Shown piece by piece: positions 1 to 64,000 of a DNA stretch of 64,000 bases (position 1 is its first letter; each line of letters begins with the position of its first letter). The notes under the pieces are model-generated. The model did no database searches. It saw only the letters and a program-made list of their open reading frames with translations, and was not told where the DNA came from. Position numbers and translations under genes: made by a program. Source of the stretch: an uncultured Cohaesibacter sp. (GTDB lineage Bacteria > Pseudomonadota > Alphaproteobacteria > Rhizobiales > Cohaesibacteraceae). The DNA lies in contig NZ_OY762905.1 in NCBI RefSeq assembly GCF_963666525.1, positions 2,214,001 through 2,278,000 of the forward strand, written 5' to 3'.

Positions 1-1317
1 GAGGCCACTACCGCTTCCAATGCAGAAGACCAGCCCACAAAACCCGAGAAGACGGAAGCCGAGCTGCAGGCCGAACGCGCCCTTGAGGCACGGCTCAAGG
101 CCCGCAAGGATCAGGAAGAAGTGCTGACCGAGCTCGAAGCAAGCATCGCGCTTTCGCAGCAGAAGCAGGATGAGCTGCGCAAGGAAGTCGCCCAGTTGAA
201 ATCCGACCGAGAAACCATCCAGAGCGACATGCTGGCGACAGGTGAGCGCATCACCACACTGGAAGCATCCATCTCGACGCGGGAAGACCGGCTGAAGGTG
301 TTGTTCTCCGATCAGACCGAACTCAAGGTTTCGCTGGCCGAGCAACGGGATTCCCTCTCCGAAATTCTCGCTGCCCTACAGAGGATCGGCCGCAATCCAC
401 CGCCGGCCCTTGTCATCCGCCCCAACGAGGCGCTCAACGCCGTCCGTTCCGCCATTTTGCTGTCCACGCTGGTGCCAGAGATCCGCGTCGAAGCCAACGC
501 CCTTGCAACCCAACTCTCCGAACTCGTCCGCCTGCAAAAGGACATCGAGGATGAAAAGGGAGCCCTGCAGACCAATCTTGCCAAATTGCAGGAAGAGCAG
601 GAGCGGCTTGACCTCCTCATCGCCAAGAAAAAGGCGCAGGAAGAGACGAGCATGCAAGCCGCACGCAAGGAGGAGGAACGAACATCCGAACTGGCGGCCA
701 AGGCCCGCACGCTCGAGCAGTTGATCAACGGCATGGAGAAGGAAATCGAAGCAGCCCGATTTGCCGTCAAGGAAGCCCAGGAAGCCGAAAAGAGAGCGCT
801 TGAGCAGGAAATCGAAACAAAAAAGCAGAAGATAGCCGCATTAAAAGATGCAGCCCGCCTTTCTCCTGCCATACCTTTTGTTAAGATGAAGGGACTTATG
901 CATGTACCTTCCAATGGCGCAGTCGTAAAAGGCTATGGCAGGGACGACGGATTTGGTGGCCAGACCAAGGGCATGTCCGTGGCAACGCGCATCGGCGCAC
1001 AGGTCACGAGCCCGGCAGATGGCTGGATTGTATACGCAGGACCCTTCAGGTCCTTCGGCAACCTCTTGATTATCAACGCCGGAGACGGCTACCATATCGT
1101 TCTGTCAGGCATGGACGAGATATACCCCGAAGTTGGCAGTTTTGTTTTGGCCAACGAGCCTGTAGGAAAGATGCAACAGACAAAACTGGCCTCGAGCGAT
1201 CTATTGGATGCAAACGCGACCCGGCCAGTGCTATATATTGAATTGAGAAAAGATGGTGTTGCGATCGATCCTTCACCATGGTGGACAGCAGATTTAAGGG
1301 AAAAGGCAGACGGATGA
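1..1317 (+). CDS. envC: Murein hydrolase activator EnvC-like, 5' truncated
   Basis: Open from the first base of the window, so the N-terminus and any signal peptide lie upstream. About the first 280 visible residues are charged and Glu/Lys/Gln-rich with heptad-like spacing, which fits the coiled coil of EnvC. The last 140 or so residues form an M23/LytM-like domain with a GDGYHIVLSG segment. The HxH and HxxxD zinc ligands of active M23 peptidases are not recognisable, matching the degenerate LytM domain of EnvC, which activates amidases rather than cutting peptidoglycan itself. Its stop overlaps the next start (ATGA), implying co-translation with ctpA. Family assignment is confident; the activator role is inferred from the family. 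Confidence 0.85.
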   Translation, partial: EATTASNAEDQPTKPEKTEAELQAERALEARLKARKDQEEVLTELEASIALSQQKQDELRKEVAQLKSDRETIQSDMLATGERITTLEASISTREDRLKVLFSDQTELKVSLAEQRDSLSEILAALQRIGRNPPPALVIRPNEALNAVRSAILLSTLVPEIRVEANALATQLSELVRLQKDIEDEKGALQTNLAKLQEEQERLDLLIAKKKAQEETSMQAARKEEERTSELAAKARTLEQLINGMEKEIEAARFAVKEAQEAEKRALEQEIETKKQKIAALKDAARLSPAIPFVKMKGLMHVPSNGAVVKGYGRDDGFGGQTKGMSVATRIGAQVTSPADGWIVYAGPFRSFGNLLIINAGDGYHIVLSGMDEIYPEVGSFVLANEPVGKMQQTKLASSDLLDANATRPVLYIELRKDGVAIDPSPWWTADLREKADG

Positions 1318-2693
1318 TCCGTAAATTTTCACTATTGCTCATCGGCGCTCTCATGGGAGCAGGGCTGGTCGTAACCCTGTCAGTCGCCTCATGGGAGACG
1401 ACAGGCACCGCCAACGCAGCCAGTTCGGATACCTATCGCCAGCTCAACCTGTTTGGCGACGTATTCGAGCGCGTCCGGCGCGAGTATGTTGAAATCCCTG
1501 ACGATGACAAACTGATTGCGTCGGCACTCAACGGAATGCTGACCTCTCTCGACCCGCATTCGAGCTACATGTCTCCGGACAACTTCGAGGACATGACCGT
1601 TGAAACGCAGGGCGAATTCGGTGGTCTCGGGATTCAGGTCACCATGGACAAGGGCGTCGTCAAGGTCATCTCGCCAATGGATGACACTCCGGCCCACGCC
1701 GCCGGCATTCTTGCCGACGACTATATCACCCATCTGGATGGCGAGCCGGTACGCGGCCTCACCCTCAACGAGGCTGTCGACAAGATGCGCGGCAAGGTTG
1801 GCACCAAAATCAAGCTGACCATCGTGCGCGAGAATGTCGAAAAGCCGTTCGATGTGGAAATCACCCGCGAGATCATCAAGCTCAAGTCGGTCAAATTCAA
1901 GGCCTATGACGATATCGGCTACATCCGCCTTACCCAGTTCAACGGGCAGGCTTTTGCCGGTCTCACCGATGCCATCGACAACCTCGAAAAGGAAATCGGC
2001 GCCGACAAGCTCAAGGGTTACATTCTCGACCTGCGCTCGAATCCGGGCGGTCAGCTCGACCAGTCCATCGCAGTAGCAGACACTTTCCTTGATCAGGGCG
2101 AAATCGTCTCGACCCGCGGTCGCAACAAGGAAGAAGTCAAGCGCTACTATTCCCGCGCGGGCGATCTGGCCAAGGGCCTTCCGGTGGTCGTTCTGATCAA
2201 CGGCGGCTCGGCTTCTGCCTCCGAAATTGTTGCCGGTGCACTGTCTGATCATCACCGCGCAACCCTCGTCGGTTCAAAGTCCTTCGGCAAGGGCTCGGTA
2301 CAGACCATCATCCCGTTGAGCAACAACGGTGCGATTCGTCTGACCACCGCTCGCTACTACACTCCGTCGGGCACCTCCATTCAGGCCAAGGGCATTGTTC
2401 CGGACATCTTCGTCAAACAGGAACTGCCAGATGACCTGAAGGACAGGTTCCCGCAGCAGACCACCACAGAGGCAACTCTGAAGGGACATCTGGAAGCGGA
2501 AGGTGAAATGGCGACTGATGCCGAAGAAACCCCGGCAGCCGACAGCACGGAACCAAAGGATGAGAAGGAAGCCTATTCCCCATCTTACGTTCCAACGGAA
2601 GCAGACAAGGACACCCAGCTGCAGTTTGCCTTCAAACTGATGCATGGTGAAATTGCCAATGACGCCTACCCTCCCAAAGGGGAAGACAAGTAA
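1314..2693 (+). CDS. ctpA: Carboxyl-terminal processing protease (S41 family)
   Basis: Periplasmic serine protease of the S41/CtpA family, about 459 residues. The start at 1314 was chosen over an ATG at 1278 because it follows a purine-rich RBS, overlaps the envC stop, and puts a signal anchor directly at the N-terminus (hydrophobic residues 5-27). A PDZ domain spans roughly residues 85-165. The protease core contains GSASASEI and GSKSFGKGSVQ. By family alignment the Ser-Lys dyad is S301 and K326, with the usual 25-residue spacing. The C-terminal 60 residues are acidic and low-complexity. The family trims C-termini of periplasmic proteins and cell-wall enzymes; pairing with envC suggests a cell-wall role. 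Confidence 0.93.
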   Translation: MIRKFSLLLIGALMGAGLVVTLSVASWETTGTANAASSDTYRQLNLFGDVFERVRREYVEIPDDDKLIASALNGMLTSLDPHSSYMSPDNFEDMTVETQGEFGGLGIQVTMDKGVVKVISPMDDTPAHAAGILADDYITHLDGEPVRGLTLNEAVDKMRGKVGTKIKLTIVRENVEKPFDVEITREIIKLKSVKFKAYDDIGYIRLTQFNGQAFAGLTDAIDNLEKEIGADKLKGYILDLRSNPGGQLDQSIAVADTFLDQGEIVSTRGRNKEEVKRYYSRAGDLAKGLPVVVLINGGSASASEIVAGALSDHHRATLVGSKSFGKGSVQTIIPLSNNGAIRLTTARYYTPSGTSIQAKGIVPDIFVKQELPDDLKDRFPQQTTTEATLKGHLEAEGEMATDAEETPAADSTEPKDEKEAYSPSYVPTEADKDTQLQFAFKLMHGEIANDAYPPKGEDK

Positions 2694-2705
2694 AACAACG
2701 GAAAG

Positions 2706-2725
2706 GGTGGGCTGAAAAGCCCACC
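2706..2725 (+). other. Intercistronic stem-loop with GAAA tetraloop
   Basis: Perfect 8-bp stem GGTGGGCT/AGCCCACC closed by a GAAA (GNRA) loop, 12 bases after the ctpA stop and 25 before the next gene. No U-run follows, so it is unlikely to be a full terminator. It could stabilise the upstream message or mark a processing site. Confidence 0.5.
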
Positions 2726-2750
2726 TTCACCTCTGTCGGGGAGACGGATC

Positions 2751-3893
2751 ATGGCGGCGAGTGATCTGAGCAAGCCTCTGGGCCAGGATAAGAAGCAAGC
2801 AACGGGTTTCAGCCGGATATTCATGTTCGGCTCCCTGGCCTTGCTTGCGACCATCGTGATCGGCCTGTCATCCTTCATCTTTCTTGCCGATAATCCCGAC
2901 GGTGGCCTGCCCACCAGCGAGGTCGACCTCAACGCGACCGTTGACCCCAACTCCCGTATCGGCGTTGCCGCGATCCGCCCCGGGATCAAGCCCGGCATTC
3001 CGGAAACCACCATGCCGGACGAACAACAGCAAGGCACCTCTTCCGAGTTGGTCAACACCATGCCCCAAACCACAGATCAGAATAACGATCTGGGTAATGG
3101 GGCAAGCGGTGAAATCCGGGTACTGGATCCGGCCGATCCGAGCCTCAATACGCCAGCCGATGCAAATGGCACGGTAGCCTATCAGGCCTTTGCCCGCCCG
3201 GTGAACATGGACGCCATCGCCGGTCTGCCCAAGATCGCCATCATCATCGACGGCCTCGGTCTTTCCCAGACCACCACGGAAGAAGCCCTCACCCTGTTGC
3301 CACCCGACATCACGCTGGCCTTTGCCCCCTATGGCAACAGCCTGTCACGCTGGACCACCCGCGCCCGCAGTCAGGGACATGAGCTGTTGATCCAGGTTCC
3401 CATGGAACCATTCGACTATCCCAACAATGACCCCGGCCCGCACACCCTGCTGACCTCTGCCAACCCTGAGTCAAACAAGGCCAACCTGTTGTGGGTGCTT
3501 GGTCGTTTCGACCAGTATGTCGGAGCCATCAACTATATGGGTGCACGCTTTTCATCGGATGAGCTGGCTGGTTCCGAGTTCCTGACCGAGTTGAAAACCA
3601 GGGGCCTCCTCTATGTCGAAAACGGCTCCTCGGGGCGCAGCCGTCTCAACATCACGGCGGACAAGATGGGAGTTCCAAACCTGCGTTCGGACCTGGTGAT
3701 CGATTTCCGTGGCCGCCCGTCCGACATAGAAACCCGCCTCGTCCAACTGGAATCCATTGCCCAGGAAGGCGGCATGGCGCTCGGTGTCGCCTCGGCCTTC
3801 CCCACGTCGATCAGATCCATTTCGGACTGGACCCAGTCCCTTCGACAGCGCGGCTTTGCGCTGGTTCCGGTTACCACTCTCCTGAAGCAATAA
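2751..3893 (+). CDS. Divergent polysaccharide deacetylase family protein (YibQ/DUF610)
   Basis: 380 residues with a strong RBS (GGGGAG) before the ATG. Residues 1-22 are polar, a single membrane anchor lies at about 25-45, and a Pro/Thr/Asn-rich linker runs to about 150. The C-terminal domain opens with IAIIIDGLGLSQ and continues with LAFAPYGNSLSRW and VPMEPFDYP, typical of the divergent polysaccharide deacetylase (DUF610) family with its NodB-like fold. It sits between ctpA and rppH, a common alphaproteobacterial order. A cell-envelope glycan substrate is likely but unproven; no precise substrate can be read from the sequence. Confidence 0.85.
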   Translation: MAASDLSKPLGQDKKQATGFSRIFMFGSLALLATIVIGLSSFIFLADNPDGGLPTSEVDLNATVDPNSRIGVAAIRPGIKPGIPETTMPDEQQQGTSSELVNTMPQTTDQNNDLGNGASGEIRVLDPADPSLNTPADANGTVAYQAFARPVNMDAIAGLPKIAIIIDGLGLSQTTTEEALTLLPPDITLAFAPYGNSLSRWTTRARSQGHELLIQVPMEPFDYPNNDPGPHTLLTSANPESNKANLLWVLGRFDQYVGAINYMGARFSSDELAGSEFLTELKTRGLLYVENGSSGRSRLNITADKMGVPNLRSDLVIDFRGRPSDIETRLVQLESIAQEGGMALGVASAFPTSIRSISDWTQSLRQRGFALVPVTTLLKQ

Positions 3894-3903
3894 GGCATCC
3901 CCG

Positions 3904-4407
3904 ATGGCTGAGAAAGAAAGTCTGCCGTATCGCGATTGCGTCGGCATCTGCGTATTCAACAAGGACAACAAGGTCTGGATCGGCAATCGGCTTGGCGCCT
4001 CGGAGCTGGAAGACAGCCACTATACCTGGCAGATGCCCCAAGGAGGCATAGACAAGGGCGAAGAACCTCTGGAGGCTGCATTGCGCGAACTCTATGAGGA
4101 AACCTCCATCAGGACCGTTTCCCTCATCAGGGAAGCCCCCCAGTGGCTGCACTATGATTTCCCCGATCATGTCGTAAAGGCAGGCAAGATCGGTAAATAC
4201 CGCGGCCAGCGGCAGAGATGGTTCGCCTTCCGCTTCAAGGGGGATGAAGCGGAGATCGAAGTGACCAATCCGGGCGGCGGCGCCCACCCGCAGGAATTCG
4301 AGGACTGGCGCTGGGAAAGCCTTGACAGGACTCCCGACCTGATCGTGCCGTTCAAACGTCAAGTCTACCTGTCCGTTCTTGACGCCTTCTCCGATCTGGT
4401 GGACTGA
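3904..4407 (+). CDS. rppH: RNA pyrophosphohydrolase RppH (Nudix)
   Basis: 167 residues. The Nudix box at about residues 47-69 reads GGIDKGEEPLEAALRELYEE and then TSI, matching GX5EX7REUXEE with Thr in place of the final Gly, as is usual in RppH. Short N-terminal beta strands (YRDCVGICVFN) and the W-rich segment QRQRWFAFRFKG also match. The enzyme removes pyrophosphate from the 5' end of triphosphorylated RNA and starts 5'-monophosphate-dependent decay. It begins 10 bases after the deacetylase stop, so it is probably the last gene of the envC-ctpA operon. Confidence 0.93.
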   Translation: MAEKESLPYRDCVGICVFNKDNKVWIGNRLGASELEDSHYTWQMPQGGIDKGEEPLEAALRELYEETSIRTVSLIREAPQWLHYDFPDHVVKAGKIGKYRGQRQRWFAFRFKGDEAEIEVTNPGGGAHPQEFEDWRWESLDRTPDLIVPFKRQVYLSVLDAFSDLVD

Positions 4408-4414
4408 GCCACGA

Positions 4415-4452
4415 CCAAAAACAAAAGGGAGGGCACCAGACGTGACCTCCCT
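4415..4452 (-). terminator. Rho-independent terminator of the first chemoreceptor
   Basis: Inverted repeat AGGGAGGGCAC (4426-4436) / GTGACCTCCCT (4442-4452). Read on the minus strand, the hairpin is followed by CTTTTGTTTTTGG, a T-rich tail. It lies just after the minus-strand receptor stop and may also block read-through from rppH. Confidence 0.8.
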
Positions 4453-4491
4453 GAGTTCGGGGAACTTTTGTTATCGTTGCTCGCTCACCAG

Positions 4492-6597
4492 CTAACCGTT
4501 ACGAATTTGATAGATGAATTTGTCGACTTCGATCTTGAGCATGTCCGACTGCCTGGCCAGTTCCACCGCAGCCCCCATGACCTGAGACGAAGCCGCTGCC
4601 GCTTCCTGCGAAGCCTTCGAGACCTGCTCGATATTTTCGTTCACCACTTCGGTTCCCTGAGCCGCATGGAAGATGCTGCCGGATATTTCCTTGGTTGCCG
4701 CATTCTGCTCTTCCATCGCCGAGGCGATGGCCGCTGAAATCTCGTCCAGACTCTGGATGACATGGGAGACCTCGTCCATCGAGGCAGACGCTTCCTTGGA
4801 CGCACTCTGAATTTCACCGATCTGGTTGGCTATTTCCTCGGTTGCCTTCGCCGTCTGTCCGGCAAGAGCCTTGACCTCGCCGGCTACCACGGCAAAGCCC
4901 TTGCCCGCCTCTCCGGCGCGGGCGGATTCGATCGTCGCATTGAGCGCCAACAGATTGGTCTGCTCGGCAATGGATGAGATCATCTCCACCACCTTGCCGA
5001 TCTTGGACGATGTTTCCGCAAGCATCGTCATCTGACGGGTTGTCCGTGTCACCTTGTCGGCTGCATCGCGGGCGCATTTGGAGGCCTGCAACACCTGTTC
5101 GCTGATCTCGCCAATCGTGCTGGTCATCTCTTCGGTTGCAGAGGCAACGGTCTGGACATTGCCGGAAGTCTGCTGCGAGGCAGCGGAGGCCTGCGTAACC
5201 TGCTTTTCGGTCCGCTCCGAAACATCCGCCATGGACTTGGCGCTCGAATTCAGCTGGGTCGACGCCGCGGAAACGGTCTGCACAATGATCCCGACATGGG
5301 TATCGAATTCATCGGCCATGGCCAACATCATCTGGCGTTTTTCTTCCTCTGCGCGGCGCTTCTGCTCTTCCTGTTCAGCCTCGAGCGCCCGCGTCCGGAC
5401 GGCATTCTGCTTGAAGACCTCGACGGCCGAAGCCATGGCCCCCAGCTCGTCCCCCCGTTCGGTTCCGGTCACCAGCACATCGAGATCATTGTGAGCGAGA
5501 CGCCCCATGATAGACGTCAGCGCGAGCACCGGCTTGGTGATACCACGGGCAATGAAGAAGGCACTGAGCAGCCCGGCGACCAACGCCGCTGCGCCAACGA
5601 TCATGATCATCACGCGCAGGCCATCTATCTGCAGATTGACCTGCGTCTTGGTCTCTTCTTCTTCGGCCTTGGCGGAGGCGGTAATGGCGCTCGCCGTCTT
5701 CATGATCTCGGAGGCGCGATCATCAAGGGTTTCGGCACGAATGCGGTTCTTTTCCTCAAGCGCATCAAACAGCTTCTGAAACGAGGAGTGGTAGAGCGCA
5801 GTATTCTTGATGGCCAGCTCCAGCTTGAACTGCAACTGGTCATCAAGGCTCGCGCCCCGCATCTGATTCAGGCGGTTTTCCAGATCATCCAGATTCTGCT
5901 CCACCTTGGAGGCAGCCTCCCTGGTTCCATCCGCCCAGACCTTCATCACTGACAGTCGCGCCAGCAACAGGCTCTCCTGTGCGTCGCCAACCTTGGATAG
6001 AAGAGGCAGCTGGCTGTTTGAGAAGGCCGCGTCATGAACCTCTGACAAAGCGCTGGTGATGACATCACCGGTCGGCGCAAGAATATCATAAAGCAGATGG
6101 TGCGACTGTTCCTTCAGTTTGGTGATCTCGGTAAAACCCGTATGGTAGGTATCAAGACTGCTTTCGATCTTGTTGAGCAGGACAACGCGGTCGGGCTGCT
6201 GAAGTTCTCCTCGCGCCTTGACCATAAGGCCCTGCATGATGTCGTAGTAGGTGTCATACTCTCGCTCGGCGGCCTTGGACGCATCAGGGGTTACGGTGCC
6301 GACATATTCACGCGCAGCCAGTTGCACATCAACGATCGCTCTCTGCATTTCTTCGACCAGCAGCGCATCCTCGGCCTTGTCTCCATAGAAATGCACGCGC
6401 TCTTCCACGCTCGACAGCTGGAGCGTCCCATAGACCGCCAGACCTGCCAGCAGACAAAGAACGATCGCAAAGCCAAGATAGATTCGCGTCCCGATCCTGA
6501 GGTTGGCCAACAGCGAAGGTGAGCGTTGCCGGGTAAATGGCAAAGCTTCTTTTGGTGCGCCGAACTGATAAGCCCCACCAGCGAATTGTGTCGACAT
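4492..6597 (-). CDS. Methyl-accepting chemotaxis protein, HBM-type sensor
   Basis: About 701 residues from the ATG at 6597, which has GGGGGAA upstream; an ATG at 6648 would add 17 residues. TM1 lies near residues 40-57, followed by a roughly 270-residue all-helical periplasmic region containing [15 protein letters not shown], typical of helical bimodular (HBM) sensors. TM2 is near 330-350, then comes HAMP and a long signalling coiled coil with the conserved hairpin tip [20 protein letters not shown]. There is no C-terminal CheR-tethering pentapeptide. Known HBM receptors sense small organic acids; the ligand here is unknown. A second receptor of the same design lies directly upstream. Confidence 0.92.
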
Positions 6598-6990
6598 GCC
6601 TTGTTCCCCCGGAACGAACACTTCTGGATGAAATGAGTTGAACAACAACCCAAGGATTTGTTAGGCATGGTTAACAAAGCGTTAACGATCTTTAAATGAC
6701 AAATTACGCATAAGTAAAGAATTGAATATAAACGTTAATTTATATTGATATTTTGTTAAAACCCGATTTTGAACGACAAAATACAATACTGCCTCAGCCA
6801 TAAAATTCAACATTGCCCAAAAAAAACAAAAAATCAGAGAAGTATAATTATAATATTGAGCCTAATAATATAAGTTCACCCAACAAAACAAATCACTTTA
6901 AGTTAAATATTTACTGATTCCGTATCCTATTTCACATCGATTGCACAGTTGAAGCTGATTCGCAAATATGTGAAAATTTCAGGAAACACA
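6598..6990. other. AT-rich intergenic region, promoter side of the first chemoreceptor
   Basis: About 390 bases, much more AT-rich than the flanking genes, with no credible ORF on either strand. Two GTTAAC palindromes occur at 6670 and 6681. It must carry the promoter of the minus-strand receptor, but no sigma-70 or sigma-28 promoter stands out. Confidence 0.5.
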
Positions 6991-7021
6991 AAAGGCCGCG
7001 CTTTGTGCTGGCGCGGCCTCT
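6991..7021 (-). terminator. Terminator of the second chemoreceptor
   Basis: Perfect stem GGCCGCGC (6994-7001) / GCGCGGCC (7011-7018). On the minus strand it is followed by TTTTGTGTTTCC. It lies 24 bases beyond the minus-strand stop, so the two receptor genes are probably separate transcription units. Confidence 0.82.
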
Positions 7022-7044
7022 TTGGGATTTCTTGCAATCAGAAC

Positions 7045-9132
7045 CTAGCTTTCTCTTACATGCTCAATGAAACGTTGCACTTCCGACTTGAGGAAATCGG
7101 ATTGCTTGGCCAGTTCACTGGCAGCCTTCATCACATGGGACGAAGCGGTTGCAGCTTCCTGCGAGGCTCTCGAAACTGAAGCAATGGAATTGTCAACGAT
7201 CTCGGTGCCTTGCGCTGCCTGATGGATGCTGTTTGATATCTCTCCGGTGGCAGCATTCTGTTGCTCCATGGCCGAAGCAATGGCAGCCGTGAACTCATCA
7301 AGCCTCTGGATCACCTGACTGACATCCTGCATTGAGACAGAGGCCTTCTCGGTTGCTGCCTGAATCTCGTTGATCTGCTGGGCAATCTCATCGGTCGCCT
7401 TGGCCGTCTGACCCGCCAGCGCCTTGACTTCACCGGCAACAACCGCAAAGCCCTTGCCTGCCTCTCCAGCCCGAGCAGATTCGATGGTGGCGTTGAGCGC
7501 GAGCAGGTTGGTCTGTTCCGCGATCTGCGAAATCATCTCGACCACCTCTCCGATCTTGTTGGAGTTGGAGGCCAGGAGGTCCATCATCTGGTTGGTTGCA
7601 TCCACCTTGGAGACCGCTTCCCGTGCCGAATGCGAGGCCTGCTGCACCTGAACGCTGATTTCCCCGATCGTGCTGGTCATTTCCTCCGTCGCAGTTGCCA
7701 CGGTCTGCACGTTGCCAGAGGTCTGGGCAGAGGCGGCTGAAGCTTCAGCCACCTGTCGCTCGGTCTGTTCGGAAACATCGGACATGGATTTGGCGCTTGA
7801 ACTCAACTCCTCGGAGGCGGAAGAAACTGTATCGATGATACTGCCAATATGCTCGTTGAAGTCATTGGCCATTTTCCCCATCATCTCTCGCTTCTCAAGT
7901 TCCGTACGCTTCTGATGTTCGACCTGTTCGGCCTCCAGCTGTTTGGTCCGGATGGCATTCTGCTTGAAGACTTCGACCGCAGATGCCATTTCCCCAAGCT
8001 CGTCGCCCCGTTCCTTGCCGGGCACATCGACCTCCAGCTTGTCATTGGCCAGGTCCTTCATCACCCAGGTCAGGGTCACAACGGGCTTTGTGATGCCACG
8101 AGAAATGACAAGGGCGCATCCAAGACCAATGGCAACAGCCACGGCGCTGGCGATCAGCAACAGGGTGTTTGTATTGCCAAAGTTGGTCGTTACCAGATGT
8201 TCGAGTTCAGAAGTGTCGGCCGAGACAGTCGACGCTATCTTTTCGGCCGCAGCCAGAATTTCCGATGACCGCTGGTCCAGCGTCTCTTCGCGCAGCGTGT
8301 TGCGTTCGTCGATTGTGTTGTGCAGGGTTTCGATCTCACGCTTGTAGTCGTCAACCCGCTGCGAAAGTCCTGCCAGTTCGCCCACCAGCTCATTGGAAAT
8401 CATGCCGCTACGAAGCTTGTTGTCCGCGACATTCAAATCCTCCAGATACTTGAATGTTGCTGCAATCGTCTCGGCCCGGTTGTCATCGACAAATTTCATC
8501 AGGCTCAAACGGGCCAGCAGCATATTCTCCCTGATCTTGCCGGCATACTGGCTCGATGCAATATTGCCGGAAGAGGCAAGGAGCTGGTCAACCTTGTCGA
8601 CCCGCTGGTTAATGTCATTGCCGATCGACGAAAGGGTTTCATAGACCAGCTTATTTCTGAGAGTCATCAGTTGTACCAGACGCTCAAAACCCTGCTTGTA
8701 ATTCCCCAGATTCTGATCGATCTGCTTGAGCAGGACAACCCGTTCCGCATGGTGAATTTCCGTGTGGGCAGTTTCCATCATGCCAAGCAATGAGGAATAG
8801 CGTTTCTCGAACCGCTCCACATTCTTGTCCGTCGGCGAAGACATGTATTCTCTGGCCGCCAATTGGACGTTGACCAATTGTGTTTGAAGCTGCGAAGCGA
8901 TGATCGCATCGCCAGAGAGGTCGCCATAGCTCTCAAAGTTGGCATTCAGTTTTTGCAATCCCTGAATGGCGGTAAAGGCGAGTCCGACCAGTATCAACAG
9001 AACGACCATGAACCCGATGACGATTCGGTGTCCAATTTTCAATCGTTTCAGCCCTCGCGGTGCTGGCTTGATCGAACCCGGAGCTGTTTTTCCTCCCCCG
9101 GTTGCATAGAGAGCTTCTTGGCTTACTGACAT
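7045..9132 (-). CDS. Methyl-accepting chemotaxis protein, HBM-type sensor (paralogue)
   Basis: About 695 residues. The ATG at 9132 is preceded by AAGGA at good spacing; an upstream ATG at 9186 has no RBS. The plan is TM1 near residues 38-58, a long helical periplasmic domain with [16 protein letters not shown]2 near 320-345, HAMP, then a signalling domain with [20 protein letters not shown]. The signalling domain is nearly identical to that of the downstream receptor while the sensor halves differ strongly. This is the usual sign of an old duplication followed by ligand divergence. No CheR-binding pentapeptide ends the protein (it ends FIEHVRES). Ligand unknown. Confidence 0.92.
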
Positions 9133-9451
9133 TTGTTTTATCCTTCTTGAGCGTGCCCCTCCACGCCTTGATGAAGACCACCTCAAACAAAGGATCAGAA
9201 TTTTACGGTTAACATATAATTAATTTTGAATAGATGCCAAATATCGGACGTTATAAGAAGGATTCCAATAAATGAAAAAGTCATAGAGAGCACCTGCATT
9301 TACAAGACACCATTGTAAATACTGACAGGTAAAAATATTTCCACAAATTATTAGCAATATTAGTGACATAGCTTGTGGGGCAATTTCGATATCTAGCAAT
9401 AATATCCTTGAGTAAAATACGTATTGAATACGGCGGCGAGTCGAAATTCTC
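9133..9451. other. AT-rich intergenic region between the chemoreceptor and atpC
   Basis: About 320 bases of AT-rich sequence holding the promoter side of the minus-strand receptor. No plausible coding frame and no clear RNA gene. With the matching AT-rich region at 6598-6990 it frames the receptor pair. Confidence 0.45.
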
Positions 9452-9490
9452 ACAAAAGAAAAGGCCGCAAGCACCGATGCTTGCAGCCTT
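9452..9490 (-). terminator. Terminator of the atp operon
   Basis: Near-perfect stem AAGGCCGCAAGCA / TGCTTGCAGCCTT (9461-9490) with a CCGA loop. On the minus strand it is followed by TTCTTTTG. It lies 25 bases past the atpC stop. Confidence 0.87.
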
Positions 9491-9515
9491 CCAATTTCAT
9501 TCAAACAAAACAGCG

Positions 9516-9920
9516 TTATTGCGCCACAGCGACCTTGATCTTCTGCAAACGAGCAAGCCTTAGCGTTGCCTCGTTTCGCTGATCATCGGTCTCCGCATCA
9601 GCAACATCTTCTTCCGCATCCTTGATCAACTGAGCCATCTTTTCATGGTCCAGTTCTTCAACAGGAAGCGCCTGCTCGACAAGAATCTTGAGCCCGCTGT
9701 CGCTGACATCGGCAAAACCACCGCGAACGTAGATATCGCGCTTGCTGCCATCTTCCAGTTCCGCTTCCAGAATTCCAGGAGCGATCGTGGAAATCAACGG
9801 AGCGTGTTTGTCCAGCACGGTGAAGTAACCGTCAGAACCCGGAACCAGAACAGACACACAGGATTCGGACAGAACCAGTCTTTCAGGTGACACGAGTTCA
9901 AAACCAAAAGCTTGAGCCAT
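9516..9920 (-). CDS. atpC: ATP synthase F1 epsilon subunit
   Basis: 134 residues. The N-terminal beta-sandwich begins FGFELVSPERLVLSE and includes GSDGYFTVLDKHAPLISTI, the epsilon-subunit signature. The C-terminal helical hairpin is Glu/Asp/Arg-rich. This subunit links the gamma shaft to the c-ring and can inhibit ATP hydrolysis. It is the last gene of the atpHAGDC operon, 39 bases after atpD and directly before a strong terminator. Confidence 0.95.
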   Translation of the reverse strand: MAQAFGFELVSPERLVLSESCVSVLVPGSDGYFTVLDKHAPLISTIAPGILEAELEDGSKRDIYVRGGFADVSDSGLKILVEQALPVEELDHEKMAQLIKDAEEDVADAETDDQRNEATLRLARLQKIKVAVAQ

Positions 9921-9959
9921 GATGAATACCTACTTCCTTCCCCGCCGGAAAGACGCCGC

Positions 9960-12301
<2,342 letters not shown>

Positions 12302-12330
12302 GATAGCCTCCGTTCCCCGTCAGCCGGAAG

Positions 12331-13860
12331 TTAAGCAAAGTTCTTTGCAAAACTGTCGACCGCCGCCTTCAGTTTGTTTGTAATTTCGTCATCCAGAGCC
12401 TTCTTCTCGCGAATGGCATCCAGCACGTCCTTGTGCTCGTTGCGCATCACGGAAAGCAGACCTTGTTCAAACGCATGAACCTGATTGACTGCGATGGTGT
12501 CCAGATAACCGTTCACACCGGCGTAGATCACAGCGACCTGTTCTTCCACCTTGAGCGGAGAGAACTGCGGCTGTTTCAGAAGCTCGGTCAAACGGGCACC
12601 ACGGTTCAGCAGACGCTGGGTGGTAGCATCAAGATCGGAGCCGAACTGCGCGAACGCAGCCATTTCACGATACTGCGCCAGTTCACCCTTAATCGGACCG
12701 GCAACCTGCTTCATGGCCTTGATCTGGGCCGACGATCCCACGCGGGACACCGACAGACCAACGTTCACGGCAGGGCGGACACCCTGATAGAACAGGTCGG
12801 TTTCCAGGAAGATCTGACCGTCGGTAATGGAAATCACGTTGGTCGGAATGAACGCAGACACGTCGTTGGCCTGGGTTTCGATGACCGGCAGAGCCGTCAT
12901 GGAACCGGACCCGTTGTCTTCGTTCAGCTTCGCAGCGCGCTCCAGAAGGCGGGAATGCAGGTAGAACACGTCACCCGGATAAGCTTCACGTCCTGGTGGG
13001 CGGCGAAGCAGCAGGGACATCTGGCGATAGGCAACAGCCTGCTTGGTCAGATCATCATAGACCAGAAGGGAGTGCATGCCATTGTCGCGGAAGAATTCAC
13101 CCATCGCACAGCCGGCAAACGGAGCCAGATACTGCATCGGAGCAGGATCAGACGCGGTAGCAGCGACGATGATCGAATATTCAAGCGCACCGTTTTCTTC
13201 CAGCGTTTTCACGAACTGGGCAACGGTGGAGCGTTTCTGACCAACGGCCACATAGACGCAGTAGAGCTTTTCGCTTTCCGAACCGGTCTCGTTGATCGAT
13301 TTCTGGTTCAGAATGGCATCAAGCGCAATCGCGGTCTTGCCGGTCTGACGGTCGCCAATGATCAGCTCACGCTGGCCACGTCCAATCGGAATAAGCGCGT
13401 CAACGGCTTTCAGACCCGTCTGCATTGGTTCGTGCACGGATTTGCGCGGGATGATGCCCGGCGCCTTCACGTCCACACGACGGCGTTCAGTGGCCTCGAT
13501 CGGGCCTTTACCATCAATTGGGTTTCCAAGCGGATCAACGACACGGCCCAGAAGGCCCTTGCCGACAGGTACGTCAACGATGGCGCCGGTCCGTTTGACC
13601 ACATCGCCTTCCTTAACGCCACGGTCATCGCCAAACAGCACGACGCCGACGTTGTCCATTTCAAGGTTGAGCGCCATACCGCGCATTCCACCAGGGAATT
13701 CCACCATCTCACCGGCCTGAACATTATCCAGACCATAGATGCGGGCGATACCGTCACCAACAGACAGAACCTGACCAACTTCGGAGACATGAGCGTCAGT
13801 ACCGAAGTTTTTGATCTGCTCCTTGAGGATTGCGGAAATTTCCGCGGCCCGAATATCCAT
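12331..13860 (-). CDS. atpA: ATP synthase F1 alpha subunit
   Basis: 509 residues. The P-loop GDRQTGKT lies near residues 169-176, and the alpha signature [21 protein letters not shown] is present. The subunit binds nucleotide at the non-catalytic sites of F1. Its start overlaps the atpH stop by one base (TGATG), so translation of the two is probably coupled. F0 genes are not in this window, as is normal in alphaproteobacteria where they form a separate operon. Confidence 0.98.
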
Positions 13861-14438
13861 CAGCCGACCTCTTTCAGTGCAATCTTGAGCGAGTTGAGTT
13901 TTGTGCGCACAGATGAGTCAATCATCCGTGAGCCTACTTTTACTACAAGGCCACCCAGAATATCTGCATCGACCTTGGCATGAATTGCAATATCCTTGCC
14001 CAATGCTTCCTTGAGCGACGCCTTGAGCGCAGCCAGGTCGTCATCCCCCAAAGGCTGAGCGGACGTGACTTCTGCCACTTGCTCACCGCGATGGACGGAA
14101 AGGATCTTGCGAAAAGCTTTGATTATACCCGGCAGGGAAAACAGCCGGCGGTTCTGAGCAACGACACGAACAAAATTCCCGACAATGCCAGACATGCCGA
14201 TCTTGTCCAAAAGTGCTGAAACTGCAGCTAGTTGCTCTTCAGCAGTGAAGACGAGACTTTTGACAAGCCGCATGAAGTCTTCACTTTCATTCATAATGGC
14301 TTCAATACGCGCCAGATCAGCTTCTGCCGCATCAATTGCCTTTTCTTCGAGAGCGAGATCAAACAACGCGCGAGCGTAACGTTCGGCCACTCCTGAAACT
14401 TCTGAATTAGTATCTGTCACCTGGTTGCTCTCTGACAT
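13860..14438 (-). CDS. atpH: ATP synthase F1 delta subunit
   Basis: 192 residues. The N-terminal helical domain includes [20 protein letters not shown]. The C-terminal part contains [20 protein letters not shown], the OSCP/delta signature. The subunit ties F1 to the peripheral stalk. It is the first gene of the operon; the 236 bases up to priA hold its promoter, with a GGAG about 10 bases before the ATG. Confidence 0.96.
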
Positions 14439-14674
14439 TTGGAGAATGCTCCCAACCTGTTATGCGAAAACATGAGCCGGTTAAAGCCCTTATCTCCCTT
14501 GGGAGTTCGTCTCATCTGTCCGGGGAGGTAAATCCCTGAAACCGCTAGCTCGTCTAGCACATGGAATGAGCATGCGCAACATTGCGGTTAAAGCCATAAG
14601 TCGTAAACCGTATCGCTATTACGGACTTGTGACCGCGTTCTACACAGCTTCATCTCTTCGCAAAAGCAATAAGA

Positions 14675-16891
14675 TCACATGAAGGAAACCGGATCAATAT
14701 CGACCTGCATACGTAGTGACCCTGCGATTTTGGGACTTTGCGCCAACCAGCTGCGCATCCATTGGGACAGCGGAAAAGCCCGCGGCGCAGTGACCAGTAG
14801 CCGGAAGCGGAAACGTCCCCGAAGCACTGAAATCGGGGCTTCCGCAGGCCCAAGAACCCGCACCCCCTCTTCGTGCGGAACAGCCCTCACCATCTCGCGC
14901 CCATAGGCCAGAGCAGCCTCGCGATGCTCGGAAGACAGAATCACCGCCGCCAGTCGCCCGAAAGGTGGCATACCGGCCTTACGACGTTGGTCCAACTCAT
15001 ATGTGTAAAACTCTTCCCGTTCCCCTTTCGCAAGCGCAGCAATGACCGGATGGTCCGGCACATAGCTCTGCAGCAGACCGCGTCCCTGCCCCTGCATGCG
15101 GCCAGCACGGCCGGTCACCTGTGCCAGAGTCTGGAACACCTTTTCACCAGCCCGCAGGTCGCCATGGGCCAGCCCGAGGTCCGCATCGATGACGCCAACC
15201 AGTGTCATGGCCGGGAAATTGTGCCCCTTGGCCACCAGCTGCGTGCCGATGACAATATCTGCCTGACCGGACGAGATAAGCTCCAGTTCGGCCCGCAATT
15301 GCTGCACCCCATGGATAAGGTCGCTCGACAGGATGACGATTCTGCGATCCGGCCAGCGACTGGCCGCCTCTTCGGCAATTCGCTCAACGCCCGGGCCGCA
15401 AGCAACAAGGCTGTGTTCATCGCCACAATGGGGACAGGTCGGCGGTACCGGCTCCGAATGCCCGCAGTGATGGCAGACCAGTTGCTTGCGGAACCGGTGC
15501 TCGACCAGCCATGTGGAACAGTTCGGGCACTGGAAACGGTGTCCGCAGGTGCGGCAAAGGGTCAGCGGCGCATAGCCGCGCCGGTTGAGGAACAACAGGC
15601 TCTGTTGTCCTGCCTCAATCGTTTCGTTGACCGCATCGATCAGAATCGGCGACAGCCAGCTGCCTTTTTCGGGCGGATTGGCCCGCATGTCGATCAGAGA
15701 AATATCCGGCATCGACTGCCCACCATAGCGGCTTGGCAGACGAATGTGGCGATAACGCCCCTGATCGGCATTGTTGCGACTTTCAACCGACGGGGTCGCA
15801 CTGGCCAGAATAACAGGAAAGCCGGAAAGGTGGCCCCGCACCACCGACATGTCCCGCGCATTGTAGATGACGCGATCTTCCTGCTTGTAGGCGCCGTCAT
15901 GCTCTTCGTCCACCACGATGAGGCCAAGATTCCCGAACGGCAGCATAAGCGACGACCGCGCCCCCACAACAACCTGCACCTCACCGGTCGCAACCCCGCG
16001 CCAGACCAGATTCTTGTAGCGCTGCGCCTGCCCGGAGTGCCATTCCCCCGGCCGCACGCCAAACCGGCCTTCAAAGCGGGTCAGAAAGGCGTCCGTCAGA
16101 GCAATTTCGGGGACCAGAATCAGGACCTGACGCTCCTGCCTCAAGGCCTCGGCCACCGCCTCGAAATAGACCTCGGTCTTGCCCGATCCGGTCACCCCGT
16201 CCAGCAGCACGGTTTCAAACCCGCGCGCCGCGACGATCTGACGGATCTCCTCGGCCGCCGCGGCCTGTATCGCATTGAGAGCCGGCGGCGCGAAATCGGC
16301 CTGCGGTGCCTCCATCAGAGCTGGTGGGGGCAACTCGCACGGCGACAGTGTGCCCCCCTTCACCAGACCGTCAATCACCGACGCCGAGACTCCCGCGCGC
16401 TCGGCGATGGCAGCCTTGGTTTCGGCCAGCCCGCCTTCCATCACCTCCAGAACCCGCTCCCGCGCCTTCGTCAGGCGTTCGGGCGGCGCGCCTGTCAAAC
16501 GCAACGCAGACACTGCCCTTGGCGGCAACAGGGCCTCTTCGCCGCGCAGTACCATGCGCAACACCATGCCCCGCTGCGCCAGCGTATATTGGGCAATCCA
16601 GTCCACGAACTTGCGGAAGTCGTCGGACAGGCGGACGTCCGGATAGACCGCCTCAACATCCTTGAGGCGGGCTTCGTCGGAAAATTCGCTTGGATCGTCC
16701 CAGACCACGCCCAGCACGGAGCGCGGCCCCAGTGGCACCCGGACCACCTGTCCCGGCACCAGCCTGTCAGCAAACCGCGCCGCCCCGTCGTCATCGAAGA
16801 GTGAGGGCGAATCAGCGGGGACCCGGTAGCTGTAACAGCTATCCACATAGACCGGGACGAGAACTGACACAATTTGGCTCGTTGACGACAA
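14675..16891 (-). CDS. priA: Primosomal replication protein N' (PriA helicase)
   Basis: 738 residues. Motifs in order are the N-terminal DNA-binding part (VSVLVPVYVDSCYSYRVP), Walker A GVTGSGKTEVY, Walker B/DEEH (VVDEEHDGAYKQ), two zinc-binding clusters beginning CRTCGHRFQCPNCS and CHHCGHSEPVPPTCPHCG, and helicase motif VTGRAGR. PriA reloads the replisome at stalled forks. The start is a TTG at 16891, with AAGGG upstream; no ATG gives a better N-terminus. The gene is convergent with nothing and reads toward atpH. Confidence 0.96.
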   Translation of the reverse strand: MSSTSQIVSVLVPVYVDSCYSYRVPADSPSLFDDDGAARFADRLVPGQVVRVPLGPRSVLGVVWDDPSEFSDEARLKDVEAVYPDVRLSDDFRKFVDWIAQYTLAQRGMVLRMVLRGEEALLPPRAVSALRLTGAPPERLTKARERVLEVMEGGLAETKAAIAERAGVSASVIDGLVKGGTLSPCELPPPALMEAPQADFAPPALNAIQAAAAEEIRQIVAARGFETVLLDGVTGSGKTEVYFEAVAEALRQERQVLILVPEIALTDAFLTRFEGRFGVRPGEWHSGQAQRYKNLVWRGVATGEVQVVVGARSSLMLPFGNLGLIVVDEEHDGAYKQEDRVIYNARDMSVVRGHLSGFPVILASATPSVESRNNADQGRYRHIRLPSRYGGQSMPDISLIDMRANPPEKGSWLSPILIDAVNETIEAGQQSLLFLNRRGYAPLTLCRTCGHRFQCPNCSTWLVEHRFRKQLVCHHCGHSEPVPPTCPHCGDEHSLVACGPGVERIAEEAASRWPDRRIVILSSDLIHGVQQLRAELELISSGQADIVIGTQLVAKGHNFPAMTLVGVIDADLGLAHGDLRAGEKVFQTLAQVTGRAGRMQGQGRGLLQSYVPDHPVIAALAKGEREEFYTYELDQRRKAGMPPFGRLAAVILSSEHREAALAYGREMVRAVPHEEGVRVLGPAEAPISVLRGRFRFRLLVTAPRAFPLSQWMRSWLAQSPKIAGSLRMQVDIDPVSFM

Positions 16892-17055
16892 GATGATCCC
16901 TTTTCCTTCATCAAGGATGCAAATAAGTTGACTTCACCTTAGATGCGGGCTGACGGCCCCCGAACTATGGTTTAATGAACATATCGTACCCCGGCCGCGA
17001 TTTCCAAACCGGTTGTCGCGCTCACATGGCTAACGGAAACGGAGCACGAAAGACA

Positions 17056-17709
17056 ATGAAATTCTTCGTCGATACTGCCGAAACCAAAGATATCCGCGAA
17101 CTGGCATCCACGGGCCTGATCGACGGTGTGACCACCAACCCGTCGCTGATCGTCAAATCCGGCCGCGATTTCAAGGAAGTCATCGCTGAAATCTGCGAAA
17201 TCACCGACGGCCCTGTTTCTGCTGAAGTGACCGCACTGGAACATAGCCAGATGATGGCTGAAGCCAAGGAACTGCTCAAGATCGCAAACAACATTGCCAT
17301 CAAGGTTCCGCTGACCATCGACGGTCTGAAGACCTGCAAGGCCCTGACCGACAATGGCCACATGGTCAACGTGACCCTGTGCTTCTCTGCCAACCAGGCA
17401 CTTCTGGCTGCAAAGGCCGGCGCAACCTTCATTTCCCCGTTCATCGGCCGTCTTGACGACCTCAACATTGATGGCATGGAACTGATCGAAGACATCCGCA
17501 CCATCTATGACAACTACGGTTTCGAAACCGAAATTCTGGCAGCATCCATCCGCAACGCCAACCATGTCAAGGAATGCGCCCTTGCCGGTGCCGACGTTGC
17601 AACGATCCCGCCATCCGTCATCAAGGGTCTGGTCAATCATGCCCTGACCGACAAGGGCCTCGAAGCCTTCATGAAAGACTGGGCAACCACCGGCCAGTCC
17701 ATCCTCTAG
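17056..17709 (+). CDS. tal: Transaldolase / fructose-6-phosphate aldolase-like (TalC type)
   Basis: 217 residues from the ATG at 17056. This start has GGAG upstream and gives the family N-terminus MKFFVDTAE; the frame is open further upstream to 16975. The length is exactly that of short TalC/FSA transaldolases. The Schiff-base lysine is K83 in NIAIKVPLT, and GVTTNPSL and [11 protein letters not shown] are also present. In the pentose phosphate pathway it transfers dihydroxyacetone units. Short family members can be transaldolases or fructose-6-phosphate aldolases, and sequence reading cannot settle which. Confidence 0.93.
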
Positions 17710-17769
17710 GCCGACCTTCAGGCTTGAACCAGCAAGGGTTCGCCCTGCGATCGCCTGTGCACAACACGA

Positions 17770-17804
17770 CCCCGATGCCGAGCCCTTCTGCATCGGGGTT
17801 TTTG
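17770..17804 (+). terminator. Terminator of the transaldolase gene
   Basis: Stem CCCCGATGC (17770-17778) / GCATCGGGG (17790-17798) followed by TTTTTG, about 60 bases after the stop. It separates this unit from xerC. Confidence 0.9.
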
Positions 17805-17976
17805 ATTCGCGGATGCGACAGATCTTGAGCAAGCACCCTGCGCCATTGCCATCCTTTTGACGGATCGCGCGAACTGGATTACCCTTTGTCCATCCGGCGA
17901 CCGCGGAGCCGTCTTGCGGCATACGGCAGGGCGGATCCCATCAACCGGCCCGAAACCAGAGCACTCCGGAACACCC

Positions 17977-18936
17977 ATGCCCAAACTGCAGCCGGGGGAT
18001 AATGCCCCCCTGATCATCGCAACGCCTGCCCTGCGCCAGCAGCAGCAAGGCTGGCTCAAGAGCCTGGGCAACGAGCGCCGCCTGTCAGACGCTACGCTGG
18101 AAGCCTATGATCGCGATCTCGATCAATTCTTCTCTTTCCTCACCCGGCACATGGACGAGGTATCCGACCTTGGCCATTTCCCGCAGCTTCGGCCCGCAGA
18201 CATTCGGGCTTTCATGGCCCAACGCCGGCGACAGGGCACCGGCTCGCGCTCGCTGGCACGTGGCATGGCGGGCATCCGCTCCTTCGTGCGTTATCTGGAA
18301 GAACAGGGGCTTGCGACCACCGCGCCCTTCAACGCGATCCAGACGCCGAAATATTCCCGCTCCCTGCCCAAACCCCTCAGCATGGAAAAGGCCGCACAGC
18401 TGGTGGACCCAGGCGAATCTCTCGCCATGGAGCCCTGGGTTGCAGCGCGCGACAGCGCCGTCATGCTGCTGCTCTATGCGGTGGGCCTACGCATTTCCGA
18501 AGCCCTTGCCCTCACCCCGACAACCGCCCCCCTGCCCGGACATGACGCCATGACCATAACCGGCAAGGGCGGCAAGCAGCGGCGTTTGCCGGTGCTGCCC
18601 ATCGTGCAGTCATCCCTGCAGCACTATCTTTCGCTTTGCCCGTTCGAGCTGGAACCGGACAGCAGCCTGTTTCGCGGCGTCCGCGGCGGCCCGCTCAGCC
18701 CGCGCATTGTCCAGAAGACGATTGCCGCCATGCGAGGCGCTCTCGGGCTGCCGGACAGTGCCACTCCCCACGCCCTGCGCCATTCCTTCGCCACGCATCT
18801 GCTGGCCAATGGTGGCGACTTGCGCACGATTCAGGAGCTGCTTGGTCACGCCAGTCTATCCACCACCCAGGCTTACACCGAAGTAGAAATGTCGGAACTT
18901 ATGTCCATCTACCAGAAGGCACACCCGCGATCGTAA
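17977..18936 (+). CDS. xerC: Tyrosine recombinase XerC
   Basis: 319 residues from the ATG at 17977; the reading frame is open 40 codons further but that part is not family-like. The N-terminal SAM-like core-binding domain covers about 20-125. The catalytic residues are all present: R172 (GLRISEAL), K200 (GKGGKQRR), H265 and R268 (HALRHSF), H291 (LGHASLSTTQ) and Y300 (AYTEVE). With XerD it resolves chromosome dimers at dif, triggered by FtsK, which is also encoded in this window. No mobile-element genes surround it, so a housekeeping XerC is the best reading. Confidence 0.92.
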   Translation: MPKLQPGDNAPLIIATPALRQQQQGWLKSLGNERRLSDATLEAYDRDLDQFFSFLTRHMDEVSDLGHFPQLRPADIRAFMAQRRRQGTGSRSLARGMAGIRSFVRYLEEQGLATTAPFNAIQTPKYSRSLPKPLSMEKAAQLVDPGESLAMEPWVAARDSAVMLLLYAVGLRISEALALTPTTAPLPGHDAMTITGKGGKQRRLPVLPIVQSSLQHYLSLCPFELEPDSSLFRGVRGGPLSPRIVQKTIAAMRGALGLPDSATPHALRHSFATHLLANGGDLRTIQELLGHASLSTTQAYTEVEMSELMSIYQKAHPRS

Positions 18937-18979
18937 CTATTATAGATAGTATCGAAGGGCATAAGCACAATTACCAAGG

Positions 18980-19099
18980 ATGACTATGCGAATCAAAAGC
19001 CCTGAAAATCCAAATAAATTCAACAATCAAGATGCGTATTCATTAGAATTGATGGCAATTTGTCTTAACAACCGCGTAACATTTTGGCGTTATACTTGA
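18980..19099 (+). CDS. Possible 39-residue AT-rich small ORF
   Basis: ATG at 18980 just after a CAAGG ribosome-binding-like sequence, 39 codons, TGA at 19097. The start is MTMRIKSPENPNKFNN and the end is NNRVTFWRYT. It is clearly more AT-rich than xerC and the following gene, with no signal peptide, membrane segment or recognised motif. It could be a small protein or a chance ORF in an AT-rich leader region. Confidence 0.25.
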   Translation: MTMRIKSPENPNKFNNQDAYSLELMAICLNNRVTFWRYT

Positions 19100-19166
19100 G
19101 ATAAAGTGTCACATAGCTTAGAGTAATTACTTACGTTGGCATTCAAACGATATATCGGAGGATGAA

Positions 19167-19577
19167 ATGGTATATCGCGCCGTAGTGTTCGCACTGCTCA
19201 CCCTGTTCATGACGCCGCTGGCTCACGCAGGAAAGTGCGTTGACACACAGACCCTGGGTACTTGGGAAAACCCCTTCGCAGGGGATCGCTATGATCTCAC
19301 ACGGCTTGAGATCAAGGAGATCTGCAACACCCACACCGTTCCTCACATTCAGGTCAAGGCCTACACGGCCTGCGCTCCACGCGACTGCACCTGGGGGCGT
19401 TCCATTGCCCATCAAAGCAGTTCCACCAGCCTCACGGTAAGCTACAACACATTCTTTGCGCGCCGCACCGTGGCAGTATCGATCAATGGCAAGCGCATGG
19501 ATGCAATCGTCTATGACGACTTCCACGACCCCAAAAAGCCCAACACCCAGCGATCTTTCGTGCTCTGGCGCAAATAG
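19167..19577 (+). CDS. Small secreted protein of unknown function
   Basis: 136 residues with GGAGG upstream. Residues 1-21 are a signal peptide ending AHA, so the mature protein should start GKCVDT and be periplasmic or exported. The mature part has four cysteines, a CAPRDCTWG motif, a beta-rich stretch with SLTVSYNTFFARRTVAVSI and a C-terminal YDDFHDP. The combination of DC-WG, an F-R strand and a D-F-x-D segment recalls an uncharacterised extracytoplasmic beta domain, but no function can be named. It stands alone between xerC and a bidirectional terminator. Confidence 0.75.
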   Translation: MVYRAVVFALLTLFMTPLAHAGKCVDTQTLGTWENPFAGDRYDLTRLEIKEICNTHTVPHIQVKAYTACAPRDCTWGRSIAHQSSSTSLTVSYNTFFARRTVAVSINGKRMDAIVYDDFHDPKKPNTQRSFVLWRK

Positions 19578-19641
19578 ACGCCGCCCACGGGGCTCGCTGA
19601 GAGCTTCTGGCACCGACACCAGTCGGAGCTGATACGGTTTC

Positions 19642-19682
19642 AAAACAAAAGGCCGCTCCCCGAAAGGGCGGCCTTTTGTTTT
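19642..19682. terminator. Bidirectional terminator between convergent genes
   Basis: Long symmetrical element AAAACAAAAGGCCGC / GCGGCCTTTTGTTTT with A- and T-runs on both sides. It can end both the small secreted-protein gene (+) and lpd (-). Confidence 0.92.
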
Positions 19683-19702
19683 GTCAACATGGACCACAGG
19701 CC

Positions 19703-21103
19703 CTACATGTGAATCGGGCGCTTGTCGACGGCCAGAGCCGCTTCCTTGACCGCCTCAGACAGCGTCGGATGAGCATGGATCGTCCGCGCTAGGTCTTCCG
19801 CAGAGCCGGAGAATGCCATCAGAACCGACGTTTCGTGGATCATTTCGCCGACACCGGCACCGATCATGTGAACACCGAGAACCTTGTCCGTCGTCTTGTC
19901 AGCAAGGATCTTGACGAAGCCTTCCGTATGACGCTGGGCCTTGGCGCGACCATTGGCCGTGAAGGGGAATTTGCCAACGTTATAGTCAATGCCGGCTTCC
20001 TTGAGCTGCTCTTCGGTCTTCCCGATCACAGCGATCTCCGGCATGGTGTAGACAACGCCCGGCACCAGATTATAGTCCACATGCCCGGCCTGACCGGCCA
20101 GAATTTCAGCCAGAGCCACGCCGTCATCTTCAGCCTTGTGCGCCAGCATCGGGCCGGCAATGACGTCGCCGATGGCATAGATGCCGTCAACGCTGGTCTT
20201 GAAATGGCCATCCGTTGCCACACGGCCGCGCTCATCGAGCGCCACGCCAACTTCGGCCAGCCCCAAACCTTCGGTATAGGGACGACGGCCAATGGCGACC
20301 AGAACGATATCGGCTTCCAGCTCAGAGGCTTCCCCGCCCTTGGCAGGTTCCAGCGTGACCTTGACCCCCTTCTTGTGCTTTTCGACCCCCGTCACCTTGG
20401 TGCCAAGCTTGAAGTCGAAGCCCTGCTTCTTGAAGATGCGCTGGGCGTTCTTGACCACTTCGCCATCCATGCCCGGCAGGATCCGGTCGAGGAACTCGAC
20501 AACAGTCACTTCGGAGCCGAGTCGACGCCAGACCGAGCCAAGCTCAAGCCCGATGACACCGGCACCGACCACAACCAGCTTGCCCGGCACCTTGTCCAGT
20601 TCAAGCGCGCCGGTTGAGGAAACCACATGCTTCTCGTCAATCTCGACACCTGGCAGTGGTGCCACGTCCGAACCGGTGGCAATCACGATCGCCTTGGCCT
20701 CAACAGTCTGAACATCCCCGGTTTCCGCGGTCACTTCGACCTTGCCGGCTGCAACAATCTTGCCTGCGCCGTGGAAGACATCGATCTTGTTCTTCTTGAA
20801 CAGGAAGTCGATCCCGCCAACGTTGCCGTCGATGACTTCCTGCTTGTGGCCCATCATGGCTTTCAGATCGAGGCTCGGCTTGCCGACCTTGATGCCCATG
20901 TTTTCGAAATCATGGCCCGCTTCCTCGAACAGTTCCGAGGCATGCAGCAGGGCCTTGGAGGGAATGCAGCCAACATTCAGGCAAGTCCCGCCGTGGGTGC
21001 TGCGTTTTTCGACAACGGCAACCTTCATGCCCAGCTGTGCAGCACGAATCGCGCAGACATAACCGCCAGGACCCGTACCGATCACGACCATATCGTATGA
21101 CAT
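19703..21103 (-). CDS. lpd: Dihydrolipoyl dehydrogenase (E3)
   Basis: 466 residues from the ATG at 21103, preceded by GGGAG; an upstream in-frame start would add 25 unrelated residues. The FAD-binding GTGPGGYVCAIRAAQLG is at the N-terminus, the redox-active disulphide is GGTCLNVGCIPSKALLH, the NAD site is VVGAGVIGLELGSVW, and the catalytic His-Glu segment is HAHPTLSEAVKEA. E3 reoxidises lipoamide for 2-oxoglutarate dehydrogenase and other lipoyl complexes. It follows sucB, but a terminator sits in between, so it may also have its own promoter. Confidence 0.97.
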   Translation of the reverse strand: MSYDMVVIGTGPGGYVCAIRAAQLGMKVAVVEKRSTHGGTCLNVGCIPSKALLHASELFEEAGHDFENMGIKVGKPSLDLKAMMGHKQEVIDGNVGGIDFLFKKNKIDVFHGAGKIVAAGKVEVTAETGDVQTVEAKAIVIATGSDVAPLPGVEIDEKHVVSSTGALELDKVPGKLVVVGAGVIGLELGSVWRRLGSEVTVVEFLDRILPGMDGEVVKNAQRIFKKQGFDFKLGTKVTGVEKHKKGVKVTLEPAKGGEASELEADIVLVAIGRRPYTEGLGLAEVGVALDERGRVATDGHFKTSVDGIYAIGDVIAGPMLAHKAEDDGVALAEILAGQAGHVDYNLVPGVVYTMPEIAVIGKTEEQLKEAGIDYNVGKFPFTANGRAKAQRHTEGFVKILADKTTDKVLGVHMIGAGVGEMIHETSVLMAFSGSAEDLARTIHAHPTLSEAVKEAALAVDKRPIHM

Positions 21104-21161
21104 TTCATTCACTCCCGAAGAATGCTGGATTGGTGGAGCGTTTGTGCAACCAAACAGATAA

Positions 21162-21189
21162 ATAAAAACGGGGCACAAAGACCCCGTTT
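21162..21189 (-). terminator. Terminator after sucB
   Basis: Stem AAACGGGG / CCCCGTTT with a CACAAAGA loop. On the minus strand it is followed by TTTTATTTATC. It lies between the sucB stop and the lpd start, so part of the transcript likely ends here. Confidence 0.8.
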
Positions 21190-21205
21190 CGCAATGTTCT
21201 CTGGA

Positions 21206-22432
21206 TCAGATATCCATGACGAGGCGTTGAGGATCCTCAAGGCTCTCCTTGACGCGAACCAGGAAGGTCACCGCTTCCTTGCCATCGACGATGCGATGGT
21301 CATAGGACAGGGCCAGATACATCATCGGACGGATCACGATCTGACCGTTGCGGACCACTGGACGATCTTCAATGCGGTGCATGCCCAGAATGCCGGACTG
21401 CGGTGCGTTGAGGATCGGCGTTGACATCATGGAGCCATAGACACCGCCGTTGGAAACGGTGAAGGTGCCACCCTGCATTTCCTCGATGGTCAGCTGACCG
21501 TCACGGGCGCGCAGGCCGAATGCTGCGATTGCCTTTTCGATTTCCGCCAGAGACATCTTGTCGGCATCGCGGACAACCGGAACGACCAGACCGCGCGGAG
21601 ACCCGACGGCGACGCCCAGATGAACGAAATGCTTGTAGATAATGTCGGTGCCATCGATCTCGGCGTTGACGGCCGGGATCTCTTCCAGAGCCTTGCAGAT
21701 CGCCTTGGCAAAGAAGCCCATGAAGCCCAGACGGACGCCATGTTTCTTCTCGAACAGATCCTTGTACTGCTTGCGCATTTCCATCACGGCCGACATGTCC
21801 ACGTCATTGAACGTGGTCAGCATGGCAGCGGTGTTCTGCGCGTCTTTCAGGCGACGTGCAATGGTCTGGCGCAGCTTGGTCATGCGGACCCGCTCTTCAC
21901 GGGCTGCATCGTCTGGCGCAGAGGCCGGTCGGTTGGCCACCGGAGCAGGCTGAGCACCGGCAGGAGCCGTTGCGCCAGCAGCGATCGCATTGATCACATC
22001 ACCCTTGAGGACCTGACCACGCACACCGGATCCGGCAACAGAAGCAGGATCAACCTTCTTCTCGGCCATCATCTTGGCAGCGCTCGGAGCCGGAGGCATG
22101 GAGGTCGGAGCCGCCGGAGCAGCAACTGGTGCCGGAGCCGGTTCCTTGGCAGCTTCCTTCTTGGGTGCCGGAGCAGGCGCCGCAGCGGCACCATCACCTT
22201 CCAGCAGCATGGCCAGAAGCGCGCCAACTTCAACCGTTTCCCCTTCGGCGGCAACAATATCGCCAAGAGTACCGGAGACCGGAGCAGGCACCTCGATGGT
22301 CACCTTGTCGGTTTCCAGCTCGACGAGCGGCTCATCGGCCTGAACCGCATCACCGGTCGCCTTGAACCACTGACCGATGGTCGCTTCGGTCACAGATTCG
22401 CCCAGTGTAGGGACTTTGATTTCCGTAGCCAT
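21206..22432 (-). CDS. sucB: 2-oxoglutarate dehydrogenase E2 (dihydrolipoyl succinyltransferase)
   Basis: 408 residues. The single lipoyl domain spans residues 1-77 with the lipoylated K43 in [10 protein letters not shown]. An Ala/Pro-rich linker follows, then a peripheral-subunit-binding domain ([20 protein letters not shown]), a second Ala/Pro linker and the catalytic domain, with H379 and D383 in YDHRIVDG. It transfers succinyl groups to CoA. It lies 36 bases after sucA on the minus strand. Confidence 0.97.
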
Positions 22433-22468
22433 TTGGTTATCTCACATTTATCAATTTAGGTCAGCCGG

Positions 22469-25456
22469 TTACTCGGCAAACGCATCATCAAGGAAGGCCT
22501 TGAGCTGAGCCTGATGTCGGCTCATAAGACCGGTCGCTGTCGCTGCGGATGCCGGACGCCCAGCGTAGGTCGGCCGTTTGACACTCGCATCAATCTGATT
22601 GAGAACCCATTCCATGTAAGGCTCGATGAAGGTCCAGGACCCCTGGTTCTTCGGTTCTTCCTGACACCAGACCATATCGGCCTGTTTGAAGCGGCTCAGC
22701 TCCTTGATCAGGGTCTTTGCCGGGAACGGATAGAGCTGCTCGACACGCATGATGTAGACATCATTGATGCCGCGTCTCTCGCGCTCTTCATAAAGATCGT
22801 AATAAACCTTGCCGGTGCACAAAATGACGCGACGGATCTTGTCGTCCGAGGTCAGTTTGATTTCCTGGTTTGGTCTGATTTCCGCATCATCCCAGAGCAC
22901 ACGATGGAACGTGCTGCCCGCACCCAGTTCAGCCAGGTTGGAAATGGCCCGCTTGTGGCGCAGAAGGCTCTTCGGAGTCATCAGGATCAGCGGCTTGCGG
23001 AAGCTGCGTTTCACCTGACGGCGCAGAATATGGAAATAGTTGGCTGGTGTGGTGCAGTTAGCGACCTGGATGTTATCCTCGGCGCAAGACTGCAGATAGC
23101 GCTCCAGACGGGCGGAACTGTGTTCCGGACCCTGCCCTTCGTAGCCATGCGGCAGCAGCACCACCAAACCGGAAGCACGCAACCACTTGCGCTCTGCCGA
23201 GCTGAGGAACTGGTCAAAGACCACCTGAGCACCGTTGGCGAAGTCACCGAACTGGGCTTCCCACATCGTCAGACCGCCCGGCTCCGCTAGCGAATAGCCA
23301 TATTCGAAGCCGAGAACAGCCTCTTCCGAGAGCATCGAGTTGATGACCTCATAGCGGTTCTGCCCTTCGGCGACATGGTTGAGCGGAATATAGCGGCTTT
23401 CGTCCTGCTGATCATACAGCACAGTGTGACGCTGGGAGAAGGTACCGCGTTCACTGTCCTGACCGGACAGGCGAACCGGATGACCTTCGCGAACCAGCGT
23501 ACCGAAGGCGAGGGATTCGGCGGTGGCCCAATCGATGCCTTCACCGGTTTCCATCATCTTGGCGCGGTTATCGAGGAAGCGCTGCACCGTGCGATGCACA
23601 TTGAAACTTTCTGGGACCGTGGTCAGCTTGTTGCCAACCTCGCGCAGGGTTTCCACATCGACGCCCGTATTGCCGGATCGACGATCGTCTTCGGCACTGG
23701 CGGTCGTCAGACCGGACCATTTGCCGTCGAACCAGTCGGCCTTGTTCGGCGAGAAGCTCTGACCAGCCTCGAACTCGTCATCGAGCATCTTGCGAACGTC
23801 AGCCCGCATCTGATCGAAGTCGTCCTGGGTGATCACGCCTTCAGCGATCAGCTTGTCGGCATAATGCTGCAGGCTCGTCGGATGCTGACGAATCTTCTTG
23901 TACATCAGCGGCTGGGTAAAGGCCGGCTCGTCACCTTCGTTATGACCGAAGCGACGATAGCAGAACATGTCGATCACGACCGGCTTGCCAAACAGCTGAC
24001 GGAATTCCGTCGCGATCTTCGCGGCGAACACCACGGATTCCGGATCATCACCGTTACAGTGGAAGATCGGGGCTTCAATCATCTTGGCCAGGTCGGACGG
24101 ATACGGCGACGACCGCGAGAAGCGCGGATAGGTCGTAAAACCAATCTGGTTGTTGATGATGAAGTGGATGGACCCGCCGGTCCGATGCCCTCTGAGGCCG
24201 GAAAGACCGAAACACTCTGCCACAACGCCCTGCCCTGCAAAAGCGGCATCACCATGGATGAGCAGTGGCAGAACCGACGTGCGATCCACCTGAGTGGTCT
24301 CGATGAACTTGCCATCGTGAGCGGACAGCTGATCCTGCTTGGCGCGCGCCTTGCCCAGAACAACCGGGTTGACGATTTCCAGATGCGACGGGTTTGCAGT
24401 CAGCGACAGATGCACGTTGTTGTCGTCGAACGCACGGTCCGAAGAAGCGCCAAGGTGATACTTCACGTCACCCGAGCCTTCCACGTCATCCGGCGTGATC
24501 GAGCCACCCTTGAATTCATGGAAAATGGCGCGGTGCGGTTTGCCCATCACCTGGCTGAGAACGTTGAGGCGGCCGCGGTGGGCCATGCCGAATACGATCT
24601 GTTTGACGCCCATGGCGCCACCGCGTTTGATGATCTGCTCCAGCGCGGGAATGAGAGACTCACCGCCATCAAGACCAAAACGCTTGGTGCCGGTGTATTT
24701 GAGGTCGAGGAATTTCTCGAAGCCTTCTGCTTCCACCAGCTTGTAGAGAATGGCCTTCTTGCCGTTGTTGGTGAAGGCGATGTGCTTGTCCGGCCCTTCG
24801 ATGCGTTCCTGAATCCAAGACTTCTCAGCCGGATCCGAAATGTGCATGAACTCCACCCCGAGGGTGGAGCAATAGGTCCGGCGCAGAATTTCGAGCATTT
24901 CCGGGATGGTTGCAAACTCAAGCCCGAGAACATGGTCGATGAAAATCTTGCGGGAATAATCAGCTTCCGTAAAGCCGTAGGACGAAGGATGCAGCTCTTC
25001 GTGATCCTTCGCATCGGCCAGATTGAGCGGATCGAGATCTGCATGCAGATGGCCGCGCATGCGGTAGGCACGGATCATCATGAGGGCGCGGACAGAATCC
25101 CGCGTCGCCTGCTGGACAGCAGCATCAGTCAGTTCCACACCCTGACTCTGCGCCTTGCTTTTCAGCTTATCGCCCAGTTTCTTCTCATCAACAACAAAAT
25201 CACCGCCAGCAAGTGCCGAGACCAACTCACCATTGGTCGCGGGAGGCCAGTCTGCGCGCTTCCACGAAGCCCCCTTTGCGTTTGCGACAATATCGTTCTT
25301 GTTATCCTGCAGATCCCTGAAGAAGACTCGCCACTCTTCTGCAACGGATGTTGGATCTTCCTGAAAACGGGCATAAAGATCTTCGATATAGGACGCGTTA
25401 CCTCCATAGAGGAAAGAAGATAACGCGAACGCTTCATTTGCGTCCTGACGTGCCAT
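22469..25456 (-). CDS. sucA: 2-oxoglutarate dehydrogenase E1
   Basis: About 995 residues from the ATG at 25456; a GTG three codons earlier is also possible. The N-terminal peptide ends in AEEWRVFFRDLQ, the E1o segment thought to bind the core. The thiamine diphosphate region includes FGMAHRGRLNVLSQV, HGDAAFAGQGVVAE and NNQIGFTT. The transketolase-like C-terminal part ends TATGLMSRHQAQLKAF. The enzyme decarboxylates 2-oxoglutarate and succinylates E2. It is separated from sucD by a 122-base gap rich in hairpins. Confidence 0.97.
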   Translation of the reverse strand: MARQDANEAFALSSFLYGGNASYIEDLYARFQEDPTSVAEEWRVFFRDLQDNKNDIVANAKGASWKRADWPPATNGELVSALAGGDFVVDEKKLGDKLKSKAQSQGVELTDAAVQQATRDSVRALMMIRAYRMRGHLHADLDPLNLADAKDHEELHPSSYGFTEADYSRKIFIDHVLGLEFATIPEMLEILRRTYCSTLGVEFMHISDPAEKSWIQERIEGPDKHIAFTNNGKKAILYKLVEAEGFEKFLDLKYTGTKRFGLDGGESLIPALEQIIKRGGAMGVKQIVFGMAHRGRLNVLSQVMGKPHRAIFHEFKGGSITPDDVEGSGDVKYHLGASSDRAFDDNNVHLSLTANPSHLEIVNPVVLGKARAKQDQLSAHDGKFIETTQVDRTSVLPLLIHGDAAFAGQGVVAECFGLSGLRGHRTGGSIHFIINNQIGFTTYPRFSRSSPYPSDLAKMIEAPIFHCNGDDPESVVFAAKIATEFRQLFGKPVVIDMFCYRRFGHNEGDEPAFTQPLMYKKIRQHPTSLQHYADKLIAEGVITQDDFDQMRADVRKMLDDEFEAGQSFSPNKADWFDGKWSGLTTASAEDDRRSGNTGVDVETLREVGNKLTTVPESFNVHRTVQRFLDNRAKMMETGEGIDWATAESLAFGTLVREGHPVRLSGQDSERGTFSQRHTVLYDQQDESRYIPLNHVAEGQNRYEVINSMLSEEAVLGFEYGYSLAEPGGLTMWEAQFGDFANGAQVVFDQFLSSAERKWLRASGLVVLLPHGYEGQGPEHSSARLERYLQSCAEDNIQVANCTTPANYFHILRRQVKRSFRKPLILMTPKSLLRHKRAISNLAELGAGSTFHRVLWDDAEIRPNQEIKLTSDDKIRRVILCTGKVYYDLYEERERRGINDVYIMRVEQLYPFPAKTLIKELSRFKQADMVWCQEEPKNQGSWTFIEPYMEWVLNQIDASVKRPTYAGRPASAATATGLMSRHQAQLKAFLDDAFAE

Positions 25457-25467
25457 CGCCACCACCG

Positions 25468-25556
25468 CCGAACATTCGTTCGGTCTCTTATTTCAGATTC
25501 AGCACCATTGCTGAACTGGTTTGCAGTTGCGGGGCAGGGTCAACCCCTACCCCGCA
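25468..25556 (-). promoter_or_regulatory. Three consecutive stem-loops in the sucD-sucA gap
   Basis: On the minus strand, in order: GCGGGGTAGGG/CCCTGCCCCGC (25528-25556), TTCAGCA-ATGG-TGCTGAA (25498-25515), and CCGAAC-GAAT-GTTCGG (25468-25483). The last ends 12 bases before the sucA start and would cover the region where its RBS should be. None has a U-run, so control of processing, stability or translation is more likely than termination. Confidence 0.55.
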
Positions 25557-25578
25557 GCTATAATCTAATGTCGCGCTT

Positions 25579-26490
25579 TTACTTACCTTTGAGCAAGTCA
25601 ACCAAAGTGGTACCGAGACTTGCCGGGGAAGGCGAAACGCGAATCCCTGCGCTTTCCATCGCAGCAATTTTATCTTCGGCCCCACCTTTGCCGCCAGAAA
25701 TCACGGCGCCGGCATGGCCCATCGTACGCCCCGGAGGCGCCGTGCGGCCGGCAATGAAGCCAACCATGGGCTTCTTGCGACCCTTGGATGCCTGCTCCTT
25801 GAGCCACTCGGACGCTTCCTCTTCCGCGGAACCACCGATTTCACCAATCATGATGATCGACTCGGTTTCAGGATCATCCAGGAACAGGTCCAGCACATCG
25901 ATAAACTCGGTGCCCTTGACCGGATCACCGCCGATACCGACAGCCGTGGTCTGGCCCAGCCCCTCATTCGTCGTCTGGAACACTGCCTCATAGGTAAGTG
26001 TACCTGAGCGTGAAACAATACCCACGGACCCTTTCTTGAAGATGGAACCCGGCATGATGCCGATCTTGCATTCTTCAGGGGTCAGAACACCCGGGCAGTT
26101 CGGGCCAAGCAGGCGGGAGTTGGAATCCTCCAGGCGCCGCTTCACCTTCACCATGTCCACCACAGGAATGCCCTCGGTGATGCAGGTGATGAACTCTACC
26201 CCGGCATCAATCGCTTCGATGATCGCAGCAGCAGCCCCTGCGGGCGGCACATAGATGACCGAAGCGGTGGCGCCGGTGGCGTCCTTGGCATCCTTTACAG
26301 TCTTGAAAATGGGCAGTTCTGCGGCACACTCGACCCCGGAAGACCAGGTTTCCCCACCCTTCTTGGGATGAACACCCGCAACCATTTTCGTACCGAAGTA
26401 GCAAAGAGCCTGTTCCGTGTGGAACGTGCCGGTCTTGCCGGTCAGGCCCTGCACGATGATTTTGGTGTCTTTGTTGACAAGAATCGACAT
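25579..26490 (-). CDS. sucD: Succinyl-CoA synthetase alpha subunit
   Basis: 303 residues. The CoA-binding N-terminal part includes [36 protein letters not shown] and the phospho-histidine segment near residue 259 in [14 protein letters not shown] are also present. With SucC it makes ATP or GTP from succinyl-CoA. It starts 4 bases after the sucC stop, so the two are co-translated. Confidence 0.97.
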
Positions 26491-26494
26491 CGAA

Positions 26495-27691
26495 TTAGGC
26501 CCCCTTCACTGCTGCCACGATTTTCTGAGCGGCGTCGTTGAGATCGTCAGCAGGAATCACGTTGAGATCACTCTCAGCGATGAGTTTCTTGCCTTCCTCA
26601 ACCCGCGTACCTTCCAAACGTACAACGAGGGGCACTTTCAGCCCGACTTCCTGAACCGCCGTCAAGACGCCCTGCGCGATCACGTCGCAGCGCATGATGC
26701 CGCCGAAAATGTTGACCAGAATGCCTTTGACATTCGGATCGGAGGTAATGATCTTGAACGCCGCCGTGACCTTCTCGACGCTTGCGCCACCACCCACGTC
26801 AAGGAAGTTGGCAGGCTCGGCACCGTAAAGCTTGATGATGTCCATGGTCGCCATGGCAAGGCCGGCACCATTCACCATGCAACCGATGTTGCCATCGAGA
26901 GCGACATAGGCGAGATCGAACTTGGAGGCTTCGATTTCCTTTTCGTCCTCTTCCGTCAGATCGCGCAGTTCCATCACGTCCGGGTGGCGGAACAGGGCGT
27001 TGCCATCAAAGGAAACCTTCGCATCAAGCACGCGCAGACGCTGGTTTTCCATGACGATCAGCGGATTGACCTCAAGCAGGGACATGTCCTTCTCGACAAA
27101 GGCCTTGTAGAGGATCGGGAACAGATGCATGCCGTCATCGCGCGCAGAGCAATCAAGCCCCAGCGCATCACAAAGCGCAATCGCATTGTCAGCCGTGACG
27201 CCCGCATTTGGGTCGATGGCAACCGTGACGATCTTCTCCGGGGTTTCCTCGGCGACGGTTTCAATGTCCATGCCGCCTTCGGTGGAAACCACGAAAGACA
27301 CCCGACCGCAGGAGCGGTCCACCAGAAGGGAGAGATAAAGCTCGCGGTCAATATCGGCGCCATCTTCAATATAGAGGCGGTTGACCTGCTTGCCGGCAGC
27401 GCCGGTCTGCTTGGTTACCAGGGTTGCCCCCAGCATCTGCTTGGCAAAAGTGCTCACTTCCTCTTGCGAGAAAGCCAGGCGGACACCGCCCTTTTCACCA
27501 GCAGTTTCTTCCTTGAATTTGCCTTTGCCTCGGCCACCCGCATGGATCTGGGATTTGACCACCCAGAGCGGACCACCAAGTTTTTCTGCGGCAGCAGCCG
27601 CTTCCTCAGCAGAAAATATAGCAATGCCGTCGGCGACAGGCGCTCCATATTTCTTGAGAAGCGCCTTCGCCTGATACTCATGAATATTCAT
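26495..27691 (-). CDS. sucC: Succinyl-CoA synthetase beta subunit
   Basis: 398 residues from the ATG at 27691, which follows GGGGAG and begins [16 protein letters not shown] as in the family; an upstream in-frame start adds 18 residues without support. The ATP-grasp part holds [11 protein letters not shown] and the C-terminal part FLDVGGGAS and [10 protein letters not shown]. It heads the tight sucCD pair, about 260 bases after mdh. Confidence 0.97.
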
Positions 27692-27846
27692 GGGATCTCC
27701 CCTAATCATTGGATCGGCCTGATGAACACCGTGAGCAAGCGCCACCAGACTGGTCTTTGCTTATGGTCTTAATGCACCACTTCCTTGCGTCACGCGGACC
27801 ATCCCCATGGGCCTTGTCCTGCAGGGAAGTGATACAATAATTTAGG

Positions 27847-27892
27847 CCGGAGAAATTCCTGAGCCGTAAGCCAGGAGCTCAGGAATATCCGG
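27847..27892 (-). other. Long hairpin between mdh and sucC
   Basis: CCGGA-(3)-ATTCCTGAGC / GCTCAGGAAT-(1)-TCCGG with a 12-base loop: a 10-bp perfect stem extended by a 5-bp outer stem. No U-run follows on the minus strand. It lies in the untranslated stretch between mdh and sucC. Confidence 0.5.
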
Positions 27893-27954
27893 TATCATGC
27901 CCTCTCGATTGATCAAGCCGTCTCAAGAGGGGGGATCTCAATCGCCAATCAGCC

Positions 27955-28940
<986 letters not shown>

Positions 28941-29044
28941 TTCTCCCAGAACTGGGAATGGATGGGTGTGAGTACCGCGAATCCGGTGCGCTTTCAAGTC
29001 GCAGATAGTTTTAAATGCATAAAAAACCCGAGACTTTTGGCGAA

Positions 29045-29063
29045 CTTAACCTTTACGTTAAGG
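29045..29063. promoter_or_regulatory. Palindromic element CTTAACCTTTACGTTAAGG upstream of mdh
   Basis: Located right after the zapE stop and about 130 bases upstream of mdh. It contains TACGTTAAGG, as in the element at 28928-28940 but on the other strand, and can also fold as CTTAAC/GTTAAG. It could be an operator for mdh or part of the end of the zapE transcript; a TTTTTT run follows about 25 bases later on the minus strand. Confidence 0.35.
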
Positions 29064-29066
29064 TAA

Positions 29067-30212
29067 TTATAAGCCCAAGCACTTATCGAGATACTCATCC
29101 GACTGCATCTCCGTGAGACGGGACGCTGTTCTGTCGAATTCGAAGGCTTCCGTTCCATTGAGCAGACTGCCCAGTTCGAACTGCGATGCCTCCGCCAGAG
29201 CGATGATCCTGAGATGATTGTCATAGAAAGTATCAATCAGGATGATGAAGCGCTTTGCTTCGTTGCGCATGGAGCGTTCGAAGCACGGAATCCCTTCGAT
29301 AAACACCGTATGATAGAGCTCGCAGAGGCGCAGATAGTCTGACGCCCCCAGCGGTTTGGCGCAAAGGTCCGCAAAGGAAAACCGGGCCATGCCATGATAG
29401 GCCTGTGGCACGTGAATGCTCCGGCCCTGCACTTCCACCGCATCACTGGGAGCACACGGCCCCTCGATCACCGTCTCCCACATCGACTGGAACCGCTGCC
29501 GCGTTTCCAACCCGTCAGGAAACAGATAGACAGGCTGGCCACCAAGCTTCTCCATCCGGAAATCCGTGCGGGAGGATAGTCGAACCACCTCGCAATGCTG
29601 CTGCAAAAGACCGATGAAAGGCACAAACAGCTGTCGGTTGAGGCCATCCTTGTAGAGCAGGTTCGGCTCGACATTCGACGTGGCCACCACCACCACGCCA
29701 TCGGCAAACAACCGCGAGAACAGGCGCCCCAGCAGCATGGCATCGGCAATGTCTGTGACGCTGAACTCGTCAAAACACAGCAACCGCACTTCCTTGCACA
29801 GATCCTCGGCCACCGGCCTGATCGGATCATCACCCTTGATCTTGCCGCTGGCAATGTCGGCCCGCGCCTGCTTGATGCGAGCATGCATGTCGCGCATGAA
29901 CTCGTGAAAATGGAACCGCCCCTTGCGCCTGACCGGCACGATCTCGAAAAACAGGTCCATGATCATGGTCTTGCCACGACCGACCTCGCCCCAGATATAG
30001 AGCCCCCGAACGGGCTCGGCAGGCTGGCGCTTGGCAAACAGCCAGCCAAGGGAAGAGGTCTTGCGGGACAGGCGCTTTTCACTCACCTGTTCCAGCAGAC
30101 GGTCAAAGCGGACAGCCAGCGCCCGCTGGTCTGTATCAGCCTCGATTTCGCCGTGGCGCACCTTGCTGTCGTAAAAATCGGAAACCGATATGTCGCCCAG
30201 TTCTCCAGTCAA
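29067..30212 (-). CDS. zapE: Cell division protein ZapE (AFG1-type ATPase)
   Basis: About 381 residues if translation starts at the TTG at 30212 (LTGELGDISVSDFY), which has GAGG upstream and gives a family-like N-terminus; the frame is open to an ATG at 30278. Walker A is GEVGRGKTMIMD, Walker B LLCFDEFSVTDIADAM, and the segment RLFSRLFADGVVVVATSN is typical of the AFG1/ZapE family. In E. coli ZapE acts at the division ring. It sits upstream of mdh, a common order in Rhizobiales. Confidence 0.9.
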   Translation of the reverse strand: MTGELGDISVSDFYDSKVRHGEIEADTDQRALAVRFDRLLEQVSEKRLSRKTSSLGWLFAKRQPAEPVRGLYIWGEVGRGKTMIMDLFFEIVPVRRKGRFHFHEFMRDMHARIKQARADIASGKIKGDDPIRPVAEDLCKEVRLLCFDEFSVTDIADAMLLGRLFSRLFADGVVVVATSNVEPNLLYKDGLNRQLFVPFIGLLQQHCEVVRLSSRTDFRMEKLGGQPVYLFPDGLETRQRFQSMWETVIEGPCAPSDAVEVQGRSIHVPQAYHGMARFSFADLCAKPLGASDYLRLCELYHTVFIEGIPCFERSMRNEAKRFIILIDTFYDNHLRIIALAEASQFELGSLLNGTEAFEFDRTASRLTEMQSDEYLDKCLGL

Positions 30213-30465
30213 AAAATGTGCCTCATATGCTCGTGATATCAAAACTGCCACCACCCCGGCACCACAAACACACACCATGAGGCCGACAGCCGACCCCGGC
30301 CTGCCACGTCAGACATGCGGCACCAGGAATGGTTCTGCTTTAGGGGAAATATCAGCGCAAGGAAATGATTCCTAAGACGGATCAGGCCCTCGGACGCAGT
30401 GGAACGCTCCACCGCACGCAGACAAGCGATCGGTGGAGATCCCGTATTGCGCCGCCAAAAGGCGA

Positions 30466-31056
30466 TCAACGGAAGAAGGACAGCGTGCGACCATCCATCG
30501 TCGACTGGCCGGAGAAACGCCCGGTGCCGTTCGAATAGAAGCGCGACAGGATCGTTGTCCCGTCCTCGGCGATAAACACGACGAGCTTCTTGCCATCCAG
30601 CCGCCAGGCGTTGATGCGCTGCAGATCGGAGCTGTTGCAGCCACGCGTCGAAGCGCGATAGCCACCAGTCCAGTTGGTCAGATTGACGGTCAACTGGCAT
30701 TGCTCCGCCCCGGAGGTCAGCGTCCATGCGCCCAACAGATCCGTGCGCTTCAACTCACGCGCGGAAGAGGGAACAGGCTGATTGAGGGAAGCAATGTCAT
30801 TCTGCACCGGCGGCGCCAGCTCAGCCTCTGCCCCCATCGCATTGTTGATGGGCTGCCCGGCCTGAGGAGCCGTGGAATAGGACTGGTTTGGATACTGGTC
30901 GTTCGGAACCAGAGAGCCAAGCTGCTGACTCTCTACCGGAGACGTGGGTGCCGGATTCAACGGAGCAGCATCACCGCCCCCGAACCGATCAAAGCCAGCG
31001 GACGAACAAGCTGTGAGCAACAAACCGGCACACAAAAGCGCGGAATAGCGAATCAT
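30466..31056 (-). CDS. Omp19-like lipoprotein with AprI/Inh protease-inhibitor domain
   Basis: 196 residues. The lipobox LLTAC puts the lipidated cysteine at position 17. A Pro/Ser/Asn-rich linker runs to about residue 100, then a roughly 90-residue Inh-type beta barrel begins DLLGAWTLTSG. The domain has a Cys pair (EQCQL, TRGCNS) suited to one disulphide and the motif FYSNGTGRFSGQST. The layout matches Brucella Omp19, a surface lipoprotein and protease inhibitor. A related lipoprotein gene lies directly upstream, suggesting duplication. Inhibitor function is inferred from the family. Confidence 0.82.
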   Translation of the reverse strand: MIRYSALLCAGLLLTACSSAGFDRFGGGDAAPLNPAPTSPVESQQLGSLVPNDQYPNQSYSTAPQAGQPINNAMGAEAELAPPVQNDIASLNQPVPSSARELKRTDLLGAWTLTSGAEQCQLTVNLTNWTGGYRASTRGCNSSDLQRINAWRLDGKKLVVFIAEDGTTILSRFYSNGTGRFSGQSTMDGRTLSFFR

Positions 31057-31153
31057 ACCACTCTCCTTACGTCACACAAATGTGAGTGTTGATTCATATT
31101 GGGAACTTTTCAAGAGCGTTTTGAAAGAAGCTTAAAGACCAACGTCTTTCAAA

Positions 31154-31813
31154 TCAAGATTTTTTGAGAACGAGGGTATCACCCTCTTTATTCACACCTG
31201 CCCAGACACCACGCCCGTCAGACCGCAACTTGATGATATCATCGCCCATGTGATCCCTGAGCACGATCCGGTCATCAAAAGCGACCCAACTGTCAAGCAT
31301 GAACAGGCTGGTCGGGCAGGCCGATGTGCCGGTAGCCCTGTAGCCATAGCCACCGGGCTGGTCTTCCAGAACCACTTCACAGGCTTCGGCAAATCCGGAA
31401 TTGGCAGCAACCTGCTGGGCAACTCCGTCCCTAGCGCCTCCGCGCAGCCCCTTTGCCTGCAACTGCCAGCGCCCGACATAGGGCTTCAGGCTGGCATGTT
31501 CGGTGCTGACAGCAACGGAATGCTTGTTGGCTTCGGCATAGGCCTGACGAAACTCAGCCTCCACGGCATCGAATGATCGTGCTTCATCACCGGCAACCAG
31601 CGTTTGCTGGTCAGACTTGGAAAATTTGTCCGAAGCGGCAGCAAGGGCAAGATCATTGCTCGGTTCAATTTGTGGCAGCGACGGAAGGGTTGATTCTGCA
31701 AGCACCGGCTGCTTTTGGGCGCTTGAGCTACCCAGCCCCGCACCCGAAACGGCACAGCCCCCGAGCATCAGGGAGCATACCGACATGATCATGATATCTT
31801 TGAGTTTTTTCAC
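31154..31813 (-). CDS. Lipoprotein with divergent AprI/Inh-like domain
   Basis: 219 residues. The lipobox LGGC sets Cys20 as the modified residue. A Ser/Ala-rich linker and a helical, charged segment (FDAVEAEFRQAYAEANK) precede a C-terminal domain starting YVGRWQLQAKG. A Cys pair (EACEVV, TSACPT) is placed as in Inh domains. Length and order resemble the neighbouring Omp19-like protein, though identity is low. Both genes are on the minus strand, about 100 bases apart. The Inh assignment rests on pattern, not on a profile search. Confidence 0.65.
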   Translation of the reverse strand: MKKLKDIMIMSVCSLMLGGCAVSGAGLGSSSAQKQPVLAESTLPSLPQIEPSNDLALAAASDKFSKSDQQTLVAGDEARSFDAVEAEFRQAYAEANKHSVAVSTEHASLKPYVGRWQLQAKGLRGGARDGVAQQVAANSGFAEACEVVLEDQPGGYGYRATGTSACPTSLFMLDSWVAFDDRIVLRDHMGDDIIKLRSDGRGVWAGVNKEGDTLVLKKS

Positions 31814-32053
31814 AATCAGCTTTATCCATCAGCCAGAACACAAGCAGCTGGGACCACCCTTTGAAGCGAGCGGCGAAACCGCCACGCACCGACAAAACAA
31901 CCAAGGATTTTGTCCAGCCCGATCCCAAATGCACTTCCACGGATAACAGGGAAATGTGGCAAAGACAAAACCTTTTTGCCAAATTCAGTGTTCTTACTAG
32001 GTCTCGCTGCCAGGCGCAGTTTGGAACCGCTAACAAAGCCAGCGCCAGACAGG

Positions 32054-32086
32054 AAAAAGGCTTCCCGGGCGCAAACCCGGAAAGCC
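32054..32086 (-). terminator. Terminator of the aldolase gene
   Basis: Stem GGCTTCCCGGG / CCCGGAAAGCC with one mismatch and a short loop. On the minus strand it is followed by TTTTTCC. It lies 30 bases after the aldolase stop. The rest of the 31814-32053 gap shows nothing but the presumed promoter of the lipoprotein gene. Confidence 0.87.
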
Positions 32087-32116
32087 AGCAATGCATGCGC
32101 CGGATGGCAAAGCCAA

Positions 32117-33199
32117 TCAGGCAGAAACAACCGTGCGACCGGAAGAGCCAAGGTCCTTCATGGCTTCTTCAAGACGGGCAATCATGCCCTGTTCACCGGC
32201 GCGGAGCCATTTGCGTGGATCGTAGAATTTCTTGTACGGCGTGCCATTTTCTGGATCAACCTGATGCTTGAAGGCAACCGGGTTGAGATCCATGTTGGCA
32301 GCAACAGCTTCAGCAAAAGCAAACTGGATGTCGGTGTCGATGTTCATCTTGAACACGCCATAGGACACGGCTTCTGCGATCTGTTCTTTCGGAGAACCCG
32401 AACCACCGTGGAACACGAGGCTCAGCGGTTTTTCGCCAAGACCACGTTCCTTGGCGATCAGAGCCTGGGAAAACTTCAGGATTTCAGGACGCAGCTTGAC
32501 GTTGCCCGGAGCATAAACGCCATGCACGTTACCGAAGGAAGCGGCAACGGTGAAGTGGCCGATCTTGGAAAGGATGTCATAGGCATAGAGCACGTCTTCA
32601 GGCTGGGTGTAGAGACGCGGATCGGCTGCATCGCCTTCTTCCAGCTCTTTGCCGATACCGTCTTCTTCACCACCAGTCACGCCAAGCTCGATTTCAAGGC
32701 TCATGCCCATCGGAGCCATGCGTTCCAGATATTTGGCGCTGATGGCGACGTTCTCTTCAAGGCTCTCTTCAGAGAGGTCGATCATGTGGGAGGTATAGAG
32801 CGGCTTGCCATTTGCCTTGAAGTATTTTTCGCCTTCGTCAAGCAGACCGTCTACCCACGGCAGCAGTTTCTTGCTGCAGTGATCGGTGTGAAGAACAGCG
32901 CAGATGCCGTATTCTTCAGCAAGCAGATGCACATGCTGGGCGATGGAAACAGAACCGAGCACGCGGGCACGCATGGCATCAGGAGCACCCTGACCAGCAT
33001 AGAACTGGGCGCCGCCGTTGGACATCTGGATGATGATATCGGATTTCGCTTTGGCAGCAGCTTCCATCACTGCGTTGAGACTATTGGTGCCGGTAACATT
33101 GACGGCTGGCAGGGCATATCCACCTTCTTTGCAGGCTTCCAGAAGCTGCAAATATTCTTCACCGGTGACGACGCCGGGGCGCAATTTGAATCCGCTCAC
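32117..33199 (-). CDS. fba: Class II fructose-bisphosphate aldolase
   Basis: 360 residues, the long class IIA (E. coli FbaA-like) form. It begins with a GTG (GTGAGCGGATTC) preceded by AAGGGAG. The catalytic Asp and zinc His are D106 and H107 in AVLHTDHCSKK. ELGVTGGEEDG and LVFHGGSGS with the second and third metal ligands are also present. It splits fructose-1,6-bisphosphate in glycolysis and gluconeogenesis. It is probably a single-gene unit with its own terminator. Confidence 0.95.
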   Translation of the reverse strand: MSGFKLRPGVVTGEEYLQLLEACKEGGYALPAVNVTGTNSLNAVMEAAAKAKSDIIIQMSNGGAQFYAGQGAPDAMRARVLGSVSIAQHVHLLAEEYGICAVLHTDHCSKKLLPWVDGLLDEGEKYFKANGKPLYTSHMIDLSEESLEENVAISAKYLERMAPMGMSLEIELGVTGGEEDGIGKELEEGDAADPRLYTQPEDVLYAYDILSKIGHFTVAASFGNVHGVYAPGNVKLRPEILKFSQALIAKERGLGEKPLSLVFHGGSGSPKEQIAEAVSYGVFKMNIDTDIQFAFAEAVAANMDLNPVAFKHQVDPENGTPYKKFYDPRKWLRAGEQGMIARLEEAMKDLGSSGRTVVSA

Positions 33200-33408
33200 G
33201 CTGATCTCCCTTATAGTTTCGAGACTGAATTAATTCTCGATAGTCAAATAAAACATTCCTTCTCCAACGTCCAGAAAATAGCAAAGAACGGTGTTCCATA
33301 GGTACTATCGATTAGTGTTATTCCGTTAGTAGCACAACATGTTGAATCACTTCAACGATTACTGGCAAGGCCGAACCGGGCCTCGCATCACGCCGCCCCA
33401 GACGGCCA

Positions 33409-33444
33409 ATTCATGCATATTTGAATATCCTGTTATGCATGAAT
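33409..33444. repeat. 11-14-11 inverted repeat upstream of fba
   Basis: ATTCATGCATA (33409-33419) / TATGCATGAAT (33434-33444), perfect arms each holding the palindrome ATGCAT. It lies 47 bases beyond the stop of the phosphatase-like gene and 210 bases before fba. No T-run flanks it, so it looks more like an operator pair or cruciform than a terminator. The remaining sequence from 33200 to 33408 is non-coding. Confidence 0.5.
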
Positions 33445-33490
33445 AGCACATCTTAATGCCAAATCCGGCCGTTTTCTGCGCCCTCTCCCG

Positions 33491-33943
33491 TCATGCGGCA
33501 AGCGATCCCGGCAGCAGTCCGGTAGCCACGGCCCGGTCGATCACCAGCCGCAGGTCGGCGTAGCAGGCCCTCACCGCCTGTTTTCGGCTGCCAGCCTCTT
33601 CCCGGTCCAGACTACCAGGCACGTTCAGCCCAGTCACCGGGGGATTGTCCGGAAAGATAGGCAGTTTGTAGCGCTGGCTCATCGGCTCGAACAGCACCAC
33701 CAGATCGATGCGTGGAGAATAGGCCTGCAGAAAGATGTCAACGGGCTTGGGGATATAGTCATCCGGCGCAATTCCGTTTTCTCTCAGCACATCAAAGACG
33801 TGGCGATCAAGCCGATCGGATGGGGCAAATCCGGCACTGAACGCTCGCACGGCATTGTTCGGCCCCCGATTGAAATAGGCTTCCGCCAATATGCTTCGAT
33901 CATTGTTTGTCTTGTCGAGAAACAGAATATTTGTCTGCAGCAT
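33491..33943 (-). CDS. LMW phosphatase/ArsC-fold protein lacking the catalytic cysteine
   Basis: 150 residues with GGGAGG before the ATG. The start NILFLDKTNNDRSILAEAYF aligns with the VLFVCTGNICRSPMAEA loop of low-molecular-weight tyrosine phosphatases and arsenate reductases. The catalytic Cys is Asp10 and the second Cys is Asp15, while the loop Arg16-Ser17 remains. The general-acid region reads GLNVPGSLD rather than the usual W-x-x-x-DP. The fold is probably kept but CX5R chemistry should not be possible. It could be a binding or regulatory protein. It is monocistronic on the minus strand. Confidence 0.7.
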   Translation of the reverse strand: MLQTNILFLDKTNNDRSILAEAYFNRGPNNAVRAFSAGFAPSDRLDRHVFDVLRENGIAPDDYIPKPVDIFLQAYSPRIDLVVLFEPMSQRYKLPIFPDNPPVTGLNVPGSLDREEAGSRKQAVRACYADLRLVIDRAVATGLLPGSLAA

Positions 33944-34283
33944 GAGAGCCTCCCGTTATGCGGACAGTCAGGCAGCCAACTAAACCAACTTTCCGACAAC
34001 TCCATGACAGACCGGAAAATTCCCGATCTGCGCACACCAGATCGGCCTGGCACTCAACAGAACAGTTCGGTCGGCAGCATAGCTTTTATCTGGTTTACGC
34101 CTCCAGCTCTTTCAAGAATTGAATTCTCACAATAAATTCAATGGCTTTCGCAACAGCCCACGCATTCCCGCCACATTCGGCGTCATCCACATATGGACAG
34201 AGCGGTCCAATTCACTCCCACACCGCCTCCTCTCTTGAGGGATTGGAGTTCCTCTTGTTTCGAAGCAATCAGCCGTTCAAACG
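33944..34283. other. Intergenic region upstream of the phosphatase-like gene
   Basis: About 340 bases without a credible gene. It contains a 7-9-7 inverted repeat TTGAATT/AATTCAA at 34119-34141. The promoter of the minus-strand phosphatase-like gene must lie here, but none is obvious. Confidence 0.4.
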
Positions 34284-34316
34284 ACAAAAGCCGCCCTCCG
34301 AACAGGAAGGCGGCTT
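34284..34316 (-). terminator. Terminator of the sdh operon
   Basis: Stem AAGCCGCC (34288-34295) / GGCGGCTT (34309-34316), followed on the minus strand by TTTGTCGTTTG. It lies 40 bases beyond the sdhB stop. Confidence 0.85.
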
Positions 34317-34355
34317 CTGAAATAGTGTGGGTGGGAACCACCCGTGCCTGAAATC

Positions 34356-35138
34356 CTAAACGGCGCGCTCGAGCAGCATGCGTTTGATTTCGGCAATTGC
34401 CTTGGCCGGGTTCAGGCCTTTCGGGCAAACCTTGGTGCAGTTCATGATCGTGTGGCAACGATAGGCGCCAAAGGCATGATCAAGCTGGGAAAGACGTTCG
34501 CCGGTATATTCGTCACGGCTGTCGATGATCCAGCGGTAAGCCTGCAGCAGAGCCGATGGGCCGATGTAACGATCGCCGTTCCACCAGTAGGATGGGCAGG
34601 AGGTCGAGCAGCAGGCGCAAAGGATACATTCATAAAGGCCGTCAAGTTTCTGACGATCTTCATGAGACTGCAGCCATTCGGTATCCGGAGCCGGAGTATC
34701 CGTTTTCAGATAAGGCTCGATGGACGCATGCTGGGCATAGAAGTTGTTGAGGTCTGGAACCAGATCCTTGACCACCTTCATGTGCGGCAGCGGATAGACC
34801 TTCACGGTCTTGGACTTGCACTGATCCATGCCGAAGGTGCAGGCGAGGGTGTTTGCACCATCGATATTCATGGCGCAAGAACCGCAGATGCCTTCGCGGC
34901 AGGACCGGCGCAGCGTCAGCGTTGCGTCGATATTGTCTTTGATGTAGAGCAGCCCGTCGAGAACCATTGGGCCACAATCATCACGATCAACATAATAGGT
35001 GTCGATCTGTGGGTTTTTGCCGTCATCAGGATTCCAGCGATACACGCGGAATTCGGTCAAGTTGGTCGCACCTTCAGGTTTTGGCCAGGTCTTGCCTTCT
35101 TTAATCCGTGAATTTTTCGGCAGCGCAAGTTCAACCAT
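34356..35138 (-). CDS. sdhB: Succinate dehydrogenase iron-sulfur subunit
   Basis: 260 residues from the ATG at 35138, which has GGAG upstream; an in-frame ATG 12 codons earlier lacks support. The [2Fe-2S] ligands are in [12 protein letters not shown] and a following Cys. The [4Fe-4S] and [3Fe-4S] ligands are in [17 protein letters not shown] and [17 protein letters not shown]. It passes electrons from SdhA flavin to quinone at the membrane subunits. It is the last gene of sdhCDAB. Confidence 0.97.
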
Positions 35139-35207
35139 CTTTTCGCTCCGTATTCGGGTCGACCCTAGTCGCATCTCGGCGACGTCGGGTATAAATTTCG
35201 AAAAGGC

Positions 35208-35228
35208 CGGGCAACGTCATGCTGCCCG
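35208..35228 (-). other. Intercistronic hairpin between sdhA and sdhB
   Basis: CGGGCA / TGCCCG with a 9-base loop, just after the sdhA stop. On the minus strand it is followed by GCCTTTTCG. It could weakly attenuate or protect the sdhCDA message. Confidence 0.4.
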
Positions 35229-35240
35229 ACTTGAAGGGCA

Positions 35241-37088
35241 TTAGTAGACGCGAGCTTTCGGCGCGATCTTCGCCAGCTCGATACCGCCTTCTTCCGGAGG
35301 AGTCAGCGGATCGAGAATGACAGGACGATAGTCGAGTTTGACCCCGCCATCTTCAGCGACCCAAGCCAGCGTATGCTTGCGCCAGTTTTCGTCATCACGA
35401 CCACCCAGCGGACCATCTTTATAGTCTTCACGAGCGTGAGCACCACGGCTTTCCTTACGGGCCTCAGCACCAACGACCGTCGGCAGGGCGTTGATCATCA
35501 GGTTCTGCAGCTCGAGGGATTCCATCAGGTCGGAGTTCCATACCAGCGACCGGTCGGTCACCTTCATGTCACCCATCTCACCCCAGATGGCAGCCATTTC
35601 CTTGCAGCCCTGTTCCAGCGTTTCCTGAGTACGGAAGACAGCAGCATTGTTCTGCATGCTCTTCTGCATCTTCAGGCGCAGCTGGGCAGTGGACTGGGAA
35701 CCGTTTGCATGACGGACCTTGTCGAAGTTGGACATGATCTTGTCGAAGCAAGCCTGGTTCGGCGTCGGCATCGGGGCTTCGCGGTCGATAACCTTGCCTG
35801 CCTTGATGGCTGCGGCGCGGCCAAAGACCACAAGGTCGATGAGCGAGTTGGAACCAAGACGGTTTGCACCGTGAACAGACGCACAGGCAGCTTCACCAAC
35901 AGCCATGAGGCCCGGAGCGATGGCGTTCGGATCTTCCTTGGTCGGAGCCAGAACTTCACCCCAATAGTTGGTCGGAATACCGCCCATGTTGTAGTGAACC
36001 GTCGGCAGAACCGGAATTGGTTCCTTGGTCACGTCAACACCGGCAAAGATCTCGGCCGATTCGGAAATACCGGGCAGACGTTCTGCCAGCATGGCCGGAT
36101 CAAGGTGATCAAGATGCAGGTAGATATGGTCCTTGAGCGGGCCAACACCGCGACCTTCACGAATTTCAATGGTCATGCAGCGAGAAACAACGTCGCGGGA
36201 CGCAAGGTCCTTGGCGCTCGGAGCATAACGCTCCATGAAGCGTTCGCCTTCGGAGTTAACCAGATAACCACCTTCACCACGAACACCTTCGGTGATCAGG
36301 CAGCCGGCGCCGTAGATGCCGGTCGGGTGGAACTGAACGAATTCCATGTCCTGCAGCGGCAGGCCAGCGCGGGCGATCATGGCGTTACCGTCACCGGTAA
36401 TCGTATGAGCCGACGTTGCGGAGAAGTAGGCACGGCCATAGCCGCCGGTAGCCAGAACAACCATCTTTGCGTTGAAACGGTGGATGGTGCCGTCGTCAAG
36501 GTTCCAGGCAACCAGACCTTCGCAGACGCCGTCTTCGCTCATCAGCAGATCGAGGCCGAAATATTCGATGTAGAACTCAGCCTTGTTGCGGATGGACTGA
36601 CCATAGAGCGTATGCAGGATGGCGTGGCCGGTACGGTCGGCAGCAGCACAGGTACGCTGCACAGCCGGGCCTTCACCGTAGTTCTGCATGTGACCGCCGA
36701 ACGGACGCTGATAGATCTTGCCTTCTTCCGTACGGGAGAACGGCACACCATAATGTTCCAGTTCGTAAACGGCAGCAGGCGCTTCACGGCAGAGATATTC
36801 CATGGCGTCGGTATCGCCGAGCCAGTCAGACCCCTTGACGGTGTCATACATATGCCACTGCCAGCTGTCCGGACCCATGTTCTGCAGGGAAGCAGCAATA
36901 CCGCCCTGAGCAGCGACCGTGTGCGAACGGGTCGGAAAAACCTTGGTCACACAAGCGGTGCGCAGACCCTGTTCGGCCATGCCGAGCGTTGCGCGCAGCC
37001 CGGCGCCACCGGCACCCAGAACCACAACGTCATGATAGTGGTCGTGAACATCGTAGGCACGACCATTGATATTATATGTATTGGCCAT
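35241..37088 (-). CDS. sdhA: Succinate dehydrogenase flavoprotein subunit
   Basis: 615 residues. The FAD-binding [18 protein letters not shown] is near the N-terminus and the flavinylated His is in [11 protein letters not shown]. The substrate region includes [17 protein letters not shown], and the C-terminal part has [19 protein letters not shown]. It oxidises succinate to fumarate. It starts 6 bases after sdhD in the sdhCDAB operon. Confidence 0.98.
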
Positions 37089-37094
37089 CTGATC

Positions 37095-37469
37095 TTACCC
37101 TCCAAATGCCACTTTAAGCACCGCAAAGAAAAGGGCGGCACAGACGACGATCGCCGCGAAGCTGTTCAGGATCTTGGACAGCGTCCGATAGAGCTGATTC
37201 TGAAAATAGTCTTCCGGAATCGTGATAGCGCCAAGGTAGGCGTGATACCCGGACACAGCGATAACCAGCAACAGGAAGATCGCAACGACTGGATGACCGA
37301 CAAGGGCTTTGGCCTGCTCATAATCCGAACCAGCGGCAGCGATGATGAAGACAACAAAGCCGATGGTGAGGAAAACCAGAGCCACCGCCGTAAGCCGTAT
37401 CATCCAGTGATGTTCCGTGCCGTGATGGGTTTCACCGAGGCCACGGATGATTTTGGTAGGTGTTTTCAT
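37095..37469 (-). CDS. sdhD: Succinate dehydrogenase membrane anchor subunit D
   Basis: 124 residues with three transmembrane helices (about 27-50, 55-78 and 98-120). The conserved HHWMIRLTAVALVFL start of helix I and GYHAYLGAITIPEDY match SdhD, where helix residues bind haem and quinone. GGGGAG precedes the ATG. It lies 16 bases after sdhC. Confidence 0.92.
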   Translation of the reverse strand: MKTPTKIIRGLGETHHGTEHHWMIRLTAVALVFLTIGFVVFIIAAAGSDYEQAKALVGHPVVAIFLLLVIAVSGYHAYLGAITIPEDYFQNQLYRTLSKILNSFAAIVVCAALFFAVLKVAFGG

Positions 37470-37485
37470 TTTTCTCTCCCCGTCC

Positions 37486-37890
37486 TCACATCACAGCGTA
37501 ACCGATGATCCAGATAACGACAGTCAGAAGAAAGCCGCCCAGGATGGTTGCACGATAAAGGAATTCAATCTGGGGCTTCTCAATCATCACAGGGACATCC
37601 CACAAGAAGTGACGGATACCACCAAGCATGTGATGCATGAGTGACCAGGTAAGGCAGAACAGCACAAAGCGCCCGATAATCGAGCCCCAGAGGGTCTGCG
37701 CGGTATCAAAGGCTTCAGGTCCGATTGCCAGAGCAATCAGCCAGTAAGCCAAAAAGAACATGCCGATGTAAGCACCGACCCCGGTAACACGATGGCTGAT
37801 GGAAGTCGCCATCGACAGGGTGATCTTATAGGCAAAGTTTTGGACATGGGGAGATGTAGGGCGTTTACCCTTCAGGTCGACGTCTGTCAT
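37486..37890 (-). CDS. sdhC: Succinate dehydrogenase cytochrome b556 subunit
   Basis: 134 residues with three transmembrane helices. The SdhC signature RPTSPHVQNFAYKITLSMATSI with SISHRVTGVGAYIG is at the N-terminus, and LMHHMLGGIRHFLWD carries the haem His. First gene of sdhCDAB. A TTACGTAA-type palindrome lies 25 bases before its start. Confidence 0.95.
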   Translation of the reverse strand: MTDVDLKGKRPTSPHVQNFAYKITLSMATSISHRVTGVGAYIGMFFLAYWLIALAIGPEAFDTAQTLWGSIIGRFVLFCLTWSLMHHMLGGIRHFLWDVPVMIEKPQIEFLYRATILGGFLLTVVIWIIGYAVM

Positions 37891-37914
37891 GTTTTCGGTC
37901 CTCGACAGCTGACA

Positions 37915-37932
37915 CTTACGTATTACGTAAAG
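37915..37932 (-). promoter_or_regulatory. Palindrome CTTTACGTAATACGTAAG upstream of sdhC
   Basis: Nearly symmetrical pair of TACGTA cores, 25 bases before the sdhC ATG. The core TTACGTAA resembles the TTACGTTAA elements before mdh. A shared TCA-cycle regulator is a possibility; the regulator is not identified. Confidence 0.4.
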
Positions 37933-38335
37933 ATAACCGGTTTTAGGTCTGCATGCCTGTTGTCATAGCGAGATTTCTGGATCTGGTCAAAGCGACCAAC
38001 CCGCTAAATCGATGAATTTTGTCCAAACTGCGCCTAACGGACAGTATCACATTTGAACAATAATGCCTTTACCTCAATCTGATTAAGATCAAGTAAGCAG
38101 TATCTTAGCGGACATGGCGAAACTTAATTGCAATGATGGGAATGATAAATGATATTTCGCAAACCCTCCCGTTTTTTGGCATTAAAGCCACAAAACAATG
38201 ATGCGAAAGCTGGAAAAATCCTCAAGTGATTCTCTCGAGGCCGCAGCTCGCCGCAATTCCCTCCTCGTCACCCCGGCAACATGGACATGTCAGGGTGCCT
38301 TGCGAACCGGAACGGTTCTCCTTCTTGTACCATGA
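37933..38335. other. Intergenic region upstream of sdhC
   Basis: About 400 bases without a convincing ORF on either strand. It should hold the sdhC promoter and the 3' end of the dehydratase transcript. A short GAACCG/CGGTTC hairpin near 38305 may be the dehydratase terminator, but lacks a T-run. Confidence 0.4.
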
Positions 38336-39385
38336 TCAGCGCGGTAGCACCAACCACAGATCCATATCCAGAATGACAGATGGTTCATAACCGGTTTCCA
38401 TCTTGCCCGGAAATCCGTTGCATGGCGCATCCTTGGTGGCGCACAGGCGAACCCTCAGGGCTCCGACATCGTCACGAGCCGGCAGTTCGGCCTTGTCGAG
38501 AATTTCCGACCAGGCGAATACGGTTTCACCGGCAAAAAGCGGCGCAACATGGCGCCCGCCATTGATTGCCGCAATGTGGAAGGCATTGGACAAGCCATTG
38601 AAGGACAGGGCGCGGGCCAGCGAAATCACATGCCCGCCATAGATGAGCCGCCGTCCGAATCGCCCCTTGCCCTCTGTGAACTGATTAAAATGCACCTTGG
38701 CGGTGTTCTGATAGAGACGCGTCGCCATCTGGTGTTCGGCCTCTTCCACGGTCATGCCATCCACATGATCGATCTTTTCGCCCACCTCGTAGTCGGCCCA
38801 TTTGTAAGGCGAACCGGCGAGATCGGTGTCAAACCCGTCGCCATCCAGAATAGGCACAGCATCGCCAAGCGAATCGGGCGCCAATGCCGCTGGCAGCGAC
38901 GGCACACTGTCATGACCGGTCGGCGTAGCCGGATCCTTCTTGCGCACCATCACCCAACGGACATAATCGAGCACAGTCTCGCCATGCTGGTTCACACCGC
39001 AAGAGCGCACATAGACGACGCCAGTCTTGCCGTTGGAGTTTTCCTTGAGCCCGATGACTTCCGAGGTGGCTGTCAGGCTGTCGCCCGGGAACACCGGCAC
39101 GAGAAAGCGGCAGCCCGCATAGCCCAGATTGGCCACGGCATTGAGCGAAATGTCCGGCACTGTCTTGCCGAAAACAACATGGAATACCAGAAGATCATCA
39201 AGCGGTGCCTTTTCGTAGCCTATGCCCCGCGCAAACGCATCGGAACTCTGCACTGCAAAACGGGAGCCATAGAGAGCCGTATAGAGAGATGCATCCCCGG
39301 CCGTTACCGTGCGCGGTGTTGCATGGCGAATCACCTGCCCGATTGAAAAGTCTTCGAAATAGTTGCCCGGATTTGTCTTGCTCAT
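38336..39385 (-). CDS. Mesaconyl-CoA hydratase-like double MaoC protein
   Basis: 349 residues from the ATG at 39385, directly after AAGGAGGAGGGGACC; the frame is open further upstream without support. Two hotdog (MaoC-like) halves: the first with the start NYFEDFSIGQVIRHATPRTV and FPGDSLTATSEVIGLKEN, the second with KVHFNQF...GGHVISLARALS and FAGETVFAWSEIL. The length and the EDF-x-x-G-x-x-xxHATPRTV start match mesaconyl-CoA hydratase (beta-methylmalyl-CoA dehydratase) of the ethylmalonyl-CoA pathway. A malyl-CoA lyase/thioesterase-like gene lies three genes away on the same strand, which supports this. Confidence 0.8.
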   Translation of the reverse strand: MSKTNPGNYFEDFSIGQVIRHATPRTVTAGDASLYTALYGSRFAVQSSDAFARGIGYEKAPLDDLLVFHVVFGKTVPDISLNAVANLGYAGCRFLVPVFPGDSLTATSEVIGLKENSNGKTGVVYVRSCGVNQHGETVLDYVRWVMVRKKDPATPTGHDSVPSLPAALAPDSLGDAVPILDGDGFDTDLAGSPYKWADYEVGEKIDHVDGMTVEEAEHQMATRLYQNTAKVHFNQFTEGKGRFGRRLIYGGHVISLARALSFNGLSNAFHIAAINGGRHVAPLFAGETVFAWSEILDKAELPARDDVGALRVRLCATKDAPCNGFPGKMETGYEPSVILDMDLWLVLPR

Positions 39386-39568
39386 GGTCCCCTCCTCCTT
39401 GTCCCGCAGCGTAAGAAAACCGCAGGCCTTGCGGGCAATATATTGCAGCGCAGCAAAGCTGTCATTTGGAGGAAAGGCGGAGAAAACCAGACAGAGAAAG
39501 GCCGATAAGGAAAAAGGGATGCCGATCACTCGCCATCCCCCTGCAATCACGCCCGCGACGAAATCGGC

Positions 39569-40351
39569 TCAGGCCGTCTTGGGCGGTGCCTCTCCGATGG
39601 ACTTTTCCGAGCTGTCCGCCTGCCCCTTGACCCAGTAGCCCGAGGCCTTCATCCAGGTCAGCGGATGACCAAGCTCTTCCAGAAAATGGGTACGGATGGC
39701 CTTGGCAACCCGGGCTTCGGCAGCAATCCAGACATAGGTGCCTTCCCCGCAGGCAACATCGCCAATGGCCTCAAGGAACGGCGCCGGATCGTCAGAAGCA
39801 TGTTCAGGCCGGTGAATCCATGTCGTGGTAAGGGTCGCATCGGTCTTGAACGATTGCTCGTCCGCAACGCCAGGCACTGCGATATAGGCGTCGATCACCA
39901 CACCGGCTGCGGTTTCCTCGATCCGTCGACCGATCGCTGGCAGCGCGGTTTCATCACCAATGAGGATGAAGCGCCGTATATCGCCCGTCACCACAGCAGA
40001 TCCACGCGGACCGCCAACCTGCAAGCTGTCCCCCGGCTTGACCGCCAACGCCCAGGCAGTAGCCGGACCGGCGTCATGCACGGCAAAGTCAACCACCAGC
40101 GTCTGAGCCTCATTGTCATAGGCGCGTGGAGTGTAGTCCCGCATGGCCATCATGCCACTGGCATCTGGCACGAACAGCTTGATGTGATCATCCGGAGCCA
40201 GGCTGGTAAAGTCTGCCAGACTTTCGCCGCCAAGCGTCACCCGCACCATGGCAGGGGTCAGCCGCTCGACGCTCAGGACCTCAAGATCCCGCCTCTTCAA
40301 TTCGTGGCGCACCCGCTCAACCGTCGGTGCTGAAGTTGTTTCTACAGTCAT
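39569..40351 (-). CDS. Siderophore-interacting protein family flavin reductase
   Basis: 260 residues from the ATG at 40351, chosen because the upstream in-frame stretch is AT-rich and unrelated. The N-terminal FAD-binding barrel contains DDHIKLFVP and RDYTPRAYD (the RxYTxR flavin signature). The C-terminal SIP domain contains RRFILIGDETALPAI and YVWIAAEARVAKAIRTHF. The family (ViuB, YqjH) reduces ferric siderophores in the cytoplasm. A 7-5-7 palindrome 22 bases upstream suggests local repression, perhaps iron- or nickel-responsive as in YqjI/YqjH. No regulator gene is adjacent. Confidence 0.9.
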   Translation of the reverse strand: MTVETTSAPTVERVRHELKRRDLEVLSVERLTPAMVRVTLGGESLADFTSLAPDDHIKLFVPDASGMMAMRDYTPRAYDNEAQTLVVDFAVHDAGPATAWALAVKPGDSLQVGGPRGSAVVTGDIRRFILIGDETALPAIGRRIEETAAGVVIDAYIAVPGVADEQSFKTDATLTTTWIHRPEHASDDPAPFLEAIGDVACGEGTYVWIAAEARVAKAIRTHFLEELGHPLTWMKASGYWVKGQADSSEKSIGEAPPKTA

Positions 40352-40372
40352 AAACCACCATTCGTTTAACAA

Positions 40373-40391
40373 GATATATTTTAGATATATC
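40373..40391. promoter_or_regulatory. Operator-like palindrome GATATAT-TTTAG-ATATATC
   Basis: Perfect 7-bp arms with a 5-base spacer, 22 bases before the siderophore-interacting gene. AT-alternating half-sites of this kind are typical for PadR-type repressors such as YqjI, which controls a homologous gene in E. coli. The match to PadR sites is inference from memory, not from a motif search. Confidence 0.5.
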
Positions 40392-40491
40392 GTAATACGA
40401 AGCCGAAATTCAAGAGTTTGTAACTCAACATTTATAAAAAAGCGAGCCCCACCCACATCGCTCCCGTATGTCGACTGCGGTTCCATCAGCA

Positions 40492-40516
40492 ACAAAAAAG
40501 GCGGCCAGCGGCCACC
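40492..40516 (-). terminator. Terminator after the DUF1737 gene
   Basis: Stem GGTGGCC / GGCCGCC with a GCT loop, then TTTTTTG on the minus strand. It lies 28 bases after the DUF1737 stop and separates this pair of genes from the siderophore gene. Confidence 0.83.
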
Positions 40517-40543
40517 TTGATTCGTCTGCCCCGGAAGCCCGCC

Positions 40544-40762
40544 TTAAAGCGCCCCCAAAACCACGTCCCGGCTATACTCGAAGGGCTCGACCAGTTTGGT
40601 CACGGCCTGGCCGCATTTCATCACCTTGGCCTCTGCGTCATAGGCCAGACTTGGCGAGCCGTGCAGCTCCCAGCCCTTGGAAAGAGCCTCGGTCACGCGG
40701 TGACAGAAGTTGGCGTCATCCACCCCTGTGAGAAACCGGTATACTCTTTGTTTTTCGTTCAT
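40544..40762 (-). CDS. DUF1737 domain protein
   Basis: 72 residues. The sequence YRFLTGVDDANFCHRVTEAL followed by KGWELHGSPSLAYD is the DUF1737 pattern (a small alpha/beta domain of unknown function). It starts 2 bases after the lyase stop, so it is co-translated with it. In related genomes this small protein often accompanies CitE-like genes, as far as I recall. No enzymatic residues can be named. Confidence 0.82.
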   Translation of the reverse strand: MNEKQRVYRFLTGVDDANFCHRVTEALSKGWELHGSPSLAYDAEAKVMKCGQAVTKLVEPFEYSRDVVLGAL

Positions 40763-40764
40763 GA

Positions 40765-41652
40765 CTATTCCTCATCCCGGGCAGCGATGGCCTCGGCAAT
40801 ATCGACCAGCCGGCGCGCCATTTCAGCATGCAGCCGCTCGACCATTTTTCCATCAATCGTCATGACATTCTTGGACTGATTCTCCGGCGCATCAAAGGCC
40901 TCAATCACTCGGCGACCCCATGCCACTTCCGCTTCGTCGGGTGAGAAGATCCGGTTGCAGTCGGCAATCTGTTTGGGGTGGATGATGGTCTTGCCGTCCA
41001 TCCCCATTTCCTTGCCCTGTTCGCACTCGGCAACGAAGCCGTCGGCATCATTGAAGTTGTTGAAGACCCCGTCAATGACGTCGAGATCATAGCTTCTGGC
41101 GGCTGCCTGACAGTTCATCAACCAGCCATAGACCGGCGCCCGTCCGGACACCATGGCAACCCGGGTTTCCTTGACCAAGTCATTGGTTCCCAAAATAAAA
41201 CAGCTCAGACGACGGCCGTGGTATTCCTGAGTCGCGCTTGCAACCTCAAGGGCGCGGAGCATACCCTGCGGGGTCTCCATCATCGCCCAGATCTTGATGG
41301 CCTGATCTGCCCCGGCATCGTTCATCTTGCGTCCGACGGTGTAGACATCCTCGGCACTGTTGACCTTGGGGATGAGCACGGCATCCGGCTTGGCCTCGAT
41401 GGCTGCGGCAAGATCGTCGGCACCCCACGGGGTTTCCAGCCCGTTGATCCGGATCACCACTTCCCGGTGTCCGAAGCCACCGGCCTTCACTGCCTCTGCA
41501 ACCTGTTTGCGTGCCACATCCTTCATGTCCATGGCAACAGAATCCTCAAGGTCCAGCAGCAGTACATCCACGTCAAGGCCACGGGCTTTTTCGAGGGCAC
41601 GAGCGTTGGAACCGGGCATGTAAAGAGCTGTTCGGCGCGGTCTGAAAGACAT
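40765..41652 (-). CDS. CitE-like malyl-CoA lyase/thioesterase (HpcH/HpaI family)
   Basis: 295 residues. Start RRTALYMPGSNARALEKARG, metal and CoA sites in LLLDLEDSVAMDMK and VIRINGLETPWG, catalytic-loop region WAMMETPQGML and LGTNDLVKE, and the C-terminal GMDGKTIIHPKQI. The overall pattern is closer to Rhodobacter Mcl2 ((3S)-malyl-CoA thioesterase) than to Mcl1, notably the short TALYMPGSN start and AECEQGKEMGMDGKT. Both belong to the ethylmalonyl-CoA pathway setting. The exact reaction (lyase or thioesterase) is inference. Confidence 0.85.
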   Translation of the reverse strand: MSFRPRRTALYMPGSNARALEKARGLDVDVLLLDLEDSVAMDMKDVARKQVAEAVKAGGFGHREVVIRINGLETPWGADDLAAAIEAKPDAVLIPKVNSAEDVYTVGRKMNDAGADQAIKIWAMMETPQGMLRALEVASATQEYHGRRLSCFILGTNDLVKETRVAMVSGRAPVYGWLMNCQAAARSYDLDVIDGVFNNFNDADGFVAECEQGKEMGMDGKTIIHPKQIADCNRIFSPDEAEVAWGRRVIEAFDAPENQSKNVMTIDGKMVERLHAEMARRLVDIAEAIAARDEE

Positions 41653-41783
41653 TGAAATTTCTCCGATCTTTGAGGCAATATGCGAGCGCGCGACAACTTA
41701 AAACACAAACGCGCACCTAGCCATCCCCTTCCTTAGGCCAACCTCCCCCCTGAAGGAAGACAAGAAGAAAAGCGGAACAGCAA

Positions 41784-42950
41784 ATGAAACAGGCAGATCT
41801 CGTCATTATTGGTGGCGCAATCATGGGTGCCTCTGTGGCCTATTTCCTGAAGAAGGATCTCGGCTTCGAAGGTTCGGTCCTGGTGGTCGAAAAGGACCCC
41901 ACCTATGCCAACAGTTCAACCACACTTTCGGCGGCGTCGATTCGCCAGCAGTTCTCAACGCCTGAGAACATCGCCCTGTCCCAGTACGGGCTGCAGTTCT
42001 TCAGTGAACTGAAGGATCGATTCGGTCCCGATGCAGACATCGCCTACCACGAGGGCGGCTATCTTATCCTGGCCTCCGAGGCTGGTCTGCCGATCCTGCA
42101 GAACAATTACAAGACCCAGATCGCATGCGGTGCCGACATCGAACTGATGTCTCCCGATGAGATGAAGAAAACCTTCCCCTGGCTCAATGTTGAGGACCTG
42201 GCAGCTGGTGCCTATGGCCGCTCCGGCGAAGGCTGGTTCGACGCCCATATGTTCCTTGATCTGGTTCGCAAGGGCGCCATTGCCGCTGGTGCGGAATTCA
42301 TCAAGGGCACCGTGGTCGCCATGGAGAAGCAGGGCAGCAAGGTTACCGCCGTCAAACTGGACAATGGCGACACCATCGCCTGTGGTGCGGTGGTCAACTG
42401 CGCCGGGGCCAATGCAGGCAAGGTCGCAGCCCTCCTCGACATCCCCCTGCCGATCGAGCCGCGCAAGCGCACGATCTTTGTCATCGACAATAAGAAGCCG
42501 CATCCCAACATGCCGCTGATCACCGACACCTCCGGCGTCTATATCCGGCCGGAAGGCGAATTCTTCATCTCCGGCTGCCCACCGATCGAGGACCCGGCCG
42601 CCGACTATGAGGATCATGATCCCCATTATGACCTGTTCGACGAGGTCATCTGGCCTGCGCTCTACAACCGCATGCCTGGCTTTGACGCCATCAAGATGAC
42701 CAATGCCTGGGCCGGTCACTATGAATATTGCACCCTCGATCAGAATGCCTTCATCGGAGCTCACCCCGAGATCACCAACTTCTACATCAACGCCGGCTAC
42801 TCCGGCCACGGTCTGCAGCATGGGCCGGGTGCGGGACGCGGCATTGGAGAACTTTTCCTCTTTGGCGAATATCGCTCGCTTGATCTCTCAATTTTCGGCT
42901 ATGAAAGGATAGCGAACAACAAACCCGTCAGAGAATTCAATATCATCTGA
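41784..42950 (+). CDS. FAD-dependent oxidoreductase (DAO family)
   Basis: 388 residues. The dinucleotide-binding start DLVIIGGAIMGASVAYFL has Ala where the third-position Gly of GxGxxG usually lies, a variant known in this subgroup. It continues with ANSSTTLSAASIRQQFS and the C-terminal YINAGYSGHGLQHGPGAGR, typical of sarcosine/glycine/FOXRED1-like oxidoreductases. The substrate is probably an N-methyl or secondary amino acid, but cannot be named. It reads away from the lyase gene across a 131-base divergent promoter region and is followed after 24 bases by the pyridoxal kinase gene. Confidence 0.88.
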   Translation: MKQADLVIIGGAIMGASVAYFLKKDLGFEGSVLVVEKDPTYANSSTTLSAASIRQQFSTPENIALSQYGLQFFSELKDRFGPDADIAYHEGGYLILASEAGLPILQNNYKTQIACGADIELMSPDEMKKTFPWLNVEDLAAGAYGRSGEGWFDAHMFLDLVRKGAIAAGAEFIKGTVVAMEKQGSKVTAVKLDNGDTIACGAVVNCAGANAGKVAALLDIPLPIEPRKRTIFVIDNKKPHPNMPLITDTSGVYIRPEGEFFISGCPPIEDPAADYEDHDPHYDLFDEVIWPALYNRMPGFDAIKMTNAWAGHYEYCTLDQNAFIGAHPEITNFYINAGYSGHGLQHGPGAGRGIGELFLFGEYRSLDLSIFGYERIANNKPVREFNII

Positions 42951-42974
42951 CCGAGACGACGAAGAGATGATCGC

Positions 42975-43943
42975 ATGACCGACTTCATGCCCCGTGACGG
43001 CAAACCGACCAAGAGCGAGGCGCCCTTTGTCGCCCGGCCGATCATCATCATCTCTTCCCATGTCATGGCTGGCGCGGTGGGCAACCGCGCCGCCGCCTTC
43101 ACGCTCGAGCGCATGGGCTTTCCGGTCTGGGAAGTACCCACCGTCATCATGCCATGGCACCCCGGCCACGGCCCTTCAACCATCCAGAAGATCGACCCGG
43201 CCCTGTTTGCCAGCAGTCTTGAGGATCTCGCACGCCATCCCGAATTTGCATCGGTCTCGGCCATCTATTCGGGCTATCTGGGCTCGCTTGAACAAGTGGA
43301 AGCCATCGCCGCGCTGGTTGACAGCTACAAGCAGGCCAACCCGGACGGGCTCTATTTCTGCGACCCGGTGATCGGCGACAAGGAAGGCCTCTACATGAAG
43401 GAGGCCATCGCCGTCGCCATCCGCGACCAGCTGATCCCGCGCGCCGACATCATTTCGCCGAACCGTTTCGAGCTGAACTGGTTGACCGGCTCGGAGGAAA
43501 GCAACAACAACGGTCTGATCGAGCAGGCCAGGAAGCTCGGCCGCAAGACCACCCTGATCACCAGCGCCTTTGCGCTGATGCGCAATGCCATCGCCAATCT
43601 GCTCATCCACGCCGAAGAGACAGGCAAGCCGCCGCTGCCTATCATGTGCGAGCACCCGGCCATTCCCAATCCGCAAAATGGCACCGGCGACATGATGGCG
43701 TCGCTGTTCCTCGGCCACAAGCTCAGCGGCGCTTCGGACGAACTGGCCCTCAAGAAAGCCTCGAGCGGTGTCCTCGAAGTGGTTACACGCTCGGCCAACA
43801 TGGGCTATCGCGATCTGGAAGTTGCCCGCTTCTCCGATCGTTTTCACACACCGATGGCCATGGTCAACATGCGCCAGATCGGCGCCGGTCCGCAACTGAC
43901 GGCGGTGAGGAGACCACCAAAGAAGCCGGAACCCTTGAACTGA
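42975..43943 (+). CDS. pdxY: Pyridoxal kinase (PdxY-like)
   Basis: 322 residues, longer than E. coli PdxY (about 287) at both ends. Family features are ISSHVMAGAVGNRAAAFTLE, the PTVIMPWHPGHG segment, DPVIGDKEG, ISPNRFELNWLTG and the ATP/anion-hole motif NGTGDMMASLFLG. It phosphorylates pyridoxal to PLP in the salvage route. It shares an operon with the FAD oxidoreductase and may serve PLP or amine metabolism. Confidence 0.88.
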   Translation: MTDFMPRDGKPTKSEAPFVARPIIIISSHVMAGAVGNRAAAFTLERMGFPVWEVPTVIMPWHPGHGPSTIQKIDPALFASSLEDLARHPEFASVSAIYSGYLGSLEQVEAIAALVDSYKQANPDGLYFCDPVIGDKEGLYMKEAIAVAIRDQLIPRADIISPNRFELNWLTGSEESNNNGLIEQARKLGRKTTLITSAFALMRNAIANLLIHAEETGKPPLPIMCEHPAIPNPQNGTGDMMASLFLGHKLSGASDELALKKASSGVLEVVTRSANMGYRDLEVARFSDRFHTPMAMVNMRQIGAGPQLTAVRRPPKKPEPLN

Positions 43944-44130
43944 CTGCGACACAGCACCGTTCAAGCTCGCTTGACAGGCCAGTCAGGTGTCGATTTTGGG
44001 GCCATTTTTTCGACCATCTCGACCCAGCACCGGTAAAAAGCGGGACAAAACGCTTCCTCACCCTTGATTTTTGGTCGGTCCGGCGCGAGATGTCATAAGG
44101 AAAAACCAGTACGCGACGAAAGAGGATACG

Positions 44131-44781
44131 ATGGCCCAATTACCTGAACGCTTGCTCGAAGGCTATGCCGAGTTCAAAAAGGGACGTTTCCCGACCGAAC
44201 AGGGACGATATGAAAAGCTGGCCGAAAAGGGCCAGAATCCGAACATCATGCTCGTGGGCTGCTGCGACAGCCGGGCTGCACCGGAAATCATCTTCGACTC
44301 GGGACCGGGCGAAATCTTCGTCATGCGCAACGTGGCCAACATCGTGCCACACAAATCATCTCAGGACGACGGCATCCATGGCACCACGGCGGCGCTGGAA
44401 TTTGCGGTGAACGGCCTCAAGGTCGAGCATATCGTCATCATGGGCCATGGCCGTTGCGGTGGCGTGAAGAGCTACATTTCCGCAGACGAGTCCGAACCCC
44501 TTTCCGAAAGCAACTATATCGGCAAATGGTCCGGCCAGCTGCAGGCGGCAGACAACCCGATCCGCTACAAGGCACTCAACCGCCCGGAGCTGGACCACGG
44601 CGGCCTGCTGGAACGCTCGTCCATCATTCACTCGCTGGAAAATCTGTATTCCTACCAGTTCGTCAAGACCCGCGTGCTGGAAGGCAAGCTGGCTCTGCAT
44701 GGCGCATGGTTCGACATCTCGACCGGTGAGCTGGAGTATTACGAGGAAGAACAGGGCACCTTCCTGAAGGTGAACGCCTAG
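44131..44781 (+). CDS. Beta-class carbonic anhydrase
   Basis: 216 residues from the ATG at 44131, which follows AGAGGA; upstream in-frame codons to 44071 are not family-like. Zinc ligands are C44 with D46-x-R48 in GCCDSRAAPE, and H106 and C109 in MGHGRCGG. It interconverts CO2 and bicarbonate, supplying carboxylases. It lies alone between pdxY and a bidirectional terminator. Confidence 0.94.
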   Translation: MAQLPERLLEGYAEFKKGRFPTEQGRYEKLAEKGQNPNIMLVGCCDSRAAPEIIFDSGPGEIFVMRNVANIVPHKSSQDDGIHGTTAALEFAVNGLKVEHIVIMGHGRCGGVKSYISADESEPLSESNYIGKWSGQLQAADNPIRYKALNRPELDHGGLLERSSIIHSLENLYSYQFVKTRVLEGKLALHGAWFDISTGELEYYEEEQGTFLKVNA

Positions 44782-44823
44782 GCTCGTCCCATGGTCCTTG
44801 CACGCCCGCAGCACCAAGCATGA

Positions 44824-44857
44824 AAAAACCGGCCTGGTTAGGAACCAGACCGGTTTT
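44824..44857. terminator. Bidirectional terminator between carbonic anhydrase and asd
   Basis: AAAACCGGCCTGGTT / AACCAGACCGGTTTT with an AGG loop and flanking A/T runs on both sides. It serves the convergent genes on either side. Confidence 0.9.
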
Positions 44858-44884
44858 AAACTATCGGGACCGTGAGGCCGTCGA

Positions 44885-45928
44885 TCAGGCTTCAGCGCGT
44901 GGCTTGACCAGACCGCGGTTGATCAGGGCTTCGGCAATCTGAATGGTGTTGAGGGCTGCACCCTTGCGCAGGTTGTCGGAAACAACCCAGATGTTGAGAC
45001 CATTCTCGACCGTCGCATCTTCACGGATACGGGAGATGTAGGTTGCATCTTCACCAGCGGCTTCTGCCGGGGTGATATAGCCGCCATCTTCACGCTTGTC
45101 GATGACCAGGCAGCCCGGCGCTTCACGCAGGATATCGCGGGCTTCGTCAGCCGTGATCGGCTTTTCGAATTCGATGTTGACCGCTTCGGCATGGGATACG
45201 AAAACCGGAACACGCACGGCGGTGCAGGTCACCTTGATCTTCGGATCGAGCATTTTCTTGGTTTCGGCAACGACCTTCCATTCTTCCTTGGTGTAGCCGT
45301 CTTCCATGAACTTGTCGATGTGCGGGATCACGTTGTAGGCGATTCGCTTGGTGAACTTGTGCACTTCGATCGGATCGGAAACCAGCACAGCGCGGGTCTG
45401 GGTGAACAGTTCGTCCATGGCTTCCTTGCCGGCGCCGGAAACGGACTGGTAGGTCGCAACCACGATGCGCTTGATGGTTGCCGCGTCATGCAGGGGCTTC
45501 AGAGCCACGAGCAGCTGCGCCGTCGAGCAGTTCGGGTTGGCGATGATGTTGATGCGATCTTTCTTCTTGATCCACTCTTCCAGCACCGGAGCGTTCACTT
45601 CCGGAACGATCAGCGGGATCCGCTCGTCATAGCGCCACTGGGAGCTGTTGTCGACAACGATGCAGCCCTGAGCCGCGATCTTGGGAGCCCATTCGGCAGA
45701 GATGCTGCCACCAGCGGACATCAGACAGAAATCGGTGTCGGAAAAATCATAATTGTCCAGAACCTGACATTTCAGAATCTTGTCACCGAAGGACACTTCC
45801 TTGCCCTTGGAACGGCTGGAAGCCAATGCCACGACTTCATCTGCAGGGAACCCGCGTTCGGCAAGAATGTCGAGCATTTCACGGCCCACATTGCCCGTAG
45901 CCCCGACGACTGCAACTTTATAACCCAT
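44885..45928 (-). CDS. asd: Aspartate-semialdehyde dehydrogenase
   Basis: 347 residues from the ATG at 45928, about 10 bases after AGGAG. The NADP site VAVVGATGNVGREML is at the N-terminus, the catalytic Cys in ANPNCSTAQLLVAL, and the substrate-binding segment QSVSGAGKEAMDEL. It makes aspartate semialdehyde, the branch-point precursor of Lys, DAP, Met, Thr and Ile. A short ORF with ten Thr codons lies 125 bases upstream on the same strand and may control it. Confidence 0.96.
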   Translation of the reverse strand: MGYKVAVVGATGNVGREMLDILAERGFPADEVVALASSRSKGKEVSFGDKILKCQVLDNYDFSDTDFCLMSAGGSISAEWAPKIAAQGCIVVDNSSQWRYDERIPLIVPEVNAPVLEEWIKKKDRINIIANPNCSTAQLLVALKPLHDAATIKRIVVATYQSVSGAGKEAMDELFTQTRAVLVSDPIEVHKFTKRIAYNVIPHIDKFMEDGYTKEEWKVVAETKKMLDPKIKVTCTAVRVPVFVSHAEAVNIEFEKPITADEARDILREAPGCLVIDKREDGGYITPAEAAGEDATYISRIREDATVENGLNIWVVSDNLRKGAALNTIQIAEALINRGLVKPRAEA

Positions 45929-46052
45929 TTTCAATGATCTCCTGATCCGCAAGCTCCCCCGAGGTTGCCACCCGGCCTGTCGCTTGCGCGCTGGCGGGCG
46001 GTTTCGCTCCCCTCACATCCCTGGGGGAAGCCAGACAGGGAGCGAGAGGGGC
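45929..46052 (-). promoter_or_regulatory. Candidate attenuation leader of asd
   Basis: The untranslated stretch between the Thr-rich ORF and asd has competing pairings on the minus strand: TCGCTCCC with GGGAGCGA (hairpin 1), CCTGTC with GACAGG (partly exclusive with it), GCAAGC with GCTTGC (hairpin 2), and CTCCCTG with the asd RBS region CAGGAG. No U-run is present, so control of translation rather than termination would be expected. Structures were found by eye only. Confidence 0.4.
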
Positions 46053-46166
46053 CTAAACCTTGGTGGTGGTAGTGGTTGTTGTGGTTGTGGTCTGGCCAGC
46101 AGTGAAGGCACCGGCGAGGACGCCAGCGGTCTTGCGCATCATTGCTGTTTTCATTTTGAGTGCCAT
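46053..46166 (-). CDS. Thr-rich putative leader peptide of asd
   Basis: 37 codons from ATG 46166 to TAG 46053; a later in-frame ATG at 46154 is possible. The peptide starts MALKMKTAMMRKTAG and ends GQ, ten consecutive Thr, KV. Fourteen of its 37 residues are Thr, four Met and four Lys, all products of the aspartate family made through Asd. It has no clear Shine-Dalgarno sequence. Position and composition recall ThrL of E. coli. The idea of a regulatory leader is inference. Confidence 0.5.
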   Translation of the reverse strand: MALKMKTAMMRKTAGVLAGAFTAGQTTTTTTTTTTKV

Positions 46167-46370
46167 TGTCACAAACTCACGTGCGGCAGCGAGTGCCCAA
46201 CCCTCTCGGTTCACGTCAAGCCTTTTGCGGTATGGGTGCGCGCAAGTCAAGACAAAATACTCACAATTTGCTGATCGTGGTACGGAATCGACCGAAAAGA
46301 ACAGCCCGTGGAACCCTGAGATGCTGTTCCGCGCTTGAACAATCACAGAAAAGCAGGTTAAAGAGCAATC

Positions 46371-46643
46371 ATGACAGAGCATGATCCAAAATCGCGGCAC
46401 CAACGCCAGGACGACAAGGCCCGGGAAGCCCAGCGCATTCTCGACCGTGTCGACATGGAAGGCGAAGCCCTTGGCACCTCGGCCTTTGCCCGCACGGCAA
46501 ACCGGGCACGGCAGCACCTTGGCGCCGAAGATGCGGACCAGAACGACCCGATCGAGATCTGGGGCACCCGCATCGGGCGCATTGGTGGCGTTATTTTTGC
46601 AATCTTTCTGGTTCTGTGGCTTGTCACTCATTTCACACGATGA
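46371..46643 (+). CDS. Small C-terminally anchored membrane protein
   Basis: 90 residues. A charged, Arg/Asp/Gln-rich cytoplasmic part (1-68) is followed by one transmembrane helix (IGGVIFAIFLVLWLVTHF) and a two-residue tail. The N-terminal half looks helical. The type is seen as a hypothetical protein in Rhizobiales, but no function is known to me. It is about 100 bases upstream of argC and could share its transcript. Confidence 0.7.
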   Translation: MTEHDPKSRHQRQDDKAREAQRILDRVDMEGEALGTSAFARTANRARQHLGAEDADQNDPIEIWGTRIGRIGGVIFAIFLVLWLVTHFTR

Positions 46644-46741
46644 CAAAAGACCCATAGTGCTGTAATCAGGATCCAGACACGGATCAGTTCCCCCACCCCG
46701 TGATCAATCAACCGCCCATTCAGGCTATCAGGCAGAAGACA

Positions 46742-47698
46742 ATGAAGACAAAACTATTCATCGACGGCGAAGCAGGTACCACCGGATTGCAGATTCGGAC
46801 CCGCCTTGAGGCCCGCGACGATATCAAATTCCTGCGCTTGCCTGAAAATCTGCGCAAGGACGCCGAAGCACGGGCGCAGATGCTCAACGAGGCAGACATC
46901 GCCATCCTCTGCCTGCCCGATGCGGCAGCCATCGAAGCGGTCAGCCTGATCGAGAGCAAGGACACACGCGTCATTGACGCCTCCACCGCCCATCGGACCG
47001 CCAAGGGCTGGACCTATGGCTTTGCCGAACTCGCTCCGGATCAGCGCGACAAGATCGCAGCGTCCAAGCGGGTCGCCAACCCCGGCTGCTATCCGCAAGG
47101 CTATATCGCCATCATGCGGCCGCTCGTCGATGCGGGCATCATTCCGGCCACCTTCCCGGCAACCCTGAATGCCATCTCGGGCTATTCCGGCGGCGGCAAG
47201 GGCATGATCGCCGACTATGAACGCGAAGAGAACCCGGTGACCGTACCTTACTGGCCCTACGGCCTGACACTGGCACACAAGCATGTGCCGGAGATGACCT
47301 TTTATGCCGGCCTCGACCATCCGCCGGTCTTCCAGCCAGCCGTTGGCCTCTACGCTCAGGGCATGATCGACGCGGTGCCGCTCAACCTCTGGGCGCTCGA
47401 CAGCAAAGTCAAGCTGGCCGATCTGCACGCCTGCCTCGAGCGGCGCTACAGGGATGAGGTCTTTGTTCGGGTGGCCCCGCTGGAGGCGGCAGGACGCCTT
47501 GAAGCGATCACGCCGGAAAAGCTCAACGGCACCAACTCGCTCCACCTTCACATTCACGGCAATGACGAAACCGGACAGGCCGTCTTGCTGGCAGTTTACG
47601 ACAATCTGGGCAAAGGCGCCTCTGGCGCTGCCATTCAGAACATGAACATCATGATGGGCATTGACGAGACCACCGGTCTCACCATTGCCGATCTCTAA
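46742..47698 (+). CDS. argC: N-acetyl-gamma-glutamyl-phosphate reductase (short type)
   Basis: 318 residues from the ATG at 46742 ([17 protein letters not shown], the NADP site of the short ArgC type). The catalytic Cys is in [25 protein letters not shown] and LAHKHVPEM follow. It performs the third step of arginine synthesis. An earlier in-frame ATG at 46700 is less likely. leuD begins 20 bases after the stop. Confidence 0.95.
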
Positions 47699-47718
47699 AT
47701 CGGAAGGACCGCCAGACA

Positions 47719-48324
47719 ATGGAAAAATTCACCACCTTGACCGCTGTTGCGGCACCCATGCCGTTGATCAACATCGACACGGACATGATCATCCCGAAGC
47801 AGTTCCTGAAGACCATCAAGCGCTCTGGCCTTGGCGTCGATCTGTTCTACGAAATGCGCTACAACGAGGACGGCACCGAGAACAAAGACTTCATTCTCAA
47901 TCAGGATGCCTACCGCAAGGCGGAAATCATCGTGGCCGGCGACAACTTCGGCTGCGGCTCTTCCCGTGAGCACGCCCCATGGGCGCTCAAGGACTTCGGC
48001 ATCAAATGCATCATCTCCACGAGCTTTGCCGACATCTTCTACAACAACAGCTTCAAGAACGGCATCCTGCCGATCATTGTCAGCGAAGAAGATCACGCCA
48101 AGCTGATGGACGATGCCTCCCGTGGTTCCAACGCCACCCTGACCATCGATCTTGAAAATCAGGTCATCAAGGGCCCGGATGGCGGCGAACTGAGCTTCGA
48201 ACTCGATCCGTTCAAGAAGAAATGTCTGCTCGAAGGCCTCGACGACATCGGTCTGACCATGGAAAAGATCGCCAATGTCGACAAATTCGAAACCGCGATG
48301 GTCAAGGAACGCCCCTGGGTCTAG
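47719..48324 (+). CDS. leuD: 3-isopropylmalate dehydratase small subunit
   Basis: 201 residues with GGAAGGA upstream. The swivelling domain shows [15 protein letters not shown] and [16 protein letters not shown], the LeuD signature, plus [19 protein letters not shown]. With LeuC (not in this window) it isomerises isopropylmalate in leucine synthesis. It is followed by a hairpin and a terminator before leuB. Confidence 0.97.
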
Positions 48325-48325
48325 A

Positions 48326-48346
48326 GCATTTTGCAAGGCAAAATGC
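48326..48346. repeat. Perfect 9-3-9 hairpin GCATTTTGC-AAG-GCAAAATGC
   Basis: Starts two bases after the leuD stop. There is no T-run next to it, and a true terminator follows 100 bases later. Short AGAGCATTTTG-type hairpins occur as dispersed intergenic repeats in some alphaproteobacteria; only one copy is seen here. Confidence 0.4.
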
Positions 48347-48438
48347 GCGAGGATATAGCCCCGTTCGCTCCGGTCTCACGACAACAGGTGATTTGACCCT
48401 CAGCCGTTTTGACCACCGAGTCTGACAAATAACATCAA

Positions 48439-48466
48439 AGCCAGGCCACACGGTCTGGCTTTTTTG
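48439..48466 (+). terminator. Terminator after leuD
   Basis: Stem AGCCAGGCC / GGTCTGGCT (9 bp with one G-U pair), ACAC loop, then TTTTTTG. It ends the argC-leuD transcript, so leuB needs its own promoter in the following 150 bases. Confidence 0.87.
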
Positions 48467-48617
48467 TATCAGATAGCAGTTGCAGCCCCGCTGCGTGCGG
48501 CTTAGACCTTGCAATCACGCCCGATCGGTATTAATCGAATGCTGAACGCATCCAATCTTTTCGATCCTTGCGCGTAACAGGCAAATTCGAAGCGAAATCC
48601 AACCTCGGAAGTAAATC

Positions 48618-49724
48618 ATGTCCCACAAACTCTTTCTTCTGCCCGGCGACGGCATTGGCCCTGAAATCATGAACGAAGTGAAGGCGATCATCGACTGGAT
48701 GAACGCCAATCTCGACGTGAGCTTTGAAACCGATGATGGCCTGGTGGGCGGCTGCGCCTATGATGCCTACGGCGTTGCCATCTCGGAAGAGGACATGGCC
48801 AAGGCAATGGCTGCCGACGCAGTCATCTTCGGTGCCGTAGGTGGCCCAAAATGGGCTGACGTTCCTTACGAAGCCCGCCCGGAAGCCGCACTGCTGCGTC
48901 TGCGCAAGGATCTGGGGCTGTTTGCCAACCTGCGCCCGGCCCTCTGCTACCCGGCGCTGGCCGACAGCTCTTCGCTGAAAAAGGAACTGGTCGAGGGCCT
49001 CGACATCCTGATCGTACGCGAGCTGACCGGTGGCGTCTATTTCGGCGAACCGAAGGAAATCGTCACGCTGGAAGACGGCCAGAAGCGCGCTGTCGACACC
49101 CAGCTCTACACCACCAGCGAAATCGAACGCATCACCCGCGTGGCCTTTGATCTTGCCAAGACCCGCTCCAACCGCGTGGCCTCTGCCGAGAAGCACAATG
49201 TGATGAAATCCGGCCTGCTCTGGAAGGAAGTCGTCACCCGCATCGGAGCCAAGGAATATCCGGAAACCCCGCTTGAGCACATTCTGGCCGACAACTGCGC
49301 CATGCAGCTGGTCCGCCGTCCCAAGCAGTTCGACGTCATCCTGTGCGACAACCTGTTCGGCGACATCCTGTCCGACGTGGCTGCCATGCTGACCGGTTCC
49401 CTCGGCATGCTGCCATCGGCTTCGCTCGGCGCTCCGGACGAAAAGACCGGCCAGCGCAAGGCCATGTATGAGCCGGTTCACGGCTCTGCACCGGACATCG
49501 CCGGCAAGGGCATCGCCAACCCGATCGCCATGATCGCCTCCTTCTCCATGGCTCTGCGCTACAGCTTCGACATGGGCAAGGAAGCCGACATGATCGACAA
49601 GGCCATCGCAACCGTTCTGGAAAAGGGCCTGAGGACCGGCGACATCGCCAAGGAAGGCGACACCGTTGTCACCACCTCCGAAATGGGCGCAGCCGTTCTG
49701 ACCGAACTGAAGGCTCTGGCATAA
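48618..49724 (+). CDS. leuB: 3-isopropylmalate dehydrogenase
   Basis: 368 residues with GGAAG before the ATG. Start LFLLPGDGIGPEIMNEV, the ELTGGVYFGEPKE loop, the DH metal-binding signature in CDNLFGDILSDVAAMLTGSL and LGMLPSASLG, and EPVHGSAPDIAGKG. It oxidises and decarboxylates 3-isopropylmalate in leucine synthesis. A strong terminator follows. Confidence 0.97.
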   Translation: MSHKLFLLPGDGIGPEIMNEVKAIIDWMNANLDVSFETDDGLVGGCAYDAYGVAISEEDMAKAMAADAVIFGAVGGPKWADVPYEARPEAALLRLRKDLGLFANLRPALCYPALADSSSLKKELVEGLDILIVRELTGGVYFGEPKEIVTLEDGQKRAVDTQLYTTSEIERITRVAFDLAKTRSNRVASAEKHNVMKSGLLWKEVVTRIGAKEYPETPLEHILADNCAMQLVRRPKQFDVILCDNLFGDILSDVAAMLTGSLGMLPSASLGAPDEKTGQRKAMYEPVHGSAPDIAGKGIANPIAMIASFSMALRYSFDMGKEADMIDKAIATVLEKGLRTGDIAKEGDTVVTTSEMGAAVLTELKALA

Positions 49725-49751
49725 GCCAGCGTGCCCTGAAAGAACAAACAG

Positions 49752-49782
49752 AAAGCCGGATGGAAAACCATCCGGCTTTTTT
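49752..49782 (+). terminator. Terminator of leuB
   Basis: AAGCCGGATGG-AAAA-CCATCCGGCTT followed by TTTT. On the minus strand CTTTCTGTTTG follows, so it may also serve the convergent small gene. Confidence 0.9.
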
Positions 49783-49815
49783 CGTGCAAGGCTCGGTGTT
49801 ATCTGAGGCTGGGGG

Positions 49816-50157
49816 CTATTGAAGCGGCAAGGTTTTGAGAAGACCTCCAAGGCGGACCTCGCGTTCGCTCCACTCAGGCTCGTCCATGGCCAGGATGACC
49901 ATCGGTACGGGCTCCTTGTGCAGCAGATGACCGTCGGCCGTTGTCAGCTCGATGCGTCCTGGCGCATCGCTACCGCCACCACCGGGCAGCGCAATCGGCA
50001 TCACATAGCGATAGACCGTGATCACATGGCGACCGTCCGGACTTCTGAATTCATGAAAAACACGGCCAACCGGTTCCATCGGAAACAGCGCCCAGATGAA
50101 TGCAGCCCCAACCACCACAAGCCCCAAAAGCAGCTTCTTCGATCGCAAACGTCGCAT
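49816..50157 (-). CDS. Membrane-anchored small protein of unknown function
   Basis: 113 residues from the ATG at 50157, behind a GGGGAGGG-like RBS. A signal-anchor covers residues 7-27 after a basic start (RRLRSKK). The exported part has FRSPDGRHVITVYRY, a GGGGSDAPGRIEL turn and a strand ending DEPEWSEREVRL. This resembles a widespread uncharacterised extracytoplasmic family with an SPDG and a D-x-P-E-W motif. Function unknown. It lies downstream of the MFS gene on the same strand, 87 bases away. Confidence 0.65.
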   Translation of the reverse strand: MRRLRSKKLLLGLVVVGAAFIWALFPMEPVGRVFHEFRSPDGRHVITVYRYVMPIALPGGGGSDAPGRIELTTADGHLLHKEPVPMVILAMDEPEWSEREVRLGGLLKTLPLQ

Positions 50158-50243
50158 TCCGCCCTCCCCTTCGCCTCGAAAACCGACAGCCACGAAGCAC
50201 CAAAAGACAGGATCCTAACGAGCAAACATGCCTTCTTTATGAC

Positions 50244-51518
50244 CTAGGCCGGACGGGAAACCCGGACTCGGGCCGAGATGAGCAGCGCGGCCAGCGCCAA
50301 AAGACAGGTAAGAGCCGCAAGACCGGGCCAATGCCCCAGATGCCAGAACCAGCCACCGACATAGCCCACGAGGCTCGCACCCATGTAGTAGAACAGCAGA
50401 TAGAGCGAGGAGGCATGACCCTTGTTGCCTTTGGCCGACAGCCCGACCAGCCCGCTCGCCACCGAATGGCCGATGAAGAAGCCGACGGTGGTAAATGCGA
50501 TACCGACACAGATCAGGAAAAGCGAACCGGGCAGCGTGATCAGCACGCCGACAAAGGTCAGTCCGAAGGAGCCGAGCAGCAGCCGCTTGGCACCGAAGCG
50601 CAGGGTCAGCGCACCGGTATAGGACGAGGCGACCGTTCCGAACAGGAACAGCAGGAACATCAGACTGACCGTGAAGGGACTCATGCTGTAGGGCGGCTCA
50701 AACAGACGGAACGAGAGATAGTTATAGACCGTGGAGAAGACACCGGTCAGGCAGAAGCCAAGCCCGTAAACCTTCTGCAGCGCCGGGTTCTTGAGATGCC
50801 CCAGCCAGGTCTGCAGATGGAAGGCGAGACCGGCATGGCTGGTCTTGGTGAAATTGCGCGACGGCGGCAACAGCAGCGCAAAACCGCCAGCAGCCATCAG
50901 GCACAGCACGCCCAGAACTTCCATGGCCTGTTGCCAGGAAATGAATTCCGTCAGCGATCCCATCCCCACGCGCCCGAGCATGGCGCCAACCGAGGTTCCG
51001 GCAATATAGATGCCCATCGCCTTGGGCAGATGTTTCGGATCGATCTCCTCGGCCAGATAGGCCATCGCCACAGCGGGCAGGCCACCGAGCGCCACCCCTT
51101 CCAGCGCCCGCGCGATCAGAAGCGAATTCCAATCCGGCGCGATAGAGGCCAAAAGGTTGAGCGCGGCGGCGGAAACCATCGAACAGAGCATCAGCCCCTT
51201 GCGCCCCAACTGCTGGGACAGCGCACCCATGGCCATGATCGACAGCGCAAGGCACCCGAGCGTCAGGGAAAGCGGCAGCGAACTGGTGGCGGGCAGCACA
51301 TTGAAATACTGTGCAAACAGCGGCAGCAGCGGCTGCACACAATAGAGCAGCGCAAAGGTCGCAAAGCCGGCGAGAAAAAAGGCAATGGAAATACGGCGGA
51401 ATTCACCAGTGCCGGACTGAACGTGAGATGGCTGGATCGGGGAGGACTGGCCGAAGGATTCGGCATTGGCATCTAACCCCGAAGCAATATCTCCGGGATT
51501 GGGGTAGGTGGTAGACAT
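50244..51518 (-). CDS. MFS transporter (YnfM/bicyclomycin-type drug exporter)
   Basis: 424 residues from the ATG at 51518 with AGGAAAAG upstream. Twelve hydrophobic segments follow a 50-residue polar N-terminus. The first loop has LSLTLGCLALSIMAMGALSQ, then GRKGLMLCSM (motif A), RALEGVALGGLPAVAMAYLAEE (motif C-like) and GHSVASGLVGLSAKGNKG. The pattern is close to YnfM-type exporters. It is transcribed away from a LysR gene, a common regulator-exporter pair; the substrate is unknown. A 12-base tandem repeat lies just upstream of the start. Confidence 0.9.
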   Translation of the reverse strand: MSTTYPNPGDIASGLDANAESFGQSSPIQPSHVQSGTGEFRRISIAFFLAGFATFALLYCVQPLLPLFAQYFNVLPATSSLPLSLTLGCLALSIMAMGALSQQLGRKGLMLCSMVSAAALNLLASIAPDWNSLLIARALEGVALGGLPAVAMAYLAEEIDPKHLPKAMGIYIAGTSVGAMLGRVGMGSLTEFISWQQAMEVLGVLCLMAAGGFALLLPPSRNFTKTSHAGLAFHLQTWLGHLKNPALQKVYGLGFCLTGVFSTVYNYLSFRLFEPPYSMSPFTVSLMFLLFLFGTVASSYTGALTLRFGAKRLLLGSFGLTFVGVLITLPGSLFLICVGIAFTTVGFFIGHSVASGLVGLSAKGNKGHASSLYLLFYYMGASLVGYVGGWFWHLGHWPGLAALTCLLALAALLISARVRVSRPA

Positions 51519-51620
51519 AGACTTTTCCTGGGACTCTTCCTGAGACTCTTCTATGAGGCGGGAGAAATTACCATAGCGCAGAAGCAGCAAGTTATCTAAT
51601 ATATGAAACTGTCTTTGTTG

Positions 51621-51635
51621 ATATGAAATTCATAT
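51621..51635. promoter_or_regulatory. LysR-type operator ATATGAA-A-TTCATAT
   Basis: Perfect 7-1-7 palindrome containing the T-N11-A core of LysR boxes, in the divergent region between the MFS gene and the regulator. A further half-site ATATGAAA is at 51601. It ends 3 bases before the regulator ATG, so binding would also block the regulator's own expression. Confidence 0.6.
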
Positions 51636-51638
51636 ACC

Positions 51639-52544
51639 ATGGAACTGCGTCACATCCGCTATTTTCTGGCCGTTGCCGAAGAGGGAAACTTCACTCGTGC
51701 CGCCGAGAAGCTCGGCATCGCCCAGCCTCCCCTCAGCCAGCAGATCCGTGACCTCGAACGGGAGATCGGGGTACAGCTGTTCCATCGTGTGCCCCATGGG
51801 GCCGAACTGACATCGGCCGGACAGGCCTTCATGGAACGGGTGATCGTCCTGCCCGGTGTCGCCCGGGAAGCTGCCGAAGCCGCCCGCCGGGCAGCACGCG
51901 GCGAAACCGGCACCCTCAACCTCGGCTTCACCGGTGCCTCGCTGCTCAACCCCACGGTTTCCCGCCTCATCCGGACCTTCCGGCGCGATCACCCGGACGT
52001 CAGCTTCAAGCTGGAGGAAGGCAACTCGGTGGAGCTGCGCGATGACCTGCTCAACGGAACACTGGACATCGCCATTCTGCGCCCAAACCACGACGACCCC
52101 AAGACCATCGTCACCTATCCGCTTTCATCGGAAACACTGATCGCCGCCATTCCGACCTCTCGCGATCCGGAACCGGGCAGCGACGAGATCGACCTGCTCG
52201 AACTGCGCGACGAGCCACTGGTCCTCACCCCCCGGCACATCGGCCTCAGCCTGCATGATTCGGCCATCGCCGCCTGTCGCCGCGCCGGCTTTGAGCCGAT
52301 CCTTGGCCAGCCGGCTCCGCAGATCACATCGATCATGAGCATGGTCTCCGCCGAACAGGGAATTTCACTTGTCCCGGAATGCATGCGTCAGCTGGCGCTC
52401 GACAACGTCAGTTACAAGCACCTCAAGAAGCTGCCGATGAAAGCGACAATCGCAACGGCAATCCTGCGTGGCAATCCCTCCCCGACGGCCGCTGCCTTCA
52501 TCGCTCTGGCACGCAGCATCCACAGGGAAGACAAAAACGGCTGA
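51639..52544 (+). CDS. LysR family transcriptional regulator
   Basis: 301 residues. The winged helix-turn-helix at 1-60 (LRHIRYFLAVAEEGNFTRAAEKLG and PPLSQQIRDLEREIG) is close to the BenM/CatM/CynR branch. The substrate-binding domain starts near residue 88 (GTLNLGFTGASLLNPTV). There is no Shine-Dalgarno sequence because the operator palindrome occupies that place. It probably controls the divergent MFS exporter and itself; the inducer is unknown. Confidence 0.92.
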   Translation: MELRHIRYFLAVAEEGNFTRAAEKLGIAQPPLSQQIRDLEREIGVQLFHRVPHGAELTSAGQAFMERVIVLPGVAREAAEAARRAARGETGTLNLGFTGASLLNPTVSRLIRTFRRDHPDVSFKLEEGNSVELRDDLLNGTLDIAILRPNHDDPKTIVTYPLSSETLIAAIPTSRDPEPGSDEIDLLELRDEPLVLTPRHIGLSLHDSAIAACRRAGFEPILGQPAPQITSIMSMVSAEQGISLVPECMRQLALDNVSYKHLKKLPMKATIATAILRGNPSPTAAAFIALARSIHREDKNG

Positions 52545-52758
52545 CCGCCTCCGGTCTGCCGTCTTCGTGCCATAAAATCCGAATCATATCAGTAGATTAT
52601 ACGAAAGTTGCACAATGTTGTTTGACGCTCATTTAAGCAAATCGCGTATCTTTCATCCTCAGGACTTTGCCGCATGAGGTGGATTGGCGGCAGAGGAGCC
52701 CAAATCAATCAGAACAATCAGGCAGGACTTGCATCGAACAAGGCCGCCGGAGGAAAAA

Positions 52759-55700
52759 ATGGTAACGGATCTGAAACGCGCGCATGAAAAGCTCTTGTCT
52801 GAAGCAAGAGCTCTGGCGGCCAAAAGCAGTGCACTGGAAGCGGACTTTCTGGAAAGGTTCTTCATTCAGGGCGACATAGAGGACCTGTCCCGCTACAGCG
52901 CTGAAGAACTGGCGTTTCTCTCGCACCATTCGCTGGAAAAATTCCAGGCGCCGTTTGATGGCAAGCACCGGATCGACATTTTCGAGCCAAGTTTCAAGGA
53001 CCGCAAGGACGCCTTCACCAATCAGATTTCCATCATCGAGCTGCACAATATCAACAAGCCGTTTCTGGTCGATTCCATCATGGGCGAGTTGCAACAGGCC
53101 GGGCTCGATATCCATCTGGTGCTGCATCCGATCATGAATGTCGAGCGGGACGCGGAAAACCGGGCCGTTGCGCTAAGGGAGCGCAAGGACGTCCAGACCA
53201 ATCCGCAGCTCCGGCGCGAAAGTCTCATCCATGTCCACATCTCGCGCCTGTCGAACGGCGAGAAGCGCAAACTGCTGCAAAAGACCCTTGATGCCATTCT
53301 GGATGATGTCGATTCCGTTGTCAGTGACTGGAAGCCGATGCTGTTGCGGTTGGAAGAAACCATCGCCATCCTGAAGATCACTCCGCCGCCGCTGCCGGAA
53401 GGCGACATCAGCGAAACGGTTGAATTCCTGCGCTGGCTGGTCGACAACAACTTCACCCTGCTGGGCATGCGCGAATACACCTTCGACGGCACCACCGAGG
53501 AAGGTGATCTGGTTCGCACCAAGCGGGCTGGCCTCGGCCTGTTGCGCAATCCCGAAGTGAGGGTGCTTCGGCGCGGCAACGAACTGGTGACCATGACCCC
53601 GGAAATCCGCGACTTCCTGATGCGCCCGGAACCGCTGTTCATCACCAAGGCCAACGTCAAGACCAAGGTACACCGTCGCACCTACATGGATTACATCGGC
53701 ATCAAGCTCTATGACGGCGAAGGCAAGCTGTCGGGCGAGTTGCGCATCGTCGGTCTGTTCACCAACACCGCCTACAACCGCTCCGTTCTCAACATTCCGT
53801 TCCTCAGACGCAAGGTTGAAGGCATCATCGACATGGCCGCGGTCGATCCCTCCGGTCACTCGGGCAAGGCGATGCTCAACGCGCTGGAGAACTACCCCCG
53901 CGACGAACTGTTCCAGACCGACAGCGAGACCCTGCTCTACCACGCCCAGGAAATCCTGCGTCTGCACCAGCGTCCCAAGGTGCGGGTCCTCTCGCGGGTC
54001 GACAAGTTCGATCGCTTCGTCTCCTGCCTTGTCTTCGTGCCACGCGATCGCTACGACACCGAGGTGCGCATCCAGATAGGCCAATTCCTCAAGGAAGCCT
54101 ATGACGGGCGCCTGTCCGCAGTCTATCCCGAATTCCCGGATGGTCCGCTCGCCCGGGTCCATTTCATCATCGGCCGCTCTGAAGGAAAGACCCCGAAACC
54201 GACCCGCGCCATTCTGGAAGATGCGGTCAACAACATCGTTCGCACATGGGTCGACAACCTCACACAGGTGGTCCGGTCCAGAAATTCCATCAAGACCGCC
54301 TCACGGCTGATCAGCCGCTACTGCGTCGCCTTCTCCGATGCCTATCGCGACACCTTCAAGCCGGAAACGGCGATGGAGGATATTGCCATCATGGAAAGCA
54401 TGGATGGCACGAACGACACCGCCATCCAGTTCTACCGCAAGGAACGCGAGGCGGAACACCGCGTCACCCTGAAGATTTTCCATCAGGGCATGCCCATTCC
54501 CCTGTCCGAGCGCGTCCCGATTCTCGAAAACATGGGCTTCCGAGTCATCGACGAGCGCTCCTATGAGATCGCACCGCTCGATTCCAGCCTCAAATACTGG
54601 CTCCATGACATGGATCTGGAACGCGCCAGCGGCAAGCCGATCCCCTTCAAGGATGTCCGTGACGATTTGGAAGCCTGCTTCCTTGCCGTCTGGAACGGCG
54701 AGGCCGAGAATGACGGCTACAACAAGCTGTCAATGGCTGCCGACCTGCCATGGCGTGACATAACGATCCTGAGAACCATTTCCCGCTACCTGCGCCAGAT
54801 CAGCATTCCCTATGATCAGGACTACATGTGGGAAACCCTCAACACCTATCCGGATCTGGCTGCCCTCATCGTGCACCTGTTCCACGCCCGCTTCGACCCG
54901 GACCAGACGAAGCGGAAAGAGGAATGCAATCGCCTGTCAAATGGCATCATCACGGCGCTGGAACAGGTCTCCAACCTTGATGACGACCGCATCCTGCGCA
55001 AATTCCACAATGTGGTCCAGGCCGCTCTGCGCACCAACTTCTACCAGCGCACGGCCGATGGCGACTTCAAGCCGACCCTGTCGATCAAGCTGGATCCGCG
55101 CGCCATGGAAGACATGCCCGAGCCCAAGCCGTTCCGCGAAATCTTCGTCTACAGCCCGCGGGTCGAGGGCCTGCATCTGCGCTTTGGCAAGGTAGCTCGC
55201 GGGGGCCTGAGATGGTCCGACCGGCCTCAGGATTTCCGCACCGAAGTGCTTGGACTGGTAAAGGCCCAGCAGGTCAAGAACGCGGTCATCGTGCCCGTCG
55301 GCTCCAAGGGCGGCTTCGTGCCCAAGCACCTGCCGACCTCTGGTGGCCGGGAAGCCTACATGGCCGAGGGCATTGCCTCCTACAAGCTGTTCATCTCGGC
55401 GCTTCTTGACGTCACCGACAATCTGGAAGGACAGGCCATCCTGCCGCCGGAAAATGTCGTCCGTCACGACGAGGACGACCCCTATCTGGTCGTCGCCGCC
55501 GACAAGGGCACCGCATCCTTCTCGGACATCGCCAACGGCATATCCGAATCCTACGATTTCTGGCTCGGCGACGCCTTTGCCTCTGGCGGTTCAGCCGGTT
55601 ATGACCACAAGAAGATGGGCATCACCGCCCGTGGCGCCTGGGAAGCGGTCAAGCGGCACTTCCGCGAAATGGATCGTGACATCCAGAACGAACCCTTCAC

Positions 55701-57588
55701 TGCAGTCGGCGTCGGCGACATGTCCGGCGACGTTTTCGGCAACGGCATGCTGCTGTCAAAGGAAACCCGCCTGATCGCCGCATTCGACCACCGGGACATC
55801 TTCATCGATCCCGATCCGGATCCGGCAAGAAGCTGGAAGGAACGCAAACGGGTCTTCGATCTGGGCCGCTCCTCCTGGCGGGATTATGACGAAAGCCTGA
55901 TTTCCAAGGGTGGCGGCATCTATGCGCGCACGGAAAAATCCATTTCCCTGTCGAAGGAAGCCCGCACCGCCCTGGGCATCACCAAGAACAAGGTCACCCC
56001 ACAGGAACTGATGAAGGCCATCCTGATGGCCCCGGCCGACCTGCTCTGGTTTGGCGGCATCGGCACCTATATCCGTGCCAGCTCGGAGACCAATGCCGAC
56101 GCGGGCGACCGCGCCAACGATGCCATTCGCGTGACACCGAAGGACCTCAACGTCAAGGTCATCGGCGAAGGGGCGAACCTGGGCGTCACCCAGCTGGCCC
56201 GCGTCGAATTCCACCATCTCGGCGGCCGCTGCAACTCCGACGCAATCGACAACTCGGCCGGCGTCAACAGTTCCGACATGGAGGTCAACATCAAGATCGC
56301 CTTCGGCGCTGCGATCCGTCAGAACAAGATCGATCTGGAGGGACGCAACCAGTTGCTCGTCGAGATGACGGACAATGTCTCGCAGCTGATCCTGCGCAAC
56401 AACTATCTCCAGACCCTGTCGATCTCGCTCACCGAACTGCGCGGCATGGAAGACTTCGGCTATCAGCGCCGCCTGATGGAACGACTGGAGGAATCCGGCG
56501 AGCTGGATCGTGCGGTCGAGTTCCTGCCCGACAATGAAGCCCTCAAGGAGGCCCGCAAGAAGGGCCAGCCACTGAGCCGCGCCGAAGTGGGTCTGCTCCT
56601 GGCCTACGCCAAGAACACCCTTTATACCAGCCTGCTGCACAGCAGCTTCCCCGATGACCCCTATCTGGAGCTGGAACTGATGCGCTACTTCCCAGAGAAG
56701 ATGCGCGAAACCTATGCCGAAGAAATCAGAAGCCATCGCCTGCGCCGGGAAATCATCTCGACGGTGATCGCCAACTCGATGATCAACCGCGGTGGAGCAA
56801 CGCTGGTGCCGCGCATCGCCGACAAGACCGGTGCTTCGACCGCAGATATCGCCCGCGCCTACATGATCGTGCGCGATTCCTTCGATCTGCCCGGTCTCAA
56901 TGCATCAATCGATGCGCTCGACACCAGGATCTCCGGTGCCGTCCAGCTGGAACTCTATGGCGAAGTGCAGAAGCTGCTGCTGAGCAAGATCCAGTGGTTC
57001 ATGCGCAACATTGCCCCATCCTGCCCGATCGCCGAAACCGTTGCGCTCTATCGCAAGGGCATCGGCGAGTTGTCGCAGGGGCTAGACCAATATCTGCCCG
57101 CCTATCTGGGCGAACTGGTCGAACAGGAAACCCGCAAGTTCGAACAGCATGGCATCCCGTCAGATCTCGCCGCCAGAATCGCCCGGCTGTTCCTGATCGC
57201 GGACATCCCCGACATGGTGCTGATCGCGGAACGGTCCCGTCATTCCCTCAGCGAAGTCGCCGCCGCCTACTTTGCGGTCGCTGGCCAGTTCAACATTGGC
57301 CGCATCGACGCCCTCGCCGAGAATCTCGATGTATCGGACTATTATGAAGGGCTGGCCCTCGACCGCGTCCGGGATTCCATCTCCGCCGCCCACAACCAGA
57401 TGACCGCCTATGTGCTCAGTCTGGCCACCGGGGACAAGAGCGGCATGGAAATCTGGCTCGAACAGGAATCCGCCGCCATCCAGCGCACGGTCAAGGCGGT
57501 CAACACCATTACCGAAAGCGATGACCTGACGGTATCCAAGTTCGCGGTTGCCGCCGGTCTGCTGTCGGACCTTGCCCATGAAGCTTGA
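52759..57588 (+). CDS. gdhB: NAD-specific glutamate dehydrogenase (large, 180 kDa class)
   Basis: 1609 residues from the ATG at 52759, with GGAGG just before it; a TTG 25 codons upstream is less likely. The long N-terminal part has ACT-like segments (NKPFLVDSIMGELQQAGLDI). The catalytic core holds GGLRWSDRPQDFRTEVLGLV, the substrate Lys region VGSKGGFVPKHLP, and GVGDMSGDVFGNGMLLS. The C-terminal 400 residues are helical. It oxidises glutamate to 2-oxoglutarate plus ammonia, feeding the TCA enzymes encoded nearby. The symbol follows Pseudomonas use (gdhB); others call it gdhZ. Confidence 0.95.
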   Translation: MVTDLKRAHEKLLSEARALAAKSSALEADFLERFFIQGDIEDLSRYSAEELAFLSHHSLEKFQAPFDGKHRIDIFEPSFKDRKDAFTNQISIIELHNINKPFLVDSIMGELQQAGLDIHLVLHPIMNVERDAENRAVALRERKDVQTNPQLRRESLIHVHISRLSNGEKRKLLQKTLDAILDDVDSVVSDWKPMLLRLEETIAILKITPPPLPEGDISETVEFLRWLVDNNFTLLGMREYTFDGTTEEGDLVRTKRAGLGLLRNPEVRVLRRGNELVTMTPEIRDFLMRPEPLFITKANVKTKVHRRTYMDYIGIKLYDGEGKLSGELRIVGLFTNTAYNRSVLNIPFLRRKVEGIIDMAAVDPSGHSGKAMLNALENYPRDELFQTDSETLLYHAQEILRLHQRPKVRVLSRVDKFDRFVSCLVFVPRDRYDTEVRIQIGQFLKEAYDGRLSAVYPEFPDGPLARVHFIIGRSEGKTPKPTRAILEDAVNNIVRTWVDNLTQVVRSRNSIKTASRLISRYCVAFSDAYRDTFKPETAMEDIAIMESMDGTNDTAIQFYRKEREAEHRVTLKIFHQGMPIPLSERVPILENMGFRVIDERSYEIAPLDSSLKYWLHDMDLERASGKPIPFKDVRDDLEACFLAVWNGEAENDGYNKLSMAADLPWRDITILRTISRYLRQISIPYDQDYMWETLNTYPDLAALIVHLFHARFDPDQTKRKEECNRLSNGIITALEQVSNLDDDRILRKFHNVVQAALRTNFYQRTADGDFKPTLSIKLDPRAMEDMPEPKPFREIFVYSPRVEGLHLRFGKVARGGLRWSDRPQDFRTEVLGLVKAQQVKNAVIVPVGSKGGFVPKHLPTSGGREAYMAEGIASYKLFISALLDVTDNLEGQAILPPENVVRHDEDDPYLVVAADKGTASFSDIANGISESYDFWLGDAFASGGSAGYDHKKMGITARGAWEAVKRHFREMDRDIQNEPFTAVGVGDMSGDVFGNGMLLSKETRLIAAFDHRDIFIDPDPDPARSWKERKRVFDLGRSSWRDYDESLISKGGGIYARTEKSISLSKEARTALGITKNKVTPQELMKAILMAPADLLWFGGIGTYIRASSETNADAGDRANDAIRVTPKDLNVKVIGEGANLGVTQLARVEFHHLGGRCNSDAIDNSAGVNSSDMEVNIKIAFGAAIRQNKIDLEGRNQLLVEMTDNVSQLILRNNYLQTLSISLTELRGMEDFGYQRRLMERLEESGELDRAVEFLPDNEALKEARKKGQPLSRAEVGLLLAYAKNTLYTSLLHSSFPDDPYLELELMRYFPEKMRETYAEEIRSHRLRREIISTVIANSMINRGGATLVPRIADKTGASTADIARAYMIVRDSFDLPGLNASIDALDTRISGAVQLELYGEVQKLLLSKIQWFMRNIAPSCPIAETVALYRKGIGELSQGLDQYLPAYLGELVEQETRKFEQHGIPSDLAARIARLFLIADIPDMVLIAERSRHSLSEVAAAYFAVAGQFNIGRIDALAENLDVSDYYEGLALDRVRDSISAAHNQMTAYVLSLATGDKSGMEIWLEQESAAIQRTVKAVNTITESDDLTVSKFAVAAGLLSDLAHEA

Positions 57589-57665
57589 TGGAGCATGATG
57601 CAGCATGAAGACCCTGGCTCCTGAACAAGACTGAGCAAGATTGGGAAAGCCTGACCACACCATTG

Positions 57666-57702
57666 AAACAGCCTGATGCCATTGCGCGATCAGGCTGTTT
57701 TG
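57666..57702 (+). terminator. Terminator of the glutamate dehydrogenase gene
   Basis: AACAGCCTGAT / ATCAGGCTGTT with an 11-base loop, followed by TTG. The stem is strong, and its 3' arm provides the TTTT run. Confidence 0.8.
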
Positions 57703-58060
57703 CCGTTGCCGCCAGCACGGCGACTGACATTCCCCAAAGTCATGACCATCGGATGTTTCATCAATGCCCGAAGCCTTGCCTCATGCGTCACTTTGGATCA
57801 TCTTTTTGACAAGCCTCTGGCCAACGCCAGAGTTACGCTCCGGGTCCGCCCGAAGCGATTCCATGAACCTGTTGCCTCCAAGACTGTGATAGATCGGCGC
57901 GAAGCCCCGGGGTCTGCCGCTGATGTGCTCAGCACGGCAAGCCGGATGCCTATGCATTCTTTACCGCTTGTAAAAGTTAATGCTGTCTTAACCTAAAGCC
58001 AGCTAAAATGACCGCTGATTTATCGCAACACCCAAGGCTTTTGAAAGGCCCTGATTCCCA
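57703..58060. other. Intergenic region before the aminotransferase gene
   Basis: About 360 bases. A 7-4-7 hairpin CTCTGGC-CAAC-GCCAGAG lies at 57815-57832, without a T-run. Open frames here look like chance. The promoter of the aminotransferase-ftsK unit is expected near 57970-58040. Confidence 0.4.
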
Positions 58061-59263
58061 ATGCAAGACGAACGTTCTCCTTTCCAGAAACTGGCAGATC
58101 TGCTGAACGGTGTTGTACCGCTGAATGAAAAAGACGCCCGGCCAATCGACATGACCATTGGCGAGCCGCGCCATGCGTTTCCAGACTTCATCCCCGAAGT
58201 CATCATGAAAAACGCCCACAATTTCCGCCCCTATCCGCAGATGCGCGGCACCGACGAGTTCCGCAAGGCGGTGGAAGACTGGTTGAACTGGCGCTATGAC
58301 CTGGGCGGCCTGCCGCTCGGAGAAAAGAATATCCTGCCGCTCAACGGTACCCGCGAAGGGCTGTTCCACGCCTGCGTCGGCGCCCGCGACTGGGCCCGCT
58401 CCCATTTTGGCAAGGACACCAGCAACGCTGCCGTATTGCTGCCCAACCCGTTCTATCACACCTACAAGGGTGCCGCCGCGGCCATTGACGCCGAGCAGAT
58501 TTTCCTCAATGGCACAGCCGAGACCGGCTTCCTGCCGGACCTTGACGAACTGGCCGGAGAAACCGAGCTGCTTGATCGCACCATCGCCTTCTTCTACGCG
58601 TCCCCAGCCAACCCGCAAGGCAACATCGCCGACATCGCCACATGGAAGAAGCTGATCGCGCTGGCCCGCAAGCACAAATTCCTGATTCTCGCTGACGAGT
58701 GCTATTCCGAGCTCTACCGGGAAACCCCGCCTCCGGGCATTCTTCAGGCCTGCGAGGGTGATTTCGCCAACGTTGTGGCCTTCCATTCCCTTTCCAAGCG
58801 CTCCAACCTTGCCGGCATGCGCTGCGGTTTTGCTGCCGGAGACGGCGCCTTCATGACCCAGTGGACAAAATACCGCAATCTGGTTGCCCCACAGGTCTCC
58901 ATGGCGATACAAGCGGCAGCCGCCGCTGCCTATCGTGACGAAGAGCATGTGAAGGAAAACCGGCGGCTCTATAATGAAAAGTTCGATGCGGCACGCCGCA
59001 TTTTGGGCAAAGAGTTGCCATACGAGACCCCACCTGCAGGATTCTTCCTGTGGCTTGATGTCAGCGCCTTCGGTGATGATGTCACGGTCACCGAGAAGCT
59101 CTGGAAAGAGATGGGCGTCAAGGTCATTCCGGGTTCCTATCTGGCACGCGCGGATCGCACGGGGGTAAACCCCGGAGACGGGTTCCTGCGTCTGGCTCTG
59201 GTGGGCGATCTGGCGGAAACAGAAGAAGCCCTCACAAGGCTGCGCACCTGTCTTATCGGCTGA
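58061..59263 (+). CDS. dapC: PLP-dependent class I/II aminotransferase (DapC-like)
   Basis: 400 residues. Features are DMTIGEPRHAFPDFIPEV at the start, NGTREGLFHACVGARDW, ASPANPQGNIADIATWK, the PLP-binding DECYSELYRETPP, and the Schiff-base Lys in HSLSKRSNLAGMRCGF. The pattern matches N-succinyl-LL-diaminopimelate aminotransferase (DapC) of the lysine/peptidoglycan pathway, which takes its precursor from Asd. Other aminotransferases share most motifs, so DapC is likely but not certain. Only AAGG, unusually far from the ATG, could serve as RBS. Confidence 0.82.
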   Translation: MQDERSPFQKLADLLNGVVPLNEKDARPIDMTIGEPRHAFPDFIPEVIMKNAHNFRPYPQMRGTDEFRKAVEDWLNWRYDLGGLPLGEKNILPLNGTREGLFHACVGARDWARSHFGKDTSNAAVLLPNPFYHTYKGAAAAIDAEQIFLNGTAETGFLPDLDELAGETELLDRTIAFFYASPANPQGNIADIATWKKLIALARKHKFLILADECYSELYRETPPPGILQACEGDFANVVAFHSLSKRSNLAGMRCGFAAGDGAFMTQWTKYRNLVAPQVSMAIQAAAAAAYRDEEHVKENRRLYNEKFDAARRILGKELPYETPPAGFFLWLDVSAFGDDVTVTEKLWKEMGVKVIPGSYLARADRTGVNPGDGFLRLALVGDLAETEEALTRLRTCLIG

Positions 59264-59371
59264 CCCGCCGGCGAGACACCGCAACATCAGATCGGAGCGC
59301 GTCTTTAAAGGGTGATTGAAAAACAGTACAAAGGTTGAAATGCGGCAGATGAAACTGGACTTGAGCAGATC

Positions 59372-62191
59372 ATGACCACATTCGACGAGTATCGAACCGC
59401 ACCCTATAAAGGCGGAGCCATGGGAAGACGAGATCGTGATGGAGCCTTGAAGCACGCCTTGCGGCGCAATGCCTACGCGGGCCTTGGGCTGCTCGGGCTG
59501 TTGCTTTGTGGTGTCGTGGCGACAAGTCTGGTCACATGGCATGTCGCAGACCCGAGCCTGTCCAACGCAACCGAAGTCAGCCCGCGCAACGCGTTCGGGC
59601 TGGCCGGTGCAATCATTTCCGATCTGAGCTTTCAGGCCCTCGGTCTGGCGTCGGCCTTTCTGATCATTCCGCCTGCCGTCTGGTTCTGGCGACTGGTGCT
59701 GATGCGCCCGGCCCGCGCCAGCCGCAACCGGCTGATGGCCTGGTTTGCCGGTCTGTGTATGCTGGCCATCGCCTGCTCCAGCATTCCCGCGCCGTCCAGC
59801 TGGCCATTGCCGCTCAGCCTCGGCGGCATGGTGGGCGACGCCTTCCTGTCCGTCATCAATCGTTTCGACGCCAACTTCATGCAGGGGCTCGGGGCCATCA
59901 TTGTCGGTGCAGGCGCAGGCCTGTTCGGCTTCGTGATCCTGCTGGCATCCGTCGATCTTGGCTTCCGTGACCTGTCCTTCCGCCGCAAGTCTGCCCATCC
60001 CGCCGAGGATGAGGCCCGTGGCTATGCCGAACCCGAGTATGAGGAGGAAGAGTGGGAAGACGACGAAGAAGAAGACGCCTTCGACTATGATCACGACAAT
60101 GACGGCACGCTCGACCGGACCAAGGGGTCTGGCCGCAAACGTGGTTCCCTGCTGTCCGTACCTCTCGGGGCCCTCAGCCACTGGCGCCTGTCGCGTCAAG
60201 CCAGCAAGGCCCGCAAGGCGCATGAACGCAGCATCAAGCAGCAGGAAAAGGCTAAAAAACCGTCCTTCTTCACCCGACTGCTGGCCGATGAAGACGACGG
60301 CCTGAGCGATCTGAGCGATCGCATGGAGCCGCGCCTTGATCGTTCGGCCACCACCGGCTATACGCAGCAAAGACCCGGCCCAGCTCTCGACATGGGCTAT
60401 AATGGACCGCAGGATTTTGCCCCGCCGTCGCAGCAAGGCCATGATGACGGCTATGACGATGATGACGACTGGGACGACGATGGCGCTCCACAGTCCGTTC
60501 CGGTCGGTATCGCCCCGCCGGAAATCGACCGGCCATCCAGCCAGTATGGCAACCGGGCCGCGACCAATGAAGACGCCAAGGCCCGTCCGGCTGGCGCCGC
60601 TGGCCGTGGCAAGGGCAAGCGCATGGTCCGCTCCGGTCAGGGTAACCTGTTCACCCGTAAGGATGAATACCAGTTCCCGTCCCTCGAGATTCTTTCCGAA
60701 CCGGAAAGTCTCGGCCCGAACGCAGGCCTGACCGCCGACCAGCTCGAGCACAACGCCCGCCTGCTGGAAGGCGTTCTGTCCGACTTCGGCATCCGTGGCG
60801 AAATCATCAAGGTACGCCCCGGCCCTGTCGTCACGCTCTATGAGCTGGAACCTGCACCGGGGATCAAATCCTCGCGTGTCATCGGCCTCGCCGACGACAT
60901 TGCCCGCTCCATGAGTGCCATTTCCGCCCGCGTGGCCGTGGTGCCGGGCCGCAACGCCATCGGCATCGAGCTGCCCAACGCGCGGCGCGAGACCGTCTAT
61001 CTGCGCGAAATGCTGGCGTCGAAGGATTTCGAGAAATCCAAGGCCAAGCTGCCCATCTGTCTTGGCAAGAACATCGCAGGCGATCCGGTCGTTGTCGATC
61101 TGGCCCGCATGCCCCACGTGCTCGTCGCCGGTACCACCGGCTCGGGTAAATCCGTTTCGATCAACACCACCATCCTGTCGCTGCTCTATCGGCACCGGCC
61201 GGATGAATGCCGCCTGATCATGATCGACCCCAAGATGCTGGAGCTTTCCATCTATGACGGCATTCCGCATCTGCTGACCCCGGTCGTGACCGACCCGTCG
61301 AAGGCCGTTGTAGCCCTCAAATGGGCGGTGCGCGAAATGGAACAGCGCTACAAGAGCATGTCCAAGATGGGCGTGCGCAACATCGACGGCTTCAACAAGC
61401 GCGTCCGCGATTCGATGATCAAGGGCGAAGAAGTCACCCGCACCATCCAGACCGGCTTTGATCCGGAAACCGGCGATCCGATTTACGAACAGGAGACGCT
61501 GGATCTGGAGCCTATGCCATATATCGTCATTGTCGTCGACGAAATGGCCGACCTGATGATGGTGGCCGGCAAGGACATCGAGGGCGCCATCCAGCGCCTC
61601 GCCCAGATGGCCCGCGCCGCCGGCATTCACCTCATCATGGCGACCCAGCGTCCATCGGTGGACGTCATCACCGGTACCATCAAGGCCAACTTCCCGACCC
61701 GCATGTCCTTCCAGGTCACCTCCAAGATCGACAGCCGCACCATTCTGGGCGAAATGGGTGCCGAGCAGTTGCTGGGCATGGGCGACATGCTCTACATGGC
61801 CGGTGGCGGCCGCATCCAGCGCGTTCATGGCGCCTTTGTTGCCGACGAGGAGGTCGAGGAAATCGTCGCCCACCTCAAGCTGCAGGGCACACCGGATTAT
61901 CTCGAAGCGGTCACAGAAGATACCGACGGCGAAGGACCTGACAACTATGGCGGCGGTGGCGGAGCAGGCGGCGGCAGCGCCAGCGATGCCGAAACCCTCT
62001 ATGACAAGGCCGTAGACATCGTCATCCGCGATCGCAAGGCTTCGACCAGCTACATCCAGCGCCGCCTCTCCATTGGCTACAACCGGGCAGCCACCCTGAT
62101 CGAGCAGATGGAAAAGGATGGCGTGATCAGTCCGGCCAACCATGCCGGCAAGCGCGAGGTTCTGGTGCCGGAAGAAGGGTCCCCCATGTAG
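59372..62191 (+). CDS. ftsK: DNA translocase FtsK
   Basis: 939 residues. Four transmembrane helices lie within about 32-195. An acidic linker with runs of Asp and Glu (about 215-250 and 350-375) follows. The RecA-like motor has Walker A GTTGSGKS (about 587-594) and Walker [13 protein letters not shown]. The C-terminal gamma winged-helix is [17 protein letters not shown]. It pumps DNA at the septum and activates XerCD at dif. The linker is shorter than that of E. coli FtsK, as is normal for alphaproteobacteria. An in-frame ATG at 59420 is an alternative start. Confidence 0.96.
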
Positions 62192-62384
62192 GCCGAACAA
62201 GGCCTGACATGGGTGTGCCGGAAGCAGGCAGGTTTGGCAACAATCAAGGAATGACCAGATTTGCTTCGTGATTCTGCCGCATTGCCTTGGTATCAGGATG
62301 CAACCGGAACCGGAATTTTGAGATGTGCGTCGTGAAGCCTGCTGCTGCGCGACGCAAGGGAAGCGAGAAAACGAAGGCATGATC

Positions 62385-63080
62385 ATGGATTACAGACAGT
62401 CAAACAGCTTGACCCTCAACAAGCCTGAGCGCACCAGGACCGCATCGGCGGGTCTGCTCCAGCCGGTCGCACTGCTGTTTGCCAGCCTTCTGGTGCTGTT
62501 CAGCCTCGGCCTTGCCAACACCGCCCGCGCCGACATGACCGACAATTCCACGGCCGCGCTGGAGAAAATCTCCAAGGCTTTCAACACCACCCCGACCATG
62601 AACGGAGAATTCATCCAGACGGCACCGAACGGAGACACGCTGCAGGGCTATTTCTTCATCCAGCGCCCAGGCAAGATCCGCTTCTACTATTCCAAGCCCT
62701 CCTACACCGACATCATTTCCGATGGCCAGACCCTGTCCATCGAGGACCGCAAGCTCAAGACGCAGGATATCTATCCGCTGAGCAAGACACCCTTGCGCGT
62801 TCTGCTGTCCGAAAAACTCGATCTGGCCCATGACCCGCGCGTCCGGCAGGCCAGCATCGCCGATGACATCGTCTCGGTGGTCGTTGAGCAGGAAAGCCTG
62901 TTCGGCGACGGCATTCTGACGCTGATCTTCGACCGGGAAGATTCCCTCTTGCGCCAGTGGACGATCCGCGACGCCAATGGCAATGACACCACGGTCACCG
63001 TCTTCAACGTCGAAGTGGGCAAGCCCATCAAACCGTCGGTCTTCAAGATCAAGTATGACCTGTCGCCCAGCCAGAAGTGA
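62385..63080 (+). CDS. lolA: Outer-membrane lipoprotein carrier protein LolA
   Basis: 231 residues from the ATG at 62385, which has AAGG at proper spacing (an ATG at 62379 is too close). The signal peptide has a long polar start and a hydrophobic core ending at ARA. The LolA domain shows NGEFIQTAPNGDTLQGYFFI, QRPGKIRFYYSKP and DGQTLSIEDRKLKTQD. It carries lipoproteins across the periplasm, relevant to the lipoproteins encoded at 30-32 kb. It follows ftsK, a common order in Rhizobiales. Confidence 0.9.
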   Translation: MDYRQSNSLTLNKPERTRTASAGLLQPVALLFASLLVLFSLGLANTARADMTDNSTAALEKISKAFNTTPTMNGEFIQTAPNGDTLQGYFFIQRPGKIRFYYSKPSYTDIISDGQTLSIEDRKLKTQDIYPLSKTPLRVLLSEKLDLAHDPRVRQASIADDIVSVVVEQESLFGDGILTLIFDREDSLLRQWTIRDANGNDTTVTVFNVEVGKPIKPSVFKIKYDLSPSQK

Positions 63081-63117
63081 TCCGCGTTTGGATGCCTCTC
63101 GAGGACCCGAAGAGAGC

Positions 63118-63151
63118 AAAGCACCGCGAAATGTCTTGCGGTGCTTTTTTT
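63118..63151 (+). terminator. Terminator of lolA
   Basis: AAAGCACCGC / GCGGTGCTTT with a 10-base loop, then TTTT. It lies 38 bases after the lolA stop and isolates xthA. Confidence 0.92.
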
Positions 63152-63245
63152 GTGCCGAACGCCTGCTATATATGGAGACAATGTCGATTCCCCATCTGCG
63201 GATCGATTCCCGAACCCGCTCCCTTCCATCAACAAGGCGCCGCCC

Positions 63246-64000
63246 GTGACCATCACTCTTGCCACCTGGAACATCAATTCCATCCGCCCCAGACTGCATC
63301 ATGTCGCGCAATTCAATGCCGATCGGGCACCGGACATCCTCTGCCTTCAGGAAACCAAGGTTCACAACGACCAGTTCCCTACGGCTGCCCTGAAGAAGCT
63401 GGGATACAAGCACTTCGCCATCAACGGACAGAAGGGCTATCACGGCGTAGCCATCCTCTCGCGCATTCCCTTTGCCGGTATCGACATGCATGGGTTCTGT
63501 GACAAGGGCGACGCACGCCATGTGGAAGTTACCATCGACACCGATCAGGGCCCGCTGCGCATTCACAATTTCTATGTTCCGGCGGGTGGCGACATCCCGG
63601 ATCCGGCCCTCAACGACAAATTCCAGCACAAGCTCGACTTCCTTGAGGAAATGAAAGGCTGGCTGAACGGTGGCGAGACATCAAACGCCTCCATTCTGGT
63701 CGGCGACCTCAACATCGCACCGCATGAGAATGACGTCTGGAACCACAAGCAGCTGTTGAAGGTCGTCAGCCACACTCCGATCGAGATCGAAGCCCTCAAT
63801 GCGGTGCAGGCAGCCGGTCCCTGGCAGGACGTGGTGCGCAATCACATTCCCGTCGACCATCAGCTCTACAGCTGGTGGAGCTACCGCTCCCGCGACTGGT
63901 CAGCCGCAGACAAGGGTCGCCGTCTGGATCATATCTGGGCAACCGATGCTGCCGCCGACAAGGTCAGCGCCGTCGAGATCTTCCGGGACGCCAGAGGCTG
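63246..64000 (+). CDS. xthA: Exodeoxyribonuclease III (3' end outside window)
   Basis: At least 251 residues, open to the end of the window. It starts with a GTG at 63246. Catalytic motifs of the ExoIII/AP-endonuclease family are all in frame: ATWNINSIRPRL, LCLQETKV (metal-binding Glu), NFYVPAGGD, VGDLNIAPHENDVW, the WWSYR loop and RRLDHIWAT (Asp-His pair). It removes abasic sites and 3' blocks in base-excision repair. Only a few residues should be missing at the C-terminus. Confidence 0.95.
   Translation, partial: MTITLATWNINSIRPRLHHVAQFNADRAPDILCLQETKVHNDQFPTAALKKLGYKHFAINGQKGYHGVAILSRIPFAGIDMHGFCDKGDARHVEVTIDTDQGPLRIHNFYVPAGGDIPDPALNDKFQHKLDFLEEMKGWLNGGETSNASILVGDLNIAPHENDVWNHKQLLKVVSHTPIEIEALNAVQAAGPWQDVVRNHIPVDHQLYSWWSYRSRDWSAADKGRRLDHIWATDAAADKVSAVEIFRDARG

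Follow-up and report, generated by a model that had tools for sequence, protein, structure and literature searches.

The aspartate-semialdehyde dehydrogenase gene (asd) of an uncultured Cohaesibacter sp. is preceded by a short open reading frame (ORF) ending in a run of Thr codons, and comparison with related loci makes it almost certain that this ORF belongs to a conserved leader-peptide element of asd. There is a high probability that the asd leader is a ribosome-mediated attenuator, and we consider it probable that this attenuator acts in cis on the asd mRNA, senses Thr and Lys together, and works on translation. Sequence comparison supports the Thr/Lys-rich frame, its site before asd, a covarying pairing (strand 1 with strand 3, hereafter 1:3) next to the ribosome-binding site (RBS) of asd, and the absence of a terminator. 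The first-pass annotation, which had proposed a Thr-rich leader with translational control of asd, was thus upheld in part.

The window, that is, the whole stretch of DNA analysed (64,000 nucleotides; contig NZ_OY762905.1, positions 2,214,001 to 2,278,000), contains the features listed in Table 1. The window sequence agreed with the first-pass description of a 37-codon ORF with ten consecutive Thr codons, AAG, GTT and TAG before asd, and of a gap lacking a U-run; the gap from the leader stop to the asd ATG (45928) was measured as 124 bases, not 125. The leader peptide (37 aa, translated from the window sequence and the ORF list) is MALKMKTAMMRKTAGVLAGAFTAGQTTTTTTTTTTKV. Its last 12 codons include ten for Thr and one for Lys, the last Thr codon being three codons before the stop, so that the leader has the short ORF with clustered cognate codons expected of a ribosome-mediated attenuator. 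No clear Shine-Dalgarno sequence was seen by eye ahead of the leader ATG (46166). The asd RBS was assigned as the best match to the 16S tail. At least seven ACN codons in a row were found at three sites in the 5.18-Mb genome, namely the asd leader and two long ORFs, which presumably resemble flagellar genes.

Table 1. Positions of the asd leader elements in the window
Feature	Position	Strand	Remarks
Promoter-like element	46223..46251	-	CTTGAC (46251-46246), 17-nt spacer, GCAAAA (46228-46223); conserved in the genus
GAGAGGG in the 5'UTR	46201..46207	-	Complementary to CCCUCUC right after the leader stop; conserved in the genus
Leader ORF	46053..46166	-	37 codons and stop, ATG 46166 to TAG 46053; C-terminus kept in relatives
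Ten consecutive Thr codons	46062..46091	-	Putative regulatory codons; followed by AAG, GTT, TAG
Strand 0	46046..46051	-	CCCCUC, directly after the leader stop; partner is strand 2 (GAGGGG)
CUCCCUG	46036..46042	-	With CAGGG, forms the inner part of the 0:2 hairpin; in the alternative state, candidate partner of the asd RBS (CUCC:GGAG)
Strand 1	46024..46031	-	GCUUCCCC, within the 0:2 hairpin loop; partner is strand 3; cross-family covariation
Strand 2	46005..46023	-	CAGGG (46023-46019) and GAGGGGAGCG (46014-46005)
Strand 3	45953..45960	-	GGGGGAGC, 9 nt upstream of the asd RBS core; covariation with strand 1
asd RBS	45939..45943	-	AGGAG; best 16S tail match
asd	44885..45928	-	Aspartate-semialdehyde dehydrogenase, 347 aa; NCBIfam NF011456 and TIGR01296, each above cut-off

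The comparison covered 110 asd loci (some of them identical, e.g. L020/L053 and L021/L061), 100 further loci from the order and 40 loci from other orders of the class; Asd was detected in 61/61, 242/249 and 98/114 genomes of three genome sets searched with different cut-offs. A locus was scored as having the leader when an open frame of at least 10 codons, with or without a start codon, had at least four Thr in its last 14 codons and a stop 55-200 nt before asd. By this rule the leader was present at all 19 loci of the genus, at 77 of the 79 loci L033-L111, at 62 of 98 loci of the order sample and at 3 of 40 loci outside the order. Dinucleotide-shuffled upstream regions satisfied the same rule in 0.7-2.4% of cases (12 loci, L020-L031, were excluded from this test); with the threshold raised to at least five Thr, 19/19 genus loci stood against 0 to 0.2% of shuffled regions. 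Note that two genus loci, L014 and L032, are identical over 300 bases of the asd leader. Sorted by family label (L002-L031 and L112-L211), a Thr-rich frame was found in 89 of 130 loci (L154 and L155, which had no candidate frame, were counted as misses) and in 24 of 41 families, the other 17 families having no leader before asd by the four-Thr rule. The alignment check suggested in the first-pass annotation, a Thr run in relatives with varying flanks, therefore gave a positive result, and the lack of the run in close relatives, named there as a reason to abandon the idea, was not observed in the genus. At the three loci outside the order (L216, L218 and L238), Thr accounted for 7, 5 and 4 of the last 14 codons; because of these Thr-rich frames, the leader may be older than the order or may have been transferred.

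The leader ends in TTTTTTTKV in much of the genus, in SKTKAKTTTKTV in Rhizobium, in IRITAKTTIKTV in Agrobacterium and in KTTTTKTTV/A in several Stappiaceae; the N-terminal part of the peptide varies among relatives and the Thr/Lys end is kept. Over the last eight sense codons of 16 genus rows, pairwise differences at codon positions 1, 2 and 3 numbered 106, 95 and 226, so these codons behave like a translated frame. In the 62 order-sample loci, which were picked by Thr alone, the last 14 codons contained 136 Lys and 1 Asn, whereas the stretch 29-42 codons ahead of the stop had 18 and 19, respectively; on this comparison, Lys is a second conserved and putatively regulatory codon of the asd leader. 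In a set of 67 representatives with little similarity to one another, which had been chosen for Thr and, to a small extent, for Lys, the last 12 codons were 48.5% Thr, 17.2% Lys, 1.4% Met and 2.5% Ile. The ORF had also been called rich in Met and Lys; the Lys part holds across the relatives, and the Met part holds in the window and fails among the relatives. In the same genome, no Thr-, Lys-, Met- or Ile-rich frame was found by criterion before hom1, lysC, two dapA genes and thrC, the test being weak for thrC, whose start was taken as the first Met (residue 69 of the open frame) and is probably wrong; no Thr run was seen by eye upstream of hom2.

One paper on Sinorhizobium meliloti, presumably that of Hadjeras et al. 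2023, describes a similar ORF. In the available part of that report (PMC10117765), SEP5 is a translated sORF in a 5'UTR, possibly a leader peptide, with six Thr and three Lys codons near its 3' end; it is stated to be conserved only in Sinorhizobium, and the gene downstream is called aspartate dehydrogenase by the authors. Ensifer leaders L108 and L109 end in CKTTAKTTTKTV, with six Thr and three Lys, upstream of asd. Since codon counts and position agree with the account of SEP5, the Ensifer asd leader is very likely the same element. The element described here spans the order and has a covarying pairing, whereas the available part of the SEP5 report gives no RNA structure; in the literature as far as it was accessible, SEP5 was found and a description of an asd attenuator in other genera was not.

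The same paper, in the part available, reports a trp attenuator of S. meliloti, rnTrpL/peTrpL, which is likewise an alphaproteobacterial leader peptide of an amino-acid gene (PMC10117765). It differs in having Trp codons and in working through transcription attenuation that yields an sRNA. Both peTrpL and rnTrpL have functions in trans, and tagged SEP5 was found in the soluble fraction (PMC10117765, as far as available), which would fit an asd leader ORF encoding a functional small protein or a leader acting as a trans-acting RNA. We regard this as improbable: conservation is confined to the Thr/Lys end of the peptide, the N-terminal part being variable, and a 24-base motif of the Rhizobium-type leader end had a single match in 61 genomes, located upstream of asd. 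Note that all loci were fetched via asd, and other sites were covered by the ACN-run scan, the pathway-gene frames and the 24-base motif search only. It is more improbable still, to the point of being nearly negligible, that the ORF is of low complexity by chance. ACN repeats arise easily and 17 of 41 families have no leader, but the shuffle controls, the position before asd, the Lys:Asn ratio of 136:1 and the translation published for S. meliloti (PMC10117765, in the part available) all argue otherwise.

For the RNA between the leader and asd, a cross-family alignment (A1) was made from sequence only, with 60 of 83 rows listed from 167 leaders with high Thr score (gap 95-135 nt; at most eight Rhizobiaceae listed, five used). 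Alignments A2 and A3 had 16 and 13 rows, and the structure sets did not include L058 and L162. An 8-bp 1:3 helix, placed by eye from one row, was paired in 81.9% of cells of A1 as against 77.1 +/- 0.9 in the shuffled control (0 of 500), with 39 cells changed on both sides as against 15.3 +/- 5.5 (0 of 500) and with such changes at 7 of 8 pairs as against 4.2; one pair occurred as UA (23), CG (19) and UG (14). Versions of the helix slid along the alignment were 55.5-71.3% paired. When strand 1 was taken as the region 18-50 nt past the stop and strand 3 as the last 48 nt before asd, their complementarity exceeded that of shuffles (Fisher p 3e-12; 16 of 67 representatives at p of 0.05 or less), that of 1:2 did so more weakly (p 0.003; 10 of 67), and neither 0:3 nor 0:2 was above chance in the 67 representatives (p 0.35 and 0.89); these p-values are too small, because the representatives share ancestry. 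A species' own 1:3 pair was also more stable than species-mixed pairs, with only 7 of 2,000 permutations as good. Of seven region pairs tested in this way, 1:3 was the only significant one, and negative results were obtained with two reversed controls. The 1:3 pairing beside the asd RBS is thus well supported by the comparison, and the compensatory changes in a gap stem that the first-pass annotation had advised looking for were found, across families.

Within single clades the strands vary less. In the 16 genus rows, 0:2 was paired in 95.8% of cells and hardly varied, and 1:3 (GCUUCCCC:GGGGGAGC) was paired in 100% of lettered cells, most pairs being invariant (UG/CG/UA at one pair and CG/UG at another); the column-shuffle control was not significant for 0:2 and 1:3 in the genus, whose strands hardly vary. 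An analogous 0:2 hairpin with strand 1 in its loop was seen in Stappiaceae (AU/GC/GU at one pair, UA to AU at another), where the column-shuffle control for 0:2 and 1:3 was not significant on any measure. The first-pass annotation had supposed mutually exclusive pairings in the gap, one of them CTCCCTG with CAGGAG. For the first part, 1:3 has covariation on its side, and 0:2 fits two clades but is not above chance over the 67 representatives. For the second, a partial pairing (CUCC:GGAG) is predicted as the end of a longer helix, and the covarying pairing is 1:3, which lies 5' of the RBS; genus covariation says nothing about CTCCCTG:CAGGAG, because both strands hardly vary within the genus. 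The 0:3 pairing stood out in many minimum-energy folds but was rejected as a conserved pairing, being broken in many relatives and not above shuffles. RNAalifold gave no pairs on A1, a 50-nt window scan found no strongly structured stretch common to all, and the window's own leader was no more stable than shuffled versions, 44 of 200 of which folded as well (z -0.68). For the 67 representatives, leader RNA past the stop had a mean z of -1.63, with 47 of 67 below -1.

To predict the effect of ribosome position, the RNA was cut 13 nt downstream of where the A-site codon begins, which is a crude approximation of a ribosome. On moving the ribosome from eight codons before the stop to the stop, the predicted 0:2 hairpin fell from 0.69 to 0.02 in the genus, from 0.58 to 0.20 in Stappiaceae and from 0.32 to 0.25 in other clades; it was absent from the predictions for Rhizobiaceae. 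In the window, predicted pairing of the asd RBS with an early strand rose from 0.00 (ribosome upstream) to 0.67 (ribosome at the stop), through a CUCC:GGAG extension of the 1:3 helix, and this switch appeared only for ribosome edges 13 and 16 nt past the first stop base, not 10 or 19. These predictions suggest that with a stalled ribosome the strand after the stop would be available to sequester the anti-RBS strand, and that a ribosome at the stop codon would let anti-RBS and RBS pair. This is the reverse of the earlier proposal that a ribosome stalled on the Thr codons covers the anti-RBS, with which the distances do not agree: with 13 nt assumed, the ribosome edge lies near the stop, and CTCCCTG lies 11-17 nt past it. 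From the upstream position to the stop, predicted RBS pairing increased in 11 of 16 genus rows and decreased in 4; the corresponding counts were 1 up and 6 down among 13 Stappiaceae, 5 up and 28 down among 60 Rhizobiaceae, and 10 up and 21 down among 55 other rows. Because this test differs between clades, the direction of the switch is supported in the genus only, while 1:3 is well supported. Over all clades, equilibrium RBS accessibility hardly changed with ribosome position, and a simple RBS-masking switch for all clades was rejected, predicted masking being unchanged or lower in most rows outside the genus. The earlier guess of translational control comes out with the balance slightly in its favour, although the predicted masking is inconsistent outside the genus.

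The mechanism that we favour would run as follows. Transcription from an upstream promoter would give an asd mRNA whose leader encodes a short peptide with mostly Thr and Lys in its last ten or so codons, Thr and Lys being two end products that need Asd. When charged tRNA is scarce, the ribosome would stall on these codons; otherwise it would reach the stop. Its position would decide between local pairing of strand 0, which removes strand 1, and pairing of strand 1 with both strand 3 and the RBS, and the pairing chosen would set asd translation. In the window, a ribosome stalled upstream is predicted to leave the RBS free (ON) and a ribosome at the stop to leave it paired (OFF). In its fullest form the proposal is an order-wide translational attenuator without a terminator, in which one peptide would read both Thr and Lys and adjust the branch-point enzyme Asd by means of a covarying helix beside the RBS; in the window, the site would be closed by a ribosome that has reached the stop and not by one that has stalled. 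This form is tentative, and we put it a little short of an even chance.

In the translational attenuators of ermC, ermB and cat, a stalled leader ribosome frees a masked RBS; there the stall comes from a drug, not from shortage of aminoacyl-tRNA. The LEU element of Actinobacteria, in the accessible part of its description, has a leader ORF with a run of Leu codons that pair with the Shine-Dalgarno box, and its authors leave the mechanism open (PMC1262725). It shares with the asd leader a regulatory codon run and a pairing involving the Shine-Dalgarno box, and differs in that the codons themselves pair with the box and in phylum and amino acid. As far as its description was available, it is the closest case found in which a run of leader codons is linked with a Shine-Dalgarno box.

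In E. coli, thrL encodes a leader peptide rich in Thr (and Ile) codons and controls thrABC via an intrinsic terminator. The asd leader resembles it as a Thr-rich leader peptide before a gene of the Thr pathway, and differs in preceding asd, in combining Thr with Lys, in lacking a terminator and in not matching the Thr_leader model. Classical transcription attenuation of this type would suit the leader-peptide anatomy and the GC-rich hairpins in the gap. A run of at least five T after the stop was present in only 5 of 154 distinct leaders, the longest run being four or fewer in 149 (L048, L070, L127, L131, L135, L198 and L206, with gaps below 90 nt, were dropped from this count and from the RBS-pairing test), so that an intrinsic terminator before asd is unlikely. 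A terminator scan of window positions 45850-46750 gave none on the leader strand and one site on the other strand. In Rfam, the window leader and five relatives had no match near the gathering score, and Thr_leader (RF00506), which the available part of one report places before thrA of Shewanella (PMC2659441), had no match in the window leader (E up to 10) or in the five relatives (E up to 1); the intrinsic terminator typical of RF00506, a hairpin and U-run before the gene, was likewise not found. On these grounds classical attenuation is quite improbable, and the proposal of a Thr leader peptide for asd without a terminator is sustained by conservation, by the covarying pairing in the gap and by the T-run counts. 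As a separate observation, the contig with the asd leader of L028 has a weak His_leader match at 1328-1470 (29.4 bits; gathering score 49), possibly through a shared attenuator-like shape.

The main rival is the same leader with Rho-dependent termination, in which ribosome release at the stop would bare a C-rich stretch that a stalled ribosome or an alternative hairpin would hide. It would account for the absence of intrinsic terminators and for predicted RBS accessibility that does not switch consistently, and over the 45 nt after the stop the mean C content (0.40) is above that of G (0.32). Only 15 of 154 leaders, however, have more than 1.5 times as much C as G, the post-stop leaders are on average more stably folded than shuffled sequence (mean z -1.63), and the covarying strand 3 adjoins the RBS, which Rho does not need; we judge this output unlikely, at perhaps one chance in a handful.

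CTTGACTT and CAAAA of the promoter-like element are conserved in 15/15 aligned genus leaders (GCAAAA in 13/15), with promoter-type spacing, and the element ends about 56 nt upstream of the leader ATG. Of 167 loci, near-identical ones being retained, 123 had a CTTGAC-like hexamer 90-330 nt upstream of the leader stop, as against a mean of 17.7 in mononucleotide shuffles; the hexamer closest to the stop was used, in L002 a second copy. A generic sigma-70 promoter scan gave none at the leader upstream region. Because the promoter-like element is conserved upstream of the leader ORF, the sequence favours one transcript for the leader ORF and asd, and points away from a transcription start downstream of the ORF, which the first-pass annotation had named as a refutation. 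The 5'UTR element GAGAGGG is present in 14/15 aligned genus leaders and AGAGGG in 15/15. In L011 and L013, an insert of about 50 nt lies between the promoter-like element and AGAGGG with the flanking conserved elements retained, AGAGGG being kept in L011 and GAGAGGG in L013. By eye, several leader ORFs of Rhizobiaceae (e.g. L044 and L074) contain CCGGCA..UGCCGG-like inverted repeats before the Thr/Lys codons, a possible pause hairpin.

If the proposed mechanism is true, a large order of symbionts and environmental species would control the aspartate family through a leader peptide responsive to both Thr and Lys, and the control would fall at the gene shared by the Lys, Thr, Met and Ile pathways, the bacteria making more Asd when Thr or Lys is low. 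It would also give a function and an order-wide context to the S. meliloti small ORF whose role was guessed, and would provide a natural set for studying attenuators without terminators.
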